Positions 1 to 64,000 of a stretch of 64,000 bases of DNA are shown here, piece by piece. Below the pieces are notes generated by a model, which saw only the letters and a list, made by a program, of their open reading frames with translations, ran no database searches and was not told the origin of the DNA. Origin of the DNA: Alphaproteobacteria bacterium (lineage in GTDB: Bacteria > Pseudomonadota > Alphaproteobacteria > SP197); assembly GCA_016869675.1 (NCBI GenBank), contig VGDP01000002.1:20001-84000 (forward strand), read 5' to 3'. Each line of letters begins with the position of its first letter. The stretch's first letter is position 1. A program made the position numbers and the translations under genes.

Positions 1-1041
1 GACGCTAAGGCGGTGGTCGATGCGTTCAAGGCCGAGTTCAACCCGCGCGGCCTGCGTCCGGGTCAGACCGTGACGCTGACCTTCGCGCCGCCCACCGGCG
101 CCGAAGCCGCGCGCCTGATCGGCCTGTCGGTCACCGTCGAGCCCGGCAAGGTCGCCGAGGTGCGGCGCGTCGGCCAAGACGGCTTCCGCGCGATCAAGCG
201 CGCCGCCGACGCGGCCGCGACTCTGCAGCGTGCCTCGGGCACCATTGCGTCCAGCCTTTATGAGGCGGCCGAGGAAGCAGGCGTGCCGCCCGAGGTGATG
301 AACGACTTCATCGCGGCGCTCAGCTTCGTCGTCGACTTCCAGCGCGATCTGCGCGCCGGCGACCGCTTCGAGGTACTCTACGAAGTCTTCACCGACGACA
401 CCGGCGCCGTCATCCGCTACGGCTCGCCGCTCTACGCTAGTCTCGAAGTCAACGGCCGGGCGATTCCGATCTACCTCTACGCCGCTCCGGGCGAGGTACC
501 CGACTATTTCCATGCCGACGGTCAGAGCGTGCGGCGCGCGCTGCTGCGCACGCCGATCAACGGGGCGCGCGTGACCTCGACGTTCGGCAAGCGCAAGGAT
601 CCGTTCCAGGGCTTCACCAAGATGCACAAGGGCGTCGATTTCGGTGCGCCCAGGGGCACGCCTATCCTGGCCGCGGGCAACGGCGTCATCGAGTTCGCCG
701 GCAAGTTCCACGGCTACGGCAACTACATCCGTATCCGCCACGACGGCGACTTCAAGACCGCCTACGCCCACATGAGCAAGTTCGCCAAGGGCATCACCAA
801 GGGTGCCAAGGTGACCCAGGGCCAGGTGATCGGCTATGTCGGTTGCACCGGCCGCTGCACTGGCAGTCACCTGCACTACGAGGTGATCGTCGCCGGCAAG
901 CAGGTCGATCCCAACGGCGTGGACCTGCCGAACGCCGTGCCGCTCGACGGCACGGCGTTGGCCGCGTTCTTCGAGGCCCGCATCGCGCTCGACCGGCAAT
1001 TCGCCGCGCTTGCCGGCGCGACGCGGGTGGCTGGTCAGTAG
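1..1041 (+). CDS. M23 family metallopeptidase, 5'-truncated by the window edge
   Basis: The reading frame is open from base 1, so the true start lies upstream; at least 346 residues are visible. The C-terminal third is a peptidase M23 (lysostaphin/LytM-type) domain. It has the zinc ligands of the family: HKGVDFGAPRGTP gives the H-x-x-x-D site and GSHLHYEV gives the H-x-H site. The region before it resembles the beta-rich OapA/LysM-adjacent segment of Gram-negative cell-wall DD-endopeptidases. Such enzymes cut peptidoglycan cross-links in the periplasm, or activate amidases when degenerate. Both zinc motifs look intact, so activity is likely. A signal peptide or membrane anchor would be in the missing N-terminus. 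The next gene starts 46 bp downstream. Confidence 0.9.
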   Translation, partial: DAKAVVDAFKAEFNPRGLRPGQTVTLTFAPPTGAEAARLIGLSVTVEPGKVAEVRRVGQDGFRAIKRAADAAATLQRASGTIASSLYEAAEEAGVPPEVMNDFIAALSFVVDFQRDLRAGDRFEVLYEVFTDDTGAVIRYGSPLYASLEVNGRAIPIYLYAAPGEVPDYFHADGQSVRRALLRTPINGARVTSTFGKRKDPFQGFTKMHKGVDFGAPRGTPILAAGNGVIEFAGKFHGYGNYIRIRHDGDFKTAYAHMSKFAKGITKGAKVTQGQVIGYVGCTGRCTGSHLHYEVIVAGKQVDPNGVDLPNAVPLDGTALAAFFEARIALDRQFAALAGATRVAGQ

Positions 1042-1087
1042 CGCTTCGCGACGCCCCAGGGTCACGGTCACGAGCGCACAGCCTGAG

Positions 1088-2293
1088 ATGTTGTCGCGCG
1101 CCGAGGCGCGCCGGCTCGCGCTTGCCGCCCAGGGGTTCGCCCAGTCGCGGCCGCGCAGCGTCAGCCGCACGCGGCTGATCGCGACCATCGACCGACTCGG
1201 GCTGCTGCAGATCGACTCGGTCAACGTTTTCGTGCGATCGCACTATCTGCCGCTGTTCTCGCGGCTCGGTGCGTATTCGCGCGACGCCCTCGACCGGCTT
1301 GCGTGGGGCCCGCGGCGCGGCCGCGCGCTGTTCGAGTACTGGGGCCACGAAGCGTCCCTGGTTCCGCTCGCGGCGCAGCCGCTTTACCGCTGGCGCATGG
1401 CGCGCGCGCTCAATTCGCGCGGCCGTCACTGGTTCGACCGCTTCGGGCGCGAGCGGCGGGCCTACGTCGACCAAGTGTTGTCCGAGGTCGCCGAGCACGG
1501 TCCCCTGGCGGTCTCGGACCTCAGCGACCCGGGCCGTTCGACCGGTCCCTGGTGGGGCTGGAGCGACGGCAAGACCGCGCTGGAGTGGCTGTTCTACGCC
1601 GGCCTCGTCACCACGGCGACGCGCCGCGGTTTCGAGCGTCTCTACGACCTGCCGGCGCGCGTGCTGCCCGCCGCCGTGTTGAATCTACCGACACCCGACG
1701 AGGCGGACTCGCAACGCACCCTGGTGCGCCACGCCATCGGTGCGTTGGGCATCGCGACCGAAGCCGAGATCCGTGATTACTACCGCCTGCCGCCGATGGA
1801 CAACCGCGCCCGCCTGCGCGAGCTGATCGACGCCGGCGCGGTGCGCGAGGTGCGGGTCAAGGGCTGGTCGCCGCGCGCCTTCATGGCGGCGGACGCGCGC
1901 CCCCCCCGTCGCGTCCGCGCGGCCGCCCTGCTGTCGCCGTTCGACCCTGTCGTGTGGATGCGCGCGCGGGCCGAACGGTTGTTCGACTTCCACTACCGCA
2001 TCGCGCTTTACACGCCGCGGCACAAGCGCAGCCACGGCTACTACGTACTGCCGTTCCTGCTGGACGATCGGCTGGTGGCGCGCGTCGACCTGAAGGCTGA
2101 CCGGGCCGAGCGTACCTTGCGGGCAATCTCGATCCACGCCGAGGCCGACGTGGACGCCGTAGCGGTCGCCGCCGCGCTTGCCCCAGAGTTGCGCCTGACG
2201 GCGTCCTGGCTCGATCTTGACCGGGTTTCGGTCGGCGGTGGCGATCTGGGCCCCGCCGTGCGCGCCGAACTGCGCGCCCGGCCTTCGCCGTGA
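1088..2293 (+). CDS. Winged-helix DNA glycosylase, YcaQ/AlkX-like
   Basis: A 401-residue protein of the HTH_42 (YcaQ/AlkZ) superfamily. These enzymes remove bulky or cross-linked alkylated bases from DNA. The N-terminus carries LLQIDSVNVF followed by RSHYLPLFSRLGAY. The Q-I-D triplet matches the Q-x-D catalytic motif of the YcaQ/AlkX branch rather than the Q-x-Q of the Streptomyces AlkZ self-resistance branch. EYWGHEASLVP is another family hallmark. The frame is open further upstream, but ATG 1088 opens directly onto the conserved MLSRAEARRLAL start region, so it was chosen. Its end overlaps the next gene (start 2290) by 4 bp, which suggests translational coupling. The role assignment rests on family knowledge. 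Confidence 0.85.
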   Translation: MLSRAEARRLALAAQGFAQSRPRSVSRTRLIATIDRLGLLQIDSVNVFVRSHYLPLFSRLGAYSRDALDRLAWGPRRGRALFEYWGHEASLVPLAAQPLYRWRMARALNSRGRHWFDRFGRERRAYVDQVLSEVAEHGPLAVSDLSDPGRSTGPWWGWSDGKTALEWLFYAGLVTTATRRGFERLYDLPARVLPAAVLNLPTPDEADSQRTLVRHAIGALGIATEAEIRDYYRLPPMDNRARLRELIDAGAVREVRVKGWSPRAFMAADARPPRRVRAAALLSPFDPVVWMRARAERLFDFHYRIALYTPRHKRSHGYYVLPFLLDDRLVARVDLKADRAERTLRAISIHAEADVDAVAVAAALAPELRLTASWLDLDRVSVGGGDLGPAVRAELRARPSP

Positions 2294-2912
2294 CCGACTG
2301 GCTGTTCGACGGCCCGGCACGCGCGCGGACCACCGTCATCCTGGCGCACGGCACCGGCGCCCCCATGGACAGCCCGTTCATGATCGCGATCGCGGCCGGC
2401 CTCGCCCGCCAGACTTGCGGGTGGGGCGCTTCGAGTTCCCTTACATGGCCGCGATGCGCACCGACGGACGGCGGCGCCCGCCCGATCGCCAGCCGACACT
2501 GCTGGCGGCGTGGCGCGCGGCGCTCGCCGATCACGACCCGCGCCGCCTGGTGATCGGCGGCAAGTCCATGGGCGGGTGCATGGCCAGCCTGATTACCGAC
2601 GAGGCCGGCGTAGCCGGCCTGGTCTGCCTCGGCTTCCCATTCCACGCGCCGGGCAAGCCCGCCGCGCCCCGCATCGCGCATCTGGCGCGGCTCGCGACCC
2701 CCACCTTGATCGTCCAGGGCGGCCGCGACACCATGGGCAACGCCACCGAGGTACCCCGCTATGACCTGTCCGCCGCGATCACGATCCATTGGATCGACGA
2801 CGCCGATCACTCCCTCGTGCCGTCCAAGGCGTCCGGCGTGCCCGAGCATGTCGCCTGGGCCGAAGCGGTGGATTGCACGGCCCGCTTCGTGAAGAAGGTG
2901 ATGAAACGATGA
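2290..2912 (+). pseudogene. Alpha/beta hydrolase (KANL3/TEX30-like), single frameshift
   Basis: Two adjacent frames together give one hydrolase of about 207 residues. From 2290 to about 2415 the protein reads MTDWLFDGPARARTTVILAH and then GTGAPMDSPFM. After about 2415 the homology continues one frame over, with LRVGRFEFPYM, the nucleophile elbow GGKSMGG, an acid-containing QGGRDTMG and a catalytic-His region DADHSL. The change equals loss of one base between 2413 and 2418. This may be a real mutation or a sequencing error; apart from the shift the gene looks functional. The stop overlaps the ATG of the next gene (ATGA), as expected for an operon. The substrate is unknown. Confidence 0.75.
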
Positions 2913-3679
2913 GTCGCGCCGACAAGGCCGCCGAAATCCTGTGGTCCGCCTGGCAATCGAGCCGGCGGATGGACGCGCTGCCCGAAGCCTGCCGACCGCG
3001 CGATCTGGACGAGGGCTATGCCGTGCAGGCGGCGCTCGGTGCGTTGGCGGGTCGGCACTTCGGTTGGAAGATCGCCGCGACCAGCGCGGCCGGGCAACGG
3101 CACATCGGCGTGACCGCGCCGCTCACCGGGCCGCTGTTCGAGCGTTTCGCGCTCGAGGGTGGCGCCCGCATCGCCGCCGGCGATCTGCACATGGCGGTGG
3201 CCGAGCCGGAGTTCGCGTTCCGCTTCGCCCGGTCCATCCGTCCCGGCGACGCCCACGACCGCGAGGCGGTTCTCGCCGCCGTGGGCAAACTGCACCTGGC
3301 GATCGAAGTGCCTGATTCGCGCTTCGAGGACTTCGCGCGCGCTAGCGCGCCGCAGCTCGTCGCTGACGCGGCCTGTGCTCGTTGGTTCGTGCTCGGCCGC
3401 GAGGCCAAGGGCTGGCGCGGCCGCGACCTGGCGGCGGTGCCGGTGACCATCGGCGACGATGCTGGCACCGTACACGAGGGCTCGGGCGCCAACGCGCTCG
3501 GCGACCCGCGCACGGCGCTCGCCTGGCTGGTCGCCGATAGGCTGGACCGCGGCATCGCCATCGAAGCCGGATGCGTCGTGACCACCGGCACGTGCGCGGC
3601 GCCCTTGCCCATCGCCCCGGGTCGAATCGTCACGGCGCGTTTCGGCGACCTGGGCCGCGTCGCGGTCGTCTTCGTCTGA
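2909..3679 (+). CDS. 2-keto-4-pentenoate hydratase-like (FAH superfamily)
   Basis: A 256-residue protein of the MhpD/fumarylacetoacetate hydrolase superfamily. Family features are the WKIAATS segment, the acidic metal-binding pair in EPEFAF, and AIEVPDSRF followed by a C-terminal region ending near RIVTARFGDLG. MhpD enzymes add water to 2-hydroxypenta-2,4-dienoate-type products of aromatic meta-cleavage. Several relatives instead act as decarboxylases or hydrolases, so the exact substrate is open. The ATG at 2909 overlaps the stop of the hydrolase before it (ATGA). The dimethylformamidase-like gene begins 23 bp downstream, so these genes probably share a transcript. Confidence 0.8.
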   Translation: MSRADKAAEILWSAWQSSRRMDALPEACRPRDLDEGYAVQAALGALAGRHFGWKIAATSAAGQRHIGVTAPLTGPLFERFALEGGARIAAGDLHMAVAEPEFAFRFARSIRPGDAHDREAVLAAVGKLHLAIEVPDSRFEDFARASAPQLVADAACARWFVLGREAKGWRGRDLAAVPVTIGDDAGTVHEGSGANALGDPRTALAWLVADRLDRGIAIEAGCVVTTGTCAAPLPIAPGRIVTARFGDLGRVAVVFV

Positions 3680-3702
3680 TCCGCCCCGCCCCGGTAGGCA
3701 CC

Positions 3703-5394
3703 ATGGCCCGCAGCAGCAGTACCGCCTCCGGCCGATTCGACTGGTCGACGTTCGCCTTCAACACGCGCCGCGCGATCCGGCGCAACGCGTGGACCTCGCT
3801 CGACGGCCTGTTCTTCTACGAGGCGCCCGGCGACGATCCGGCCGAGCCGGAGGCGTGGTGCTACACCGACCGCCTGAGCTACGCCCCCGGCGATACGGTC
3901 GCGTTCCACGTCTCGTCGTCGGCGCCGCGCTACGACGTGGAGATTCTCCGCGATGGCGCCGTGCCCACGACCGCCGCGCGATTGCCGGAGCAGACTGGTG
4001 TGCGTCACCCGACGCCGGCCGACGCCTACGCCAAGGGCTGCGGCTGGCCCGTGGCGTTCACTTGGCGCGTGCCGGCGGACGCGCCATCGGGCGGCTACGT
4101 CGTCGTCACCCGCTTCGCCGGGCCGGGCGGACAGACGCGCGAGCAGTACCACTGGTTCGCCGTGCGACCCGCCGCCGGTAAGCCGCGCGCACGCCGGGTG
4201 CTGCTGATCGCCGCGACGGGTACGTGGACCGCGTACAACGAGTGGGGCGGCGCCAACCACTACCAGGGCATCGCCGGAGCCGGGGGGTGCTGGCCCGCGC
4301 CCGTGCTCAGCCTGGAACGGCCGTGGTCGCGCGGCTTCGTGCGGCTGCCCGAGGGCGCGCCGCGCTCCTCGCTCGAATCGCCGGTGCGGACCGGCGGCAT
4401 CGCGCGCTATGCCAACCGGGAATGGGCGTTGGCCAACGGCTATGCCCGCTTCTACGCCTCGGCTGGGTGGGCGACCTACGACCGGCAGTTCCTGGTCTGG
4501 GCCGAGCGCAACGGCTACGCGGTCGACGTCATCACCCAGCACGACCTGCAGTTCCGGCCCGAGGCGCTGGACGGTTACGCCTGCGCCGTGGTCGTCGGCC
4601 ACGACGAGTACTGGTCGTGGGAGATGCGCGACACGATCGACGGCTTCGTCGATCGCGGCGGCCGCGTCGCGCGCTTCGGCGCCAACTACATGTGGCAGGT
4701 CCGGCTCGAGGACGAGGGCCGCCGCCAGGTCTGCTTCAAGTACGTGGCGCGCGATCACGATCCGCTGCGCGGCACGGCGGGCGAACCCGGCCAGCGCCTG
4801 TCGTCCACCTGGGAGGACCCGCTCGTCGGCCGTCCCGGCGCCGCGACCATGGGGCTCAACGCGCTCTACGGCATCTACGCGCGCATCGGCCAGGCGACGC
4901 CGCGCGCCTCCGGCGGCTTCACGGTCTACCGCCCCGACCACTGGGCGTTCGCCGGCACCGATCTCTACTACGGCGACCTGTTCGGCGCCGAGGCCGGCAT
5001 CGTCGGCTACGAGGTCGACGGCGTGGATTACACGTTCCGCGATGGCCTGCCCTACCCGACGCACCAGGACGGCGCGCCCGAGGGCCTGGCCATCCTGGCC
5101 ATGGCCCCGGCCGTCATGGGCGAGACCGACCGCGGCCATTGGGGCTCGACCCCCGGCATCGGCGATTCGGACGCGCTGTTCAAGGCCATGGTGCTTTACG
5201 ACGACACATCGCCGGCGGCGCTGGACAGGGCCATGCGCGGCGCCGGCATGGTGGCGTGCTTCGCGCGGGGCAAGGGCGAGGTGTTCAACGCCGCGACGTG
5301 CGAGTGGGTCAAGGGCCTGACCCTCGGCTGCGCCATGACCGGGCGAATCACGAAGAACGTGCTCGACCGCTTCCTCGGGGGCACCGCACGATGA
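3703..5394 (+). CDS. N,N-dimethylformamidase large-subunit-like protein
   Basis: A 563-residue protein matching the C-terminal part of the DMFase beta (large) subunit family. DMFase hydrolyses N,N-dimethylformamide to dimethylamine and formate using mononuclear iron held by Tyr, His and Glu. Candidate ligands are visible: the Tyr of TGTWTAYNEWGG near residue 175, and the His and Glu of VVGHDEYWSWEM near residue 300, which keep the H-x-E spacing. The N-terminal 130 residues look like a beta-rich domain. The protein is shorter than classical DMFase (about 760 residues), and no small-subunit gene is visible next to it. Many homologues are uncharacterised, so an amide other than DMF is likely. 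The ATG at 3703 was chosen; the end overlaps the next start by 4 bp. Confidence 0.8.
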   Translation: MARSSSTASGRFDWSTFAFNTRRAIRRNAWTSLDGLFFYEAPGDDPAEPEAWCYTDRLSYAPGDTVAFHVSSSAPRYDVEILRDGAVPTTAARLPEQTGVRHPTPADAYAKGCGWPVAFTWRVPADAPSGGYVVVTRFAGPGGQTREQYHWFAVRPAAGKPRARRVLLIAATGTWTAYNEWGGANHYQGIAGAGGCWPAPVLSLERPWSRGFVRLPEGAPRSSLESPVRTGGIARYANREWALANGYARFYASAGWATYDRQFLVWAERNGYAVDVITQHDLQFRPEALDGYACAVVVGHDEYWSWEMRDTIDGFVDRGGRVARFGANYMWQVRLEDEGRRQVCFKYVARDHDPLRGTAGEPGQRLSSTWEDPLVGRPGAATMGLNALYGIYARIGQATPRASGGFTVYRPDHWAFAGTDLYYGDLFGAEAGIVGYEVDGVDYTFRDGLPYPTHQDGAPEGLAILAMAPAVMGETDRGHWGSTPGIGDSDALFKAMVLYDDTSPAALDRAMRGAGMVACFARGKGEVFNAATCEWVKGLTLGCAMTGRITKNVLDRFLGGTAR

Positions 5395-6466
5395 CGCGCA
5401 GCCTGCTTCGCGCGGTCCCCCCGCTGGGCGGTGCCGCGACCGACGTGCTGATCGAGAACGACCGCTTCGCGGCGTTCGGTTCAACCGTTGGCGCGGTCGA
5501 CGACGTGATCGACGGCGCCGGCTTCTTGATGTTGCCGGGCCCGATCGAAAGCCACGCGCACATTGACAAGACGCTGTGGGGCGAGCCGTGGCGTTCCAAC
5601 AGCGCCGGGCCGACCCTGACCGACCTGATTGAGAACGAGAGGCGCGTGCTGCGCACCGTGACGACGCCCACGGCGAGCCGCGCCAAAGCGCTCGTGCGCC
5701 ACTACGTCGCCAGGGGCACCACGCGCCTCCGCACCCACGTGGATGTCAACCCCGAGACCGGGCTCGGCTCGGTCCAGGCGCTGCTCGGCCTGCGCGAACG
5801 GCTGCGCGACCTCGTGGACATCGAGCTAGTGGCGTTTCCCCAGCGTGGCATGCTGATCACGCCCGGCACGGCGGATCTGATGGACGCGGCCATCGGGGTC
5901 GGCATTGAGACCATCGGCGGCATCGACCCGGCCGGCATCGGCCGCGACCCGATCCGCCATCTAGAGACGATCTTCACCATCGCCGAACGGCGCGGCTGCG
6001 CCGTCGACATCCACCTGCACGACGGCGGCGAGCTCGGCGCCTGGCAGATCGAGCGCATCGTCGATTTCGTCGCGGCCACGGGGTTACAGGGCCGCACCAT
6101 GATCAGCCACGCCTATTGCCTGGGCGAGCTGCCGCCGGCCCGCCAGGAGGCCCTCGGCCGCCGGCTGGCGGAGCAGCGTGTCGCCCTGATGACCACCGGC
6201 GCCGTCCGACAGCGCGCTGCCGCCGGTGCCGCTGCTGCGCGCTGGGCGTCACCGTGTGCCTGGGCAACGACGGCATCCGCGATGCCTGGTCGCCGTTCGG
6301 CAACGGCGACATGCTGGAACGCGCCATGCTGCTCGCCTACCGCTTCTACTGGGCCAAGGACGCCGAGCTCGCCGCGGTGCTCGCCTGCATCACGACCGCC
6401 GCGGCCCGCGCGCTGGTGGCCAAGGCCGGCCGCGTCGTCTCGCGCGAGGGGGCGATGGCTGGCTGA
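5391..6466 (+). pseudogene. Cytosine-deaminase-like amidohydrolase, two frameshifts
   Basis: Three successive frames join into one amidohydrolase of about 357 residues. The first part has the metal site SHAHIDKT, then THVDVN, HLHDGGELG and ISHAYCLGEL, as in the cytosine deaminase/AtzC branch. Homology leaves this frame near 6201, continues as PSDSALPPVPLLRA in the next frame, then moves again near 6244-6246 to give GVTVCLGNDGIRDAWSP, which holds the conserved metal-ligand Asp. Each shift equals one extra G. All key residues survive, so this is a recent lesion or a sequence error. It is coupled to the DMFase-like gene (ATGA at 5391), which suggests a joint role in amide or N-heterocycle breakdown. 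Confidence 0.75.
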
Positions 6467-6485
6467 TCGCTTACATCGTGTCGAT

Positions 6486-6514
6486 TTGACCAAATTGAAC
6501 AATTTAACTAAATT
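6486..6514 (+). promoter_or_regulatory. Promoter and operator of the toxin-antitoxin pair
   Basis: This is an AT-rich island in a very GC-rich window. A good sigma-70-like promoter is visible: TTGACC at 6486-6491, a 17-bp spacer and TAAATT at 6509-6514. Within it are three 6-bp half-sites: AAATTG at 6492-6497, its inverse CAATTT at 6500-6505, and AAATTG again at 6510-6515. Together they make two overlapping inverted repeats between and over the promoter boxes. This layout is typical of an operator bound by a Phd/YefM antitoxin in autoregulation. No other gene starts nearby. Confidence 0.65.
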
Positions 6515-6543
6515 GATCATATTCAGATTCCGGAGTGCTGCTC

Positions 6544-6795
6544 ATGCGTGAAATGTCCGCCACGGCCGCGAAGCAGCGCTTCGCCGAGGTGCTCGACACA
6601 GTCCAGCGGGAGCCGGTGATCATCCGCCGGCACGAGCGCGAGGTGGCCGTGGTGATCTCGATGGAGGACTACGAGCGGTTGCGCCGCGCCAGGATCGATG
6701 ACTTTAACGCGTTCTGTGATCGCGTCGGTAAGGAGGCCGAGGCTCGCGGCATGACCGAGGAGATCCTCGCGGAACTTCTCCGCGATGAATCGTAG
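6544..6795 (+). CDS. Phd/YefM-family antitoxin
   Basis: An 83-residue protein. Its N-terminus, MREMSATAAKQRFAEVLDTV followed by PVIIRRHEREVAVVISMEDY, is the Phd/YefM DNA-binding fold. The variable C-terminal tail should wrap the toxin. The ATG at 6544 was preferred over an upstream TTG because a short purine-rich CGGAG lies about 9 bp before it. The toxin gene overlaps its last 11 bp. Phd-type antitoxins neutralise their partner and repress their own promoter, which fits the repeated AAATTG/CAATTT half-sites just upstream. Pairing with a PIN-domain toxin rather than Doc or RelE is less common but known. Confidence 0.9.
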   Translation: MREMSATAAKQRFAEVLDTVQREPVIIRRHEREVAVVISMEDYERLRRARIDDFNAFCDRVGKEAEARGMTEEILAELLRDES

Positions 6796-7195
6796 TCGGC
6801 TGGTCGTCGTCGACACCAACGTCCTGGTCAGTCGGCTCCTGGCGCCACGTTCCAAACCGGCCCAAGCCCTGCGCAAGGCCATGACGGAGGGAAAGGTTCT
6901 CGTCTCCGACGCGACCATGCTCGAACTGGCCGACGTGCTGAACCGCTCACGGTTCGATCGCTGGGTCCCTAAGGCGACCCGCGTCGCGTTCCTGCGCCAG
7001 CTGACCGAGAACGTCAGCTTCGTCCCGATTGTCGAGGTGATTCGCGCCATCCGGGATCCACGCAACGACCATGTGCTGGAGGTCGCCGTCAACGGCCGCG
7101 CCGACCTGATCTTGACCGGCGACGAGGATCTGCTGGCGCTCGATCCGTTCCGTGCGATCCCGATCCTGACACCGGCACGCTACCTGGTGTCGTAA
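6785..7195 (+). CDS. PIN-domain toxin of a type II toxin-antitoxin system
   Basis: A 136-residue PIN-domain protein of the 'putative toxin-antitoxin system toxin component' type (PIN_3, TIGR00305-like). The first acidic residue is in VVVDTNVLVSRLL, a second acid is in DATMLELADVL, and the later cluster is in DPRNDHVLEVAV and LTGDEDLLAL. These build the metal site of a ribonuclease. The start overlaps the antitoxin gene by 11 bp, ensuring co-translation. The RNA target cannot be read from sequence. The gene ends 3 bp from the convergent clpB stop. Confidence 0.88.
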   Translation: MNRSRLVVVDTNVLVSRLLAPRSKPAQALRKAMTEGKVLVSDATMLELADVLNRSRFDRWVPKATRVAFLRQLTENVSFVPIVEVIRAIRDPRNDHVLEVAVNGRADLILTGDEDLLALDPFRAIPILTPARYLVS

Positions 7196-7198
7196 GCC

Positions 7199-9790
<2,592 letters not shown>

Positions 9791-9827
9791 GGCCGCCCTT
9801 CCTATCCGCGCCATCCCGTCGCAGCGG

Positions 9828-9857
9828 ATATGGTGTTGCCGTCAAGCAACACAAGGG
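9828..9857 (-). promoter_or_regulatory. Candidate RpoH (heat-shock) promoter of clpB
   Basis: Read on the minus strand, CCCTTGTG (9857-9850) is followed after 14 bases by CACCATAT (9835-9828). This resembles the sigma-32 consensus CTTGAA with a CCCCATAT-like -10 element at usual spacing. The -10 element lies 37 bp before the clpB ATG, and an AGGAAGG ribosome-binding site sits close to that ATG. clpB is a classical heat-shock gene, so the match is biologically expected. A 7-bp inverted repeat (GTGTTGC/GCAACAC, 9833-9852) overlaps the promoter. Confidence 0.55.
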
Positions 9858-9871
9858 TCCTGGCCGGATCG

Positions 9872-10249
9872 TCAGCCCTGGGGCTGTTCGGCCGGTGGCG
9901 GCGCCTCGCCGTTGGCCGTCTGGCCCTCGGCCGCCGGTTCCTCGTCGTCGTCCATGTGGCCGTTGTTGCGCGGCACCGGCACGGTGCCGGCCGCCATCAT
10001 CATGCGGAAGTAGTGCTCAGCGTGTTGCAGGTAGTTCTCGGCGCCGACCCGGTCGCCGGAGGATTGGGCGTCGCGCGCCAGGATCAGATACTTGTCGTAG
10101 ATCTGGTTGGCCGTGCCTCGCAGCTTCACGTCGGGGCCGTTGCTGTCCAGGCTCTGGTTGCGGTGGAACCCGCCCCCCCCCCCGCCGTGGGACCGACGCA
10201 TGTGGCCGCGTCCGTTGCGCGAACGCTTCTGGTTTGGACCTGTTCTCAT
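9872..10249 (-). CDS. DUF4167 domain-containing protein
   Basis: A 125-residue basic-then-acidic protein. The N-terminal MRTGPNQKRSRNGRGHMRR leads into a run of six glycines, then the conserved DUF4167 core with GPDVKLRGTANQIYDKYL and AENYLQHAEHYFRMM. The C-terminal 30 residues are low-complexity Glu/Pro/Ala. This family is restricted to Alphaproteobacteria and usually sits between prmC and clpB, as here. Its function is unknown, though the arginine-rich start suggests nucleic-acid binding. The glycine run is encoded by an 11-G tract (10173-10183 on the plus strand), a possible slippage site. Confidence 0.9.
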   Translation of the reverse strand: MRTGPNQKRSRNGRGHMRRSHGGGGGGFHRNQSLDSNGPDVKLRGTANQIYDKYLILARDAQSSGDRVGAENYLQHAEHYFRMMMAAGTVPVPRNNGHMDDDEEPAAEGQTANGEAPPPAEQPQG

Positions 10250-10256
10250 GGATACC

Positions 10257-10289
10257 GTTGTGATGGAGTTGTGATGGAGTTGTCATGGA
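10257..10289. repeat. Three tandem 11-bp repeats upstream of the DUF4167 gene
   Basis: GTTGTGATGGA occurs at 10257-10267 and 10268-10278, followed by a one-mismatch copy GTTGTCATGGA at 10279-10289. The array begins 7 bp upstream of the DUF4167 start codon, so it lies in that gene's leader on the minus strand. It could be a replication-slippage product or repeated protein-binding half-sites; the sequence does not distinguish these. Confidence 0.8.
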
Positions 10290-10435
10290 CCCGCCGTTGA
10301 CGCGCGGCCCGTTCCCCGGAGCCGCCGACCCTTCAAACCCTCGTCTCAAGAAACAAGGCGCCACGACGCACCTTTGGAAGCCTTCGCTCCCGTCCGGCCA
10401 TTGCACTGCTCTGCAAGCACGGAAGATGGCGCACG

Positions 10436-11322
10436 CTAACGGACATCCGGCGCCAATCCAAGACTTATCTTGGGTGCCTCCGGTGCCTGTGCAAGGACCA
10501 CCCGGCCGATTCCGGCCAAATCCGGCACGACGGCGACCACCGCGAAGCCAAGGTCTGCCAAGTGCCCGGCGACCCAGGGCGCCTGGCCCTCCCCGACCTC
10601 CAACGCCATGATCGACCCCGGCCGCGCGAGCCGCGGCAGTTCCGGAAGGATCGCGCGGTAGGCGTCCAGCCCGTCCACACCACCGTCCAGGGCGGCGCGG
10701 GGTTCGTGGCGCGCCACCTCGGGCTCCAAGCCTTCGATCATCCCGCTGGGGATATACGGCGGGTTGGCGACCACCACGTCGAACGCGCCGCCAAGCGCCG
10801 TCGCCCAGTCGCCGACGACGAAGTCCGCCCGCGCGTCCAGGCCGTGATCGCGGGCGTTGCGGCGCGCCGTGGCCACGGCGGCGGCGCTGCGATCGATGCC
10901 CAGGCCACGCGCCGAGGGCAGTTCCGTCAGTAGCGCCAGCAGCAAACAGCCGGTTCCGGTGCCCAGATCGAGCAGGCGAAACGGCGCCTGCCGATCTCGG
11001 ACGCGACTCAGCACGGCCTCGATGACCGTCTCGCTCTCGGGACGCGGGCTCAGCGTCGCCGCCGTCACCCGCAGGTCCAGCGTCCAGAACGCCCGTTGGC
11101 CGGTGATCAGCCCCACCGGCTCGCGCGCCTGGCGCCGGGCGAGCGCGGCATCGAAACGCGCCGCCGCGGCCGACCCGAGCGGCCGATCGCCGTGCCCGAC
11201 CAGCGTCTCGGGCGGGCACGGCACCGCGTGGCACAGCAGCACGCGCGCATCGAGCCGTGCGGTCGCGATACCGGCCGCGGCCAACCGCCGCGCGCCCGCG
11301 TCGAGAGCGTGGCGCATCGTCG

Positions 11323-11326
<4 letters not shown>
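10436..11326 (-). CDS. prmC: Peptide chain release factor N5-glutamine methyltransferase PrmC
   Basis: A 296-residue class I methyltransferase. It methylates the glutamine of the GGQ motif in release factors. The N-terminal helical substrate-binding domain is followed by the SAM motif [15 protein letters not shown] and the diagnostic ANPPYIPSG motif near residue 190. The NPPY tetrad binds the target glutamine side chain. The start codon overlaps the stop of prfA (ATGA at 11326-11323), so the enzyme is made together with its substrate RF1. The length is typical for the family. Confidence 0.96.
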
Positions 11327-12389
<1,063 letters not shown>

Positions 12390-12393
<4 letters not shown>

Positions 12394-13637
12394 CGATCCT
12401 CGTTTCCAGTATCCGTGTCCGGCGCAAACAGTCGCGCCAGCAGCGCTTCGGCCGCCGCAACGTCATCGCCCGCACCGGCCATGCGGCGCAACGCTATGGT
12501 CGGCCCGTGCACCACGCGCTGGATCAGCACCCGGGTCGCCGCCGCCCCGTCGAGGCCGGGCTGCTCGGCCAGCAGGCGATCCCGCTCCGCCTCGAAGGCG
12601 CGGCGCAGGCCGACGATCGCCGGCACAGCCTGGCGTTCCTCGCCGGCGCGCATGTAGTCGGCGACGCCTTGGTCGATCAGCGCCCACGCCGCGGCCGCGG
12701 CGCCTTCGCGCTCGGCCCGGCCTCCCTCGGCGATCCGCTCCAGATTGTCGAGGCGGAAGACGAAGATGTCGTCGAGCGTCTCGGCGGTCGGCTCCAGGTC
12801 TGAGGGCAGCGCCAGATCGAACACGACCATGGGCCGACGTCGCCGGGCGCGCCGCGCGGCCTCCAGCCCTGCGCGGGTCAGCACTACACGGCCGTCGCCA
12901 AGTGCCGCGAGCACGATATCGGCGGTCGCCAGCGCCGCGTCGAGCGCGCTGAACGGCGTCAGGTTGGCACGCAGTCGCTGGGCCAGACCTTGCGCGCGAC
13001 GCTCGGTCGGGTGGCTGACCGTGACACGACCGAGGCCGCCCTCGATCAGGGTGCGGGCGATCATCTCGGCCGCGTCGCCGGCGCCGATCACCAGGGCCGA
13101 GCGGGCCGCCAGGTCGCCGTGAACCCGACTCGCGACGCCGAGCGCCGCCGAGGCGAGTCCTACAGGGCGCTGGCCGATGGCTGTCTCGGCGCGCACGCGC
13201 TTGGCGATGCGGAAGGCCGCCTGGATCCAGCGGTCGAGCTCGGGCCCCATCAGGCCGGCTGCACGGGCATGGCCTTCGGCCGCCTTGACCTGACCGAACA
13301 CCTCGGGCTCGCCCAGCACCAGGCTATCGAGCCCCGCCGCGACGGCGGCCAGGTGGCGCACCGCGTCGGCATCGACCAGCGTGCGCACGTGGGGCTCGAG
13401 CGTCGTGGCGTGCGCGTCCGCGTGGGCGGCGAACACGGCGGTCACTTGGCGCGTCGTCGCGGCGGCGTCCTCGGCCACGGCGAACACCTCGACCCGGTCG
13501 CACGTGGCGACCGCCAGCGCCTGGGTCAGGCCCGCGCGCGTCAGATCGGCCAGCAGCGGCTGGACCGCGCCGTCCTCGGGCACGATACGCTCGCGCAGGG
13601 TCAACGGCGCCGTCCGGTGGGTCGCCCCGATCGCCAT
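12390..13637 (-). CDS. hemA: Glutamyl-tRNA reductase
   Basis: A 415-residue enzyme that reduces glutamyl-tRNA to glutamate-1-semialdehyde, the first step of C5-pathway tetrapyrrole synthesis. Visible motifs are the start region [18 protein letters not shown], the nucleophilic cysteine in [12 protein letters not shown] (often TCNR in relatives), [13 protein letters not shown], an NADPH-binding segment [15 protein letters not shown], and a C-terminal dimerisation helix. The presence of the C5 route is notable, since many alphaproteobacteria use ALA synthase, which is also called hemA. ATG 13637 begins directly at the conserved motif; an open frame extends upstream but lacks homology. Confidence 0.92.
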
Positions 13638-13665
13638 GGCACGGGGTGCGCGCAAGGATCGCCCG

Positions 13666-14925
13666 TCAGGCCAGATCGGCCAGTCGCGCCGCGACATCGT
13701 CGAGCGCGACCTCGATCTCGCGGCCGCTGTCGAGCAGGCGCACCTTGAGGGCGCCGCGCGCCAGTTCGTCATCGCCCAGGATCAGCGCCGCCAAGGCATT
13801 GACCTTGTTGGCGCGCTTCATGCGCCGCGCCACATTGCCGCGGTAGGCCAGGTCGACCGCGAAGCCCCGGCGACGCAGGTCGTGCGCCAGCCGATCGGCG
13901 ATGCCTTCGGCGGTCGCGCCGATCGGCACGATCGCGTAGGGGCGCGGACCTGGCGGGGGATTTCCGATCAGCATGGCGATGCGCTCGATGCCCCCGGCCC
14001 AGCCGATGCCCGGCGTCGCCGGTCCGCCCATCTGCTCGACTAGCCCGTCGTAGCGGCCGCCGCCGATCACGGTGCCTTGGGCGCCGAGCTGTTGGGTGAC
14101 GAACTCGAACGCCGTGTGGGTGTAGTAGTCGAAGCCGCGCACCAGGCGGGCGTTCTGCACATAGGCGATGCCGAGGTGATCGAGCCCGCGCCGCACCGCG
14201 TCGAAGAAGCGCCGCGAGTCGTCGTTCAGGTGGTCTTCCAGGCGCGGCGCGCCGTCCAGCAACGTGCGGTCGCCCTCGTCCTTGCTGTCCAGGATGCGCA
14301 ACGGGTTGCGTTCGAGCCGGCGGCGGCTGTCCTCGGACAAGCGATCGGCCAGCGGTGTGAGATGCGCCACCAGCGCGTCGCGGTGCACCGCGCGGCTGGC
14401 CGGATCGCCCAGGCTGTTGAGCTCTAGCCGGGTCACGCCGAGAACGCCCAGGTCATCCAGGATGTCGGCGGCGAGCGCGATCACCTCGACGTCGGCGGCC
14501 GGCTCGGCGACGCCGATCAACTCGACGCCGATCTGGTGAAACTGCCGCTGGCGGCCCTTCTGCGGCCGTTCGTAGCGGAACATGGGGCCGGCGTAGTGGT
14601 ATTTGAGCGGGGCCTGATCCAGCAGGCCGTTCGACAGCACCGCGCGCACCACGCTGGCGGTGTTCTCGGGCCTGAGCGTCAGGCTGTCGCCGTTGCGGTC
14701 GGTGAAGGTGTACATCTCCTTGGCGACCACGTCCGTGGTCTCGCCCAGCGGCCGGCTGAACACATCGGTGAACTCGAAGATCGGCGTCGCGATTTCGCCG
14801 TAGCCGTAGCGTTCGGCGACCGCGCGCGTCGCGTCGGTGACGGCGCGTTGGCGGCGCACGTCGGCGGGCAGCAGATCGTGCGTGCCGCGGACCGGCTGGA
14901 GTTTGCGTGAGGACGGCGCTGACAC
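13666..14925 (-). CDS. hisS: Histidyl-tRNA synthetase
   Basis: A 419-residue class II aminoacyl-tRNA synthetase. The N-terminal QPVRGTHDLLP is diagnostic. Motif 2 is FRYERPQKGRQRQFHQIG, the histidine-binding A-loop is RGFDYYTHTAFEF, and motif 3 is GIGWAGGIERIAML. A C-terminal anticodon-binding domain follows from about residue 325. The GTG at 14925 is the only start codon close to the conserved region in this frame. The gene lies 28 bp upstream of hemA and downstream of ispG, a gene order common in proteobacteria. Confidence 0.97.
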   Translation of the reverse strand: MSAPSSRKLQPVRGTHDLLPADVRRQRAVTDATRAVAERYGYGEIATPIFEFTDVFSRPLGETTDVVAKEMYTFTDRNGDSLTLRPENTASVVRAVLSNGLLDQAPLKYHYAGPMFRYERPQKGRQRQFHQIGVELIGVAEPAADVEVIALAADILDDLGVLGVTRLELNSLGDPASRAVHRDALVAHLTPLADRLSEDSRRRLERNPLRILDSKDEGDRTLLDGAPRLEDHLNDDSRRFFDAVRRGLDHLGIAYVQNARLVRGFDYYTHTAFEFVTQQLGAQGTVIGGGRYDGLVEQMGGPATPGIGWAGGIERIAMLIGNPPPGPRPYAIVPIGATAEGIADRLAHDLRRRGFAVDLAYRGNVARRMKRANKVNALAALILGDDELARGALKVRLLDSGREIEVALDDVAARLADLA

Positions 14926-14975
14926 GGCACCCCTTCCCAGGCCGGGGCGAGACGCCCGGCCCGCGGGACCCCGCT

Positions 14976-16097
14976 CTACGATGCCGCGGCCAGGGCCGGC
15001 GCGGTGCCGGTGACCTCGGCCGCCTTCTTCTCGACCAGCTCGACCACGTGGTCGACCAGCCGCGCGTCGTCGATCTTGTGGTCGGCGATGCCCGAGACGT
15101 AGACCAGATGGCTGCCCTTGCCGCCGCCAGTGACGCCGATGTCGGTCGAGCGCGCCTCGCCCGGGCCGTTGACGACGCAGCCGATGATAGAGACCGACAA
15201 GGGCATCTGGATGTGGGCCAGACGCTTTTCCAGCTCGGCCACGGTGCGCACCACCTCGAACTGCTGGCGCGCGCAGCTCGGGCACGCGATCACCGTCACG
15301 CCGCGCTGGCGCAGCTCCAGCGCCTTGAGGATCTCGAAGCCGGCCTTGACCTCCTCGACCGGATCGGCCGAGAGCGAGACGCGGATGGTGTCGCCGATGC
15401 CCTCGGCCAGCAGCATGCCGAGCCCGATCGACGACTTGACCGTGCCGCTGTAGAGCCCGCCCGCCTCGGTGATGCCCAGGTGCAGCGGGTAGTCGCACGC
15501 AACCGCCAGCGCCCGGTACGCGGCCACCGCGAGATAGACGTTGGACGCCTTGACGCTGATCTTGAAGTCGCGGAAGTCGTTGTCCTCGAGCACGCGGATA
15601 TGGCGCCGGGCGCTTTCGACCATGGCCTCGGGCGTCGGCCGGCCGAACGTCTCGAGCAGGTCCTTCTCGAGCGAGCCGGCGTTGACCCCGATGCGCATGG
15701 AGCAACCGTGGTCGCGCGCGGCCCTGACCACCTCGCGGACGCGCGCCGCGGACCCGATGTTGCCCGGGTTGATGCGCAGGCACGTGGCACCGGCCTCGGC
15801 CGCTTCGATCGCGCGTTTGAAGTGGAAGTGGATGTCCGCGACGATCGGCACCGGGCTTTCGTAGACGATATGCTTGAGCGCCTTGGTCGAGGCCTCGTCC
15901 GGGCAGCTCACGCGCACGATGTCAGCGCCGGCTGCCGCCAGGGCATAGACCTGCTTGACCGTGGCCGCCTCGTCCGAGGTGGGTGTGTTGGTCATGGACT
16001 GGACGCTGATCGTGGCGCCGCCGCCGACCACGACCTTGCCGACCCGGATCTGGCGCGACGGCCGGCGCGCCGCCGGTCCGACGCCGAAATCACCCAT
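14976..16097 (-). CDS. ispG: 4-hydroxy-3-methylbut-2-en-1-yl diphosphate synthase
   Basis: A 373-residue IspG (GcpE) of the MEP isoprenoid pathway, which converts methylerythritol cyclodiphosphate to HMBPP. The N-terminal TIM-barrel portion includes [15 protein letters not shown] and [10 protein letters not shown]. The C-terminal [4Fe-4S] site uses the two cysteines of [12 protein letters not shown] and the one in [16 protein letters not shown], with the adjacent Glu as fourth ligand. ATG 16097 (MGDFGVG) is preferred; another ATG 33 bp upstream is possible. It lies between rodZ-like and hisS, a widespread gene order. Confidence 0.97.
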
Positions 16098-16184
16098 GAC
16101 TCGCTCCGTTCCGAGGAACCGCCCCACCAATAGCCCAGGGGCGCGCCGCCAGCAACCGCGCCCTGGCGCTGGGCGTCGTGGGGC

Positions 16185-17297
16185 TCAGGGGACGGCGGTG
16201 CCCGCCTTGAGGCGGTCCGGATCGAGCGCGATGCCGCGCCGGACCTCGTTGGCGCTGCCGACCGCCGGCACCACCGCGCCATCGACGGTGATGGTCAGGC
16301 CGCCGGCGTTGCCGGTGCGCAGCGCGAGGCCAGGATCGTCCGGCACGTGGTAGACGTCGCCCAGTTCCAGGATGCGGGTGAACACGGCCGAGCCGTCCGC
16401 CCGGCTGACCTGGACCCAACTGTCGGCCGTCGCGGTGATGACGATGCGCTCCGGCGTCGCGCCGCCGTAGACGTTGGGCACGTAGCCGCTCTCGACCGCC
16501 GGTAGGGCCGGTTCCGCCGGCGCGGGCGCGATCGGCTCGGCCGTGGCGACCGCGGATGCACTCAGCTCGACCTCCACGGGCTCCGCCGGGACCGGTTCGA
16601 CGGCGACCGGTTCGACCGGTACGGCGGCAACGACAGTCGGTTCGGCCGGCGCGGTTTCCGCGGACACGGTTTCGGCTGCGGCCGATGGCGCGGCCACGAC
16701 GGTCGCGGTTGTCGTGGTCGCGGCGGGCTCCGCCACCACCGCCACCGCCGCCCCGGTCGATGCCGTGTCGGTCGCGGGCTCGGTCGCCGGCTCGACCGTC
16801 CCCAGAAGGTCCGCCGGCACTTGGGCCACCCGTTCGAACAGCGGCGTCGCGCGGTCGTGCACGATCGACCAGCCGGCGACGACCACGGCGCCGAGCACCA
16901 GGGCGATGAGTATGATGCGGCCCGTGGGCAGCGACGGCGGTGCCAATGGTTCCGGAAAATTCAGCTCGGCCGGGCCGTGGTTGGCCCCCGCCTCGTCCCG
17001 GTAGCGCTCGACGATGCTCTTGCCATCGAGGCCAAGGAACTCGGCGTAGGAGCGCAGGAAGCCGACCACGTAGGTGCGGCCCGGCAAGGCCTCGAACCGC
17101 CCGTCCTCCATGGCCTGGAGGAAACCGGCGCCGATGCGCAGTTGCTTGGCAACGTCGTCGATCGACAGGCCCAGGCGCTGACGGGTGCCGCGCAGGTCCG
17201 CGACGATGCGCGCCCCGCCGAGGTCCGCCACGTCGTGCAACCGCGTGACGTTGGCGTCGTCGTCCTGGCGGGCCAGCCTATTGCGCTGCAGAGCCAC
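16185..17297 (-). CDS. RodZ-like helix-turn-helix membrane protein
   Basis: A 370-residue protein with the RodZ layout. A cytoplasmic Xre-type helix-turn-helix (GLSIDDVAKQLRIGAGFLQA, residues about 40-110) is followed by one transmembrane helix near residues 127-147 (IILIALVLGAVVVAGW). A low-complexity Pro/Ala/Val/Glu periplasmic linker runs from about residue 165 to 285. A C-terminal DUF4115 beta domain contains VITATADSWVQVSRADG. RodZ links MreB filaments to the elongation machinery and sets rod shape. The linker is longer and more repetitive than in E. coli. The position next to ispG supports the assignment. Confidence 0.88.
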   Translation of the reverse strand: MALQRNRLARQDDDANVTRLHDVADLGGARIVADLRGTRQRLGLSIDDVAKQLRIGAGFLQAMEDGRFEALPGRTYVVGFLRSYAEFLGLDGKSIVERYRDEAGANHGPAELNFPEPLAPPSLPTGRIILIALVLGAVVVAGWSIVHDRATPLFERVAQVPADLLGTVEPATEPATDTASTGAAVAVVAEPAATTTTATVVAAPSAAAETVSAETAPAEPTVVAAVPVEPVAVEPVPAEPVEVELSASAVATAEPIAPAPAEPALPAVESGYVPNVYGGATPERIVITATADSWVQVSRADGSAVFTRILELGDVYHVPDDPGLALRTGNAGGLTITVDGAVVPAVGSANEVRRGIALDPDRLKAGTAVP

Positions 17298-17447
17298 TCG
17301 TTGCGAACTCCGGAGGTCTCGAGCCGTTACCGATGGTGGACCCTATCGCCCCCATAGTCGACCTGCAATTCTTGGCCGAGTTCGCCGTATCTAGTCGAAG
17401 TTCTTGAATTTCCACACACGAAAATGGCCGAAACGGACCAAGAACCG

Positions 17448-18452
17448 TCACAATGGAACGCCGGCGAAGGTCGCCGCCTGATCGATCACTTCGCCCAGGA
17501 TATCGGCCATCGACTGTTCCGCCGTGACCATGCCGACGCTTTGGCCGGCCATCACGGAGCCGTTCTCGACATCGCCCTCGATCACGGCGCGGCGCAAGGC
17601 CCCGGCCCAGAAGTGCTCGATGGCGAGCTGCGCCTCCTTCTGGTCCATCTCGCCCGCCCGGAACCGCGCGATCACGTCGCGTTGGGTGTCCATGAAAGCG
17701 CGCGTGCCCTGGTTGACCAGGGCGCGCACGGGAATCACCGGAAATTGCGGATCGAGCTGCACCGAGGGCTGCGCGTCGCGCGCGGCGGCACGCACGAAGG
17801 CACGCTTGAACTTCGGATGGGCGATCGATTCGTGGGCGCAAACGAAGCGCGTGCCGAGCTGGCCGCCGGTGGCGCCCATCTCGACATAGCCTGCGATCGC
17901 CTCGCCGCGCCCGATGCCGCCGGCGACGAACACGGGAACGTCGGTCATGTGCGGCAGGATCTCCTGGGCCAACACGCTGGTCGACACGGGCCCAATATGA
18001 CCGCCCGCCTCCATGCCCTCGATGACCAGGGCGTCGACGCCCGACCGCGCGAGCTTGCGCCCGATGGCGAGCACCGGCGCAAAGGCGATGACCTTGGCGC
18101 CGTCGCGCTTGGCGAGCGCGATGATCGCCTGGCTGGGCTGGCCGCCGGCCAGCACCACGTGGGACACCTTGTGGTCCAGGCAGACCTCGACGAGCCGCGC
18201 GAGTTCGGGGTGCATGACGATCAGGTTGACACCGAAGGGTGCGGCGGTCAGGGCACGGGTGGCGGCGATCTCGGCGTCGAGCAGCGCCGGCGTCATGGCG
18301 CCGCACGCCAGCACGCCGAAGCCGCCCTGGTTCGACAACGCGGCGACCAGGTTGCGCTCGGAGACCCAGGTCATGGCGCCGGCCATGATGGCGTGGCGGC
18401 TGCCCAGGAAGGCGGCGCCCCGCGTCCAGGCCGCTCGGAAGGCGCCGGGCAT
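17448..18452 (-). CDS. Nitronate monooxygenase family flavoprotein
   Basis: A 334-residue FMN-dependent TIM-barrel protein of the nitronate monooxygenase/2-nitropropane dioxygenase family. It contains AIMAGAMTWVSERNLVAALS and GGFGVLACGAMTP at the start, the FMN phosphate-binding GIGRGEAIAGYVEMGATGGQ, and VIEGMEAGGHIGP, where class enzymes place the catalytic His. It may oxidise propionate 3-nitronate or simply be an NAD(P)H:flavin oxidoreductase of unknown substrate. It begins 5 bp after lysC ends on the same strand, so the two are probably co-transcribed. Confidence 0.87.
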   Translation of the reverse strand: MPGAFRAAWTRGAAFLGSRHAIMAGAMTWVSERNLVAALSNQGGFGVLACGAMTPALLDAEIAATRALTAAPFGVNLIVMHPELARLVEVCLDHKVSHVVLAGGQPSQAIIALAKRDGAKVIAFAPVLAIGRKLARSGVDALVIEGMEAGGHIGPVSTSVLAQEILPHMTDVPVFVAGGIGRGEAIAGYVEMGATGGQLGTRFVCAHESIAHPKFKRAFVRAAARDAQPSVQLDPQFPVIPVRALVNQGTRAFMDTQRDVIARFRAGEMDQKEAQLAIEHFWAGALRRAVIEGDVENGSVMAGQSVGMVTAEQSMADILGEVIDQAATFAGVPL

Positions 18453-18457
18453 CGCGG

Positions 18458-19678
18458 TCAGGCGGCGTCCAGCCCGTAGGCGGCGTGCAGCGCGCGGATC
18501 GCGAGTTCCGTGTACTCTTCGGCCACGAGGACGCTGATCTTGATCTCGGAGGTCGAGATCGCCTGCAGATTGATGCCCCGATCGGCCAGCGCCTGGAACA
18601 TCTTGGCCGCGACGCCAGCGTGACTGCGCATGCCCACCCCGATCACCGAGATCTTGACCACCGAGGCGTCGTGCACCACCGCGGCGAAGCCCAGATCGCC
18701 CTTGAGCGCGTTGACTGCCTTCAGCGCGCGGTCGGCGTCGCCCTTGACCACGGTGAACGTCAGGTCGGCGGTCTTGCCGTCCTCGGAGGCACCCTGGACG
18801 ATCATGTCCACGTTGATGCCCGCCTCGGCCAGCGGGCCAAAGAGGCGCGCGGCGACGCCCGGGCGATCGGCGATCTTGATCACGGTGATCTTCGCCTCGT
18901 CCCGGCTGTAGGCGATGCCACTGACGACCTGGTGTTCCACGATCTCGTCCTCGTCAACGACCATGGTGCCCGAGGCACCGGTGAAACTGGACAGCACCTG
19001 CAGCCGCACCCGCTGGTTCATGGCCAACTCGACCGAGCGGGTGTGCAGCACCTTGGCGCCCTGGGACGCCATTTCCAGCATTTCCTCGTAGGTGATCCTA
19101 TCGAGCTTGCGCGCCTTGGCAACGATGCGCGGATCGGTGGTGTAGACGCCGTCCACGTCGGTGTAGATGTCGCAGCGATCGGCCTTGAGCGCCGCGGCCA
19201 GCGCCACCGCCGTGATGTCCGAGCCGCCGCGCCCGAGCGTGGTGGTGCGCCCGTCGGTGCCCAGCCCCTGGAAGCCGGCGACCACCGGCACCTGACCCTC
19301 GGCAAGGCGCGCCTCGAGCGTGTCGGTGTCGATGCCCAGGATGCGCGCGCGCCCGTGCGCGTCATCCGTGCGGAACGGGATCTGCCAGGCGTGCCAGGAA
19401 CGCGCCGGAATGCCCAGTTCCTGCAACGCCAGCGCGGTCAGGCCGCTGGTCACGCACTCGCCGGTGGCGACCACCGCGTCGTACTCGTGCGCGTCGTGCA
19501 CCGGCGCTATCCGGCGCACCAGGTCGACCAAGCCGTTGGTGACGCCCGCCATGGCCGAGACGACCACGGCGACCTGGTCGCCCTGGTCGAGCTGGCGCTT
19601 GACCAGGGTGGCGACGTGACGGATGCGGTCGACGTCGGCCACCGACGTACCGCCGAACTTCTGGACGATGCGGCCCAT
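18458..19678 (-). CDS. lysC: Aspartate kinase
   Basis: A 406-residue aspartokinase, the first enzyme of the lysine/threonine/methionine branch. The kinase domain opens with IVQKFGGTSVADVDRI and includes GRGGSDITAVALAAAL and the nucleotide-binding DIYTDVDGVYTTDPR. Two C-terminal ACT domains (from about residue 265 and 345) carry the regulatory site, with the typical MIVQGASEDGK and ISTSEIKISVL. This is the monofunctional, feedback-controlled alpha/beta class. The divergent ubiG gene starts 118 bp away, as in many alphaproteobacteria. Confidence 0.97.
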   Translation of the reverse strand: MGRIVQKFGGTSVADVDRIRHVATLVKRQLDQGDQVAVVVSAMAGVTNGLVDLVRRIAPVHDAHEYDAVVATGECVTSGLTALALQELGIPARSWHAWQIPFRTDDAHGRARILGIDTDTLEARLAEGQVPVVAGFQGLGTDGRTTTLGRGGSDITAVALAAALKADRCDIYTDVDGVYTTDPRIVAKARKLDRITYEEMLEMASQGAKVLHTRSVELAMNQRVRLQVLSSFTGASGTMVVDEDEIVEHQVVSGIAYSRDEAKITVIKIADRPGVAARLFGPLAEAGINVDMIVQGASEDGKTADLTFTVVKGDADRALKAVNALKGDLGFAAVVHDASVVKISVIGVGMRSHAGVAAKMFQALADRGINLQAISTSEIKISVLVAEEYTELAIRALHAAYGLDAA

Positions 19679-19796
19679 GACTGGCGTGCTCGGTGTCTGC
19701 CTGATCGGGCGATGGGCTGGACGCGGGGTTGCCTGGACCCTCGCGGGCGCCTTAGATACCGTCTTGCTGCACCGCAATGCAAGCGGAGGTCCCGTC

Positions 19797-20546
19797 GTGG
19801 CGCGCCCCTCGCCTTCGCCCGCCCCGGCGGCCACGGCCGACGCCGCCGAGGTCGCCCGCTTCGAGGCCCTGGCGGCCCACTGGTGGGACCCGAAGGGCCC
19901 GCACGGTCCACTGCACCGGCTCAACCCGGCGCGGCTGGGCTACGTGCGCGATGCCCTGGCTCCCTTGGCCGATGGGCGGGACGGCTCGCCCCTGCGCGGG
20001 CTCGCCGTGATCGACGTCGGCTGCGGCGGCGGCCTGGTGTCCGAACCGCTCGCGCGGCTCGGTGCCCATGTCACCGGGCTGGATGCCGGCGCCGAGGCGA
20101 TCGCGGTCGCGCGCGTGCACGCCGCTGAGCAGGACCTAGCTATCGACTACCGCGTCGGCACGGCCGAGGACATGGTGGAGACGGGCGCGCGGTTCGACGC
20201 GGTGGTGGCGCTGGAGATCGTCGAGCACGTGCCCGATCTCGACCGTTTCCTCGCCGCGTGCGTCGCGCTGACGCGACCCGAGGGGCGCATCGTGCTGTCA
20301 ACCTTGAACCGCACGGCACGGTCCTTCGCGCTGGCCATCGTGGGCGCCGAGCGGGTGCTGCGCTGGCTGCCCTCGGGCACCCACGACTGGCGCAAGTTCC
20401 CGCGCCCGGCCGAGCTCGCGCGCTCGCTGCGCGCGACGGGCGCGCGCGTCACCGACGTCACGGGGTTGGCCTACGACCCGTCACACGATGCTTGGCGGCT
20501 TTCGCGCGATACGGCGGTCAACTACCTGGCGACGGCGGTGGTGTAG
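19797..20546 (+). CDS. ubiG: Ubiquinone biosynthesis O-methyltransferase UbiG
   Basis: A 249-residue SAM-dependent methyltransferase that performs both O-methylations of ubiquinone synthesis. The signature FEALAAHWWDPKGPHGPLHR is followed by motif I VIDVGCGGGLVSEPLARLG, ALEIVEHVPD, and the family-specific STLNRTARSF and GTHDWRKFPRP. The GTG at 19797 is chosen because a strong GGAGGT ribosome-binding site lies 7 bp upstream and it begins right before the conserved part; longer upstream frames have no homology. Its 3' end overlaps the end of the convergent TerC pseudogene by 29 bp. Confidence 0.95.
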   Translation: MARPSPSPAPAATADAAEVARFEALAAHWWDPKGPHGPLHRLNPARLGYVRDALAPLADGRDGSPLRGLAVIDVGCGGGLVSEPLARLGAHVTGLDAGAEAIAVARVHAAEQDLAIDYRVGTAEDMVETGARFDAVVALEIVEHVPDLDRFLAACVALTRPEGRIVLSTLNRTARSFALAIVGAERVLRWLPSGTHDWRKFPRPAELARSLRATGARVTDVTGLAYDPSHDAWRLSRDTAVNYLATAVV

Positions 20547-21528
20547 CCGGGCTCACCCGCCCGCGAGTGCGGACGAGCGACACCACGACCCCGGCCACCA
20601 GGATCCCGACGGTGACCCCCAGCGACCAGGCGGGTGGTACCTTGCCGCCACCGAAGCCCGCCAGATCGGCGACGAAGATCTTGCCCCCGATGAACACCAG
20701 CAACGCCGCCAGGGCTTGCTTGAGTTAGTGAAATCGGTGCACCAGGTCCGCCAGCGCGAAGTAGAGGGCGCGCAGGCCCAGGATCGCGAAGATGTTGGAG
20801 GTGTAGACGATGAGCGGGTCGGTGGTGACAGCGAAGATCGCCGCCACCGAATCGACCGCGAAGACGACGTCGACGAACTCGATCATGACCAAGGCCAGGA
20901 ACAAGGGCGTCACGTGAAGCACAGGACGCCCTCCCTCCCTGGTGGTCCGGCGCACGAAGAACCGCTCGCCATGAAGACCGTCCGTGACCCGCAGGTAGCG
21001 CCGCGCCAGCGCGAGCACGGGGCTGGCGCCGACGTCGTAGGTCTTGTCCGCCATCAGTCCCATCTTGATTACGGTGAACACCAGGAACGCGGCGAAGACG
21101 TAGAGCACCCATTCGAACGCGGTGATCAGGCTGGCGCCCGCGCCGATCATCACGCCGCGCAGGACGATGACGCCCAGGATGCCCCAGAACAGCACGCGGT
21201 GCTGGTGTTCGCACGGCACGGCGAACTACGCGAAGATCATGGCGATAACGAACACATTGTCCATCGCCAGGCTCTTCTCGATCACGAAGCCAGTGAGGTA
21301 GGCCTTGCCCGCGTCGGCGCCGAGCAGCCACCAGACGCAGCCGCCGAAGCCGAGACCGAGCGCGACGTAGGCCGATGAAAGGGCGAGGCTCTCGCGCGCC
21401 GCGATCGCGCGCGGCAGGCGATGCAGCACACCCAGATCGAGCGCCAATAGCACGACCACCACGCCCAGGAAGCCGAGCCACTGCCACGCCGGCGTGCCCA
21501 GCCACGATGCCGTCAGGACATCGATCAT
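20518..21528 (-). pseudogene. TerC-family membrane protein (Alx-like) with two in-frame stops
   Basis: A single frame of 337 codons encodes a complete TerC/Alx-type multi-spanning membrane protein, interrupted only by two nonsense codons. The first is TAG at 21228-21226, between VIAMIFA and FAVPCEHQHRVLFWGIL. The second is TAA at 20727-20725, between DLVHRFH and LKQALAALLVFIGGKIF. In relatives both positions are tyrosine (IFSYFAVP and HRFHYLK type), so each is a TAC third-base change. The rest, including FVDVVFAVDSVAAIFAVT with the acidic metal-site residues, is well preserved, so decay is recent. TerC proteins are linked to manganese or tellurite handling. Readthrough or sequence error cannot be excluded. 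Confidence 0.85.
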
Positions 21529-21711
21529 GCCCCCCCGCGAACACACATATGCGCCGCGTCCGCGCTGATCGTCGTTAGCGATCCGACATCGCCCGCGCCG
21601 CCGCGCGTGCCAGAGGGGCCCGGATCAACGGGCCATGTTGGGAGCGCTTACGCGCCCGGCAAGGGGGTTCGCGTGCGTGCCCCGTGCGGCCAGCGCGACG
21701 CGAGGGCCGCG

Positions 21712-22164
21712 CTACCCGTCCAGGTTGATCGGGAAGGGCACGGTACCGAACTCGACGCCTTCCTCGGCCAGCGCCTTGGCCTGGTCCTTGGTAGCGCGGC
21801 CGTGGATGTTGCGCTTGTCCGTTTCGCCGTAGTGGATCTTGCGCGCCTCGTCGGCAAACTTGTCGCCCACGTCGTCGAAGTTCTTGCGGATGTGCTCGCG
21901 CACCGCCTGGGCGTAGGCGCGCGCCATGGCCTCGCGCGGGTCGGGCATCATGGTGGTCTCGGTGCCCGCCTCGGCGCGGGGTGTTTCGTCGCGGCCCTTG
22001 CGCGTCGCCACGTTGGGCGCCATGAGCGCCTTGTCGATCTGGGTCGAGCCGCACGATGGGCACGCGATCGCGCCGGACTTGCGCTGACGCTCGAACGTCT
22101 TGCTGTCGCGGAACCACGCCTCGAAGACGTGTTCGTCGGGACATTTGAGGTCGAAGACGATCAT
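21712..22164 (-). CDS. DUF1178 family protein
   Basis: A 150-residue protein of the DUF1178 family, common in alphaproteobacteria and beta-proteobacteria. The N-terminal MIVFDLKCPDEHVFEAWFRD leads to a zinc-finger-like CPSCGSTQIDKALMAPNV. With the earlier cysteine this gives a probable rubredoxin-like metal site. The C-terminal part is helical, ending FGTVPFPINLDG. Function is unknown. It often lies with the nitrilase and grxC genes, as here. ATG 22164 matches the conserved family start better than the upstream ATG at 22206. Confidence 0.9.
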   Translation of the reverse strand: MIVFDLKCPDEHVFEAWFRDSKTFERQRKSGAIACPSCGSTQIDKALMAPNVATRKGRDETPRAEAGTETTMMPDPREAMARAYAQAVREHIRKNFDDVGDKFADEARKIHYGETDKRNIHGRATKDQAKALAEEGVEFGTVPFPINLDG

Positions 22165-22262
22165 GACCGTTCCAGCCCGCGTGCGGCGTCGATCGGGATA
22201 TGGCACGCTACTTCCATGAAGACAAGGTTTAAGGCGGCGCCGCGCGCGGCGGTCGCACGGTC

Positions 22263-22784
22263 GTGACCAGCGCGCCTCACGGGTCGGGCGAGCCCTCGCC
22301 CTGGGTCGTACGCTTCGCGCCGCTGGTGCCGGCGGGTGGCGTGGTGCTGGACGTCGCCGCCGGAGCCGGGCGGCATACGACCATGTTCCTGGCGCGCGGG
22401 CACCCGGTGGTCACCGTCGACCGGGACGTCGGCCGGCTGGCGCCGCGGCCGAACCTAACCATCGTCGAGGCGGACCTGGAGAGCGGGCCCTGGCCCTTGG
22501 GTGATCGCCGCTTCACGGGCGTGGTGGTGACCAACTACCTGCATCGCCCGTTGTTCGCGGCGATCACGGATGCCGTGGCCGAGAGCGGCGTCCTGATCTA
22601 CGAGACCTTCGCGCAGGGCAACGAGCGGTTCGGCAAGCCGTCGAACCTCGCGTTCCTGCTGCGCCCCGGCGAGCTTCTGGACGTCGCGCGCGCGCGCGGC
22701 CTGCGCGTGCTCGCCTACGAGGATCTGACGGTCGAGACGCCGCGCCCCGCTTGCGTCCAGCGCATCGCGGCGACGCGGGCCTGA
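22263..22784 (+). CDS. Class I SAM-dependent methyltransferase (TehB-like)
   Basis: A 173-residue protein with a compact Rossmann methyltransferase fold. It shows motif I LDVAAGAGRHTTMFLARG, an acidic residue after TVDRD, VVTNYLHRPLF and a substrate-side LIYETFAQGNERFGKP. It resembles small TehB/UbiE-like enzymes of unknown substrate. The GTG at 22263 is the chosen start. The gene ends 1 bp before the convergent nitrilase gene. It is divergent from DUF1178, with about 100 bp between them. Confidence 0.82.
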   Translation: MTSAPHGSGEPSPWVVRFAPLVPAGGVVLDVAAGAGRHTTMFLARGHPVVTVDRDVGRLAPRPNLTIVEADLESGPWPLGDRRFTGVVVTNYLHRPLFAAITDAVAESGVLIYETFAQGNERFGKPSNLAFLLRPGELLDVARARGLRVLAYEDLTVETPRPACVQRIAATRA

Positions 22785-22785
22785 G

Positions 22786-23661
22786 TTACTCGGCGGCCGC
22801 GCGGCCCGCGTCGGCGTCCTCGTCCAGCCGGTAGGGGCGGTCGTGGGCCAACGACGGGATCTGGCCACGCACCTTGGCCACGTCGGTCAGGTCGATGGTC
22901 GCGGTCACCACGCCGGTGCCCTCGCCGCCGTCGGCCAGCACGCGACCCCACGGATCGACAATCAGGGAGTGGCCGAAGCTCTGATAGCCGCCGTCGTGCA
23001 CGCCGTGCTGGGCCGGGGCGAACACGAAGCAGCCGGTCTCGATGGCGCGCGCGCGCAACAGCACGTGCCAGTGCGCCTCGCCGGTCAGCTTGGTGAACGC
23101 GGCCGGCGCGCTGAGCATCGTGGCGCCGGCCTTGGCCAGGTCGCGGTAGAGGTGGGGAAAGCGCAGGTCGTAGCACACCGTCATGCCGAGCACGGCCCAC
23201 GGCGTCTGCGCCAGGCACGCCCGGTCGCCGGGCCGGTAGGTCGCCGATTCCCGATAGCTGCGCCCGTCGGGCAGGTCGACATCGAACAGGTGGATCTTGT
23301 CGTAGCGGGCGGCCACGGCACCCCGGTCGTCGAACAACACGGAGGTGTTGGCGAGCCGGCCATCGGGCTTGAGCGTGGCGATCGATCCGGCGAGCAGCCA
23401 CACCCGCAGCTCGGTCGCGAGCGCGGCGAAGCGGTGCGCCGCCGGGTGATCGTCGAGCGGCCGGGCCTGGCCCTTGGCGATGGCGAAGTTGCGCTGAAGC
23501 AAGGCCACGTTCTCGGGCGTGGCGATGAAGTCGGCACCCTTGGCCCGCGCCGCGCGCACCTGGGCCTCGACTGCGTCCAGGTTCGCCGCCATGTCGGTGG
23601 TCGCGCGCGACTGCACGCAGGCCAAGGTGAACGAGGTCGCCGAAGCGGACGTCATGGTCAT
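22786..23661 (-). CDS. Carbon-nitrogen hydrolase (Nit1/nitrilase superfamily)
   Basis: A 291-residue nitrilase-superfamily hydrolase. The Glu-Lys-Cys triad is visible: Glu in [10 protein letters not shown], Lys in [11 protein letters not shown], and Cys in [18 protein letters not shown]. The pattern fits the Nit1/omega-amidase branch, which in bacteria repairs deaminated glutathione or hydrolyses alpha-keto amides. Association with glutaredoxin supports the deaminated-glutathione idea but does not prove it. The start overlaps the grxC stop (ATGA at 23661-23658), so the two are coupled. Confidence 0.9.
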
Positions 23662-23915
23662 CCTCCGAGCATCGTGTCGAGCCGGCCCTGCCGATCGAGG
23701 GCATAGAGCTCGTCGCAGCCGCCGATGCCCACATCGTCGATGAAGATCTGCGGCACGGTGCGGCGGCCCTTGGCGCGCCGGGTCATTTCGGACCGGCGCT
23801 CGGCGTCCATCATGACGTCGATTTCCTCGTACGTCACCTTCTTGCGCTCGAGCAGCGCCTTGGCGCGATGGCAGTAGGGGCAGAAGGGCGTGGTGTAGAT
23901 CTCGACTGAGGCCAC
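23658..23915 (-). CDS. grxC: Glutaredoxin 3
   Basis: An 85-residue class I dithiol glutaredoxin. The active site is CPYC in YTTPFCPYCHRAKALL, the cis-proline is in RRTVPQIFIDD, and the glutathione-binding GIGGCDELYALD closes the fold. It uses glutathione to reduce protein disulfides in the cytoplasm. The comF gene ends 48 bp upstream on the same strand, and the nitrilase gene overlaps downstream. This comF-grxC-nitrilase-DUF1178 order is widespread in alphaproteobacteria. Confidence 0.96.
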   Translation of the reverse strand: MASVEIYTTPFCPYCHRAKALLERKKVTYEEIDVMMDAERRSEMTRRAKGRRTVPQIFIDDVGIGGCDELYALDRQGRLDTMLGG

Positions 23916-23963
23916 GGACGGCTCCGTAGTTGCATCGCTTATGCTAGCAGGGATTGTGGCCTT

Positions 23964-24713
23964 TCAGGGGTCGGCCAGCACGGCGCGCGCCAGGGTCACG
24001 ACGCCGACACGCGCGGCGCCGGCGTGCATTAGCACACGGGCGCAGGCATCCGCCGTGGCGCCGCTGGTCATGACGTCGTCGACCAGCACGACGCGCCGGT
24101 CACGCACGGCATCGGGCCGGCGCACGGCGAAGGCGTGTTCTACGTTGGCGCGTCGGGCGGCGCGGCCCAGCGTGCCCTGGCTCGGCGTGTCGTGCCGGCG
24201 CGCCAGCGCGTCGACCGCCACCGCGAGGCCCGTGACGCGGCCGAGCGCCAACGCCAGCACCGCCGCCTGGTTGTAGCGGCGGGCGAACAGGCGTCGGCGG
24301 TGCAGCGGCACGGGCACCAGCACGTCGGCGTCGCCGAGCACCTCAGCGCCGGCGCGCGCGAGCCACGGGGCGAACGCGACCGCGCCCTCGGTGCGGTCGC
24401 CGTGCTTGAACCCGAGCACCAGCGATCGGGCGCCGTCGCTGTAGACCAGGGCGGCGCGCGCGATCGCGAAGCACGGCGGCTCGGCCAGGCACGCGGCGCA
24501 CACGGTGCCGGCGGGTACCCGCACGGGGAACGGCACGCCGCAGCACGCGCACAGCGGCAGCGCGATGAAGGTGAGCCCGGCGAAGCACGGCGCGCACACC
24601 CGGCCCTGGGCATCGACCACGGCGCCGCAGCCGATGCAGCGCGGCGGCAGCACCGCGTCGATCAGGCGACCAAGCGCCACGCGCGCGACGCCGGGCCGCG
24701 CGGCCAGGGTCAC
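23964..24713 (-). CDS. ComF-family phosphoribosyltransferase-like protein
   Basis: A 249-residue ComF/GntX protein. Three zinc-finger-like cysteine pairs occur in the N-terminal third (PPRCIGCGAV, RVCAPCFAGL, CACCGVPF, VCAACLAEPPC). They are followed by the phosphoribosyltransferase fold with LVPVPLHRRRLFARRYNQAA and the PRPP loop VVLVDDVMTSGATADAC. In competent species ComF helps DNA processing during uptake; elsewhere the role is unclear. The GTG at 24713 overlaps the stop of the upstream HAD gene (GTGA). Confidence 0.9.
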   Translation of the reverse strand: MTLAARPGVARVALGRLIDAVLPPRCIGCGAVVDAQGRVCAPCFAGLTFIALPLCACCGVPFPVRVPAGTVCAACLAEPPCFAIARAALVYSDGARSLVLGFKHGDRTEGAVAFAPWLARAGAEVLGDADVLVPVPLHRRRLFARRYNQAAVLALALGRVTGLAVAVDALARRHDTPSQGTLGRAARRANVEHAFAVRRPDAVRDRRVVLVDDVMTSGATADACARVLMHAGAARVGVVTLARAVLADP

Positions 24714-25429
24714 GGGGCGCGGCCCAGGCCGTCGATCAGGGCCTCGAGCCCGGCGATGCTGTCGATGACGTGATCGGCCATGCCGAGTGCTTCGCGCGGC
24801 GCGGCGCCGGTCAGCACGCCGACCGCCAGACCGGCGGCGCCAGCGCGCGCCATGGCCATGTCGGCCACCGTGTCGCCGATCATGGCGATGGCGGCCGGCG
24901 TAAGGCCGGTGGCCCGGCAGAAGGCGTGGAGCATGCCGGGGCCGGGCTTGCCGCCGTGGCCCGAATCCGCGCCGGCGATGAAATCGAGCAGGCCGTCGAC
25001 GCCCAGCGCGCCCAGCGTCGCCCGGGTCGGCTCCTCGTGATCGTTGGTCGCCACGCCGAGCGTGTAGCCGCGCGCGCGCAGGCGGCGAAAGAGGGCCGGC
25101 AAGTCGGTGACCGGCACCGGCTTCATGCCGAAACGCTCGAACCCGCCCGAGACCCAGTGGCGCAGGTCGAGATGGCTCTCGACGCCTAGGTGCCCGCCCC
25201 ACAGCACCGCAATTTCGTCGTTGGTGCCGCAGGCGAGCGGCGAGGCCGGGTCGAGCACGCAGGTGGCGGGGTCGTAGCCGCCGAGACGCAAGAGCTCGTC
25301 CGCCTTGCCGGGATCGCCGGTCAGGGCCGCGACCTCGGTGGCCACGGCCTGGTAGGCCGCGCCCCAGGTGGCGAAGAAGTCGATCAGGGTGCCGTCCTTG
25401 TCGAACAGCAGGCCGCGTATGGTGGTCAC
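24710..25429 (-). CDS. HAD-superfamily phosphatase
   Basis: A 239-residue HAD hydrolase, phosphoglycolate-phosphatase-like. Motif I is LLFDKDGTLIDF (nucleophile and acid Asp), motif II is GVATNDHEE, the lysine is in GGKPGPGM, and motif III is AMIGDTVADMAMARA. A helical cap lies between motifs I and II. The substrate is not evident. The GTG at 25429 overlaps the upstream kinase stop (GTGA), and the protein end overlaps the comF start, so three genes are coupled in a row. Confidence 0.88.
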   Translation of the reverse strand: MTTIRGLLFDKDGTLIDFFATWGAAYQAVATEVAALTGDPGKADELLRLGGYDPATCVLDPASPLACGTNDEIAVLWGGHLGVESHLDLRHWVSGGFERFGMKPVPVTDLPALFRRLRARGYTLGVATNDHEEPTRATLGALGVDGLLDFIAGADSGHGGKPGPGMLHAFCRATGLTPAAIAMIGDTVADMAMARAGAAGLAVGVLTGAAPREALGMADHVIDSIAGLEALIDGLGRAP

Positions 25430-26334
25430 AACGCATCCTCGGCGGTGGCAGCGCGAACCTGCCCGGAGAACGCCTCGCTGTCCATCGCCGCGCGGGCGGC
25501 CGCCACCTGGGCGCCGGTGCCGCCGTGGCGGCGGTCCCACAGGCCGTTGACCAGCAGCACCATCGCGCGCGTCGCGCGCACCCGCGCGGCGAAGTGGCCG
25601 TCGCCGGACACGCCATAGCCAGCCAGCAGCCGGTCGAGCCCCGGTTCATCCAGGTCGCCTTCGACCGCCACATAGGCTAGGTCCCACGCTGGGTCATTCT
25701 GGCCGGCGAACTCCCAATCGACCATCAGGACGTAGTCGCCATCGTCGATCAGGTTGGCGGGCACGGGATCGTTGTGGCATGACGTCAGGCGCCGACCGGG
25801 CGCCAGCGCGCGCCACAGGCGCAGCCCGACCGCCGCAACATCCGCCGCGTCGCCGAGCGCCCCCGCGTAGCGCGCGAGCGCCGCCGCCGGGTCGAGCACG
25901 CCGGGGAACGGTGGGCCGTCGTGAGCGCGGGCAAGCGCGCGACCCACCCTTTCCAGCACCATGCCATCGCGCATGGCCGACGGATCGAGCGCGTGGCCAG
26001 GCGCGCGCGCGACGACGAACGCGCCGGACGCGTCGTCGGTCCACAGCACGGCCGGTGCCGCGCCGCGCGCCGCGGCCGCGCGCATGGCGGCCAGTTCGTG
26101 GCGCGGGTCGGCGAAATCCTCGCCTGGTCGGGCGAGCCGCACCATCAATTCACCGTCGTTGGTGGCGCACAGGAACAGCCGGTTGCGCGAGCCGCCGAGC
26201 GGCCGCACGTCGCGCGCCGACCGGCCGGACGCGGCCAGGACGCGAGCGACCGCCGCGCGGATCGCCGCGTCCGGTTCAGCCGTCGAGCGCGGCGAGGTCG
26301 AGCTCAAGCTTGGCGCCGAGCCACAGCGCGCCAT
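25426..26334 (-). CDS. APH/choline-kinase-family phosphotransferase
   Basis: About 302 residues of an aminoglycoside-phosphotransferase/choline-kinase fold. It has GGSRNRLFLC as a glycine-rich ATP region, the catalytic loop SCHNDPVPANLI and the metal-binding VDWEFAGQNDPAWDLA. These features fit LicA/choline kinase-like enzymes acting on small alcohols or sugars. The start is uncertain: ATG 26334 overlaps the upstream dioxygenase gene by 59 bp, and no good ATG or GTG lies nearer the conserved region. The first 20 residues may therefore not be native. Confidence 0.82.
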   Translation of the reverse strand: MARCGSAPSLSSTSPRSTAEPDAAIRAAVARVLAASGRSARDVRPLGGSRNRLFLCATNDGELMVRLARPGEDFADPRHELAAMRAAAARGAAPAVLWTDDASGAFVVARAPGHALDPSAMRDGMVLERVGRALARAHDGPPFPGVLDPAAALARYAGALGDAADVAAVGLRLWRALAPGRRLTSCHNDPVPANLIDDGDYVLMVDWEFAGQNDPAWDLAYVAVEGDLDEPGLDRLLAGYGVSGDGHFAARVRATRAMVLLVNGLWDRRHGGTGAQVAAARAAMDSEAFSGQVRAATAEDAL

Positions 26335-26617
26335 CGCGATGATCGCCGAGCTCGTCCCCCTTGTTGGGATGGATGAACACCACGAGCCCGCCCCGGTTGA
26401 GCGCGAGCCGGGGCACCAGATCGGCGAACTGATCGGGCCGGAACGCCACCTGGAAGCTCCAGCACGGATGGGGCCCCAAGGGGCGTTCGTGGAACCGGCC
26501 CATGGCGAGGGCGAAGCGCGCCTCGATCGCCTGGCGCAGGGTCCAGGCGGCGTCGTGGCTGCCCGCGTCGAAATAGACGTGGGCGTGCCAGCTCTCGCTC
26601 GCGTCGGTGGTGCGCAC
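26276..26617 (-). CDS. DOPA 4,5-dioxygenase family protein
   Basis: A 113-residue protein of the DOPA_dioxygen family (PF08883). Histidine motifs are WHAHVYFDAGS, GRFHERPLGPHPCWSFQVAF and VFIHPNKGDELGDHRDGALWLG. Fungal and plant relatives cleave DOPA for betalain pigments; bacterial members are mostly uncharacterised. The gene lies between DUF3303 and the kinase gene in a same-strand run, and its 3' end overlaps the likely kinase start. Confidence 0.87.
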   Translation of the reverse strand: MRTTDASESWHAHVYFDAGSHDAAWTLRQAIEARFALAMGRFHERPLGPHPCWSFQVAFRPDQFADLVPRLALNRGGLVVFIHPNKGDELGDHRDGALWLGAKLELDLAALDG

Positions 26618-26624
26618 GAGCTGA

Positions 26625-26888
26625 CTATAGCTGAGGCAGCAACGCCTGGCTGGTGTCCTTGCTATCCGAGACGGGCACGATCTCGAACTCGCCGAGATCG
26701 CACCATTCCGCCACCCAGCGCTGGAACAGCGTGACGTCGTCGGCCTCCATGAGCTGGAAGCAGCGCGTCATGTCGGCAGTGATCCAACTCGCCTTGTAGA
26801 TCAGGCCCTCGGGCATCAGGCGGCCGCGTTCGCGGAACCAGCGGTAGACCGCCTTGCGATCGCGTCCACAGAAATCCTCAATCACCAT
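26625..26888 (-). CDS. DUF3303 family protein
   Basis: An 87-residue protein with the compact ferredoxin-like pattern of DUF3303: MVIEDFCGRDRKAVYRWF, GLIYKASWITADMTRCFQLM, then WVAEWCDLGEFEIVPV. The family is small, cytoplasmic and of unknown function; members resemble dimeric alpha-beta barrel proteins. It starts a same-strand run that continues into the dioxygenase gene 7 bp downstream. Confidence 0.83.
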   Translation of the reverse strand: MVIEDFCGRDRKAVYRWFRERGRLMPEGLIYKASWITADMTRCFQLMEADDVTLFQRWVAEWCDLGEFEIVPVSDSKDTSQALLPQL

Positions 26889-26943
26889 GAACAGTATCGG
26901 CTTGCTCCCGTGATCCTTGGGACCGTGGACGCGCGCGATCGGC

Positions 26944-27984
26944 CTACGGCTTGACGCCCGTCACGATGGAGTAGACGCCCGGCAGAGGGATCTGCCTGGT
27001 GCGGGTGAAGCCAGCCTTGGCCATGAAGCCCTCGGTGTCGTCGCCCGACACGACGCCGCCGGCGCCACCGTAGAAGACCGTGGCGACCAGGCTTTCCAGG
27101 GCGATCTTGGGCGAGGTCTCGGTGTAGGGGCCGATCTTCAGGATGTCCTGGACGATCACGATGCCGCCGGGGTTCATGGCGTCGAACGCCCGTTTCAGCA
27201 GCGTGATCTGGCCTTCCGGGGATTCCTGAATCAGGACGCCCGAGAACAGCACCGCGTCGTAGCCCGAGCCTAGATCGTCCGTGTAGTAGTTGCCGGCCAG
27301 GGACGAGATCCGCCCCTTGAGCCCGCGCTGCTCGACTAGGGACAACGCGACGGGCAGGGCCTTCTGCTGATCAAAGAGGACGCCCTTGAGATCCGGGTAC
27401 TTCGCGCAGCAGGCCATGGTGTAGACCCCGGAGCCGCAGCCGACGTCCAGGAGCTTCTTCCGGCCGGTCAGGTCCACGCTTCGCAGCAGCATCTCCTCCT
27501 GCATGCGGCCGCCCCACTGGTCCATGGCGAGCATGTAGTTGGTCCAGTAGGCCCTCTCCTCCTCCTCGGTCTTGAACACCATCTCGTGCGATACGGCCTC
27601 GGTCGACAGCATGGCCGTGTCGAGCTGATCGAACAGCGTGCCCAGGCTCGACAGGTACGTGAAGGCTTCGCCGTAGTACGCCGGCTTGCCCTTGACCAGG
27701 TACGTGTCGCCTTCCTTCGAGTTCTGGAACGCATCGCCGACATTCTCCAGCAGGCCGGCCGACACGCAGGAATTGAGCATCCACTCCATGTGGAGCGGCT
27801 TGATGCCCATGTCCTTCGCCAAAGCGGCTGCCGTCCGCTTGCCGCCGCTCAGTCTGTCGCAGATGCCGAGCTTGACCGCCGACTTCGCGACGCCGGCGAG
27901 CCAGGAGGCCCTGGCCAGTTGCGAGATCAAGGGAGGCTCGCCGGTATCGGCCAGATTCGCGAACACCGCGCCGATGTCGACCAT
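26944..27984 (-). CDS. O-methyltransferase-type SAM methyltransferase with winged-helix N-terminus
   Basis: A 346-residue protein. The N-terminal 110 residues form a dimerisation/winged-helix region (GICDRLSGGKRTAAALAKDM). A class I methyltransferase domain follows with motif I KKLLDVGCGSGVYTMAC, DAVLFSGVLIQES and NPGGIVIVQDIL. This layout matches the acetylserotonin/hydroxyneurosporene O-methyltransferase family. The substrate cannot be assigned. Codon use looks slightly less GC-biased than the flanks by eye, so acquisition by transfer is possible but not shown. The gene stands alone. Confidence 0.83.
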   Translation of the reverse strand: MVDIGAVFANLADTGEPPLISQLARASWLAGVAKSAVKLGICDRLSGGKRTAAALAKDMGIKPLHMEWMLNSCVSAGLLENVGDAFQNSKEGDTYLVKGKPAYYGEAFTYLSSLGTLFDQLDTAMLSTEAVSHEMVFKTEEEERAYWTNYMLAMDQWGGRMQEEMLLRSVDLTGRKKLLDVGCGSGVYTMACCAKYPDLKGVLFDQQKALPVALSLVEQRGLKGRISSLAGNYYTDDLGSGYDAVLFSGVLIQESPEGQITLLKRAFDAMNPGGIVIVQDILKIGPYTETSPKIALESLVATVFYGGAGGVVSGDDTEGFMAKAGFTRTRQIPLPGVYSIVTGVKP

Positions 27985-28070
27985 GGACTACCCCCCCTCT
28001 GTGCCCGCGGCAACCATAGTCGTGCCGGTGCGCCGCGGCAAGAAGGCGTGCGGCGGACGCTCCGTTCGCG

Positions 28071-28508
28071 TCAGGCCGCGCACCAGCCGCCGTCGACCGG
28101 CATGGTGTGGCCGGTGACGAAGCTGGAGACGTCGGAGGCCAGGAACACCACGGGGCCGACCAGTTCCTCGGGCCGGCCCTTGCGCAGATGCGGCGTGCGC
28201 AGGCGGATGATCTCCATCTCCTCGGGATAGTCGTGGCGCGCGTCCGCCGAGCGCATGTGGTGCGTCATGTAGCCGGGGTTGATGGTGTTGACCCGGATGT
28301 TGTGCTTGCCCCATTCGAGCGCCATGTTGCGCGCCGCGCCGTCGACGCCCGCCTTGGCCGCCGCGTAAGACGTCAGCCCCTCGAAGCCGAGCCAGCTCGA
28401 GGTGAACGAGACCAGGATGATCGAGCCGCCGCGCCCCCGCTCGATCATGCGCTTACCGGCCTCCTGGGCGCACACGATGGTGCGCCGGCCCCGGATGCCG
28501 AGGTCCAC
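28071..28508 (-). pseudogene. Short-chain dehydrogenase with large internal deletion
   Basis: A 145-residue open frame. It starts like a normal SDR (MDLGIRGRRTIVCA) and then jumps at about residue 15 to the middle of the fold (QEAGKRMIERGRGGSIILVS). The YxxxK active-site region SYAAAKAGVDGAARNMALEW and the C-terminal VVFLASDVSSFVTGHTMPVD remain. About 90-100 residues are missing, including the TGxxxGIG cofactor loop, the NNAG segment and the catalytic Asn. The deletion keeps frame, so a stable product might be made, but it should not bind NAD(P). It lies 11 bp upstream of argG on the same strand. Confidence 0.8.
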
Positions 28509-28519
28509 GGCGCCGTCCC

Positions 28520-29746
<1,227 letters not shown>

Positions 29747-29805
29747 GGCCCCTCCGTTTGCGCGGGCCGGGAGTATAGGCGGCGCGGCCGGGGGCGCAAC
29801 CGCCC

Positions 29806-30039
29806 CTACCGCCGGCGCTTGAAGTCGCGCCGGGGTACGAACACCACTGACGGGCGTTCGCCGGCCAGCGTCGCAGCCTCGGCCGTCAGGGCGGCGAGGC
29901 AGGCGCCGCAGAACGCACGGTAGCGGCCCTCGACCTTGACCATCTTCCAGGTGGGCGGCACGTGGCCCTGGCCCAGGTGATAACGCTCGACCGTCTCGCA
30001 GCCCCAGCATTGGATCGTGTGCTCGGGCAGCCAAGCCAT
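29806..30039 (-). CDS. Small cysteine-pair protein downstream of rlmN
   Basis: A 77-residue protein that I do not recognise. It contains two CxxC pairs: CWGC in [16 protein letters not shown] and CGAC in [16 protein letters not shown], about 32 residues apart, which could form one zinc ribbon. The tail is basic (RRDFKRRR). ATG 30039 starts 5 bp after the rlmN stop on the same strand, so it should be co-transcribed and may be translationally coupled. The coding bias is typical of the window, which supports a real gene. Confidence 0.6.
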
Positions 30040-30044
30040 GGCCG

Positions 30045-31193
30045 CTAGCCCAGCGGCGACGCGGGCGTGTCCACCGCGGCGCCGCGCACGGCGGACTTGC
30101 GCAGGCGTTCCGACGCGCTGCGCAACTGGCCGCACGCGGCCAGGATGTCGCGGCCGCGCGGCGTGCGCACCGGCGAGGCGTAGCCCGCGTCGTTGACGAT
30201 GCGCGCGAAACGTGCGATCGCCGCGGCGGTCGAGCATTCGAACGGCGCGCCGGGCCACGGGTTGAACGGGATCAAGTTGACCTTGGCCGGGATGCCCGCG
30301 ATCAGCCGCACCAGCGCCTTGGCGTCCGCCGGGCTGTCGTTGACGTCCTTCAGCATGACGTACTCGAAAGTCACGCGGCGCGCGTTCGAGGCACCCGGAT
30401 AGTCGCGCACCGCCGCCATCAGCTCGGCCAGCGGGTACTTCCTGTTGAGCGGCACGATGCGGTCGCGCACCTCGTCGGTCACCGCGTGCAGCGAGATGGC
30501 GAGCGAAACGCCCAGCTCCTCCCCCACCCGCTTGATCATGGGCACGACACCCGCGGTCGAGAGCGTGATCTTGCGCCGCGAGATGGCAATGCCCTCGGCG
30601 TCCATGATGACGCGCAGCGCCTTGGCCACCGTGTCGTAGTTGTAGAGCGGCTCGCCCATGCCCATGAGCACGATGTTGGAGATCAGCCGGCCGTCCTTGG
30701 GCGACGGCCATTCACCGAGCGCGTCGCGCGCCAGCATGACCTGGCCGACGATCTCGGCCGCGCTCAGGTCGCGCACCAGCGTCTGGGTGCCGGTGTGGCA
30801 GAACCGGCAGGTCAGGGTGCAGCCGACCTGGGAGGAGACGCACAAGGCACCACGGTTCTCCTCGGGGATGTGCACGGTCTCGATCTCGCAGCCGTCGTCC
30901 AGCCCGAGCAGCCACTTGCGCGTGCCGTCGACCGAACGCTGGTCCATGACGACGCGCGGCCGGGCCAGCGCGTAACGCTCGGCCAGGCTTGCGCGCAGGC
31001 CCTTGGCGATGGTGGTCATAGCCGCGAAGTCGGTCGTGCCGCGGAAGTAGATCCAGTGCCACAGCTGGCGCGCGCGGAACGGCTTCTCACCCAGCCGCGC
31101 GACCTCGGCGGCGAGCTCGGCGCGATCGAGCCCGACCAGCGAGGGCCGTGCGTCGGCCGGCTCGGCCACGGCAAGGAGCGGGGCGGCGGTCAT
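30045..31193 (-). CDS. rlmN: Dual-specificity rRNA/tRNA adenine C2-methyltransferase RlmN
   Basis: A 382-residue radical-SAM enzyme that methylates C2 of A2503 in 23S rRNA and A37 in some tRNAs. The [4Fe-4S] cluster motif is CTLTCRFC. The two mechanistic cysteines are present: one seven residues before the cluster motif in LCVSSQVGC, and the other in DILAACGQL near the C-terminus. [11 protein letters not shown] and [15 protein letters not shown] are family signatures. ATG 31193 fits the usual length. The ThpR gene ends 41 bp upstream on the same strand. Confidence 0.97.
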
Positions 31194-31234
31194 GGGGTCG
31201 ATATACGTCCACCCGCCCCGCGCAACAAGGCCGC

Positions 31235-31777
31235 TCAGGCACCGGCCAGCGGGTAGCTCTGCTCGATGCGGTAGTGCGCGCCGTCCCGGCCGCAATGGCT
31301 GGAATAGAGGTGGAACGCCGCGATCGGGATCGGCGGCAGGGCGAACTCGGCGTGGGCGGCCAGGAACGCGGCGACCCGCTCGCCCCACGCCCCCTTGAGC
31401 CGGGCCAGGCTGACATGGGGGTGAAACTTGCGCGCCTCGGGCTCGAGGCCGACCCGGCCGAGCCGGCGGTCGATCTTCTCGTGCAGGCGAACGAGCGGCG
31501 CCTTCTCCGCGATACCGACCCACAGGGCCGTCGGGTTGCGCCCCTTGTCGAACAGGTCGACGCCCTTGAGCTTGAGCTCGAACGGCTGGCCCGTGACGTC
31601 GTCGAGCGTGTCGGCCACGTCATCCGCCGTCGTGCCGTCGACCTCGCCGACGAAGCGGAGCGTCAGGTGGAACTGCTCGAGCCCGACCCAATGGGCGCCG
31701 GGCACGCCATTGCACAGGCCCGCTAGGCGGAGGCGGACATCGGGTGGCAGAGCGAGCGCGACGAAGAGCCGGGGCAT
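31235..31777 (-). CDS. thpR: RNA 2',3'-cyclic phosphodiesterase ThpR (2'-5' RNA ligase family)
   Basis: A 180-residue 2H phosphoesterase. The two catalytic H-x-T/S motifs are HLTLRF (near residue 37) and HPHVSLARL (near residue 119). The start [12 protein letters not shown] is typical. The enzyme opens 2',3'-cyclic phosphates and can join tRNA halves through a 2'-5' bond in vitro; the physiological role is unsettled. It sits between the esterase and rlmN genes on the same strand. Confidence 0.93.
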
Positions 31778-31801
31778 GGGGCGCGGACCCTACGCGATCG
31801 A

Positions 31802-32446
31802 TCAGGGCGCCGCCAACTGGTCGAGCGCGCCCGCGACCAAGGGCAGGATGCCCCGGACGATGCGCGCGACGCCGGCCGCGTTGGGGTGGATGCCGTCCGC
31901 CTGGTTGAGCACCGGGTCGAGCGCGACACCCTCGAGGAAAAAGGGGTAAAGCGGCACGCCGTGGCGTTCGGCCAGCGCCGGGTAGATGGCGTCGAACGCC
32001 GCCACGTAGTCCGCGCCCAGGTTGCGCGGTGCGCGCATACCGGCCAGCAGCGCCGCCACGCCATGTTCCGCCAGCCGCGTCAGGATCGCGTCTAGGTTGG
32101 CGCGGGTCGTTTCGGGCGGCAGGCCGCGCAGGGCGTCGTTAGCGCCGAGCTCGACCAGCATCAGGTCGGGCGCGTCGACCAGCACCCAATCGAGACGCGC
32201 GAGCCCGCCCGCCGTGGTGTCGCCCGAGACACCGGCGTCCAGCACCTCGACCGCGTAGCCGGCGGCATCGAGCGCCGCCTGGAGCCGGGCCGCGAAGCCA
32301 TCCGCCTGGGGCAGGCCGAAGCCGGCGACCAGGCTGTCGCCCAGGAGCGCCAGGCGTACGCGCCCGGCCGCCCGGGCACGCCCGGCGATCACCATGACGA
32401 GAGCCGCTTTGACAACGGCGCGGCGCGCCACATATCTGGACGTCAT
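31802..32446 (-). CDS. tesA: SGNH-family arylesterase/lysophospholipase TesA-like, exported
   Basis: A 214-residue SGNH hydrolase. After a short basic N-terminus and a hydrophobic signal segment (VVKAALVMVIAGRARAAG), block I is LLGDSLVAGFGLPQ with the catalytic Ser. The oxyanion Gly and Asn are in VELGANDALRG, and the catalytic Asp/His are in DGIHPNAAG. The family includes periplasmic thioesterase I/protease I/lysophospholipase L1. ATG 32446 is chosen; an open frame upstream lacks homology. The gene is divergent from a ybbA-type ATPase gene, the partnership seen around E. coli tesA. Confidence 0.92.
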   Translation of the reverse strand: MTSRYVARRAVVKAALVMVIAGRARAAGRVRLALLGDSLVAGFGLPQADGFAARLQAALDAAGYAVEVLDAGVSGDTTAGGLARLDWVLVDAPDLMLVELGANDALRGLPPETTRANLDAILTRLAEHGVAALLAGMRAPRNLGADYVAAFDAIYPALAERHGVPLYPFFLEGVALDPVLNQADGIHPNAAGVARIVRGILPLVAGALDQLAAP

Positions 32447-33149
32447 GGACATGGCGCCGGGCGCTCCACCCTCCCCCATCATCGAACTTTCGGCCGTCGG
32501 GCTCACCCTGACCGGGGCGGGTGGGCCGGTCAACGTGCTGGACCGCGTCGACCTGGCGATCGCGCCCGGTGAACGGGTCGCAATCCTCGGGCCGTCGGGC
32601 GCCGGCAAGTCGTCGCTGCTCGCCCTGCTGGGCGGGTTGGAACACCCGACGACGGGGCGTATCCGCGTCGCCGGGTTCGAGCTCGGCGGCCTCGACGAGG
32701 ACGCCCTCGCCCGCTTCCGCCGCGATCATGTGGGGATCGTGTTCCAATCCTTCCACCTGGTGCCGACTCTGACCGCGCGCGAGAACGTGGCGCTGCCGCT
32801 GGAACTGGCCGGGCGGCGCGACGCGGAGGCGCGGGCACGTATGGCCTTGGACGCGGTCGGGCTGGCCGCGCGGGCCCGCCACTATCCGGTCGAGCTGTCG
32901 GGCGGCGAGCAGCAGCGCGTCGCCATCGCCCGCGCGGTCGTGACCGAGCCGGCGATCCTGCTGGCCGACGAGCCCACCGGCAACCTGGACGGGCGCACGG
33001 GCGCGACCGTCGCCGACCTGCTGTTCGACCTGGTTGCACGCGCCGGCGCCACGCTGGTGCTGGTGACCCACAATGAGGCGCTGGCGCGCCGCTGTTCGCG
33101 CATCGTGCACCTGGCCGACGGCCGCGTCGCCGCGGACCAGACGATCTGA
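32445..33149 (+). CDS. ABC transporter ATP-binding protein, YbbA/LolD type
   Basis: A 234-residue ABC ATPase of the MacB/LolD/YbbA class. Walker A is GPSGAGKSSLL, the Q-loop is IVFQSFHLVPTLT, the signature is [14 protein letters not shown], and Walker B is ILLADEPTGNLD. It partners the FtsX-type permease encoded 1 bp downstream. The start is either ATG 32445 or ATG 32451. With the first, its start codon overlaps the divergent tesA start codon on the opposite strand (CATG), leaving no intergenic space. The substrate of YbbAP-type systems is unknown. Confidence 0.92.
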   Translation: MDMAPGAPPSPIIELSAVGLTLTGAGGPVNVLDRVDLAIAPGERVAILGPSGAGKSSLLALLGGLEHPTTGRIRVAGFELGGLDEDALARFRRDHVGIVFQSFHLVPTLTARENVALPLELAGRRDAEARARMALDAVGLAARARHYPVELSGGEQQRVAIARAVVTEPAILLADEPTGNLDGRTGATVADLLFDLVARAGATLVLVTHNEALARRCSRIVHLADGRVAADQTI

Positions 33150-33150
33150 C

Positions 33151-35667
33151 ATGGCCAGCCCGATCGCGCGCCTGGCGCTGCGCGATCTGCGCGGCGGCCG
33201 GCGCGGCGCCCGCGCCGCCCTGGTCGGCCTGGCGCTGGGCGTCGCCGCCATCGTCGGCGTCGGCTCGCTCGGCGCCGCGCTGGAACGCGGCCTGGCCGAG
33301 GGCGGCCGCGCGATCCTGGGCGGCGACGTCGCGCTGCGCACGGTCATGGCACCGCTGGAGGCACCCGAGCGCGAGCACCTGGCCGCCGCCGGCACAGTCA
33401 GCGAGACGCTCAATCTCTACGCCATGGCGGTGTCGGCCGCCGCGTCCACAGTGGTGGCGGTCAAGGGCGTCGACGACGCCTACCCGCTCTATGGCGACGT
33501 CGGCCTGGACCCGGCGCGGTGCTTGGCCGAGGCGCTGGCCCCGCAGGGCGGCATTCCCGCCGTCGCGGTCGAGCGCAGCCTGGCCCAGCGCCTGGGCGTC
33601 AAACCCGGCGATCGGTTCCGCCTGGGCGACGGCGAAGTCGTGCTGGGCGCGATCCTGACGGCCGAGCCGGACCGGGCATCCGCGCCGTTCCTGCTGGGCG
33701 AACGGCTGATGATCGGCCGCGCCGGGCTCGACGCCCTAGGCCTGGTGCAGCCGGGCAGCATCGTGCGCTACGCGACGCGCGTGCGCCTGGCGCCCGGTAC
33801 GGACACGAACTCCTGGGTGGTGGACCTCAAGGCGCGCTTTCCGGCCGCGCCGTGGCAGCTCGCCACCGCCGACGCGGCCAATCCGCGTCTGGCCCGCGTC
33901 TTCGAGCGACTGCGCACGTTCTTCGTGCTGGTCGGCCTGGGCGCCCTGGTGGTCGGTGGTGTCGGCATCGCGAGCGCCGTGCGCGCCTACCTGGAGCGCA
34001 AGCGCCGCACCTTCGCCGCGCTCAAGGCGCTGGGCGAGGCGCGGCGCGTGATCGTGCTGGCCGGTGTCTTGGAGATCGCGTTGCTGGTCGCGCCAGCGCT
34101 GGTACTGGGCGCGCTGGCGGGAGCCGCGCTGCCCGCTGTCGTGGCAGCCGGCGCCGGCGCGGCCCTGCCGGTGCCGATCGCGGACGAGCCCGATGCCGGC
34201 GCCATCCTGCTGGGCGTCGGCTTCGGCGTCCTGGTGACGATGGGCTCCGCCATCGCGCCGCTGGCGCGCGCCGCCGCCGTGTCGCCGCTGATCCTGCTGC
34301 GCGACACCGTGCAGGCCCGCGCGCCGCGCTGGTCGTGGCGCACGGCGGTCCTGACGGCGGCGACGGCGGCGGCCGCGATAGCCCTGGCGCTGGCGGGCGC
34401 CGAGGACCGCTGGCTGGCCGCCTGGGTGTTGGGCAACACGGTGGCGGCCTTCGCGTTGTTCTTCGGCCTGGCGCGGGGCCTGCGCTGGCTGGCGCCGCGC
34501 CTGGCGAGCCGCGCCCGGGGCGGCGCCCGGCTGGCGCTCGCGGCGCTGGCCCGGCCCGCTGCGCCCACGGCGGCCACGGTGGTGGCGCTGGGGCTGGGCT
34601 TGGCCCTGCTGGCGACCGTGGTGCTGGTCGAGGGCGCGATCCGCGCCACCATCGTCGAGACCATGCCGAAAGGCGCGCCCAGCTTCTTCTTCCTGGACAT
34701 CCAGCCGGACCAAGTGGCGCCGTTCGAGGCGCTGGTCGCGGCCGTGCTCGACGCGCGCGTGACCGGCCAAGTGCCGGCGCTGCGCGGGCGCATTGTGCGC
34801 ATCGACGGGGTCCCCGTGGAGCAGGCGACGGTGGCGCCCGAGGTGCGCTGGGCGGTGGACGGCGACCGTGGCGTCACCGTCGCGGCGACCCCGCCCGACG
34901 GAACCGACATCGCGGAGGGCGCCTGGTGGCCGGCGGACTACGAAGGGCCGCCGCTGGTGTCGCTGGACGCGGGCGTGGCCCAGGGGCTGGGGCTGGCCGT
35001 GGGCGAGACCATCGCCGTCAACGTGCTGGGGCGCACCATCGAGGCAACCATCGCCAACACCCGGCGTGTCGTGTGGGAGACGCTGGGCATCAACTTCACG
35101 ATCGTGCTGCCGCCCTCGGCCCTGCGCGGCGCGCCGTTCACCCATATCGCCACCGTCGACGCCCCGCCCGAGCGCCAGGCGGCGCTGCGCGCGGCGGTGT
35201 CCGAGGTGCTGCCCAACGTCTCGGTGATCGCGGTCGGCGACGTGCTGGACCGGGTGGACCGCGTGCTGGCCGAGGTCGGCGCGGCAATCCGCGCGGCGGC
35301 AGCCGTCGCCGTGGCGGTCGGCCTGCTGGTGCTGGCCCAGGCGGCCGCGGCCGGGCGCGCCGCGCGACTCTACGACGCGGTGATGGCCAAGGTGCTGGGC
35401 GCGACCCGGCGCCAGATCCTGCTGGCCGCCGCCATCGAGAACGGCGTCGCCGGCCTGGTGGCCGGGCTGGGCGCGCTCGCGCTAGGCGCGGCGGCGACCT
35501 GGGCGGTCACCGCCTTCGTGCTGGACGTGCCGTGGTCGTTCGACCTGATCGACGGGGCCTTGACTGCCCTGGGCGGCGCTCTGGCGGCCGTCGCGCTGGG
35601 TTTGACCCAAACCGCGCGTCTGCTGGCCGTGCCGCCGGCCGTGGCGCTGCGCACCGATTTTGGTTGA
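33151..35667 (+). CDS. FtsX-like ABC permease, YbbP type
   Basis: An 838-residue membrane protein with two FtsX/MacB-type permease cores. A first transmembrane helix near residues 20-40 is followed by a periplasmic domain, then a helix bundle (FVLVGLGALVVGGVGIAS, ALLVAPALVLGALAGAALP). A second periplasmic domain spans about residues 500-680, and a final three-helix core ends near ALGLTQTARLLAV. This size and duplicated layout fit YbbP rather than LolC/E or MacB. It is translated directly after its ATPase. Linkage to tesA suggests a role in envelope lipid or lipophilic-product handling, which is an inference from context. Confidence 0.9.
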   Translation: MASPIARLALRDLRGGRRGARAALVGLALGVAAIVGVGSLGAALERGLAEGGRAILGGDVALRTVMAPLEAPEREHLAAAGTVSETLNLYAMAVSAAASTVVAVKGVDDAYPLYGDVGLDPARCLAEALAPQGGIPAVAVERSLAQRLGVKPGDRFRLGDGEVVLGAILTAEPDRASAPFLLGERLMIGRAGLDALGLVQPGSIVRYATRVRLAPGTDTNSWVVDLKARFPAAPWQLATADAANPRLARVFERLRTFFVLVGLGALVVGGVGIASAVRAYLERKRRTFAALKALGEARRVIVLAGVLEIALLVAPALVLGALAGAALPAVVAAGAGAALPVPIADEPDAGAILLGVGFGVLVTMGSAIAPLARAAAVSPLILLRDTVQARAPRWSWRTAVLTAATAAAAIALALAGAEDRWLAAWVLGNTVAAFALFFGLARGLRWLAPRLASRARGGARLALAALARPAAPTAATVVALGLGLALLATVVLVEGAIRATIVETMPKGAPSFFFLDIQPDQVAPFEALVAAVLDARVTGQVPALRGRIVRIDGVPVEQATVAPEVRWAVDGDRGVTVAATPPDGTDIAEGAWWPADYEGPPLVSLDAGVAQGLGLAVGETIAVNVLGRTIEATIANTRRVVWETLGINFTIVLPPSALRGAPFTHIATVDAPPERQAALRAAVSEVLPNVSVIAVGDVLDRVDRVLAEVGAAIRAAAAVAVAVGLLVLAQAAAAGRAARLYDAVMAKVLGATRRQILLAAAIENGVAGLVAGLGALALGAAATWAVTAFVLDVPWSFDLIDGALTALGGALAAVALGLTQTARLLAVPPAVALRTDFG

Positions 35668-35720
35668 TTCTCATGAGTGGCGCACCAATATTTAAAACTT
35701 ACGCTTGGCTTGGCCAAGCG
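35664..35720 (+). promoter_or_regulatory. Candidate promoter plus leader hairpin of the Bax-inhibitor gene
   Basis: TTGATT (35664-35669) and AATATT (35687-35692) are separated by 17 bp in a locally AT-rich stretch at the end of the permease gene. About ten bases after the -10 box is a perfect 8-bp stem with a 3-base loop, CGCTTGGC-TTG-GCCAAGCG (35702-35720). It would fall in the 5' leader of the next gene, ahead of its GGAGG site at 35733-35737. There is no T-run, so it is not a normal terminator; a leader structure is possible. Confidence 0.4.
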
Positions 35721-35746
35721 ATTGCCTTGCCTGGAGGCACCGGATC

Positions 35747-36460
35747 ATGATTCCTGTCCGTACCACTGTCATTTCGCGGCGCGGCGACGCGGCCCTCTAC
35801 GACGACGGTCTGCGCGCCTACATGCTGCGCGTCTACAACCTCATGGGGCTCGGCCTCGCCGTCACCGGCCTGGTCGCCTACGCCGTCGCCAACACGCCGG
35901 CGCTGTTCAACCTGATCTTCGGCACGCCGCTGATGTGGGTGGTGATGCTGGCCCCGATCGGCCTGGCGTTCTTCCTGGGCGCCCGGGTCCAGCGCATGAG
36001 CCAGGGCACGGCCCAAGTGACCTTCTGGATCTTCGCCGCGCTGATGGGCGCCTCGCTGGCCACCGTGTTCGCGGTGTTCACGGGCGCCTCGATCGCGCGC
36101 GTGTTCTTCATCACGGCCGCGGCGTTCGGCGGGCTCAGCCTCTACGGTTACACGACGAAGAAGTCGCTGAGCGGCTGGGGCTCGTTCCTGCTGATCGGCC
36201 TGATTGGCATCATCGTCGCCTCGGTGGTCAATCTGTTCATCGGGTCCTCGGCGCTGCAGTTCGCCGTGTCGGTCATCGGCGTGATCGTGTTCGCGGGCCT
36301 GACCGCCTACGACACCCAGCGCATCAAGCTGGTGTACGACCAGGTGGCGGGCACGGAGATGGCCGGCAAGATGGCGATCCTCGGCGCGCTCAGCCTCTAC
36401 CTCGACTTCATCAACCTGTTCATGCTGCTGCTGCAGTTCTTCGGCACCCAGCGCGAATAG
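35747..36460 (+). CDS. Bax inhibitor-1/YccA family membrane protein
   Basis: A 237-residue protein with about seven transmembrane helices. Family features include LRAYMLRVYNLMGLGLAVTG, FWIFAALMGASLATVFAVFT, GLSLYGYTTKKSLSGWGSFL, and the C-terminal pH-sensing/Ca-leak region FAGLTAYDTQRIK with conserved Asp. Bacterial members (YbhL, YetJ) are inner-membrane proteins, some conducting calcium. A GGAGG ribosome-binding site 9 bp before ATG 35747 settles the start. A strong hairpin follows the gene. Confidence 0.95.
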   Translation: MIPVRTTVISRRGDAALYDDGLRAYMLRVYNLMGLGLAVTGLVAYAVANTPALFNLIFGTPLMWVVMLAPIGLAFFLGARVQRMSQGTAQVTFWIFAALMGASLATVFAVFTGASIARVFFITAAAFGGLSLYGYTTKKSLSGWGSFLLIGLIGIIVASVVNLFIGSSALQFAVSVIGVIVFAGLTAYDTQRIKLVYDQVAGTEMAGKMAILGALSLYLDFINLFMLLLQFFGTQRE

Positions 36461-36482
36461 CCCACGGCGAAGCCATGGAAAC

Positions 36483-36510
36483 GGGCGCCGGGCGGCAACG
36501 TCCGGCGCCC
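36483..36510 (+). terminator. Hairpin terminator after the Bax-inhibitor gene
   Basis: A perfect 9-bp GC stem, GGGCGCCGG (36483-36491) and CCGGCGCCC (36502-36510), encloses a 10-base loop and is followed by TTCGTTCGT. The T-run is imperfect, as is usual in GC-rich genomes. It lies 23 bp after the stop codon and 35 bp before the next start. Confidence 0.65.
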
Positions 36511-36544
36511 TTCGTTCGTGGCGGGCGGGGGTAGGCGGGCCGCC

Positions 36545-37348
36545 ATGCAGTGGCTCTGGCGCGCCGGTGCGGTCGGATTGGTGGGTTACGCCGCCTTGGT
36601 CGGCGGCATGTTCGTGTTCCAGCGCCGGCTCATGTACCACGGTGATCGCGAGGTCCCGGACCGCGCGCGTGCCGGCGCCGAGGCGATGGCCGAGGTACGG
36701 CTGGCGACCGCCGACGGCTTAAGCCTGCTGGCCTGGTACGCGCCGGCGCGCGCCCGAGGACGCACCGTGGTGGCGTTCCACGGCAACGCCGGCCACATTG
36801 GGCACCGCTTCGACAAGCTCCGCTTCGTGTTGGACGCCGGCCACGGCCTGCTGCTGGCGGAGTACCGGGGCTTCGGCGGCAACGAGGGCTCGCCGACCGA
36901 GGAAGGCCTCTACGCCGACGCCGACGCGGCGCTCGCCTTCGTGCGCGCGGCCGGCGTCGTGCCCGAGGACACCGTGATCTACGGTGAATCGCTGGGCAGC
37001 GGCGTCGCGGTCGATTTGGCCAGCAGGAACCCGGTGGCTGGCCTGGTGCTGGAGGCACCGTTCTCGTCGATCGCCGACGTGGCGGCCGAGATCTATTGGT
37101 ACGTGCCGGCGCGCCACCTGGTGCTGGACCGCTTCGAAGCGGCGGTCAAGATCGGCCGTGTGGCGGCGCCGCTGCTGATCCTGCACGGCGAGGCCGACAC
37201 GGTGGTGCCGGCGCGCTTCGGCCGCGCGCTGCACGCCGCGGCCAACGAGCCCAAGGCCCTGTGGAGCGCCGCGACCGCCGGACACACGGACCTTTACGAG
37301 CACGGCGCCGCCGCCGTCGTGTGCGACTTCCTGTCGCGCCTGCCGTGA
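36545..37348 (+). CDS. Alpha/beta hydrolase (BEM46/YfhR-like), membrane-anchored
   Basis: A 267-residue serine hydrolase. A hydrophobic N-terminal segment (AGAVGLVGYAALVGGMFVF) should anchor it in the membrane. The catalytic Ser is in IYGESLGSGVAVDLA, the acid is in LILHGEADTVVP, and the His is in TAGHTDLYEH. AFHGNAGHIGHR forms the oxyanion region. The BEM46/ABHD13 family has no settled substrate. ATG 36545 is the chosen start. The stop overlaps the GTG start of the decayed deacetylase gene (GTGA). Confidence 0.88.
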   Translation: MQWLWRAGAVGLVGYAALVGGMFVFQRRLMYHGDREVPDRARAGAEAMAEVRLATADGLSLLAWYAPARARGRTVVAFHGNAGHIGHRFDKLRFVLDAGHGLLLAEYRGFGGNEGSPTEEGLYADADAALAFVRAAGVVPEDTVIYGESLGSGVAVDLASRNPVAGLVLEAPFSSIADVAAEIYWYVPARHLVLDRFEAAVKIGRVAAPLLILHGEADTVVPARFGRALHAAANEPKALWSAATAGHTDLYEHGAAAVVCDFLSRLP

Positions 37349-38166
37349 CCGGCCCGGCGCGCGACTTCGTCGGTTACGGGCGCGATCCGCCGCGCATGAC
37401 CTGGCCACGAAGCCGCCTGGTCGCGGTCAACCTGGTGGTCTGCTAAGAGGAGGGCGCCGAGCGTTCGATCCCCGACGGCGACGACCAGGCCGACGGCTGG
37501 GGCGAGTACCCGGTCCAGGCGCCACTCGGCGAGCGCGACCCGGGCACCGAGACCCACTACGAGTACGGCAGCCGCGTCGGCATCTGGCGCATCGCACGGC
37601 TGCTGGAGCGGGCGGGCGTGGCCGCCACAATCTCGGCGTGCGCCGAGGCGCTGGCCCGCAACGGCGAGGTCACGGCCTGGCTGCGCGAGACCGCCGCCCG
37701 GTTCCAGGATCTGTTGGGCTGGCGCCCGATCGGCTGGAACAGCCGCACGCGGCCCAGCGTGCACACCCGCGACCTGCTGATCGAGGCGGGCGGGTTCCTC
37801 TAAGATTCGGATCCGTGCAACGACGACCTGCCGTACTGGGCGGCGGGCATGGCGGGGCGCATCCTGGTGGTGCCCTACTCCAAGACGCTGAACGACAACC
37901 GCTATCTGGACAGCCCCGCTACGCCGGGCCCGGCGATTTCGTCGACAACGTCGAGGCCTTCCTAGACGCGCTGCTGGACGAGGCGCGATCGCTGGGCGGG
38001 CCGCATGACGACCGTCGCCGTGCACGCGCGCTGGACCGGCCAGCCCAACCGCGCCGCCGCGCTGGCGCGCATCATCGACGCGGTGCACGCCCGCCCCGAG
38101 GCGTGCTTCAAGCGCCGCGACGACATCGCGCGCCACCGGCTGAGCCTGTTCCCGGCGGCCGGCTGA
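37345..38166 (+). pseudogene. PuuE-type polysaccharide deacetylase (allantoinase-like), two stops and two frameshifts
   Basis: The remnant is colinear with the PuuE allantoinase/polysaccharide deacetylase family over about 270 residues. It begins at GTG 37345 with ARDFVGYGRDPPR. TAA at 37444-37446 replaces the Tyr of the conserved NYEEG motif (here C-stop-EEGAERS). The middle HYEYGSRVGIWRIARLLE and GWNSRTRPSVHTRDLL is clean. TAA at 37801-37803 replaces the Tyr of FLYDSD. A one-base loss near 37911-37921 and a one-base gain near 37998-38004 shift the frame, after which AVHARWTGQPNRAA returns to the original frame. PuuE hydrolyses allantoin. This copy cannot make full-length protein without readthrough. 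Confidence 0.82.
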
Positions 38167-38168
38167 CC

Positions 38169-38752
38169 ATGCTCGACCTGATCCTGCGCGGCGGCCGCGT
38201 CGTCGATCCGGAAGGCATCGGACCTGGCCATCCGCGACGGACGCATCGCGGCACGCCTGCGCCCGGGCGAAGCCACCACTGCCCAAGCCGAGCTGGACGC
38301 CGCGGGCCAGGTCCTGCTGCCCGGTCTGGTCGATGCGCACGTGCATCTGCGCGAACCGGGCCTGACCTGGAAGGAGGACTTCGCCAGCGGCACCCGCGCG
38401 GCGATCGCCGGCGGCGTGACGACCGTGCTGGTCATGCCGACCGACCAGCCGTGGACGTCGACCGCCGCGCGGCTGGCCGCGAAGCCGGCCCTGGCCGAGG
38501 GCCGCGTGCACGCCGACGTCGGGCTGCAGGTGTTGCTGCGCACCGACCACCGGGACCTGGAGGCGATGGCGGCGCTGGGCGCGGTGTCGTTCGAACTGTT
38601 CACCGCCGAGGTGCCCGCGCCCTAGTGCCACCACGACGCGGCGCGGCTGAACGCGGCCGTCGCCGCGGGGGTGTTGGCTGCCGTGTTGCCCGGCGACCAC
38701 GGGCTGCTGGCGGCGGCGCAGGAGCGCCTGACGCCCGGGCGCAGCAGCGCCG
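38169..38752 (+). pseudogene. Hydantoinase/dihydroorotase-type amidohydrolase, N-terminal remnant
   Basis: It begins [17 protein letters not shown] at ATG 38169. A one-base insertion near 38220 shifts the frame, and homology continues as [16 protein letters not shown], then the metal site [24 protein letters not shown] at 38623-38625 interrupts at EVPAP-stop-CHHDAARLNAA, and sequence resembling an amidohydrolase continues to about 38750 (RLTPGRSSAAQ). The C-terminal half, with the remaining metal ligands, is absent because the frame runs into an SDR. Allantoinase and hydantoinase are both possible origins; pairing with the PuuE remnant favours a ureide role. Confidence 0.75.
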
Positions 38753-39363
38753 CCCAGGGCGGTACGTGCAACTTCCGCACGGTCGACGTAGCGCGCTGGG
38801 CCGACATCGACGCCCTGGTCGGCGAGGCGGTCGTGCGCTGGGGGCGGCTGGACGTCATCGTCAACAACGCCGCGACCTGGACCACGACGACCCTGACCGA
38901 GACCACCGAGGAGCAGTGGAACCGCGTCATGGCGGTCAACGTCACGGGCGTGTTCCTGGGCTGCAAGCGGGCGGTGCAGCAGATGCTGCGCCAGGAACCG
39001 GTGGCCGAGGCGCGCGGCCGCATCATCAACATCTCGTCCCAGCAGGGCATGGTCGCCTCGCCGGGCGATCCGGGCTACGCCGTCAGCAAGGCGGCGGTCG
39101 CGCACCTGACGCGCCAGATCGCGGTCGACCACGCCAAGGATCTGATCGTTTGCAACGCCATCGCGCCGGGCAAAATCGTCACCGGGCGCGGCGGCGCCGG
39201 CACCGACGAAGCGTCGCTGGCGGTGTCGCGCTCGCGCACGCCGTGGCCGCGCCTGGGCGAGCCGCGCGATATCGCGGCGACCGCCACGTTCCTGGCCAGC
39301 GACATGGCGAGCTACCTGACCGGCGTGAACCTGCTGGTGGACGGCGGCTGGATGGCCGGCTGA
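38753..39363 (+). pseudogene. Short-chain dehydrogenase lacking its N-terminus
   Basis: About 200 residues of an SDR, joined in frame to the hydantoinase remnant. The first 50 residues, with the TGxxxGIG NAD(P)-binding loop, are missing. The rest is well preserved: TVDVARWADIDALVGEAVVR, LDVIVNNAATW, an ISSQQGMVASPGDPGYAVSK stretch holding catalytic Ser, Tyr and Lys, and the C-terminal FLASDMASYLTGVNLLVDGG. Preservation of this much without stops suggests the truncation is recent. The boundary with the amidohydrolase is placed at about 38750 and is uncertain by some 20 bp. Confidence 0.8.
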
Positions 39364-40581
39364 TCAGGCCGCCATCGGATCGCGGCCGACGATCGACCGC
39401 CACACCGCCTGGTCGGTCGCGCCCTCGCTGATGAAGGTGAGCACGCGCGAACGCGCGTCCAGCCCGAGCGTCGCCCGTGCCCCGGCGTCGCCGGCCAGGG
39501 CCAGGAGCGCCGCCACGCCCGCCGCGCCGGCCTCGCCGGCCACGATGACCAGATCGCCGCCGTCGCCGGCGGCCAGCCGGCGCATGGCCTCGACCGCCCA
39601 GTCGTCGCCCAGCGCCAGGAACGCCGTGGTTCCCGTCTCCAGGATTGGCCAGGCGACCGCCGAGACCTCGCCGCAGGCGAGCCCGCCCATGACGGTATCG
39701 AGCGCGCCGGGCGTCTGGGTCAGGCGGCCGGTCTGGCCGCTGCGCCAGATGCAATCGGCGTTGACCGGCTCGACCGTGACCAGGCGCGGACGATCCGACC
39801 CCCACAGCGACCAGAAGGCGCCCTGCACCGCCGCCGCGAAGCCGCCGCAGCCGCCCTGGACGAACAGGTGGGTCGGCCGCTCGCCGGCGGGAAGCTGCGC
39901 CGCCATCTCGGCGACCATGACGCCGTAGCCGTGCATCACCGTGCATGGGATCGTCGTGTAGCCGGGGAACGTAGTGTCCGAGATCACCTGGCGGCCGAGG
40001 CGCGCCGCGTCCGCAGCGCACAGGCGCACCGAATCGTCGTAGGTGCCGGGCGTGCGCACGACCTCGGCGCCGAAGCCGCGCACCACGTCGGCGCGACCTT
40101 CGCTGACACCTTCGTGCATGTAGATGACGCAGCGGCAGCCGAACATTGAGGCACCCCACGCCACCGACCGGCCATGGTTGCCATCGGTCGCCGTGGTCAC
40201 CGTGACGGTGCCAGTGATCGCGGCGTGGCGCCCCGCCAGCAGATCGACCGAGGGAAGCCGGGTGCCGGTGCGCGACCGCACCGTCTCGGCCAGGTGGCGG
40301 AACACGGCGTAGGCGCCGCCGAGCGCCTTGAAGCTGCCGAGCCCGAAGCGACGGCCCTCATCCTTGCACCACAGCGCGCCGAGCCCGAGCGAGTGCGCGA
40401 GCCCCGGCAGGGTGTGCAGCGGTGTCGGTGCGTACGACGGCCAGGAGCGGATCTCGGCCACCGCCTCGGCCACGGCCGCCGGGTCCATCACCACCTTCTG
40501 GGCGGGGCCGAACGGCGCCGCCGCCGACCAGCGGCTGTTGACCTGCACCCGAAGTTCGCGTCCGCCGGCCAGCGTACCCAT
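39364..40581 (-). CDS. dpaL: Diaminopropionate ammonia-lyase
   Basis: A 405-residue PLP enzyme of fold type II. The PLP lysine is in GLGSFKALGGAYAVF, and the phosphate-binding loop is FVQGGCGGFAAAV. TATDGNHGRSVAWGA and PGYTTIPCTVMHGYG are DpaL features. It degrades 2,3-diaminopropionate, and often D-serine, to pyruvate and ammonia. ATG 40581 (MGTLAGGREL) is preferred over an upstream ATG at 40641. Its stop abuts the convergent SDR remnant. In E. coli the homologue ygeX also lies among hydantoinase/ureide genes, matching the decayed neighbours here. Confidence 0.92.
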   Translation of the reverse strand: MGTLAGGRELRVQVNSRWSAAAPFGPAQKVVMDPAAVAEAVAEIRSWPSYAPTPLHTLPGLAHSLGLGALWCKDEGRRFGLGSFKALGGAYAVFRHLAETVRSRTGTRLPSVDLLAGRHAAITGTVTVTTATDGNHGRSVAWGASMFGCRCVIYMHEGVSEGRADVVRGFGAEVVRTPGTYDDSVRLCAADAARLGRQVISDTTFPGYTTIPCTVMHGYGVMVAEMAAQLPAGERPTHLFVQGGCGGFAAAVQGAFWSLWGSDRPRLVTVEPVNADCIWRSGQTGRLTQTPGALDTVMGGLACGEVSAVAWPILETGTTAFLALGDDWAVEAMRRLAAGDGGDLVIVAGEAGAAGVAALLALAGDAGARATLGLDARSRVLTFISEGATDQAVWRSIVGRDPMAA

Positions 40582-40740
40582 GGTTCCCTCGCGCCCGTAA
40601 TCCGAACCGCTATAACACGACGGCCGCGTGCGCGCGAACAATCACCGTGAGACGCCGGCCCATTCGCGGTAGAGTTGGGCGTTGAATCGGCGGGCGTGGC
40701 CATGCCCCGACCCGCCCGATGACCAGGGAGGGATAGCATC

Positions 40741-42036
40741 ATGATCAAGGTGACTAGTGGTCTTGGCGCGGGCCTGACGCGGCGCGGCGCGCTGCGCGTG
40801 GGCGGTGCGTTGGCGGGGGCGACGGCCCTGGCGGGCGTGCCGGGCTATCGGGCGTGGGGCAGCGACGCGCCGATCCGCATCGGTCTGCAGGTACACCGCA
40901 CCGGCATCGGCGCGGCCTACGGGCGCTGGTACGAGAGCACCTCGAGCGCAGCGGTCGCGCACATCAACGCCAACGGCGGCATCGGTGGGCGCCCCATCGA
41001 GATGATCGTCGAGGACGACGCGACTGACCCCAAGCGCGGCGCCGAGGTGGTCGAGAAGTTCGCGTCCGAGCACAAGGTCGACGTGGTGTTCGGCACGCTG
41101 TTCAGCCACGTGGTGATCGGTTCTGCCCCGCGCGCGGGCGAACTGAAGATGCCGTACTTCGTCGTCTCCGAAGGCTATCACGTTGCGTCGGGCGCGCTGA
41201 ACCGCTACGTCTTCCAGCCGGGCATCACCGACGTGCGCCAGCAGGTGACGTCGATGGCGCCCTGGATCACCGGCAACCTCGGCAAGAAGATCGCCATGAT
41301 CTTCCCCGACTACGCGTTCGGCTACGACCACCGCGATTTCTTCAGCGCCGCCGCCGGCAAGCTGGGCGGCGAGATCACCACGTTGCTGGCGATCCCGCCG
41401 ACCGAGACCTCGTACACCAAGTTCTTCCCGCAGATCCCGGCGGGCACCGAGGTCATCTACCACGTCATGGTGGGGCCGGGCGTGCTGACCTTCGTCAAGG
41501 AGCTGGGCGAATTCTTCGGCGCCGGCGGACCCAAGCTGTTCGGCTTCATCGACAGCCTCGAGGCGGTCGACCTGGCGAGCCCGGGGCTCGAATACCTGGA
41601 GGGTTCGCACATCTGGGAGGCGATGCCGCGCTTCGCCGACGGCCAGCCGACCGAATCGGCGCTGGCCTACCGCGAGAAGGTGGGCGTCGACGCCAACGGC
41701 GCCTCGGTCGCCGATCCCAAGGATATCGCCACGTTCTCCCACATGTTCGGCTGCTGGGAGACGCTGCACGTGATCAAGGCGGCGGTCGAGGCGTCCGGCT
41801 ACCAGGGCGCCGACGACACGGCCAAGCTGATTGAGGCGGTCGAGGCGATGACCGAGTTCCCCGAGAGCCTGGACCACCCGCAGGGGCGCAAGACCTTCAA
41901 CGGCAAGCTGCACCAGTGCTTCGGCCAGCAGTTCATCTCGCAGGTCGAGGGCGGCAGGCTGAAGGTCGTGCACACGACCGCGATCGAGGACGGCCTCTAC
42001 GAGCCCGAGGCCGACTACACGACCCAGGCGCTCTGA
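40741..42036 (+). CDS. Branched-chain-type ABC transporter substrate-binding protein
   Basis: A 431-residue periplasmic type I binding protein (Peripla_BP_6). A twin-arginine-like signal LTRRGALRVGGALAGATALA precedes the mature part starting near APIRIGLQVHRTG. The ligand-fold motif NANGGIGGRPIEMIVEDDATDP is typical of LivJ/LivK. AGGGAGGG (40725-40732), 8 bp before ATG 40741, is a strong ribosome-binding site. It leads a five-gene importer operon. The ligand may be an amino acid, urea-like or amide compound; the adjacent dpaL suggests amino-acid-like substrates. Confidence 0.92.
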   Translation: MIKVTSGLGAGLTRRGALRVGGALAGATALAGVPGYRAWGSDAPIRIGLQVHRTGIGAAYGRWYESTSSAAVAHINANGGIGGRPIEMIVEDDATDPKRGAEVVEKFASEHKVDVVFGTLFSHVVIGSAPRAGELKMPYFVVSEGYHVASGALNRYVFQPGITDVRQQVTSMAPWITGNLGKKIAMIFPDYAFGYDHRDFFSAAAGKLGGEITTLLAIPPTETSYTKFFPQIPAGTEVIYHVMVGPGVLTFVKELGEFFGAGGPKLFGFIDSLEAVDLASPGLEYLEGSHIWEAMPRFADGQPTESALAYREKVGVDANGASVADPKDIATFSHMFGCWETLHVIKAAVEASGYQGADDTAKLIEAVEAMTEFPESLDHPQGRKTFNGKLHQCFGQQFISQVEGGRLKVVHTTAIEDGLYEPEADYTTQAL

Positions 42037-42103
42037 CCGACGACGGGCCGCCGGCCCGGGCCCCGCGTGGGGTCCGGCCGCGGCTCGCGGGCGCGACCCG
42101 GGC

Positions 42104-42985
42104 ATGGCGTTCGAATCCCACCTTCTCCTGGCCTTGCTGGAGGGCACGGTCGGCGCGTGCGTGCTGGCGCTGACCGCGCTGGGCCTGTCGCTGGTGTTCG
42201 GCGTCATGCGCATCGTCAACGTGGCGCACGGCGAGTTCTTCATGCTCGGCGCGGTGATCGCGTGGGCGGCGGCAACCCTGGTCGGCGGGCCGCCGGCGCT
42301 GAGTTTCGCGCTGGCGCTGGTGACGGCGCCGCTGGCGGTGGCGGCGATCGCGCTGGGCGTCGACCGGCTGATCCTGCGCCGCGTCGCCTACCAGCCGGAC
42401 GCCACCATCGTCGCCACCATCGGCCTAGTCTACGTGTTCCAGCAGGCGGTGCTGATGACGTTCGGACCCGAGGCGCGCGCGGTGGCGGCGCCGTTCCAGT
42501 GGCGCGTGACGTTTCCAGGCTTCGGCTATTCCGGCGTCAAGCTGGCGTTGGCGGGTGCCGCGCTGGTGCTGATCGCCGGCACCTGGCTGATGCTGACGCG
42601 CACACACATCGGGCTGGCCATGCGCGCGACCCAGATCGACCGCGAAACCGCCCAGGCCTTCGGCATCCCGGCGAGGCGCGTCTACGCGCTGGTGTTCGCA
42701 CTGGGCGCCGCGCTGGCGGCGGTGGCGGGCGTTCTCGTGGTGCCGGTGCAGCAGGCGCACTATCTGATGGGCGGCGATCCGCTGCTGTTGTCGTTCATCG
42801 TCGTCATCATCGGCGGCCTGGGCAGCCTGCGCGGCACCCTGGTGGCCGCCTTCGTCATCGGCATCAGCGACGGCGTGATCGCCGTGTTCTTCTCGCCGAC
42901 GCTGGCCAAGATCGCCGCGACGCTGCTGGTCGCCATGGTGCTGGTGGCGCGCCCCCAGGGCCTGTTCGGGCGGGCGCCATCATGA
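42104..42985 (+). CDS. Branched-chain-type ABC permease, LivH-like
   Basis: A 293-residue permease with about eight transmembrane helices. It has the LivH signature GLSLVFGVMRIVNVAHGEFFMLGA near the N-terminus and IDRETAQAFGIPARRVYALVFALG in the cytoplasmic coupling loop. Its 3' end overlaps the livM start (ATGA at 42982). It forms the membrane channel with LivM. Confidence 0.94.
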   Translation: MAFESHLLLALLEGTVGACVLALTALGLSLVFGVMRIVNVAHGEFFMLGAVIAWAAATLVGGPPALSFALALVTAPLAVAAIALGVDRLILRRVAYQPDATIVATIGLVYVFQQAVLMTFGPEARAVAAPFQWRVTFPGFGYSGVKLALAGAALVLIAGTWLMLTRTHIGLAMRATQIDRETAQAFGIPARRVYALVFALGAALAAVAGVLVVPVQQAHYLMGGDPLLLSFIVVIIGGLGSLRGTLVAAFVIGISDGVIAVFFSPTLAKIAATLLVAMVLVARPQGLFGRAPS

Positions 42986-43928
42986 CCGCGGCGCGGCGCG
43001 CGCTGCCGGCCCTGGTGCTGGCGGGCCTGTTCGCCCTGCAGTTCGTCCTGGGCGATTACGACCACACCAACATGGCGCGCATCCTGGTGCTGGCGTGCTT
43101 CGCCGTGGGCTACAACATCGCCTTCGGCATGACCGGGCTTCTGAGCCTGGGGCACGCCATGTTCTTCGCCGCCGGGCTCTACGGCGCAGGGTTCTCAGCG
43201 GAGCTGGGCGGCGTGGCACCGCCGGCCGCGCTGGCGGCGGGCACCGCGTGCGGCCTCGTCCTCGCGCTTGCCGTCGGCCTCGTCGCGCTGCGCACCAGCG
43301 GTGTCGCGTTCATGATTGTGACCCTGATGTTCGCCCAGGCGTGCTTCCTGACGATCCTGCACTTCAACGAACTGACGCGCGGCGACGAGGGCTTCGTCAT
43401 CGCCGAGACCGCGCGGCGCTTCGCGTTGGCCGGCGTGGTCCTCGACGCGGCCGACCCTACGGTCCGCTACAACGCGGCACTGGCGCTGTTCGCGCTGGCC
43501 TACGGCGCGTACCTGGCGCTGGCGCGCAGCCGCGTCGGCCGGGTCCTGGTCGGCATCCGCGAGAACGAGGACCGCGTGCGCATGCTGGGCTACGACCCCT
43601 ACCGCTACCGGCTGTTCGCCCTGACGCTTTCGGGCGCGCTGGCGGGCCTGGCGGGCGCGGCGTACGCCCTGCTGTTCGCCTACGTCGGCGCCACGTTCGC
43701 CACCACGCAGTACTCGATCTACCCGCTGCTGTGGGTGCTGCTGGGCGGTGCCGGCACGGCGTTGGGACCGCTGGTCGGCACCGGCGTTATGTTCGTCCTG
43801 GTCGACCGCCTGAGCGGCATCACGTCGAGCTACCTGATGCTGGTCGGCCTGGCGCTGATCCTTCTGGTCGTGCTGTTCCCCAAGGGCATCCTGGGCACGG
43901 TCGGCCAGCGCCGGGCGCGGAACCGGTC

Positions 43929-43932
<4 letters not shown>
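42982..43932 (+). CDS. Branched-chain-type ABC permease, LivM-like
   Basis: A 316-residue permease. Signatures are AVGYNIAFGMTGLLSLGHAMFF and the coupling loop GRVLVGIRENEDRVRMLGYD, where LivM contacts the ATPases. A C-terminal helix ends LILLVVLFPKGILG. The start overlaps livH and the stop overlaps the GTG of livG (GTGA at 43929), so the three are translationally coupled. Confidence 0.94.
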
Positions 43933-45346
<1,414 letters not shown>

Positions 45347-45352
45347 TGGGGT

Positions 45353-46048
45353 TCAGGCCGAGGCCGGCAGGGCGAAGGCGTGCTGCAGGACGTGCTGCTG
45401 CACGTCGCGCAGGTGCGCGTGCATGGCCTGGGCCGCCCGTTCGCCGTCGCGGGCGCCGATCGCCTGGGCGATCGCCACGTGATCGCCGGAATAGGCCGCC
45501 TGGCGCTTGAAGCAGCGGCCGTTCTCGGCCAGCCGCAGCCAACCCGCGTCCTCGCGCCGGAAAGCCACCGCGTCATAGACCGCGAGGAACAGCAGGTTGT
45601 GCGCGGCCTCGACCACGGCGCGATGGAACGCGGCGTCGGCCCGTTCGTAATCGTCGGCGGCGGCGGCTTCGCAGGTCTGGGCGGCCAGGCGCTGCAGCTT
45701 GCGGATGTCGCACGCGGTGGCGCGCATGGCGGCGAGGCGCGCGATCATCGGCTCGAAGGTCAGGCGCAGCTCGATGACCTCGGACGGGCTGGTGTGTTCG
45801 TCGATGCTCGCCAGCGTGGTGGGCGGCGTCGCGGTGACGTTGCGCACGAAGGTGCCGCGCCCCTGTTCGCGGCTGATGCGCCCTTCGCGTTCGAGCACGT
45901 CGAGCGCGCGGCGCAGCGACCGGCGGCCGACGCCGAGGTCGTCGGCCAGCGTGCGTTCGGGAGGCAGACGACCCGAATCCAGGTAGGCCCCGTCCTCGAC
46001 CAGTGCGCGCAGGCGCGCCACCGATTCCGTGAGACCCTGTGTCGCCAT
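45353..46048 (-). CDS. GntR-family transcriptional regulator, FadR subfamily
   Basis: A 231-residue regulator. The N-terminal winged helix-turn-helix is PPERTLADDLGVGRRSLRRA followed by REQGRGTFVRN. The C-terminal all-helical FCD effector domain (residues about 85-215) has metal-site residues in ERADAAFHRAVVEAAHN and SGDHVAIAQAIGARD. FadR-type regulators bind organic acids and usually control adjacent genes. It is divergent from the dioxygenase gene at 46323. Matching inverted half-sites ACCATT/AATGGT occur in the shared upstream region, so the right-hand catabolic cluster is its likely target. Confidence 0.92.
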   Translation of the reverse strand: MATQGLTESVARLRALVEDGAYLDSGRLPPERTLADDLGVGRRSLRRALDVLEREGRISREQGRGTFVRNVTATPPTTLASIDEHTSPSEVIELRLTFEPMIARLAAMRATACDIRKLQRLAAQTCEAAAADDYERADAAFHRAVVEAAHNLLFLAVYDAVAFRREDAGWLRLAENGRCFKRQAAYSGDHVAIAQAIGARDGERAAQAMHAHLRDVQQHVLQHAFALPASA

Positions 46049-46087
46049 GGCGGAACCCTCGCCCGTCAGCCGAATGCACCCTTAGGT

Positions 46088-46255
46088 ACCATTGGGCGCT
46101 AATGGTTTCAATCGCGTTCGGCACGAGACGCGACCAATGCCCGACCGTCCCGCCCGTTACCGCGGATGGGTGGCGAGCGGCCGGGAACCACGAGCCCAAA
46201 TGGTGCCGCACCGCCGCGGGTGGCCTTGACCATTGGTTCGTGGTGCCGATAGGAT
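46088..46255. promoter_or_regulatory. Divergent control region with repeated ACCATT/AATGGT half-sites
   Basis: An inverted repeat, ACCATT (46088-46093) and AATGGT (46101-46106) with a 7-bp spacer, lies 40 bp upstream of the regulator start. The same half-sites recur as AATGGT at 46199-46204 and ACCATT at 46229-46234. The last one overlaps a candidate promoter for the dioxygenase gene (TTGACC 46226-46231, 18-bp spacer, TAGGAT 46250-46255). The pattern suits a dimeric GntR/FadR regulator that represses or loops across both promoters. No binding data exist here. Confidence 0.5.
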
Positions 46256-46322
46256 CGAAAACCAGAAACGAGAACCGGCGCGGCGCCGCGCGATAGCCTG
46301 ACGCCAGGGGAGGATGCGGACC

Positions 46323-47471
46323 ATGACGACGCCGGCCAGCGCCGATGGCGCCAACCGACAGGCCGCGCTCGACCAACTCCACGCCGACGTGTTCGCCCAC
46401 AACATGGCGCCGTTCTGGGCCGTGGACGCGCAGCGCAACCACGACGAGGACCGCCAGGTCCAGGACACGAAGAAGGCAAGGCCGTTCGTCTGGACCTACG
46501 CGCGCGACATCGAGCCGCTGCTCCACCGTTCGGCCGAACTCATCACCATGGAATCGTCCGAACGGCGGTCGCTTATCCTGGTCAACCCGGGGCTCGCGCC
46601 CCGGCGCGCCACGGTCAGCACCATGTACACCGCCTACCGGCTGAACGATCCGAACGAGATCATGCCGCCGCACCGCCATTCGCCGAACGCCATCCGCTTC
46701 GGCCTGACGGGCACGCAGAACTTCACCGGCGTCGAGGGCGAGAACATCATCTTCGGGCCGGGCGACATGGTGCTGACGCCCCACGACACCTGGCATAACC
46801 ACGGCAACAAGGGCGACGAGCCCGCCGTCAATCTGTCGGTGCTGGACCTGCCGTTGATCGAGACGCTCAACGCGACGTATTTCGAACACGACTACCACGA
46901 GGTCGCGAAGGGCGAACGGATCAAGCGCCAGGCGCAGTCGGAACGCTTCCCGCCCGACTATTCCCAGCGCGTTTACGGCCAGGGCGGCTTGAGGCCCCGG
47001 TTCCTGTCGCACCGTCGCGGCACTGGCGCGGCCTCGCCCATGTACGTCTACCGCTGGGCCATGATGCGCGAACTGCTGGACCGCTTCCGCGACTGGGACG
47101 GCGACCCCTACGAGGGTCTGATGGTCGAGTACGTCGACCCGACCACCGGCGGGCCGGTGTTCCGCACCATCACCTTCTTTGCCCAGATGCTGCGCGCGGG
47201 CGAACGCACGCGGCCGCTGAAGCAGAACGCCAGTCTGCTGGTCGCGCCGTTCGAGGGTCGTGGGCATTCGATCATCGACGGCGAACGCCTGGACTGGGCG
47301 CCGTTCGACACGCTGGCGGTGCCGGGCAGCGCGTGGTGCGAGCATGTCAACGGCTCGGACCGCGACCCGGCGATCCTGTTCGTGGCCAGCGACGAGCCGA
47401 CGCTCAAGGCGCTGGCGCTCTACCAGAAGCACGGCCGCGACGCGGCGGGCGACACGGTCCGGCTGGCCTGA
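46323..47471 (+). CDS. Gentisate 1,2-dioxygenase-like bicupin
   Basis: A 382-residue double-cupin dioxygenase. The first cupin has the iron-binding histidines in MPPHRHSPNAIRFGLTG and the later His in TPHDTWHNHGN. The second cupin (about residue 270 on) is degenerate, as usual for this family. Gentisate 1,2-dioxygenase opens the ring of 2,5-dihydroxybenzoate to maleylpyruvate; homologues also act on salicylate or hydroxynaphthoate. A glutathione transferase gene 1.5 kb downstream could serve as maleylpyruvate isomerase. However, the pyridine-catabolism neighbours leave open a related ring substrate. ATG 46323 is preferred. Confidence 0.85.
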   Translation: MTTPASADGANRQAALDQLHADVFAHNMAPFWAVDAQRNHDEDRQVQDTKKARPFVWTYARDIEPLLHRSAELITMESSERRSLILVNPGLAPRRATVSTMYTAYRLNDPNEIMPPHRHSPNAIRFGLTGTQNFTGVEGENIIFGPGDMVLTPHDTWHNHGNKGDEPAVNLSVLDLPLIETLNATYFEHDYHEVAKGERIKRQAQSERFPPDYSQRVYGQGGLRPRFLSHRRGTGAASPMYVYRWAMMRELLDRFRDWDGDPYEGLMVEYVDPTTGGPVFRTITFFAQMLRAGERTRPLKQNASLLVAPFEGRGHSIIDGERLDWAPFDTLAVPGSAWCEHVNGSDRDPAILFVASDEPTLKALALYQKHGRDAAGDTVRLA

Positions 47472-47475
47472 ACCC

Positions 47476-48603
47476 ATGGCGTCGAGCCGGAACGCCAAGC
47501 GTCTCGCCTGGATCGACTGCCCGGGCGGCGGCCAGGTGTGGGTCGAGGGCACGACGCTGTTCGTCGGCCACATGCGCGCGCCGACGGGCACCTCGATCTA
47601 CGACGTGGCGGACCCGACGAAACCGACCCTGCTGGCGCGGATCGAGCTGCCGGCCGGCTGGCATTCGCACAAGGTGCGGGTCGCCGGCGACATCATGATC
47701 GTCAACCACGAGCGCCAGGGCGCCGACGCCAACCCGGCGTTCGGCGGCGGCCTGGGCATCTACGACGTCGCCGACCCGCACCGCCCGCGCGAGATCGCCA
47801 AGTGGCGCACGCAGGGCAAGGGCGTGCACCGGTACGACTTCGACGGCCGCTACGCCTACGTCTCGCCCACCGCCGAAGGCTATGTCGGCAACATCGTGAT
47901 GATCCTGGACCTGAAGGACCCGGCGCGGCCCGAGGAGGTTGGGCGCTGGTGGATCCCAGGCCAGTGGCAGGCCGGCGGCGAGGATTATCCGTGGCACGAC
48001 TGGACGCCGCCGCGCTGCCACCACCCTTTGCGCCAGGGCGACCGGCTTTACGTCAGCTACTGGCACCACGGCCTGGTCATCCTGGATATCGCCGACCTGG
48101 CGCGGCCCAAGGCGGTGGCGGCGGTCAACACCTCGCCGGTCTACCCGCACCCGACCCACACGTGCCTGCCGATGCCGGCGCCGCTGAAGGGCCGGCGCAT
48201 CATGGTGGTGGCCGACGAGGACGTGGCCAAGCTGTGGCCCGCCGCGCCGGCGTTCACCTGGATCTACGACATCACGAACGAGTCGCTGCCGACGCCGATC
48301 GCCACCTGGCAGGTCGCGGGCCTGGACCCCGACGGCGCGCCGCAGCCGCCCATGATGGGCTGCCACCAGCCGTCCGAGCGGTTCCAGGGCACGATCATCC
48401 CGTTCGCCTGGTTCGCCAAGGGCCTGCGCGTGCTGGACATCGCCGACCCGTTCGCGCCGCGCGAGGTGGCGTTCTACGAGCCCGACCCGCCGCCCGGCCA
48501 CCCGCTCGCCTCGTCCAACGACGTGACCATCGATCGCCGCGGCCTGATCTATCTGATCGACCGCCAGCGCGGCGTCGATATCATCGAAAGCTCCGTGATG
48601 TGA
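47476..48603 (+). CDS. LVIVD-repeat beta-propeller protein
   Basis: A 375-residue protein made of repeated blades with the LVIVD signature, for example TSIYDVADPTKPTLLARIEL, GLGIYDVADPHRPREIAKW, HHGLVILDIADLARPKAVA and GLRVLDIADPFAPREVAFYE. Several His and Cys residues (GWHSHKV, PRCHHPL, PHPTHTCLP, MMGCHQP) lie at comparable positions and could bind metal at the propeller centre. There is no clear signal peptide. Function is unknown; it is encoded between a dioxygenase and RidA, so a catabolic role is likely. It starts 4 bp after the upstream stop. Confidence 0.75.
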   Translation: MASSRNAKRLAWIDCPGGGQVWVEGTTLFVGHMRAPTGTSIYDVADPTKPTLLARIELPAGWHSHKVRVAGDIMIVNHERQGADANPAFGGGLGIYDVADPHRPREIAKWRTQGKGVHRYDFDGRYAYVSPTAEGYVGNIVMILDLKDPARPEEVGRWWIPGQWQAGGEDYPWHDWTPPRCHHPLRQGDRLYVSYWHHGLVILDIADLARPKAVAAVNTSPVYPHPTHTCLPMPAPLKGRRIMVVADEDVAKLWPAAPAFTWIYDITNESLPTPIATWQVAGLDPDGAPQPPMMGCHQPSERFQGTIIPFAWFAKGLRVLDIADPFAPREVAFYEPDPPPGHPLASSNDVTIDRRGLIYLIDRQRGVDIIESSVM

Positions 48604-48613
48604 GGACGCGACC

Positions 48614-49024
48614 ATGAGCACGACCGAGATCAAGCCGATCGGCAAGAGCAACCCGAACCTGCCGTTCCACCCGGCCGTGCGCGCGGGCGATTTCATCTTC
48701 GTCTCGGGCCAGGTGGCCAAGGACGAGAACGGCGCCATGTGCGTCGGCAACATCGAGGAGGAGACGCGCTGGACCATCGAGTCCATCCGCCGCATCCTCC
48801 GGCTCGAGGGCGCCGACCTGGCCGACGTGGTGCGGGTCTGCGTTTACCTGGAGGACACGCGCGACTTCGGTCGTTACAACAAGGTGTTCGCCGAGTACTT
48901 CCCGGACGGGCGACTGGCCCGCACCACTGTGGAAGCGCGCGCCGTGATCAACTGCAAGATCGAGATGGACGCGGTGGCGTACAAGCCACTGCCCCGCGGC
49001 TACGAAGAGGACGCGCGATCATGA
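48614..49024 (+). CDS. RidA (YjgF) family protein
   Basis: A 136-residue RidA-superfamily protein. Core motifs are AGDFIFVSGQVAKD, RILRLEGADLADVVRVCVYL and TTVEARAVINCKIEMDAVAY. The conserved Arg that binds the carboxylate of enamine/imine intermediates is in VEARAV. RidA proteins hydrolyse reactive enamines or imines; catabolic paralogues act on ring-opened amino-muconates or aminoacrylates. That would suit breakdown of a nitrogen heterocycle. Its stop overlaps the start of the GST gene (ATGA at 49021). Confidence 0.92.
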   Translation: MSTTEIKPIGKSNPNLPFHPAVRAGDFIFVSGQVAKDENGAMCVGNIEEETRWTIESIRRILRLEGADLADVVRVCVYLEDTRDFGRYNKVFAEYFPDGRLARTTVEARAVINCKIEMDAVAYKPLPRGYEEDARS

Positions 49025-49629
49025 TGCGACTGCTGGGCCGGGCGACCTCGGGCAACGTGCAGAAGGTGGTGTTCCTGCTCGAGGAGTTGGGCACACCTTA
49101 CGCGCGCGAGGATTACGGCCGCCAGTTCAACAACACGGCCGACGCCGCGTACCTGGCGCTGAACCCCAACGGCAAGGTGCCGACCCTGGTGGACGGTGCG
49201 ACGGTGGTGTGGGAATCCAACACGATCCTGCGCTATCTGGCGAACACGGCGGGTGCCGAAGGCGCCGTGCTCTACCCCGCCGACCCGGCGGCGCGCAGCA
49301 CGGTCGAGCGCTGGATGGACTGGCTGCTCGCCTCGCTCAACAACCCCTACATGGGCCTGTTCCGCGAGGCGAAGAAGCCGGCGGCCGAGCGCGCCGCCAC
49401 CTGGGCTGCGGACGCCAAGGACATGGCGACGCAGCTCGGCATCCTGGACGGCGCCATGGGCGGCCCGTGGATCGCCGGCGCGGCGTTTAGCCTGGCCGAC
49501 GTCGCGCTGGCGCCCATCGTGCACCGCTGCCTCGGTTTCCCCATCGAGCTGCCGGCGCTGGCCAACGTGCGCGCCTGGCACGGCCGCGTAGCCGCGCACC
49601 CGGCCTTCAAGACGGCGACCGCCGCATGA
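49021..49629 (+). CDS. Glutathione S-transferase family protein
   Basis: A 202-residue GST. The N-terminal thioredoxin fold has MMRLLGRATSGNVQKVVFLL with a candidate catalytic Ser, cis-Pro in GKVPTLVDG and the glutathione gamma-glutamyl site ESNTILRYLA. The C-terminal helical domain has FSLADVALAP. It could act as a maleylpyruvate isomerase after the upstream gentisate-type dioxygenase, or detoxify an intermediate. It is coupled to RidA by a 4-bp overlap. Confidence 0.88.
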   Translation: MMRLLGRATSGNVQKVVFLLEELGTPYAREDYGRQFNNTADAAYLALNPNGKVPTLVDGATVVWESNTILRYLANTAGAEGAVLYPADPAARSTVERWMDWLLASLNNPYMGLFREAKKPAAERAATWAADAKDMATQLGILDGAMGGPWIAGAAFSLADVALAPIVHRCLGFPIELPALANVRAWHGRVAAHPAFKTATAA

Positions 49630-49657
49630 CCGAACACGCACATCCGAGGGAGGAACG

Positions 49658-50572
49658 ATGACCAAGGCTGCCGTGATCGGCCTGGGCACCATGGGCCCGG
49701 GCATCTGCGCCACGCTGGCCCGCGCCGGCATGACCGTGACCGCATACGACGTCAGCGCCGACCAGCGCGCCAAGATGCCCGAGCTGGCCAAGCAGGCCGA
49801 CGGCGTGCTGGCGGCGTTGGGGGTCGCCGAGCGCACCAAGGCGCCCATCACCGTCGCCGACAGCCTGGCGGCGGCGTGCGCCGGCGCCGGCCTGGTGATC
49901 GAGACCGTGCCGGAGAAGCTGGACATCAAGCAGGCGGTGTTCAAGGAAATCGACGCCGCCGTCGCCACGACGTGCATCATCGCGTCGAACACCTCGGGCA
50001 TCCCGATCACCAAGCTGCAGGACGGAAATTTGGCCCCGGGCCGCGTGGTCGGCATGCACTGGTCGAACCCGGCCCACGTCATCCCGATGATCGAGGTGAT
50101 CGCCGGCAACCAAACCGACAAGGCGACGGTCACCTGGATGGTCGACACCATCAAGGGGCTGGGGCTGTTGCCCGTGGTGGTCGAGAAGGACGTGCCCGGC
50201 TTCGTCGAGAACCGCGTGCTCTACGCCATCATGCGCGAATGCGTCGATCTGGTGGAGAAGGGCGTGATCAGCGCCGAGGGCATGGACGCCTGCGTGTCGT
50301 GGGGCATCGGCTACAAGCTGTCGGTGATCGGCCCAATGGCGCTGCTGGACATGGCGGGGCTCGACATCTACCAAGCCGTCGGCAGCTATCTGAACAAGGA
50401 CCTGTGCAACCGGGCCGACGTGGCGTCCTACGTCACGGGGCGCACCGGCCAGAACAAGCTGGGCATGAAGACGGGCGGCGGCATCTACAGCTACACGCCC
50501 GAGCAGATCCCCCAGCTGCGCGCCAGCCGCGCCAAGAAGCTCGTCGCCGTCCGCAAGGCCCTGGAAAGCTAG
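49658..50572 (+). CDS. 3-hydroxyacyl-CoA-dehydrogenase-family protein, FHMPC dehydrogenase-like
   Basis: A 304-residue NAD-dependent dehydrogenase. The Rossmann loop is VIGLGTMGPGICATLARAG. Key family segments are VIETVPEKLDIKQAVF, IASNTSGIPITKLQ, the active-site GMHWSNPAHVIPMIEVI, and VPGFVENRVLYAIMRECVDL with the C-terminal dimer domain. From memory, the GMHWSNP motif and the CVSWGIGYK...GPMALLDMAGLDIY region match 5-formyl-3-hydroxy-2-methylpyridine-4-carboxylate dehydrogenase of Mesorhizobium loti much better than CoA-ester enzymes, which usually have HFFNP. That enzyme works in vitamin B6 degradation, like the 4-pyridoxolactonase encoded 4.8 kb downstream. Confidence 0.8.
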   Translation: MTKAAVIGLGTMGPGICATLARAGMTVTAYDVSADQRAKMPELAKQADGVLAALGVAERTKAPITVADSLAAACAGAGLVIETVPEKLDIKQAVFKEIDAAVATTCIIASNTSGIPITKLQDGNLAPGRVVGMHWSNPAHVIPMIEVIAGNQTDKATVTWMVDTIKGLGLLPVVVEKDVPGFVENRVLYAIMRECVDLVEKGVISAEGMDACVSWGIGYKLSVIGPMALLDMAGLDIYQAVGSYLNKDLCNRADVASYVTGRTGQNKLGMKTGGGIYSYTPEQIPQLRASRAKKLVAVRKALES

Positions 50573-50645
50573 CGGACGGTTCGTGAGACCCGCCGCAGGG
50601 CGGTAGTTGGGAAGCAGGGTTCAACGACCACAGGGGAGACACGAG

Positions 50646-51695
50646 ATGTACGGTTCGACGAAGAGGACGCTGCTCGGCTTCGCCGCGGCGTCGGCACTCG
50701 TCGGCGCCATGGCCGCGTCGGCCAGCGCCGTGGAGGTGAAGAAGCTGGCCGTGCTGGTGCCCGAGCAGGGCACCGATTTCGGCTGGAACCAGCAGGGCGT
50801 CGACGCCGCCCGGGCCGTGGCCGAGAAGTACGGCCTGGAGTTCCTGCCGGCCGAGGGTCTGGGCTACGGCGACGTGCGCCCGACGCTGCGCGAGTTGGCT
50901 GGCGAGGGTGCCAGCCTGATGATCGCCCACGCCAGCGGCTACAACACCGCGGCGCCCGAGATCGCGGCGGAGACCGGCGTGCCGGTGGCCATCGTCGACG
51001 CGCCCGACGCGCTGAAGGCCGGGCTGGTCGCCGACTACACGCTGAGCGGCCACGAAGGCGCCTATCTGGCCGGCGTGCTGGCCGCGACCATGACGCGCAC
51101 CGGCACGCTCGGCATCGTCACCTCGGGCGAGCCGCCGAGCTGGAACTCGCAGTCGGCCGCGTTCGCCCAAGGGGCGAAGGCAACCAAGGCGGACATCAAG
51201 CTCCTGTACGCTGTGATCGGCCCTGCGGCCTACGCCGACGCGGCCGGTGGCCGGCGCGTCACCGAAACGGTGATCGCGGCGGGCGCCGACATCGTGTTCG
51301 GCCAGGGCGACGGTTCGTCCTTCGGCATGATCGAGGCGGTCGAGACCACCAAGGCATCCGACGGCGGCCAGGCGTGGTTCATCGACGTGATCGGCGACAA
51401 GAGCTCAATCGACAAGGGCTTCCTGCTGTCGTCGGTGCTGTGGAATATGGTGCCGGTCTACTCGGCCATGGTCGAGGACCTGCAGAACGACGCCTTCGGC
51501 ACGCGCGGCTATTCCATCGGCCTGGCCGATGATTCCGTGCAACTGCTGAAGACCAGCCACATCCCCGACGACGTGTGGGCGACCGTCATGGGCGTGCGCG
51601 ACCAGATCGTCGGCGGCTCGCTCAAGCTCGAGCCTGTGTGGGACGCCGAGGCGGTCCGGGCGCTGATGAACTCGGTCGAGATCGGCGAGGAGTAA
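50646..51695 (+). CDS. BMP-family ABC transporter substrate-binding protein
   Basis: A 349-residue periplasmic protein of the BMP/PnrA family. The signal peptide runs to about ASASAVEVKK. The mature protein starts KLAVLVPEQGTDFGWNQQG, with GGRRVTETVIAAGADIVFGQ and WFIDVIGDKSSIDKGFLLSS lining the ligand cleft. Known BMP proteins bind nucleosides, or in one case autoinducer- or riboflavin-like ligands. It heads a complete importer (ATPase and two permeases follow). The neighbouring enzymes suggest that the ligand here is a pyridine such as a B6 vitamer or 4-pyridoxate; this is inference. Confidence 0.92.
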   Translation: MYGSTKRTLLGFAAASALVGAMAASASAVEVKKLAVLVPEQGTDFGWNQQGVDAARAVAEKYGLEFLPAEGLGYGDVRPTLRELAGEGASLMIAHASGYNTAAPEIAAETGVPVAIVDAPDALKAGLVADYTLSGHEGAYLAGVLAATMTRTGTLGIVTSGEPPSWNSQSAAFAQGAKATKADIKLLYAVIGPAAYADAAGGRRVTETVIAAGADIVFGQGDGSSFGMIEAVETTKASDGGQAWFIDVIGDKSSIDKGFLLSSVLWNMVPVYSAMVEDLQNDAFGTRGYSIGLADDSVQLLKTSHIPDDVWATVMGVRDQIVGGSLKLEPVWDAEAVRALMNSVEIGEE

Positions 51696-51747
51696 GACGG
51701 GTAGCGCGGGCGGGGGCCACGCGCCCCCGCCCCAACCCCGGCGCGCC

Positions 51748-53339
<1,592 letters not shown>

Positions 53340-53343
<4 letters not shown>

Positions 53344-54377
53344 GCGCGCGCGAGGCGATCGCCGGCGCGCTGCGCGTCGCGCTGCCCATCGCGCTGGCGC
53401 TGACGGTCGGCGGCGCCGTGCTGCTGGCGCTGGGCAAGGACCCGATCGACTACTACGTCTTCGTCGTCGAGCGTGGGCTGCTGAGCTGGGCCGGATTCCA
53501 GGAATCGCTCACCCGCTCGGCGCCGCTGCTGCTGATCGCGGCGGGACTGATCGTCGCGTTCCGCGCCGGCATCTGGAATCTGGGCGTGGACGGCCAGTTC
53601 CTGCTGGCCGCCGTGATCGCCGCGGCGCTGGCGCCTGAACTGATCGCGTTCCTGCCCGGCTTGCTGACCCTGCTGATCGGCTTCGTCGTGGCGGCGCTGG
53701 TCGGCGCCGCGTGGTCGCTGGTGCCGGCGCTGCTGAAGGCGCGCATCGGCGTCAACGAGATCGTGACGTCCCTGATGATGTCGTTCCTCGGCATTTCGCT
53801 GGCCAACGTGCTGATCAAGATCCCGTTCAACGACCCCGCGACCACGGTGCCGCAGACCCGCACGCTGGCGGTCGAGGACCGCCTGCCGCGCCTGTTCGAC
53901 ACCACCGTCCACGCCGGCATCGTGATCGCCGTGGCGGCGGTCGTGCTGGTGCACCTGATGATGACGCGCACGGCCTTCGGCCTGCGTCTGCAGATGGTCG
54001 GCGCCAACCCGCGCGCGGCGCAACACGCCGGGCTCGACGTCGGCCGCCTGACCGTGGCGACCTTCGCGCTGTCGGCCGGGCTGGCTGGCATGGGCGGCGC
54101 GGCGGACGCACTGGGCGTGCTGGGCACCATCCGCGCCGATTGGGATCCGGGCTACGGCCTGCTGGTGGTGCCGCTGGTGTTCCTGGCGCGCTTTCACGGC
54201 ATTGCAGTGATCGGCTTCACGCTGTTCTTCGCGGTGCTGATGATCGGTGGCGAGAGCGCGGCGCGGCGGTTGGGCGTACCCAACTTCTTCGTCCTCGTGC
54301 TGGTCGGTCTGCTGCTGCTGTTCCTGGCGGTGGTCGAGTACCTGGACCAAATGCGCCGGCGCCGGCGCGTGGCCTGA
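53340..54377 (+). CDS. ABC permease 1 of the BMP importer
   Basis: A 345-residue permease (BPD_transp_2 family) with about ten hydrophobic helices. The signature AGLIVAFRAGIWNLGVDGQF and ARIGVNEIVTSLMMSFLGISL are typical of YufP/NupP-type nucleoside permeases. The coupling segment FGLRLQMVGANPRAAQHAGL is present. Translationally coupled to the ATPase; the second permease begins 3 bp downstream. Confidence 0.93.
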
Positions 54378-54380
54378 ACC

Positions 54381-55316
54381 ATGGACGCCATCCTCAGCCC
54401 CGCCTTCGTCACCGCGCTGCTGCTGGGCGCCGTGACGGCGGGCACGCCGCTGCTGCTGGCCGGCCTGGGCGAACAGATCGCCGAGAAGGCCGGCGTGCTG
54501 AACATCGGCATCGAGGGTATGATGCTGATGGGCGCCTATGTCGGCTTCGTCGCGGCGTTCACCACCGGATCGTTCTGGATGGGTTTCGCCGGCGGCGCAG
54601 CGGGCGGCGTCGCGGTCGCCGTGCTGATGTCGATCCTGTGCGTGCGTCTGGGCATGAACCAGATCGTCATCGGCATCGCGTTGACCCTGGGCGCCGAGGG
54701 ACTGACCGCGCTGCTGCATCATTTCCAGTTCAGCCGGTCGTACCCCCGCCTGCCGGACGTGCCAGTGCTCGAGATCCCTGGCCTCGCCGCGATCCCCGTG
54801 ATCGGCCCGGTGCTGTTCGCCCACCACCCGCTGGTCTACCTGGCGGTCGGCCTGGTCGTCCTGCTGGGCTGGCTGTTCCGGCGCACCAACATGGGCCTCA
54901 ACCTGGAGGCGGCGGGCCAGAAGCCTGGCGCGCTGGACGCGGCCGGTGTCGGTGTGATCGCGACGCGCACCTGGGCGGTGCTGACGACCGGCGCGCTGGC
55001 CGGCATCGGCGGCGCCTTCATGGCGACCGTCGGCGCCGGGCTGTTCGTGCCGTTCATGACCGGCGGCGCCGGTTTCATCGGCATCGTGCTGGCCATGCTG
55101 GCGCGCGGCCGCCCGCTGTGGGTGATGCTGGGCGCGCTGCTGTTCGGCATCAGCCTGGCGCTGACCACCGCGTTCCAGGTCGCCGGATTCAACATCCCGA
55201 CCGACGTGGTCCACATGCTGCCTTTCGCCATGGTGATCGTGGTGCTGGTGCTGTTCGCCCGGCACAGCGTGCTGCCCCCGGCGCTGGGGCTACCCTACGT
55301 GCGGAGCGATCGTTAG
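54381..55316 (+). CDS. ABC permease 2 of the BMP importer
   Basis: A 311-residue permease of the YufQ/NupQ type. It has GLGEQIAEKAGVLNIGIEGM and GMNQIVIGIALTLGAEGLTA, then coupling segment NLEAAGQKPGALDAAGVGV. It pairs with the longer permease to form the channel. The 4-pyridoxolactonase-like gene starts 26 bp downstream behind a purine-rich AGGAGG-type site, suggesting one operon. Confidence 0.93.
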   Translation: MDAILSPAFVTALLLGAVTAGTPLLLAGLGEQIAEKAGVLNIGIEGMMLMGAYVGFVAAFTTGSFWMGFAGGAAGGVAVAVLMSILCVRLGMNQIVIGIALTLGAEGLTALLHHFQFSRSYPRLPDVPVLEIPGLAAIPVIGPVLFAHHPLVYLAVGLVVLLGWLFRRTNMGLNLEAAGQKPGALDAAGVGVIATRTWAVLTTGALAGIGGAFMATVGAGLFVPFMTGGAGFIGIVLAMLARGRPLWVMLGALLFGISLALTTAFQVAGFNIPTDVVHMLPFAMVIVVLVLFARHSVLPPALGLPYVRSDR

Positions 55317-55342
55317 GATTTCGGGAACGAGGAGGAGCGGCC

Positions 55343-56149
55343 ATGGCCGACACGAAGGTCTACCTGCTGGACGGCGGCACCCTGGTGATCGACGGCTATC
55401 ACGTGTTTTGGAACCGGGGCCCCGGCGGCGAGGTGCGCTTCCCGTGCTACGCGGTGCTGATCGAGCACAAGGATGGCCGCTACATCTTCGACACCGGCTA
55501 CGACCACGCCCACGTTCAGCGCGTGCTGCCCTTCGAGAAACCGATCCAGACGCGCGAGCAGACCATCCCCGGCGCGCTGGCCACGCTGGGGCTGAAGCCC
55601 CAGGACATCGACTATGTCATCAACTCGCACTACCACTTCGATCATTGCGGCGGGAACAAGCATTTGACGAAGGCGTGCACGCTCTGCCACGCCAAGGAGC
55701 TGGAGGCGAGCGGCAACTGCCAGCCCTTCGAGCACCTGGGCTATTCGGACCTGACGTTCCACCCCGAGCTCGCGCGCAAGCAGAAGAACCCGTTGCCGCC
55801 CGACCCGGCCATGGACATCTACACGCCGCGCTTCGAGACCCTGAAGGGCGACCAGGAGATCGCCAAGGGCCTGTGGCTGTTCGAGACCCCGGGCCACACC
55901 GCCGGGCACTACAGCCTGATGGTTGAGCTGAAGGGCCGGCGGCCCATGCTGTTCACGGCGGACGCCTGCTACAGCAAGAAGAACATGGACCTGATGTGCA
56001 TCTCGTCGTTCCACCTGGACCCGGTGGCGAGCGTCAAGTCGCTGCACTGCCTGAAGGAGCTGGCGGCCAAGCACGACGCCGAGTTGTTTTACTCGCACGA
56101 CGCCGAGAGCTTCGCGACGTACCAGAAGGGCCCGGCGTACTACGCGTAG
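55343..56149 (+). CDS. 4-Pyridoxolactonase-like metallo-beta-lactamase-fold hydrolase
   Basis: A 268-residue zinc hydrolase of the AHL-lactonase family. The dinuclear zinc motif is NSHYHFDHCGGN, later ligands are in ETPGHTAGHYSL, LFTADACYS and LFYSHDAESF. Its opening (TKVYLLDGGTLVIDGYHVFW then NRGPGGEVRFP) and its length equal those I recall for 4-pyridoxolactonase of Mesorhizobium loti, which opens 4-pyridoxolactone to 4-pyridoxate in vitamin B6 degradation. It is therefore more likely a pyridoxolactonase than a quorum-quenching enzyme. GAGGAGG-like sequence before ATG 55343 supports the start. It ends next to a foldback repeat. Confidence 0.85.
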   Translation: MADTKVYLLDGGTLVIDGYHVFWNRGPGGEVRFPCYAVLIEHKDGRYIFDTGYDHAHVQRVLPFEKPIQTREQTIPGALATLGLKPQDIDYVINSHYHFDHCGGNKHLTKACTLCHAKELEASGNCQPFEHLGYSDLTFHPELARKQKNPLPPDPAMDIYTPRFETLKGDQEIAKGLWLFETPGHTAGHYSLMVELKGRRPMLFTADACYSKKNMDLMCISSFHLDPVASVKSLHCLKELAAKHDAELFYSHDAESFATYQKGPAYYA

Positions 56150-56154
56150 TCCTC

Positions 56155-56275
56155 TCACCATCCCCTCACCCCGTCCCTCTCCCGCAAGGGGACAGGGCGC
56201 GTGGTGTCTCTCCCCTCGCCCCTCGAGGGAGAGGGAGGGGCCCAACGCGAAGCGTTGGGAGGGTGAGGGGGTGGG
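56155..56275. repeat. Foldback intergenic repeat between convergent genes
   Basis: About 120 bp of nested inverted repeats fill the gap. The outer arms are CCCCTCACCC (56162-56171) and GGGTGAGGGG (56261-56270). Middle arms are CCCTCTCCC (56175-56183) and GGGAGAGGG (56227-56235), with the 10-bp palindrome CCCTCGAGGG inside (56220-56229). A separate perfect hairpin, CCCAACGC-GAA-GCGTTGGG, lies at 56241-56259. The composition resembles REP/MITE-like palindromes dispersed in many GC-rich proteobacteria. It could serve as a two-way terminator. Confidence 0.75.
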
Positions 56276-56281
56276 CGGCCG

Positions 56282-57514
56282 CTACAGCACGCGGTCGAGG
56301 GCGGCGACGAGCCGATGCGCCTCCTCGACCGTGTTGTAATGGACCAGGCTCGCGCGCACGACGCCGCCCCGGCCGCCGACACCCCACGCGTCGATCGCGC
56401 GGCGCGCGTAGAAGTCACCGGCGCGGATGCCAATGCGATCGTTCAGCAGGGCTTGGGGGATCTCGGTCGCGTCGCGCCCGGGCACCGTGAAGGTGAAGGT
56501 TGGCACCCGCGTCGCCTTGGACGGATCGCGGCTGCCGTTGAGCCGAACCTTGGGGTGATTGGCCAGGAAATCGAGCACCACCGCGTTCAGCGCCTGTTCG
56601 TGATCGGCAACTAGGCCGAACACCTGGCGCGCGCGGTCCCGGCGGTCGGCGTTGCTGCGCGGGAAGTGGCGTTCGTGCAGGGCGTCGATGTAGCCGCCGA
56701 TGCCGGCCAGCGACGCGGTGAGCTCGTGGTTGACCCCGCCCGGGTTGAGCTTGAGCGGGATGTCGTTCTCGCCGATGAAGAAGTGGTTGAGCGCGCGCGC
56801 CTTCTGGAACAGCTCGCGCTTGCCATAGAGCGCCGCGAGGTGGGGCCCATAGAGCTTGTACAGGCTGAACAGGTAGAAATCGACGTCGAGCGCCTTGACG
56901 TCGAGCGCACGGTGCGGCGCGTACGCCACCGCGTCTACGCAGACCAGCGCGCCGGCGTCGTGGGCGACGCGCGTCAGGGCCGCCACGTCGTGGATCACGC
57001 CGACCACGTTCGAGCACTGGGTGAAGCACACCAGCCGCGTGCGCTCGGTCAGCAGCGCGCGCAGGCCTTCGGCGGCCAGTTCGCAGGTGTCGGGGTCGAA
57101 GCGCCATTCCTTGATCGTCGCGCCGATCTCGGCCAGGCGGCGCCAGGCGCCATTGTTCGCCTCGTGATCCAGGTTGGTGACGATCACCTCGTCGCCCGGC
57201 TTCAGCCACGGCCGGATGGCGTGGCTGAGCAGGAACACGTTCATGGTGGTCGAGGGGCCGATCATGACTTCGGACCGATCGGCGCCAATCAGCGCGGCGA
57301 TGGCGCGCTGGCCTTCGTGGATCTTGGTCTCGGCCTCGGCGGACGCCGGGAACGCCGCGCCCGGCTGCACCTGGTTGCGCCGCAGGTAGCCGTCGAGCCA
57401 ATCGATCACCTGGGTCGGTACCAGCGTGCCGCCCGCGTTCTCCATGATCGTCCAGCCGTCGGCCAGCGCGGGGAAGTGCGCGCGCACGAATTCCAGATCT
57501 AGCGTGGGGGCCAT
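56282..57514 (-). CDS. Cysteine-desulfurase-like class V aminotransferase-family protein
   Basis: A 410-residue PLP protein of the VC1184-like subfamily. It contains ENAGGTLVPTQVIDWLDGYL, NLDHEANNGAWRRLAEIG, the Asp in CVDAVAYAPHRALDV and the PLP lysine in LFSLYKLYGPHLAALYG. The C-terminal domain ends GVVRASLVHYNTVEEAHRLV. This subfamily lacks clear evidence for sulfur transfer; aminotransfer, lyase or desulfurase action are possible. It stands apart from the upstream oxidase operon by 230 bp containing a terminator-like hairpin. Confidence 0.87.
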   Translation of the reverse strand: MAPTLDLEFVRAHFPALADGWTIMENAGGTLVPTQVIDWLDGYLRRNQVQPGAAFPASAEAETKIHEGQRAIAALIGADRSEVMIGPSTTMNVFLLSHAIRPWLKPGDEVIVTNLDHEANNGAWRRLAEIGATIKEWRFDPDTCELAAEGLRALLTERTRLVCFTQCSNVVGVIHDVAALTRVAHDAGALVCVDAVAYAPHRALDVKALDVDFYLFSLYKLYGPHLAALYGKRELFQKARALNHFFIGENDIPLKLNPGGVNHELTASLAGIGGYIDALHERHFPRSNADRRDRARQVFGLVADHEQALNAVVLDFLANHPKVRLNGSRDPSKATRVPTFTFTVPGRDATEIPQALLNDRIGIRAGDFYARRAIDAWGVGGRGGVVRASLVHYNTVEEAHRLVAALDRVL

Positions 57515-57594
57515 GGCTTCCTCCGGCGGGGACGGCGGACCTTAGGGAGGAGGTGGTGCGCGGTCAACGCGCCGGGTGCCGGGTGGAAACGAAT

Positions 57595-57624
57595 GCGGCC
57601 CCGTCGGGGGCGCGACGGGGCCGC
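57595..57624 (-). terminator. Strong hairpin terminator between the oxidase operon and the class V gene
   Basis: A perfect 12-bp stem, GCGGCCCCGTCG (57595-57606) and CGACGGGGCCGC (57613-57624), with a 6-base loop. On the minus strand it is followed by ATTCGTTTCC, which is moderately T-rich. It lies about 125 bp after the oxidase stop. A weaker 6-bp hairpin (GCCTCC-GGAC-GGAGGC) sits at 57659-57674 in the same gap. Confidence 0.7.
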
Positions 57625-57731
57625 GCAGCGCGAACCGGAGGGAGGCGGGGAGGCGCCTGCCTCCGGACGGAGGCGTCTCGCGCTGAGGACGGTAACCTTG
57701 TAGCGGGCCGTGCGTGAAGCCTGCCGTTTCA

Positions 57732-57755
57732 GATCATGAACGATCGTTCATGATC
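57732..57755. promoter_or_regulatory. Perfect 24-bp palindrome at the end of the oxidase operon
   Basis: The half GATCATGAACGA (57732-57743) is followed directly by its exact complement inverse (57744-57755). The oxidase stop codon lies inside it. The core TGAACGATCGTTCA has the form of a TetR-family operator. No regulator gene of that family is visible nearby, and there is no T-run to make it a terminator. Confidence 0.45.
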
Positions 57756-58869
57756 GGGGGGCGAACCGGCCGATGGCGAAGGGCGCGATGGGCGAGGGTG
57801 TCGCGCCGTCGAGGATGAGTTCGGCCAGGATCTTCCCCGCCATGGGCCCGAGCTGAAACCCGTGGCCCGAGAAGCCGAAGGCGTGGAACAGGCCGGGCGT
57901 GGTGCGGCTCGCGCCGATCACCGGGATCAGGTCGTCGGTCTCGCCCTCGATGCCGGTCCACACCCGGATGATCATCAGGTGGCGCAGGTGCGGGATCAAT
58001 TCGTGCGCCACGGCCGCCGCGTCGATCGTGGCGTCGGGCACCACGTGATGCCGTGTCGTCGCCGTATCCGCGATACCGTCGCCGCCGCCGAAGATCACAT
58101 TGCCGCGCGCGATCTGGCGCAGATAGATTGCGCCGCCGACGATGCCGAGCACCGGCGCCACGCGGTGCGGCGCCGGCTCGGTCACGATCATCTGCGGCGC
58201 GATGGTGTGCATGGTGACGGGTTCGCCGAAGCGTGCCGCCAGACCGGCGCCCCACGCGCCTGCGGCGTTGACCAGCACGCGCGCCTTGAGTTCGAGTCCC
58301 GAGCGCGTGGCGACGCGGAAGCCCGCGCCGTCGCGCTCTATGGCGCTCGCCTCCTCGCCTTCGCGCACCTCCGCGCAGGCGGCGCGCGCGGCGCGGGCGA
58401 AGGCCGGCGCCACCAGGCGCGGGTTGGCGTGGCCGTCGTTCGGGCAGAAGCAGCCGGCGACCGGCACGCCCGACAGCCACGGCCAGCGTTCGCGCAAGGC
58501 CTGGCCGCGCACCATATCGGTGGCGAGGCCAAGTTTGGCGGCCTCGGCCGAGAACGTCTCGAGCACGCGTGCGTCGGCCTCGGTACGTGCCAGCCGCAGG
58601 TGGCCGGTCACCGTGAATTCGCCGTCGACGCCGATCAGCGCCGGCAGGTTGTCCCAGATCTCGCGCCGGCTGCGCATGGCCAGCGGCACCTCGGCCAGAT
58701 GCCGGCCGTTCTGGCGCACGCCGCCGAAGTTGACGCCGCTGGCCTGGGCGCCGGCCAAGCCCTTTTCCAGCAGGACCACGGGCACGCTGCGCCTGGCCAG
58801 GTGAAGCGCGGTCGACGCGCCGGCGAGGCCGCCGCCGATGACGCAGACCTCGGTGGCGAGCGCGCTCAT
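57748..58869 (-). CDS. FAD-dependent amine/opine oxidoreductase, beta-type subunit
   Basis: A 373-residue DAO-family flavoprotein. The FAD-binding start is VCVIGGGLAGASTALHLARR, followed by GVNFGGVRQNGR and NDGHANPRLVAPAFARAA. The C-terminal RVWTGIEGETDDLIPVIG and FHAFGFSGHGFQLGPMAGKI is typical of sarcosine oxidase beta/HcnC/opine oxidase subunit B. With the two upstream genes it forms a three-gene set for a hetero-oligomeric dehydrogenase such as octopine/nopaline oxidase, D-hydroxyproline dehydrogenase or cyanide synthase. Its ATG overlaps the stop of the upstream subunit (ATGA at 58869). Confidence 0.88.
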   Translation of the reverse strand: MSALATEVCVIGGGLAGASTALHLARRSVPVVLLEKGLAGAQASGVNFGGVRQNGRHLAEVPLAMRSRREIWDNLPALIGVDGEFTVTGHLRLARTEADARVLETFSAEAAKLGLATDMVRGQALRERWPWLSGVPVAGCFCPNDGHANPRLVAPAFARAARAACAEVREGEEASAIERDGAGFRVATRSGLELKARVLVNAAGAWGAGLAARFGEPVTMHTIAPQMIVTEPAPHRVAPVLGIVGGAIYLRQIARGNVIFGGGDGIADTATTRHHVVPDATIDAAAVAHELIPHLRHLMIIRVWTGIEGETDDLIPVIGASRTTPGLFHAFGFSGHGFQLGPMAGKILAELILDGATPSPIAPFAIGRFAPRS

Positions 58870-60215
58870 GGCGCCCGGCACGCGCCGATGGGTATGGGCT
58901 TGACCGGCGCCTGGGCGCGCAAGCGCCCCACCGCGCCGACCGGCATGGCGCACGCCGCGGCCAACACGTAGGCCGCGGCGACGCCGCACACACGGCCCTG
59001 GCAACGACCCATGCCCACGCGGCAGAGCGCCTTCACTCGGTTGATCTCGCGCGCGCCGGTCTCGCGCGCGGCCGCACGCAGGGCGCCGACGGTCACAGCC
59101 TCGCAGCGGCACAGGATGACGTCGTCGGCGAGGCCGGCGGCCAGATGCCCGGGGAAGGGGAACGCCGTGCGCAGCCCGTCGCGGAAGCGGCGCGCGGCCG
59201 CAGGCGACGGTGGCACGGCCGCGCCATCATCCAGGCCCAGGTCCGCGAGCGTGGCCAGCGCGGCACGGCGGCCCGCGTGCTCGGCCGCGCGCGCACCCAG
59301 GATGCCGGCGCCGTCGCCCGCCAGGTAGACGCGCGGCGCGACGCGCCCCGCCGCATCCGCGACCGGCAGCCACAGGCCGTCGGCGGGTTCGAAGGCGAAG
59401 CGCGCGCCAGCCAGCTCGGCCAGCTGGGTCTCGGGCTTCAGGCCGTAGCCGAACGCGATGGCATCGCACGCCACCTCGTGCTCGGCGCCGGCGCTGTCGC
59501 GCCAGCGCAGTCCCTCGACCGCGTCTCGGCCCAGGGCAGCGAGCGGTGTGATGCCGTGGCGCACCGGTACCCGGCCGGCCAAACGGGCGCGGTAGGCGAT
59601 GCCCCGGCCGAGCCGTACGGGATCGGCGGCCAGGCTCCACGCGCCTCGGCGCAGGCGCCGGGCGTCGCTCGTCTCGAACAGGCCGACCACCTCGACGCCC
59701 GCCTTCCGGTACTGGTGGGCGACGAGCGTGAGCAGCGGGCCGGTGCCGAGGAACGCCACGCGCCGACCGACCGCGCAGCCCTGGGCCTTGAGTGCCACCT
59801 GGGCGCCGCCCAGCGTGTAGACCCCCGGCAGGGTCCAGCCGGCGAAGGGCACCACCAGGTCCATGGCGCCCGGCGCCAGGATCAGGGCGTCGAACGGCTG
59901 CCGGCGGAGCGTGCCGTCATGCAGGGTGTGCACGGCGCCGGCCCACACGTTCCAGGCGAGCGTGTCGGGCCGGTGATCGATCCGGGGCAGCAAGCCGTCG
60001 AACAGCGCGTGCAGCGCCTGCGCGCGCGAAGCATCGAAGCCGTAGAGAGCGCGCGGTATTCGCACGAAGCCCGGCGGCGGACGGCGGTAGATCTGGCCGC
60101 CGGCGCGCGGTTGTTCGTCGATCACGACGGGTCCGAGGCCGGCGTGGACCAGCACCTCGGCGGCACGGATGCCGGCCGGGCCCGCCCCGACGATCACGAC
60201 GCGCGGCTGGGTCAT
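58866..60215 (-). CDS. FAD/NAD(P)-binding oxidoreductase subunit with C-terminal [2Fe-2S] domain (OoxA/HcnB-like)
   Basis: A 449-residue subunit. The N-terminal FAD site is VVIVGAGPAGIRAAEVLVHA with EQPRAGGQIYRR. A second dinucleotide fold has VAFLGTGPLLTLVAHQYRKA, and VYLAGDGAGILGARAAEHAG follows. Near the C-terminus CRCEAVTVGALR and GMGRCQGRVCG give the four cysteines of a BFD-like [2Fe-2S] site. This is the alpha-type subunit of opine/hydroxyproline/HCN-type dehydrogenases. It is coupled at both ends by 4-bp overlaps. Confidence 0.88.
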   Translation of the reverse strand: MTQPRVVIVGAGPAGIRAAEVLVHAGLGPVVIDEQPRAGGQIYRRPPPGFVRIPRALYGFDASRAQALHALFDGLLPRIDHRPDTLAWNVWAGAVHTLHDGTLRRQPFDALILAPGAMDLVVPFAGWTLPGVYTLGGAQVALKAQGCAVGRRVAFLGTGPLLTLVAHQYRKAGVEVVGLFETSDARRLRRGAWSLAADPVRLGRGIAYRARLAGRVPVRHGITPLAALGRDAVEGLRWRDSAGAEHEVACDAIAFGYGLKPETQLAELAGARFAFEPADGLWLPVADAAGRVAPRVYLAGDGAGILGARAAEHAGRRAALATLADLGLDDGAAVPPSPAAARRFRDGLRTAFPFPGHLAAGLADDVILCRCEAVTVGALRAAARETGAREINRVKALCRVGMGRCQGRVCGVAAAYVLAAACAMPVGAVGRLRAQAPVKPIPIGACRAP

Positions 60216-60487
60216 CGGGTGACCAGCTCCATGCCGTCCTCGGCCGGCGTCGTGCAGGCGCGCACGCGGCGGCCGTCGGCCAGCGCGACCCAGCAATCCT
60301 GGCACGCGCCCATCAGGCACAGGCCGGCGCGCGGTCCGTCGCCGAACTCGCCCGCGCGCACGCGGCGGCCGGCCAGCAGCAGCGCGGTCAACACCGTGTC
60401 GCCGGCCAGCGCGGTGACGGCCTGGCCGTCCACGATCAAGCGGATCGACGGGCGCGCGTGCTCGGCGATGCGAAGAAACTGCGACAC
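60212..60487 (-). CDS. Small (2Fe-2S)-binding subunit (HcnA/OoxC-like)
   Basis: A 91-residue plant-type ferredoxin-like protein. Three visible cluster cysteines lie in CLMGACQDCWVAL and the fourth in VRACTTPAEDGM. Such small subunits carry electrons from the flavin subunits to the respiratory chain. The GTG at 60487 (VSQFLRIAEH) gives a typical size; a longer frame to 60535 is open. It is the first gene of the oxidase operon and is divergent from the class III aminotransferase gene, with about 70 bp between. Confidence 0.85.
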   Translation of the reverse strand: MSQFLRIAEHARPSIRLIVDGQAVTALAGDTVLTALLLAGRRVRAGEFGDGPRAGLCLMGACQDCWVALADGRRVRACTTPAEDGMELVTR

Positions 60488-60558
60488 GGGGACCTTAGGT
60501 GTTGTCGTGGCGGGCCGGGAGGCCGAGGATAACACGCGATGGCCTCGACGGACGTCCC

Positions 60559-61896
60559 ATGAGCGCGATCCTGCACCGAGCCTTGCGCAACCCGCCGCCG
60601 CGCGCGGCGCGCGGCCACGGCATCCGCATCGTCGATGACGCGGGCCGCGAGTACATCGATGCGTGCGGCGGCGCCGCGGTGACGTGCCTGGGCTACGGCG
60701 ACGCCGAGGTCCTGGAAGCCATGCGCGCGCAGGCCGAGCGGCTGGCCTACGTGCACACGTCGTTCTTCACCACGGACGCCGAGGAGGAGCTGGGCGCCGA
60801 ACTGGCCGCCCACGCGCCCGAGGGCCTGAGCCACGCCATGATCCTGTCGGGCGGCTCGGAGGCGATCGAGGCGGCGCTCAAGCTGGCGCGCCAGTACGCG
60901 CTGGAGACCGGCCAAGCCCAGCGCCGCCACGTGATCGCCCGGCGCCAGAGCTACCACGGCTCAACCCTGGGCGCGCTGGCGGTCGGCGGCAACATGCTGC
61001 GCCGCGCCGCCTACGAGCCGCTGCTGCCGCCGGCCCGCCACATCGCGCCGTGCTACCCGTACCGCGACCGGCGCGACGACGAATCCGAGGAGGCCTATGG
61101 CCGCCGCGTCGCGGACGAGCTGGACGCGAAGGCGCGCGCGCTGGGGCCCGAGACCGTGCTGGCCTTCGTCGCCGAGCCGGTGGTCGGCGCGACGCTCGGC
61201 GCCCAGGCCGCCGTGCCGGGCTATTTCCGCCGCGTCCGCCAGATCTGCGACCGCCACGGCATCCTCTTGATCCTGGACGAGGTCATGTGCGGCATGGGCC
61301 GGTGCGGTACGCTCTATGCCTGCGAGCAGGAGGGCGTCGTGCCGGACCTGCTGACCATGGCCAAGGGCCTGGGCGCGGGCTACCAGCCGGTCGGCGCGGT
61401 CCTGGTCCACCAGCGGATCGTCGCGGCGATCGCGGCCGGATCGGGCGCTGTGCAGCACGGCCAGACCTACATGGGGCACCCGGTGGCGTGCGCCGCCGCG
61501 CTGGCGGTGCAACGCGCCATCCGCGGCCGCGGCCTGGTCGCGCGCGCCGCCGCCCTGGGCGAGCGGCTCAACGCGATGCTGACCGAGCGGTTCGGCAACC
61601 ACCCCCACGTGGGCGACGTGCGCGGCCGTGGCCTGCTGCAGGCGATCGAACTGGTCGCGGATCGCACGACCAAGGCGCCGTTCGACCCGGCGCTCGGCCT
61701 GCACGCCCGCATCAAGCGCCTGGCCAAGGAGGGCGGCCTGCTGTGCTACCCGATGGCGGGGACCATCGACGGCCGGGCGGGCGATCACGTGGTACTGGCG
61801 CCGGCGTACGTGGCGACCGAGGACGACCTGGCCGCCATCGTCGCGCGGCTGGGCGCCTCCGTCGACCGGGCTGTCGCGTCCACCCGGACGGCCTGA
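60559..61896 (+). CDS. Class III (aspartate aminotransferase-fold) aminotransferase
   Basis: A 445-residue omega-type aminotransferase. It has DACGGAAVTCLGYGDAEVLE, ILSGGSEAIEAALKLARQ, RQSYHGSTLGALAVGGN, the cofactor Asp in LLILDEVMCGMGRCGTLYAC, and the PLP lysine in LTMAKGLGAGYQPVGAVLV. The family moves amino groups from diamines, beta-alanine, or opine-derived amino acids. The divergent oxidase, the glutamine-synthetase remnant and the peptide-type importer nearby suggest amine or opine catabolism. ATG 60559 is chosen. Confidence 0.92.
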   Translation: MSAILHRALRNPPPRAARGHGIRIVDDAGREYIDACGGAAVTCLGYGDAEVLEAMRAQAERLAYVHTSFFTTDAEEELGAELAAHAPEGLSHAMILSGGSEAIEAALKLARQYALETGQAQRRHVIARRQSYHGSTLGALAVGGNMLRRAAYEPLLPPARHIAPCYPYRDRRDDESEEAYGRRVADELDAKARALGPETVLAFVAEPVVGATLGAQAAVPGYFRRVRQICDRHGILLILDEVMCGMGRCGTLYACEQEGVVPDLLTMAKGLGAGYQPVGAVLVHQRIVAAIAAGSGAVQHGQTYMGHPVACAAALAVQRAIRGRGLVARAAALGERLNAMLTERFGNHPHVGDVRGRGLLQAIELVADRTTKAPFDPALGLHARIKRLAKEGGLLCYPMAGTIDGRAGDHVVLAPAYVATEDDLAAIVARLGASVDRAVASTRTA

Positions 61897-61905
61897 GCGG
61901 ACGCC

Positions 61906-62410
61906 ATGGCCGGCTTCGACCGCCGCACCGTCCTCGGCGTCGCCGTGGCGTCGGCCGTTGGCGCTCGCCACGGTCGAGCCGAGGGTGCGAGCGCGGACGC
62001 GGAGAGCGACGCGCCGTGGTTCATCTCGGAATCGCCGATCGGCACCACCTACCGCTACGTCCACGCCGGGTCGCAGACCGCGTGGGCGGCGGAGGGTGGC
62101 GCCTGGATCGACGCGGCCGGCGTGAACCAGGGCAAGCGCGCCTGCGCTACCGTCGATTCCCCCGGGTCCGGCGATGCCGCCCAGATCTGGGAGTTCGACG
62201 TGACCGCGCTGGTGCGCGACGTGGCGGGCGAGCCCGGTCGGCTGCTCGAAATCATCGTGCGCGCCTCGCGCGGGCGATCGGTGGCGATGCGCGAGGCCGG
62301 GCCCGACCAGGCCCCCGTGATCGACGTGACGTACGGCGACGGCCGCACCGATAGGCTGCCGTGCGTCGCGGACGTGACGTTGAGCCGCAGCACCAGCAAG
62401 GTCATGGGAG
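61906..62410 (+). pseudogene. Exported protein, C-terminally truncated at a junction
   Basis: The frame begins MAGFDRRTVLGVAVASAVGA, a twin-arginine-like export signal. About 140 residues of beta-rich sequence follow (WFISESPIGTTYRYVHAGSQ, AAQIWEFDVTALVRDVAGE), which faintly recalls the DNRLRE-type domain of secreted proteins. Near 62400-62415 the recognisable sequence ends, and the overlapping frame becomes part of a glutamine synthetase; the open frame itself runs on to 62997 without meaning. I do not recognise a function. It starts 9 bp after the aminotransferase stop. Confidence 0.55.
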
Positions 62411-62419
62411 CGGGGGCGA

Positions 62420-62929
62420 TTGAGCACTTGGGGTCGCGGGTTTCTCGCCGGACTGCTCGGGCAGGCCGGCCCCTTCATGCTGCTGTACGCGCCGTACGCC
62501 AATTCCTATCGCCGGTTCAGGCCCGGCTCGTACGTGCCGATGAATGCGACCTGGGGCTGGGACAACCGCACGGTGATGGCCCGGGTGCTGCGGGACCCCG
62601 TCGGGATTCGGCTGGAATTCCGCCTGCCGGGCGCCGACACGAACCCCTACCACGTGTTCGCGGCGATCATCGCCGCGGGTCTGGACGGCGCGGTGCGGCG
62701 CCTCGCGCCGCCCGAGCCAGTCACGGGGGACGCAACCCGTCTGCCGCCGGATCTCCTACCGCTCGATCTCACCGAGGCGATCGGCGCCTTCGCCGCGTCC
62801 GGGGTCGCGCGGGCGGCATTCGGGGCCGGCGTGCAGGCTCACCTCGCCGCCCTGGCGGCGCGCGAGCGCGTAGCCGCGCGCCTCGCAGTCACCGATTGGG
62901 ACCTCGCCCGCGGCTTCGAGTTCGCCTGA
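62420..62929 (+). pseudogene. Glutamine-synthetase-like C-terminal fragment
   Basis: About 169 residues match only the C-terminal catalytic half of a GlnA-type ligase, probably a gamma-glutamylpolyamine synthetase/GlnA3-like member. Recognisable parts are FLAGLLGQAGPFMLLYAPYA, NSYRRFRPGSYVP, TWGWDNRTVMARV with the ATP/ammonia-site Arg, and RLPGADTNPYHVFAAIIAAG. The end VTDWDLARGFEFA is normal for the family. The N-terminal 270 or so residues are absent, and the upstream sequence belongs to the exported protein. A TTG or no start at all begins the fragment, so it is probably not translated. Confidence 0.82.
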
Positions 62930-62942
62930 AGCCAGGGTCTCC

Positions 62943-63698
62943 CTACCCGGCCGGGATCGCCGTCTCGAAGCTCGAGGCGAGCAGGGAGCGGGTGTAGGCG
63001 TGCCCGGCGGCACGGCGGCGAAGCTGCTCGACGGCCAGGGTCTCGACGATCTCGCCACGGAACATCACGGCGATCCGCGAACACATGTGGGCGATCACCG
63101 CCAGGTCGTGGCTGACCATCAGCACCGTCAGTCCATGGGAGTCGCGAATCCGGCTCAGGAGGTTGAGGATCTCGGCCTGGACCGAAAGGTCGAGGGCCGA
63201 GGTGGGCTCGTCCAGCAGAAGAATCCGCGGCTCGACGATCAGGGCCCGGGCGATGGCGACGCGCTGGCGCTGGCCGCCGGAAAGCTGGTGCGGAAACCGG
63301 AAGCGGTGCTCGCCGCCGAGCCCAACCTCGGCGAGGGCCCGGGGAATCCGGGATTCGACCTCGCCCAGGCCCTGGATCGCGAGAGGCTCCGCTAAGATGC
63401 GGTCGACGGTATGGGTCGGGTTCAACGAGCCGTAGGGGTCCTGAAAGACCATCTGTGCCAGGCGCCGTTGCGCCTTGGTGCGGGCTGCGCCGGCCGGTTT
63501 GCCGTCGAGCCGGATCGACCCGCCGGACGGCCGGTACAGGCCGGCGATGGCGCGAAGGATCGTCGACTTGCCACAGCCGGATTCGCCGACCAAGCCGAAG
63601 CTCTCGCCGGCCGCGACCGCGAAGGACACCCCCCGTACCGCGTCGATCCGGTTGGCGCCCCGTCCGAACGAGATGGACAACGACTCGAGTTCGATCAT
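62943..63698 (-). CDS. Oligopeptide-type ABC ATPase, OppF/DppF-like
   Basis: A 251-residue ATPase. Walker A is [16 protein letters not shown], the Q-loop is [12 protein letters not shown], the signature is [15 protein letters not shown], and Walker B is [23 protein letters not shown] is characteristic of the peptide/nickel family. ATG 63698 overlaps the stop of the OppD-like gene (ATGA). This subunit pairs with OppD to energise uptake of peptides, opines or similar solutes. Confidence 0.93.
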
Positions 63699-64000
63699 GC
63701 CCCGTCCATCCAGGCCGGATCGCGCCTGAGCGTGGGCAGATCGCGCCGCGGTTCCTGGATCAGGGGCCGGCAGGCGAGCAGACCCTGGGTGTAGGGGTGT
63801 TTCGCGCGGATCAGTTCGGACGCCTTGCACACCTCCATGACGCGACCGCCGTACATCACCACCACCCGGTCGCAGAACGCGGCGATCAGGTTGAGGTTGT
63901 GGCTGATGAGCACGAGCGCCATCCCGCGCCGCACGATCAGGTCGTCAAGCAGGCGCAGAAGCTGTGCCTGGATGGTCACGTCGAGCGCCGAGGTCGGCTC
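63695..64000 (-). CDS. Oligopeptide-type ABC ATPase, OppD/DppD-like, cut by the window end
   Basis: The C-terminal 101 residues only. The visible part starts inside Walker B (EPTSALDVTIQAQLLRLL), then has the switch His in LVLISHNLNLIAAFCDRV and the peptide-family tail KHPYTQGLLACRPL. The rest of the gene lies beyond base 64000. It is directly coupled to the OppF-like gene. Confidence 0.92.
   Translation of the reverse strand, partial: EPTSALDVTIQAQLLRLLDDLIVRRGMALVLISHNLNLIAAFCDRVVVMYGGRVMEVCKASELIRAKHPYTQGLLACRPLIQEPRRDLPTLRRDPAWMDGA

Follow-up and report, generated by a model that had tools for sequence, protein, structure and literature searches.

The window, which is the whole 64-kb stretch of DNA that was analyzed, contains a run of ten genes (46323-56149), all on the + strand (Table 1). 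The identical order of all ten genes recurs in many Rhodospirillales genomes, and therefore this arrangement is not due to chance. The bicupin, LVIVD, RidA, glutathione S-transferase (GST), FHMPC dehydrogenase, importer, and lactonase genes named in a first-pass annotation of this DNA were all present, and the coordinates and strand agreed. Not mentioned in that annotation was a divergent gene for an FCD-type GntR protein, which is probably the local regulator of the cassette. A gene of this type also adjoins the bicupin gene elsewhere, for example at loci L002, L007, L008, L010, and L021. An alternative in-frame start at 46314 is possible for the bicupin gene.

Table 1. Genes of the cassette and the divergent regulator gene, with positions in the window
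Gene product	Position	Strand	Basis for designation
FCD-type GntR regulator (probable)	45353-46048	-	Pfam FCD and GntR; divergent from cassette
Bicupin dioxygenase, gentisate/salicylate family (proposed HMPDC 3,4-dioxygenase)	46323-47471	+	PDB matches 2d40, 3bu7, 2phd; Fe-His and Arg83/Arg127/His162 equivalents kept
LVIVD-repeat beta-propeller	47476-48603	+	Pfam PF08309; best fold match 5hrm
RidA-type imine/enamine hydrolase	48614-49024	+	PF01042; R103 equivalent to catalytic Arg105
Glutathione S-transferase	49021-49629	+	Pfam GST_N/GST_C; PDB GSTs without assigned role, e.g., 4iel
FHMPC 5-dehydrogenase (makes HMPDC)	49658-50572	+	NF042925, 486 bits (cut-off 500); 4om8
BMP-type substrate-binding protein, putative B6 importer	50646-51695	+	NF047927, 482 bits (cut-off 400)
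Importer ATPase, two ABC domains	51748-53343	+	NF047930, 776 bits (cut-off 670)
Importer permease 2	53340-54377	+	NF047929, 527 bits (cut-off 400)
Importer permease 1	54381-55316	+	NF047928, 527 bits (cut-off 465)
4-Pyridoxolactonase	55343-56149	+	NF047925, 472 bits (cut-off 325); 3aj3

Four enzymes of vitamin B6 degradation are encoded in the source genome, in line with the earlier suggestion of a B6-degradation locus. The designations of a 4-pyridoxolactonase-like and an FHMPC-dehydrogenase-like protein held up. The lactonase exceeded the NF047925 cut-off and scored 363 bits against the solved 4-pyridoxolactonase of M. loti (3aj3). The FHMPC dehydrogenase scored slightly under the NF042925 cut-off; its sole PDB match at E ≤ 1e-40 was the solved enzyme of M. 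loti (4om8), with 358 bits. The other two enzymes are a pyridoxal 4-dehydrogenase of the SDR type (G000:C2:94717-95457 in contig numbering; NF047923, 412 bits against a cut-off of 325; 293 bits against PDB 3ndr) and a pyridoxamine-pyruvate transaminase (G000:C2:95488-96669; NF046070, 631 bits against a cut-off of 600). Their genes, which the first-pass annotation also omitted, are on the same contig, 18.5 kb downstream of the ten-gene run and beyond the window. Thus, the B6 cluster is split, and loss of the dehydrogenase and the transaminase is ruled out.

The BMP-type ABC importer was correctly described as complete; the substrate-binding protein, the ATPase, and both permeases were all identified. 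Its specificity had been called unrecognized. However, all four subunits exceeded the cut-offs of NCBIfam equivalog models that already name these proteins putative B6 ABC transporter (NF047927 to NF047930), and therefore that description does not stand. No difference between the importer here and the transporter of these models was found, and the importer is a putative carrier of B6 vitamers. Literature searches found no binding data for importers of the NF047927-NF047930 type. Actinobacillus is reported to have a PLP-binding ABC importer (PMC8427247), which likewise relies on a binding protein to take up a B6 vitamer.

The locus has the importer, the transaminase, pyridoxal 4-dehydrogenase, the lactonase, and FHMPC dehydrogenase in common with B6 degradation pathway I of Mesorhizobium loti MAFF303099 and Pseudomonas MA-1, and its neighborhood matches that of the pathway I genes in Mesorhizobium. 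In contrast to pathway I, the cluster of the source genome is split and has no clear ortholog of the GMC of the 4-pyridoxate dehydrogenase type, and the locus has the bicupin, the LVIVD propeller, RidA, and the GST but no HMPDC decarboxylase, MHPC oxygenase (MHPCO), or AAMS hydrolase. Pathway II of Pseudomonas IA and Arthrobacter Cr-7 involves isopyridoxal and 5-pyridoxate enzymes; the lactonase here belongs to the 4-pyridoxolactonase family. A search of the source genome found no match to the decarboxylase at 1e-15 or to the flavin-dependent MHPC oxygenase or AAMS hydrolase at 1e-20, so that all three are absent at the thresholds used. The first-pass remark that other pathway enzymes were not visible is thus true genome-wide for the decarboxylase and MHPC oxygenase but not for pyridoxal dehydrogenase. 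That annotation had offered a variant route or a split cluster as explanations, and both apply: the ring-opening trio is replaced, and two upper-pathway genes are located elsewhere on the contig.

The bicupin module and the MHPCO module occupy the same site in Mesorhizobium. M. ciceri WSM1271 and M. loti DSM 2626 both have the gene order GMC, bicupin, LVIVD, RidA, GST, and FHMPC dehydrogenase. In Mesorhizobium sp. 65-26 the genes run from AAMS hydrolase through MHPCO, two small genes, HMPDC decarboxylase, and GMC to FHMPC dehydrogenase, and identities were checked against PDB 3alj, 3kxp, and 2z7b. Of the 51 genomes that contained the locus, 38 had the bicupin, 12 had MHPCO, none had both, and one had neither. 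This mutual exclusion was significant when kinship was ignored (Fisher, 8e-11). Corrected for kinship, there were six independent pairs on the best tree and one on well-supported branches, which is weak support. Orthologs of HMPDC decarboxylase (at least 77% identity) were found only in the 12 MHPCO genomes, and AAMS hydrolase (at least 76% identity) was found in 11 of those 12 and in no other of the 51. A second set of 385 genomes was drawn independently of the lactonase, and in this set the bicupin and 4-pyridoxolactonase were confined to the same five genomes (P = 1.1e-9, own genome excluded). The FHMPC dehydrogenase tree grouped by ring-cleavage module, with the MHPCO genomes forming one clade with a support of 100; the lactonase tree did not follow the module (six changes). 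RidA and GST genes were not found adjoining the bicupin gene in loci L021, L022, and L028, and thus these two proteins are not strictly required.

The bicupin belongs to the same family as the salicylate and gentisate 1,2-dioxygenases (2phd, 2d40, and 3bu7), with about 32 to 40% identity to them. In 19 cassette proteins the equivalents of the Fe ligands His119, His121, and His160 (H117, H119, and H158) and of Arg83, Arg127, and His162 (R81, R125, and H160) are invariant. However, R106, N170, and S172 replace Gln108, Trp172, and Asp174 in all 19 of these proteins. Gln108, Trp172, and Asp174 are conserved across all gentisate dioxygenases (PMC11264262), and the 5-hydroxyl group of gentisate is recognized by Asp174 and Trp104 (PMC10306065). 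Thus, the bicupin retains the catalytic residues of salicylate dioxygenase without the Asp that recognizes gentisate. Its score against the gentisate 1,2-dioxygenase model TIGR02272 (208.7 bits) was far below the cut-off of 442.1, and it was also far below the cut-off of the 5-aminosalicylate dioxygenase family. The family score, the residues, and the co-occurrence rule out an ordinary gentisate dioxygenase. The extra invariant Arg at the Gln108 position would suit a second carboxylate; its position was judged by alignment only because the AlphaFold model of the bicupin was poor (pLDDT 56). Plasmid homologs of the bicupin all had less than 60% identity to it; of two whose surroundings were inspected, one belonged to a cluster for aromatic degradation that also encodes a separate gentisate dioxygenase, and the other was beside a flavin monooxygenase.

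The first-pass annotation had considered the bicupin a possible handler of ring-opened enamine products. It is probably the ring-opening enzyme itself, in place of the decarboxylase, MHPCO, and AAMS hydrolase, and we consider it likely that the cluster degrades B6 through a substituted ring-opening branch in which the bicupin cuts HMPDC at C3-C4. In such a pathway the importer would take up B6 vitamers, and pyridoxine or pyridoxamine would be converted to pyridoxal by a GMC oxidase and the transaminase, as in Mesorhizobium. Pyridoxal 4-dehydrogenase would then yield 4-pyridoxolactone, the lactonase would yield 4-pyridoxate, and conversion via FHMPC to HMPDC would end with FHMPC dehydrogenase. 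The Fe(II) of the bicupin would hold the 3-hydroxy/4-carboxylate pair of HMPDC as salicylate dioxygenase holds salicylate, and cleavage between C3-OH and C4-COOH would replace decarboxylation and flavin-dependent opening of the MHPC ring.

The predicted cleavage product is an N-vinyl imine of pyruvate, an N-substituted 2-iminopropanoate of the substrate class that RidA hydrolyzes. RidA is known to hydrolyze 2-iminopropanoate, for which Arg105 is needed (PMC4433059). The equivalent residue, R103, was invariant in 11 sequences, and the protein scored under the TIGR00004 cut-off (76.6 versus 106.25 bits). RidA might release pyruvate and amino-methylene oxaloacetate, with breakdown completed by the GST, a possible isomerase of the ring-opened product, and the LVIVD propeller, which we propose is a metal-dependent hydrolase acting on it. 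The propeller has 11 invariant His residues in 19 sequences, and its AlphaFold model (pLDDT 82, pTM 0.87) best matched the fold of the phosphotriesterase 5hrm (E = 2e-16, TM 0.72). The genes next to plasmid homologs of the propeller, which encode transporters of the tripartite tricarboxylate or sugar type or are unrelated, provide no firm functional clue. A fuller account, which we hold only tentatively, is that gentisate-type cleavage of HMPDC at C3-C4 to a pyruvate imine for RidA is the older and more widespread route in these Alphaproteobacteria, and that the MHPCO branch replaced it at this site in Mesorhizobium only later.

No GMC ortholog of the 4-pyridoxate dehydrogenase type was found in the source genome at 1e-160, which contains several GMC homologs with 40 to 47% identity to that type (best, 47%), and nine further bicupin genomes likewise had no clear ortholog. 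Therefore, the substrate of the bicupin could differ. 4-Pyridoxate and FHMPC also carry the 3-OH/4-COOH pair, and if the bicupin cut one of these within the same replacement, the FHMPC dehydrogenase-like enzyme might oxidize a ring-opened or altered intermediate, which would accord with its score just under the NCBI cut-off and with its branches being longer in bicupin than in MHPCO genomes. However, 28 of the 38 bicupin genomes retain the GMC ortholog, several of them directly beside the bicupin gene, the FHMPC dehydrogenase is kept and clearly similar to 4om8, and the invariant extra Arg would suit the second carboxylate. Cleavage of 4-pyridoxate or FHMPC thus appears unlikely.

Less probable still is that another flavoenzyme encoded elsewhere in the genome opens the ring and that the bicupin, RidA, the GST, and the propeller act only downstream. 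RidA, GSTs, and propellers are usual downstream enzymes, and MHPCO-like flavoenzymes with 38 to 49% identity occur in four bicupin genomes, one copy being interrupted, but the source genome had no MHPCO-like match at 1e-20. Furthermore, the bicupin family itself opens rings, its catalytic residues are intact here, and the module is placed exactly at the site of the ring-opening module in related strains. The importer models are themselves labeled putative, and the B6 role is predicted here from genes, so the B6 names could be carry-over annotation in a locus that breaks down another hydroxypyridine or an aromatic acid. The presence of all four B6-specific enzymes and the synteny with the Mesorhizobium B6 cluster make this very improbable.

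Of the catabolic pathways for cofactors, B6 breakdown, for which two routes are recognized, has been described as the best understood (PMC3538738). Our literature searches, which missed most subscription journals, found no description of a bicupin-type ring-opening branch. If HMPDC cleavage by the bicupin is correct, it would be an undescribed additional ring-opening route for B6 that is widespread among certain bacteria of soil and water, and many Mesorhizobium and Rhodospirillales strains, some of them named M. loti, would open the ring without the textbook enzymes. It would also provide a function for a clade of dioxygenases annotated as "cupin domain-containing" and a place in a defined pathway for RidA and the LVIVD propeller. 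Two sets of closely related strains that differ in one module permit a clean test.

The vitamin B6 locus is a real and conserved variant of the known B6 degradation pathway, with a ring-opening branch, probably centered on a bicupin dioxygenase, that is apparently undescribed. A literature search of incomplete coverage did not find a description of this branch, and because of that coverage its novelty is to be read as "not found" rather than "proven new."

Ten adjacent genes encode the bicupin, an LVIVD propeller, RidA, a glutathione S-transferase (GST), FHMPC dehydrogenase, a BMP binding protein, an ABC ATPase, two permeases, and 4-pyridoxolactonase. The lactonase exceeded the curated cutoff of the NCBIfam model named 4-pyridoxolactonase, and all four importer proteins exceeded those of models named putative B6 ABC transporter. 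FHMPC dehydrogenase scored 14 bits below its NCBIfam cutoff; its sole PDB match at an E value of ≤1e-40 was the solved Mesorhizobium loti enzyme (4om8). These matches bear out the gene content proposed in the first-pass annotation. However, the importer, there considered of unrecognized specificity, belongs to families for which NCBI has already proposed B6 as the putative substrate. Immediately upstream of the divergent GntR regulator is a complete ABC importer of the branched-chain-amino-acid type, which may or may not be part of the B6 locus.

Coordinates of the B6 locus and of other features
Feature	Location	Position	Strand	Remark
Branched-chain-amino-acid-type ABC importer	window	40741-45346		
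FCD-type GntR regulator	window	45353-46048		divergent from ten-gene run
Ten-gene run	window	46323-56149	+	
Pyridoxal 4-dehydrogenase, pyridoxamine-pyruvate transaminase, GMC oxidase	own genome, C2	94717-98289		18.5 kb downstream of lactonase
PF06684 and PEBP-like proteins	L092	4991-6071	-	inside MHPC-oxygenase module
B6 cluster with neither MHPC oxygenase nor bicupin	L031	2096-9941		
TonB-dependent receptor	L015	6455-8779		
Second transporter	L057	1993-4682		
Second transporter	L016	2325-5100		

The first-pass annotation had suggested a variant route or a split cluster, and both apply. In the draft genome (3.49 Mb, given as 100% complete; the window is C2:20001-84000), three further pathway genes were recovered, including pyridoxal 4-dehydrogenase. 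Their relative order matches that in relatives, in which they directly follow the lactonase. Here the intervening 18.5 kb is filled with unrelated transport and amine-metabolism genes, and the cluster is therefore split. HMPDC decarboxylase (1e-15), MHPC oxygenase (1e-20), and AAMS hydrolase (1e-20) had no match in this genome.

A lactonase-based scan with one genome per species returned 80 loci, and the ten-gene order is conserved in many Rhodospirillales. Mesorhizobium has one cluster in two versions. Version a (e.g., Mesorhizobium sp. 65-26, L092) comprises AAMS hydrolase, MHPC oxygenase, two small genes, HMPDC decarboxylase, GMC, and FHMPC dehydrogenase; its hydrolase, oxygenase, and decarboxylase match M. 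loti enzymes of solved structure (3kxp, 3alj, and 2z7b). Version b (M. ciceri WSM1271 and M. loti DSM 2626; L090 and L091) comprises GMC, bicupin, LVIVD, RidA, GST, and FHMPC dehydrogenase. Importer, lactonase, transaminase, and pyridoxal dehydrogenase follow in both. By gene content, one ring-opening module is swapped for another at a single site. We know of no role in the published B6 pathway for the "amino acid synthesis" PF06684 protein or the PEBP-like protein encoded within the MHPC-oxygenase module of L092. Pseudaminobacter salicylatoxidans DSM 6986 (L054), a strain of the species noted for its salicylate 1,2-dioxygenase, has the bicupin version.

Among 51 genomes with the locus, chosen by lactonase and including the own genome, 38 had a bicupin ortholog (at least 64% identity) and 12 an MHPC oxygenase ortholog (at least 93% identity; one a fragment); none had both, and one had neither. 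HMPDC decarboxylase orthologs were confined to those 12 genomes, 11 of which had AAMS hydrolase. Because this panel had been selected by lactonase, 385 evenly drawn genomes of the class were added. Bicupin and lactonase occurred in exactly the same five (Fisher P = 1.1e-9, own genome excluded), in one of which (G339) they lie on separate contigs. The two versions fall cleanly apart in the tree of FHMPC dehydrogenase, with version a as one clade inside b in a midpoint-rooted drawing, whereas the lactonase tree intermixes them, requiring six changes, which suggests that FHMPC dehydrogenase and the ring-opening module move together. Same-site exchange is the stronger argument for replacement because, after kinship correction, few independent pairs back the mutual exclusion.

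To our knowledge, the 5-OH of gentisate is absent from every B6 intermediate. Asp174 of gentisate dioxygenases contributes to recognition of this hydroxyl (PMC10306065), and Gln108, Trp172, and Asp174 are reported conserved in all of them (PMC11264262). In contrast, all 19 cassette bicupins examined carry Arg, Asn, and Ser at these positions; they retain all three His ligands of Fe and the counterparts of Arg83, Arg127, and His162. In HMPDC, the 3-OH adjoins the 4-COOH, and a second carboxylate is at C5, which the extra Arg could bind. Judging from the enzyme families, C3-C4 cleavage of HMPDC by the bicupin would place the C3 carboxylate on C2(CH3)=N, an N-substituted 2-iminopropanoate. RidA proteins hydrolyze 2-iminopropanoate to pyruvate (PMC4433059), and the cassette RidA has the required Arg. 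Such cleavage would explain the absence of HMPDC decarboxylase because salicylate/gentisate-type cleavage requires the 4-carboxylate. A 4-pyridoxate-dehydrogenase-type GMC is present in 28 of the 38 bicupin genomes; the own genome lacks a clear ortholog and has several GMC homologs at 40 to 47% identity. Either another GMC acts as 4-pyridoxate dehydrogenase there, or the bicupin substrate differs in this lineage.

LVIVD gave a confident propeller model, with phosphotriesterase as the closest fold, and has eleven invariant His; our guess is a metal-dependent hydrolase. It may be nearer to essential than RidA and GST because it is kept in L021, L022, and L028, where RidA or GST was not found.

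Loci L031 to L034, with neither MHPC oxygenase nor bicupin, possibly hold a third ring-opening module: beside FHMPC dehydrogenase and lactonase are an M29-fold metalloprotein, a small cupin, a class II aldolase-like protein, a three-subunit molybdenum hydroxylase, and a luciferase-like oxidoreductase. The L031 record (GC, 49%) is titled Bifidobacterium breve; its B6 genes are closest to those of Acidimicrobiia L033 (about 70 to 80% identity), and the MAG label looks doubtful. In L012, L015, and L017 (MAGs labeled Gammaproteobacteria or Proteobacteria), the gene for a TonB-dependent receptor immediately precedes those for the BMP protein and lactonase, which suggests B6 uptake across the outer membrane. 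In Rhizobiales and some Rhodospirillales, a second transporter within the cluster perhaps carries 4-pyridoxate; a single position is occupied by an NMT1/THI5-like ABC importer in some loci and by a TRAP transporter in others.
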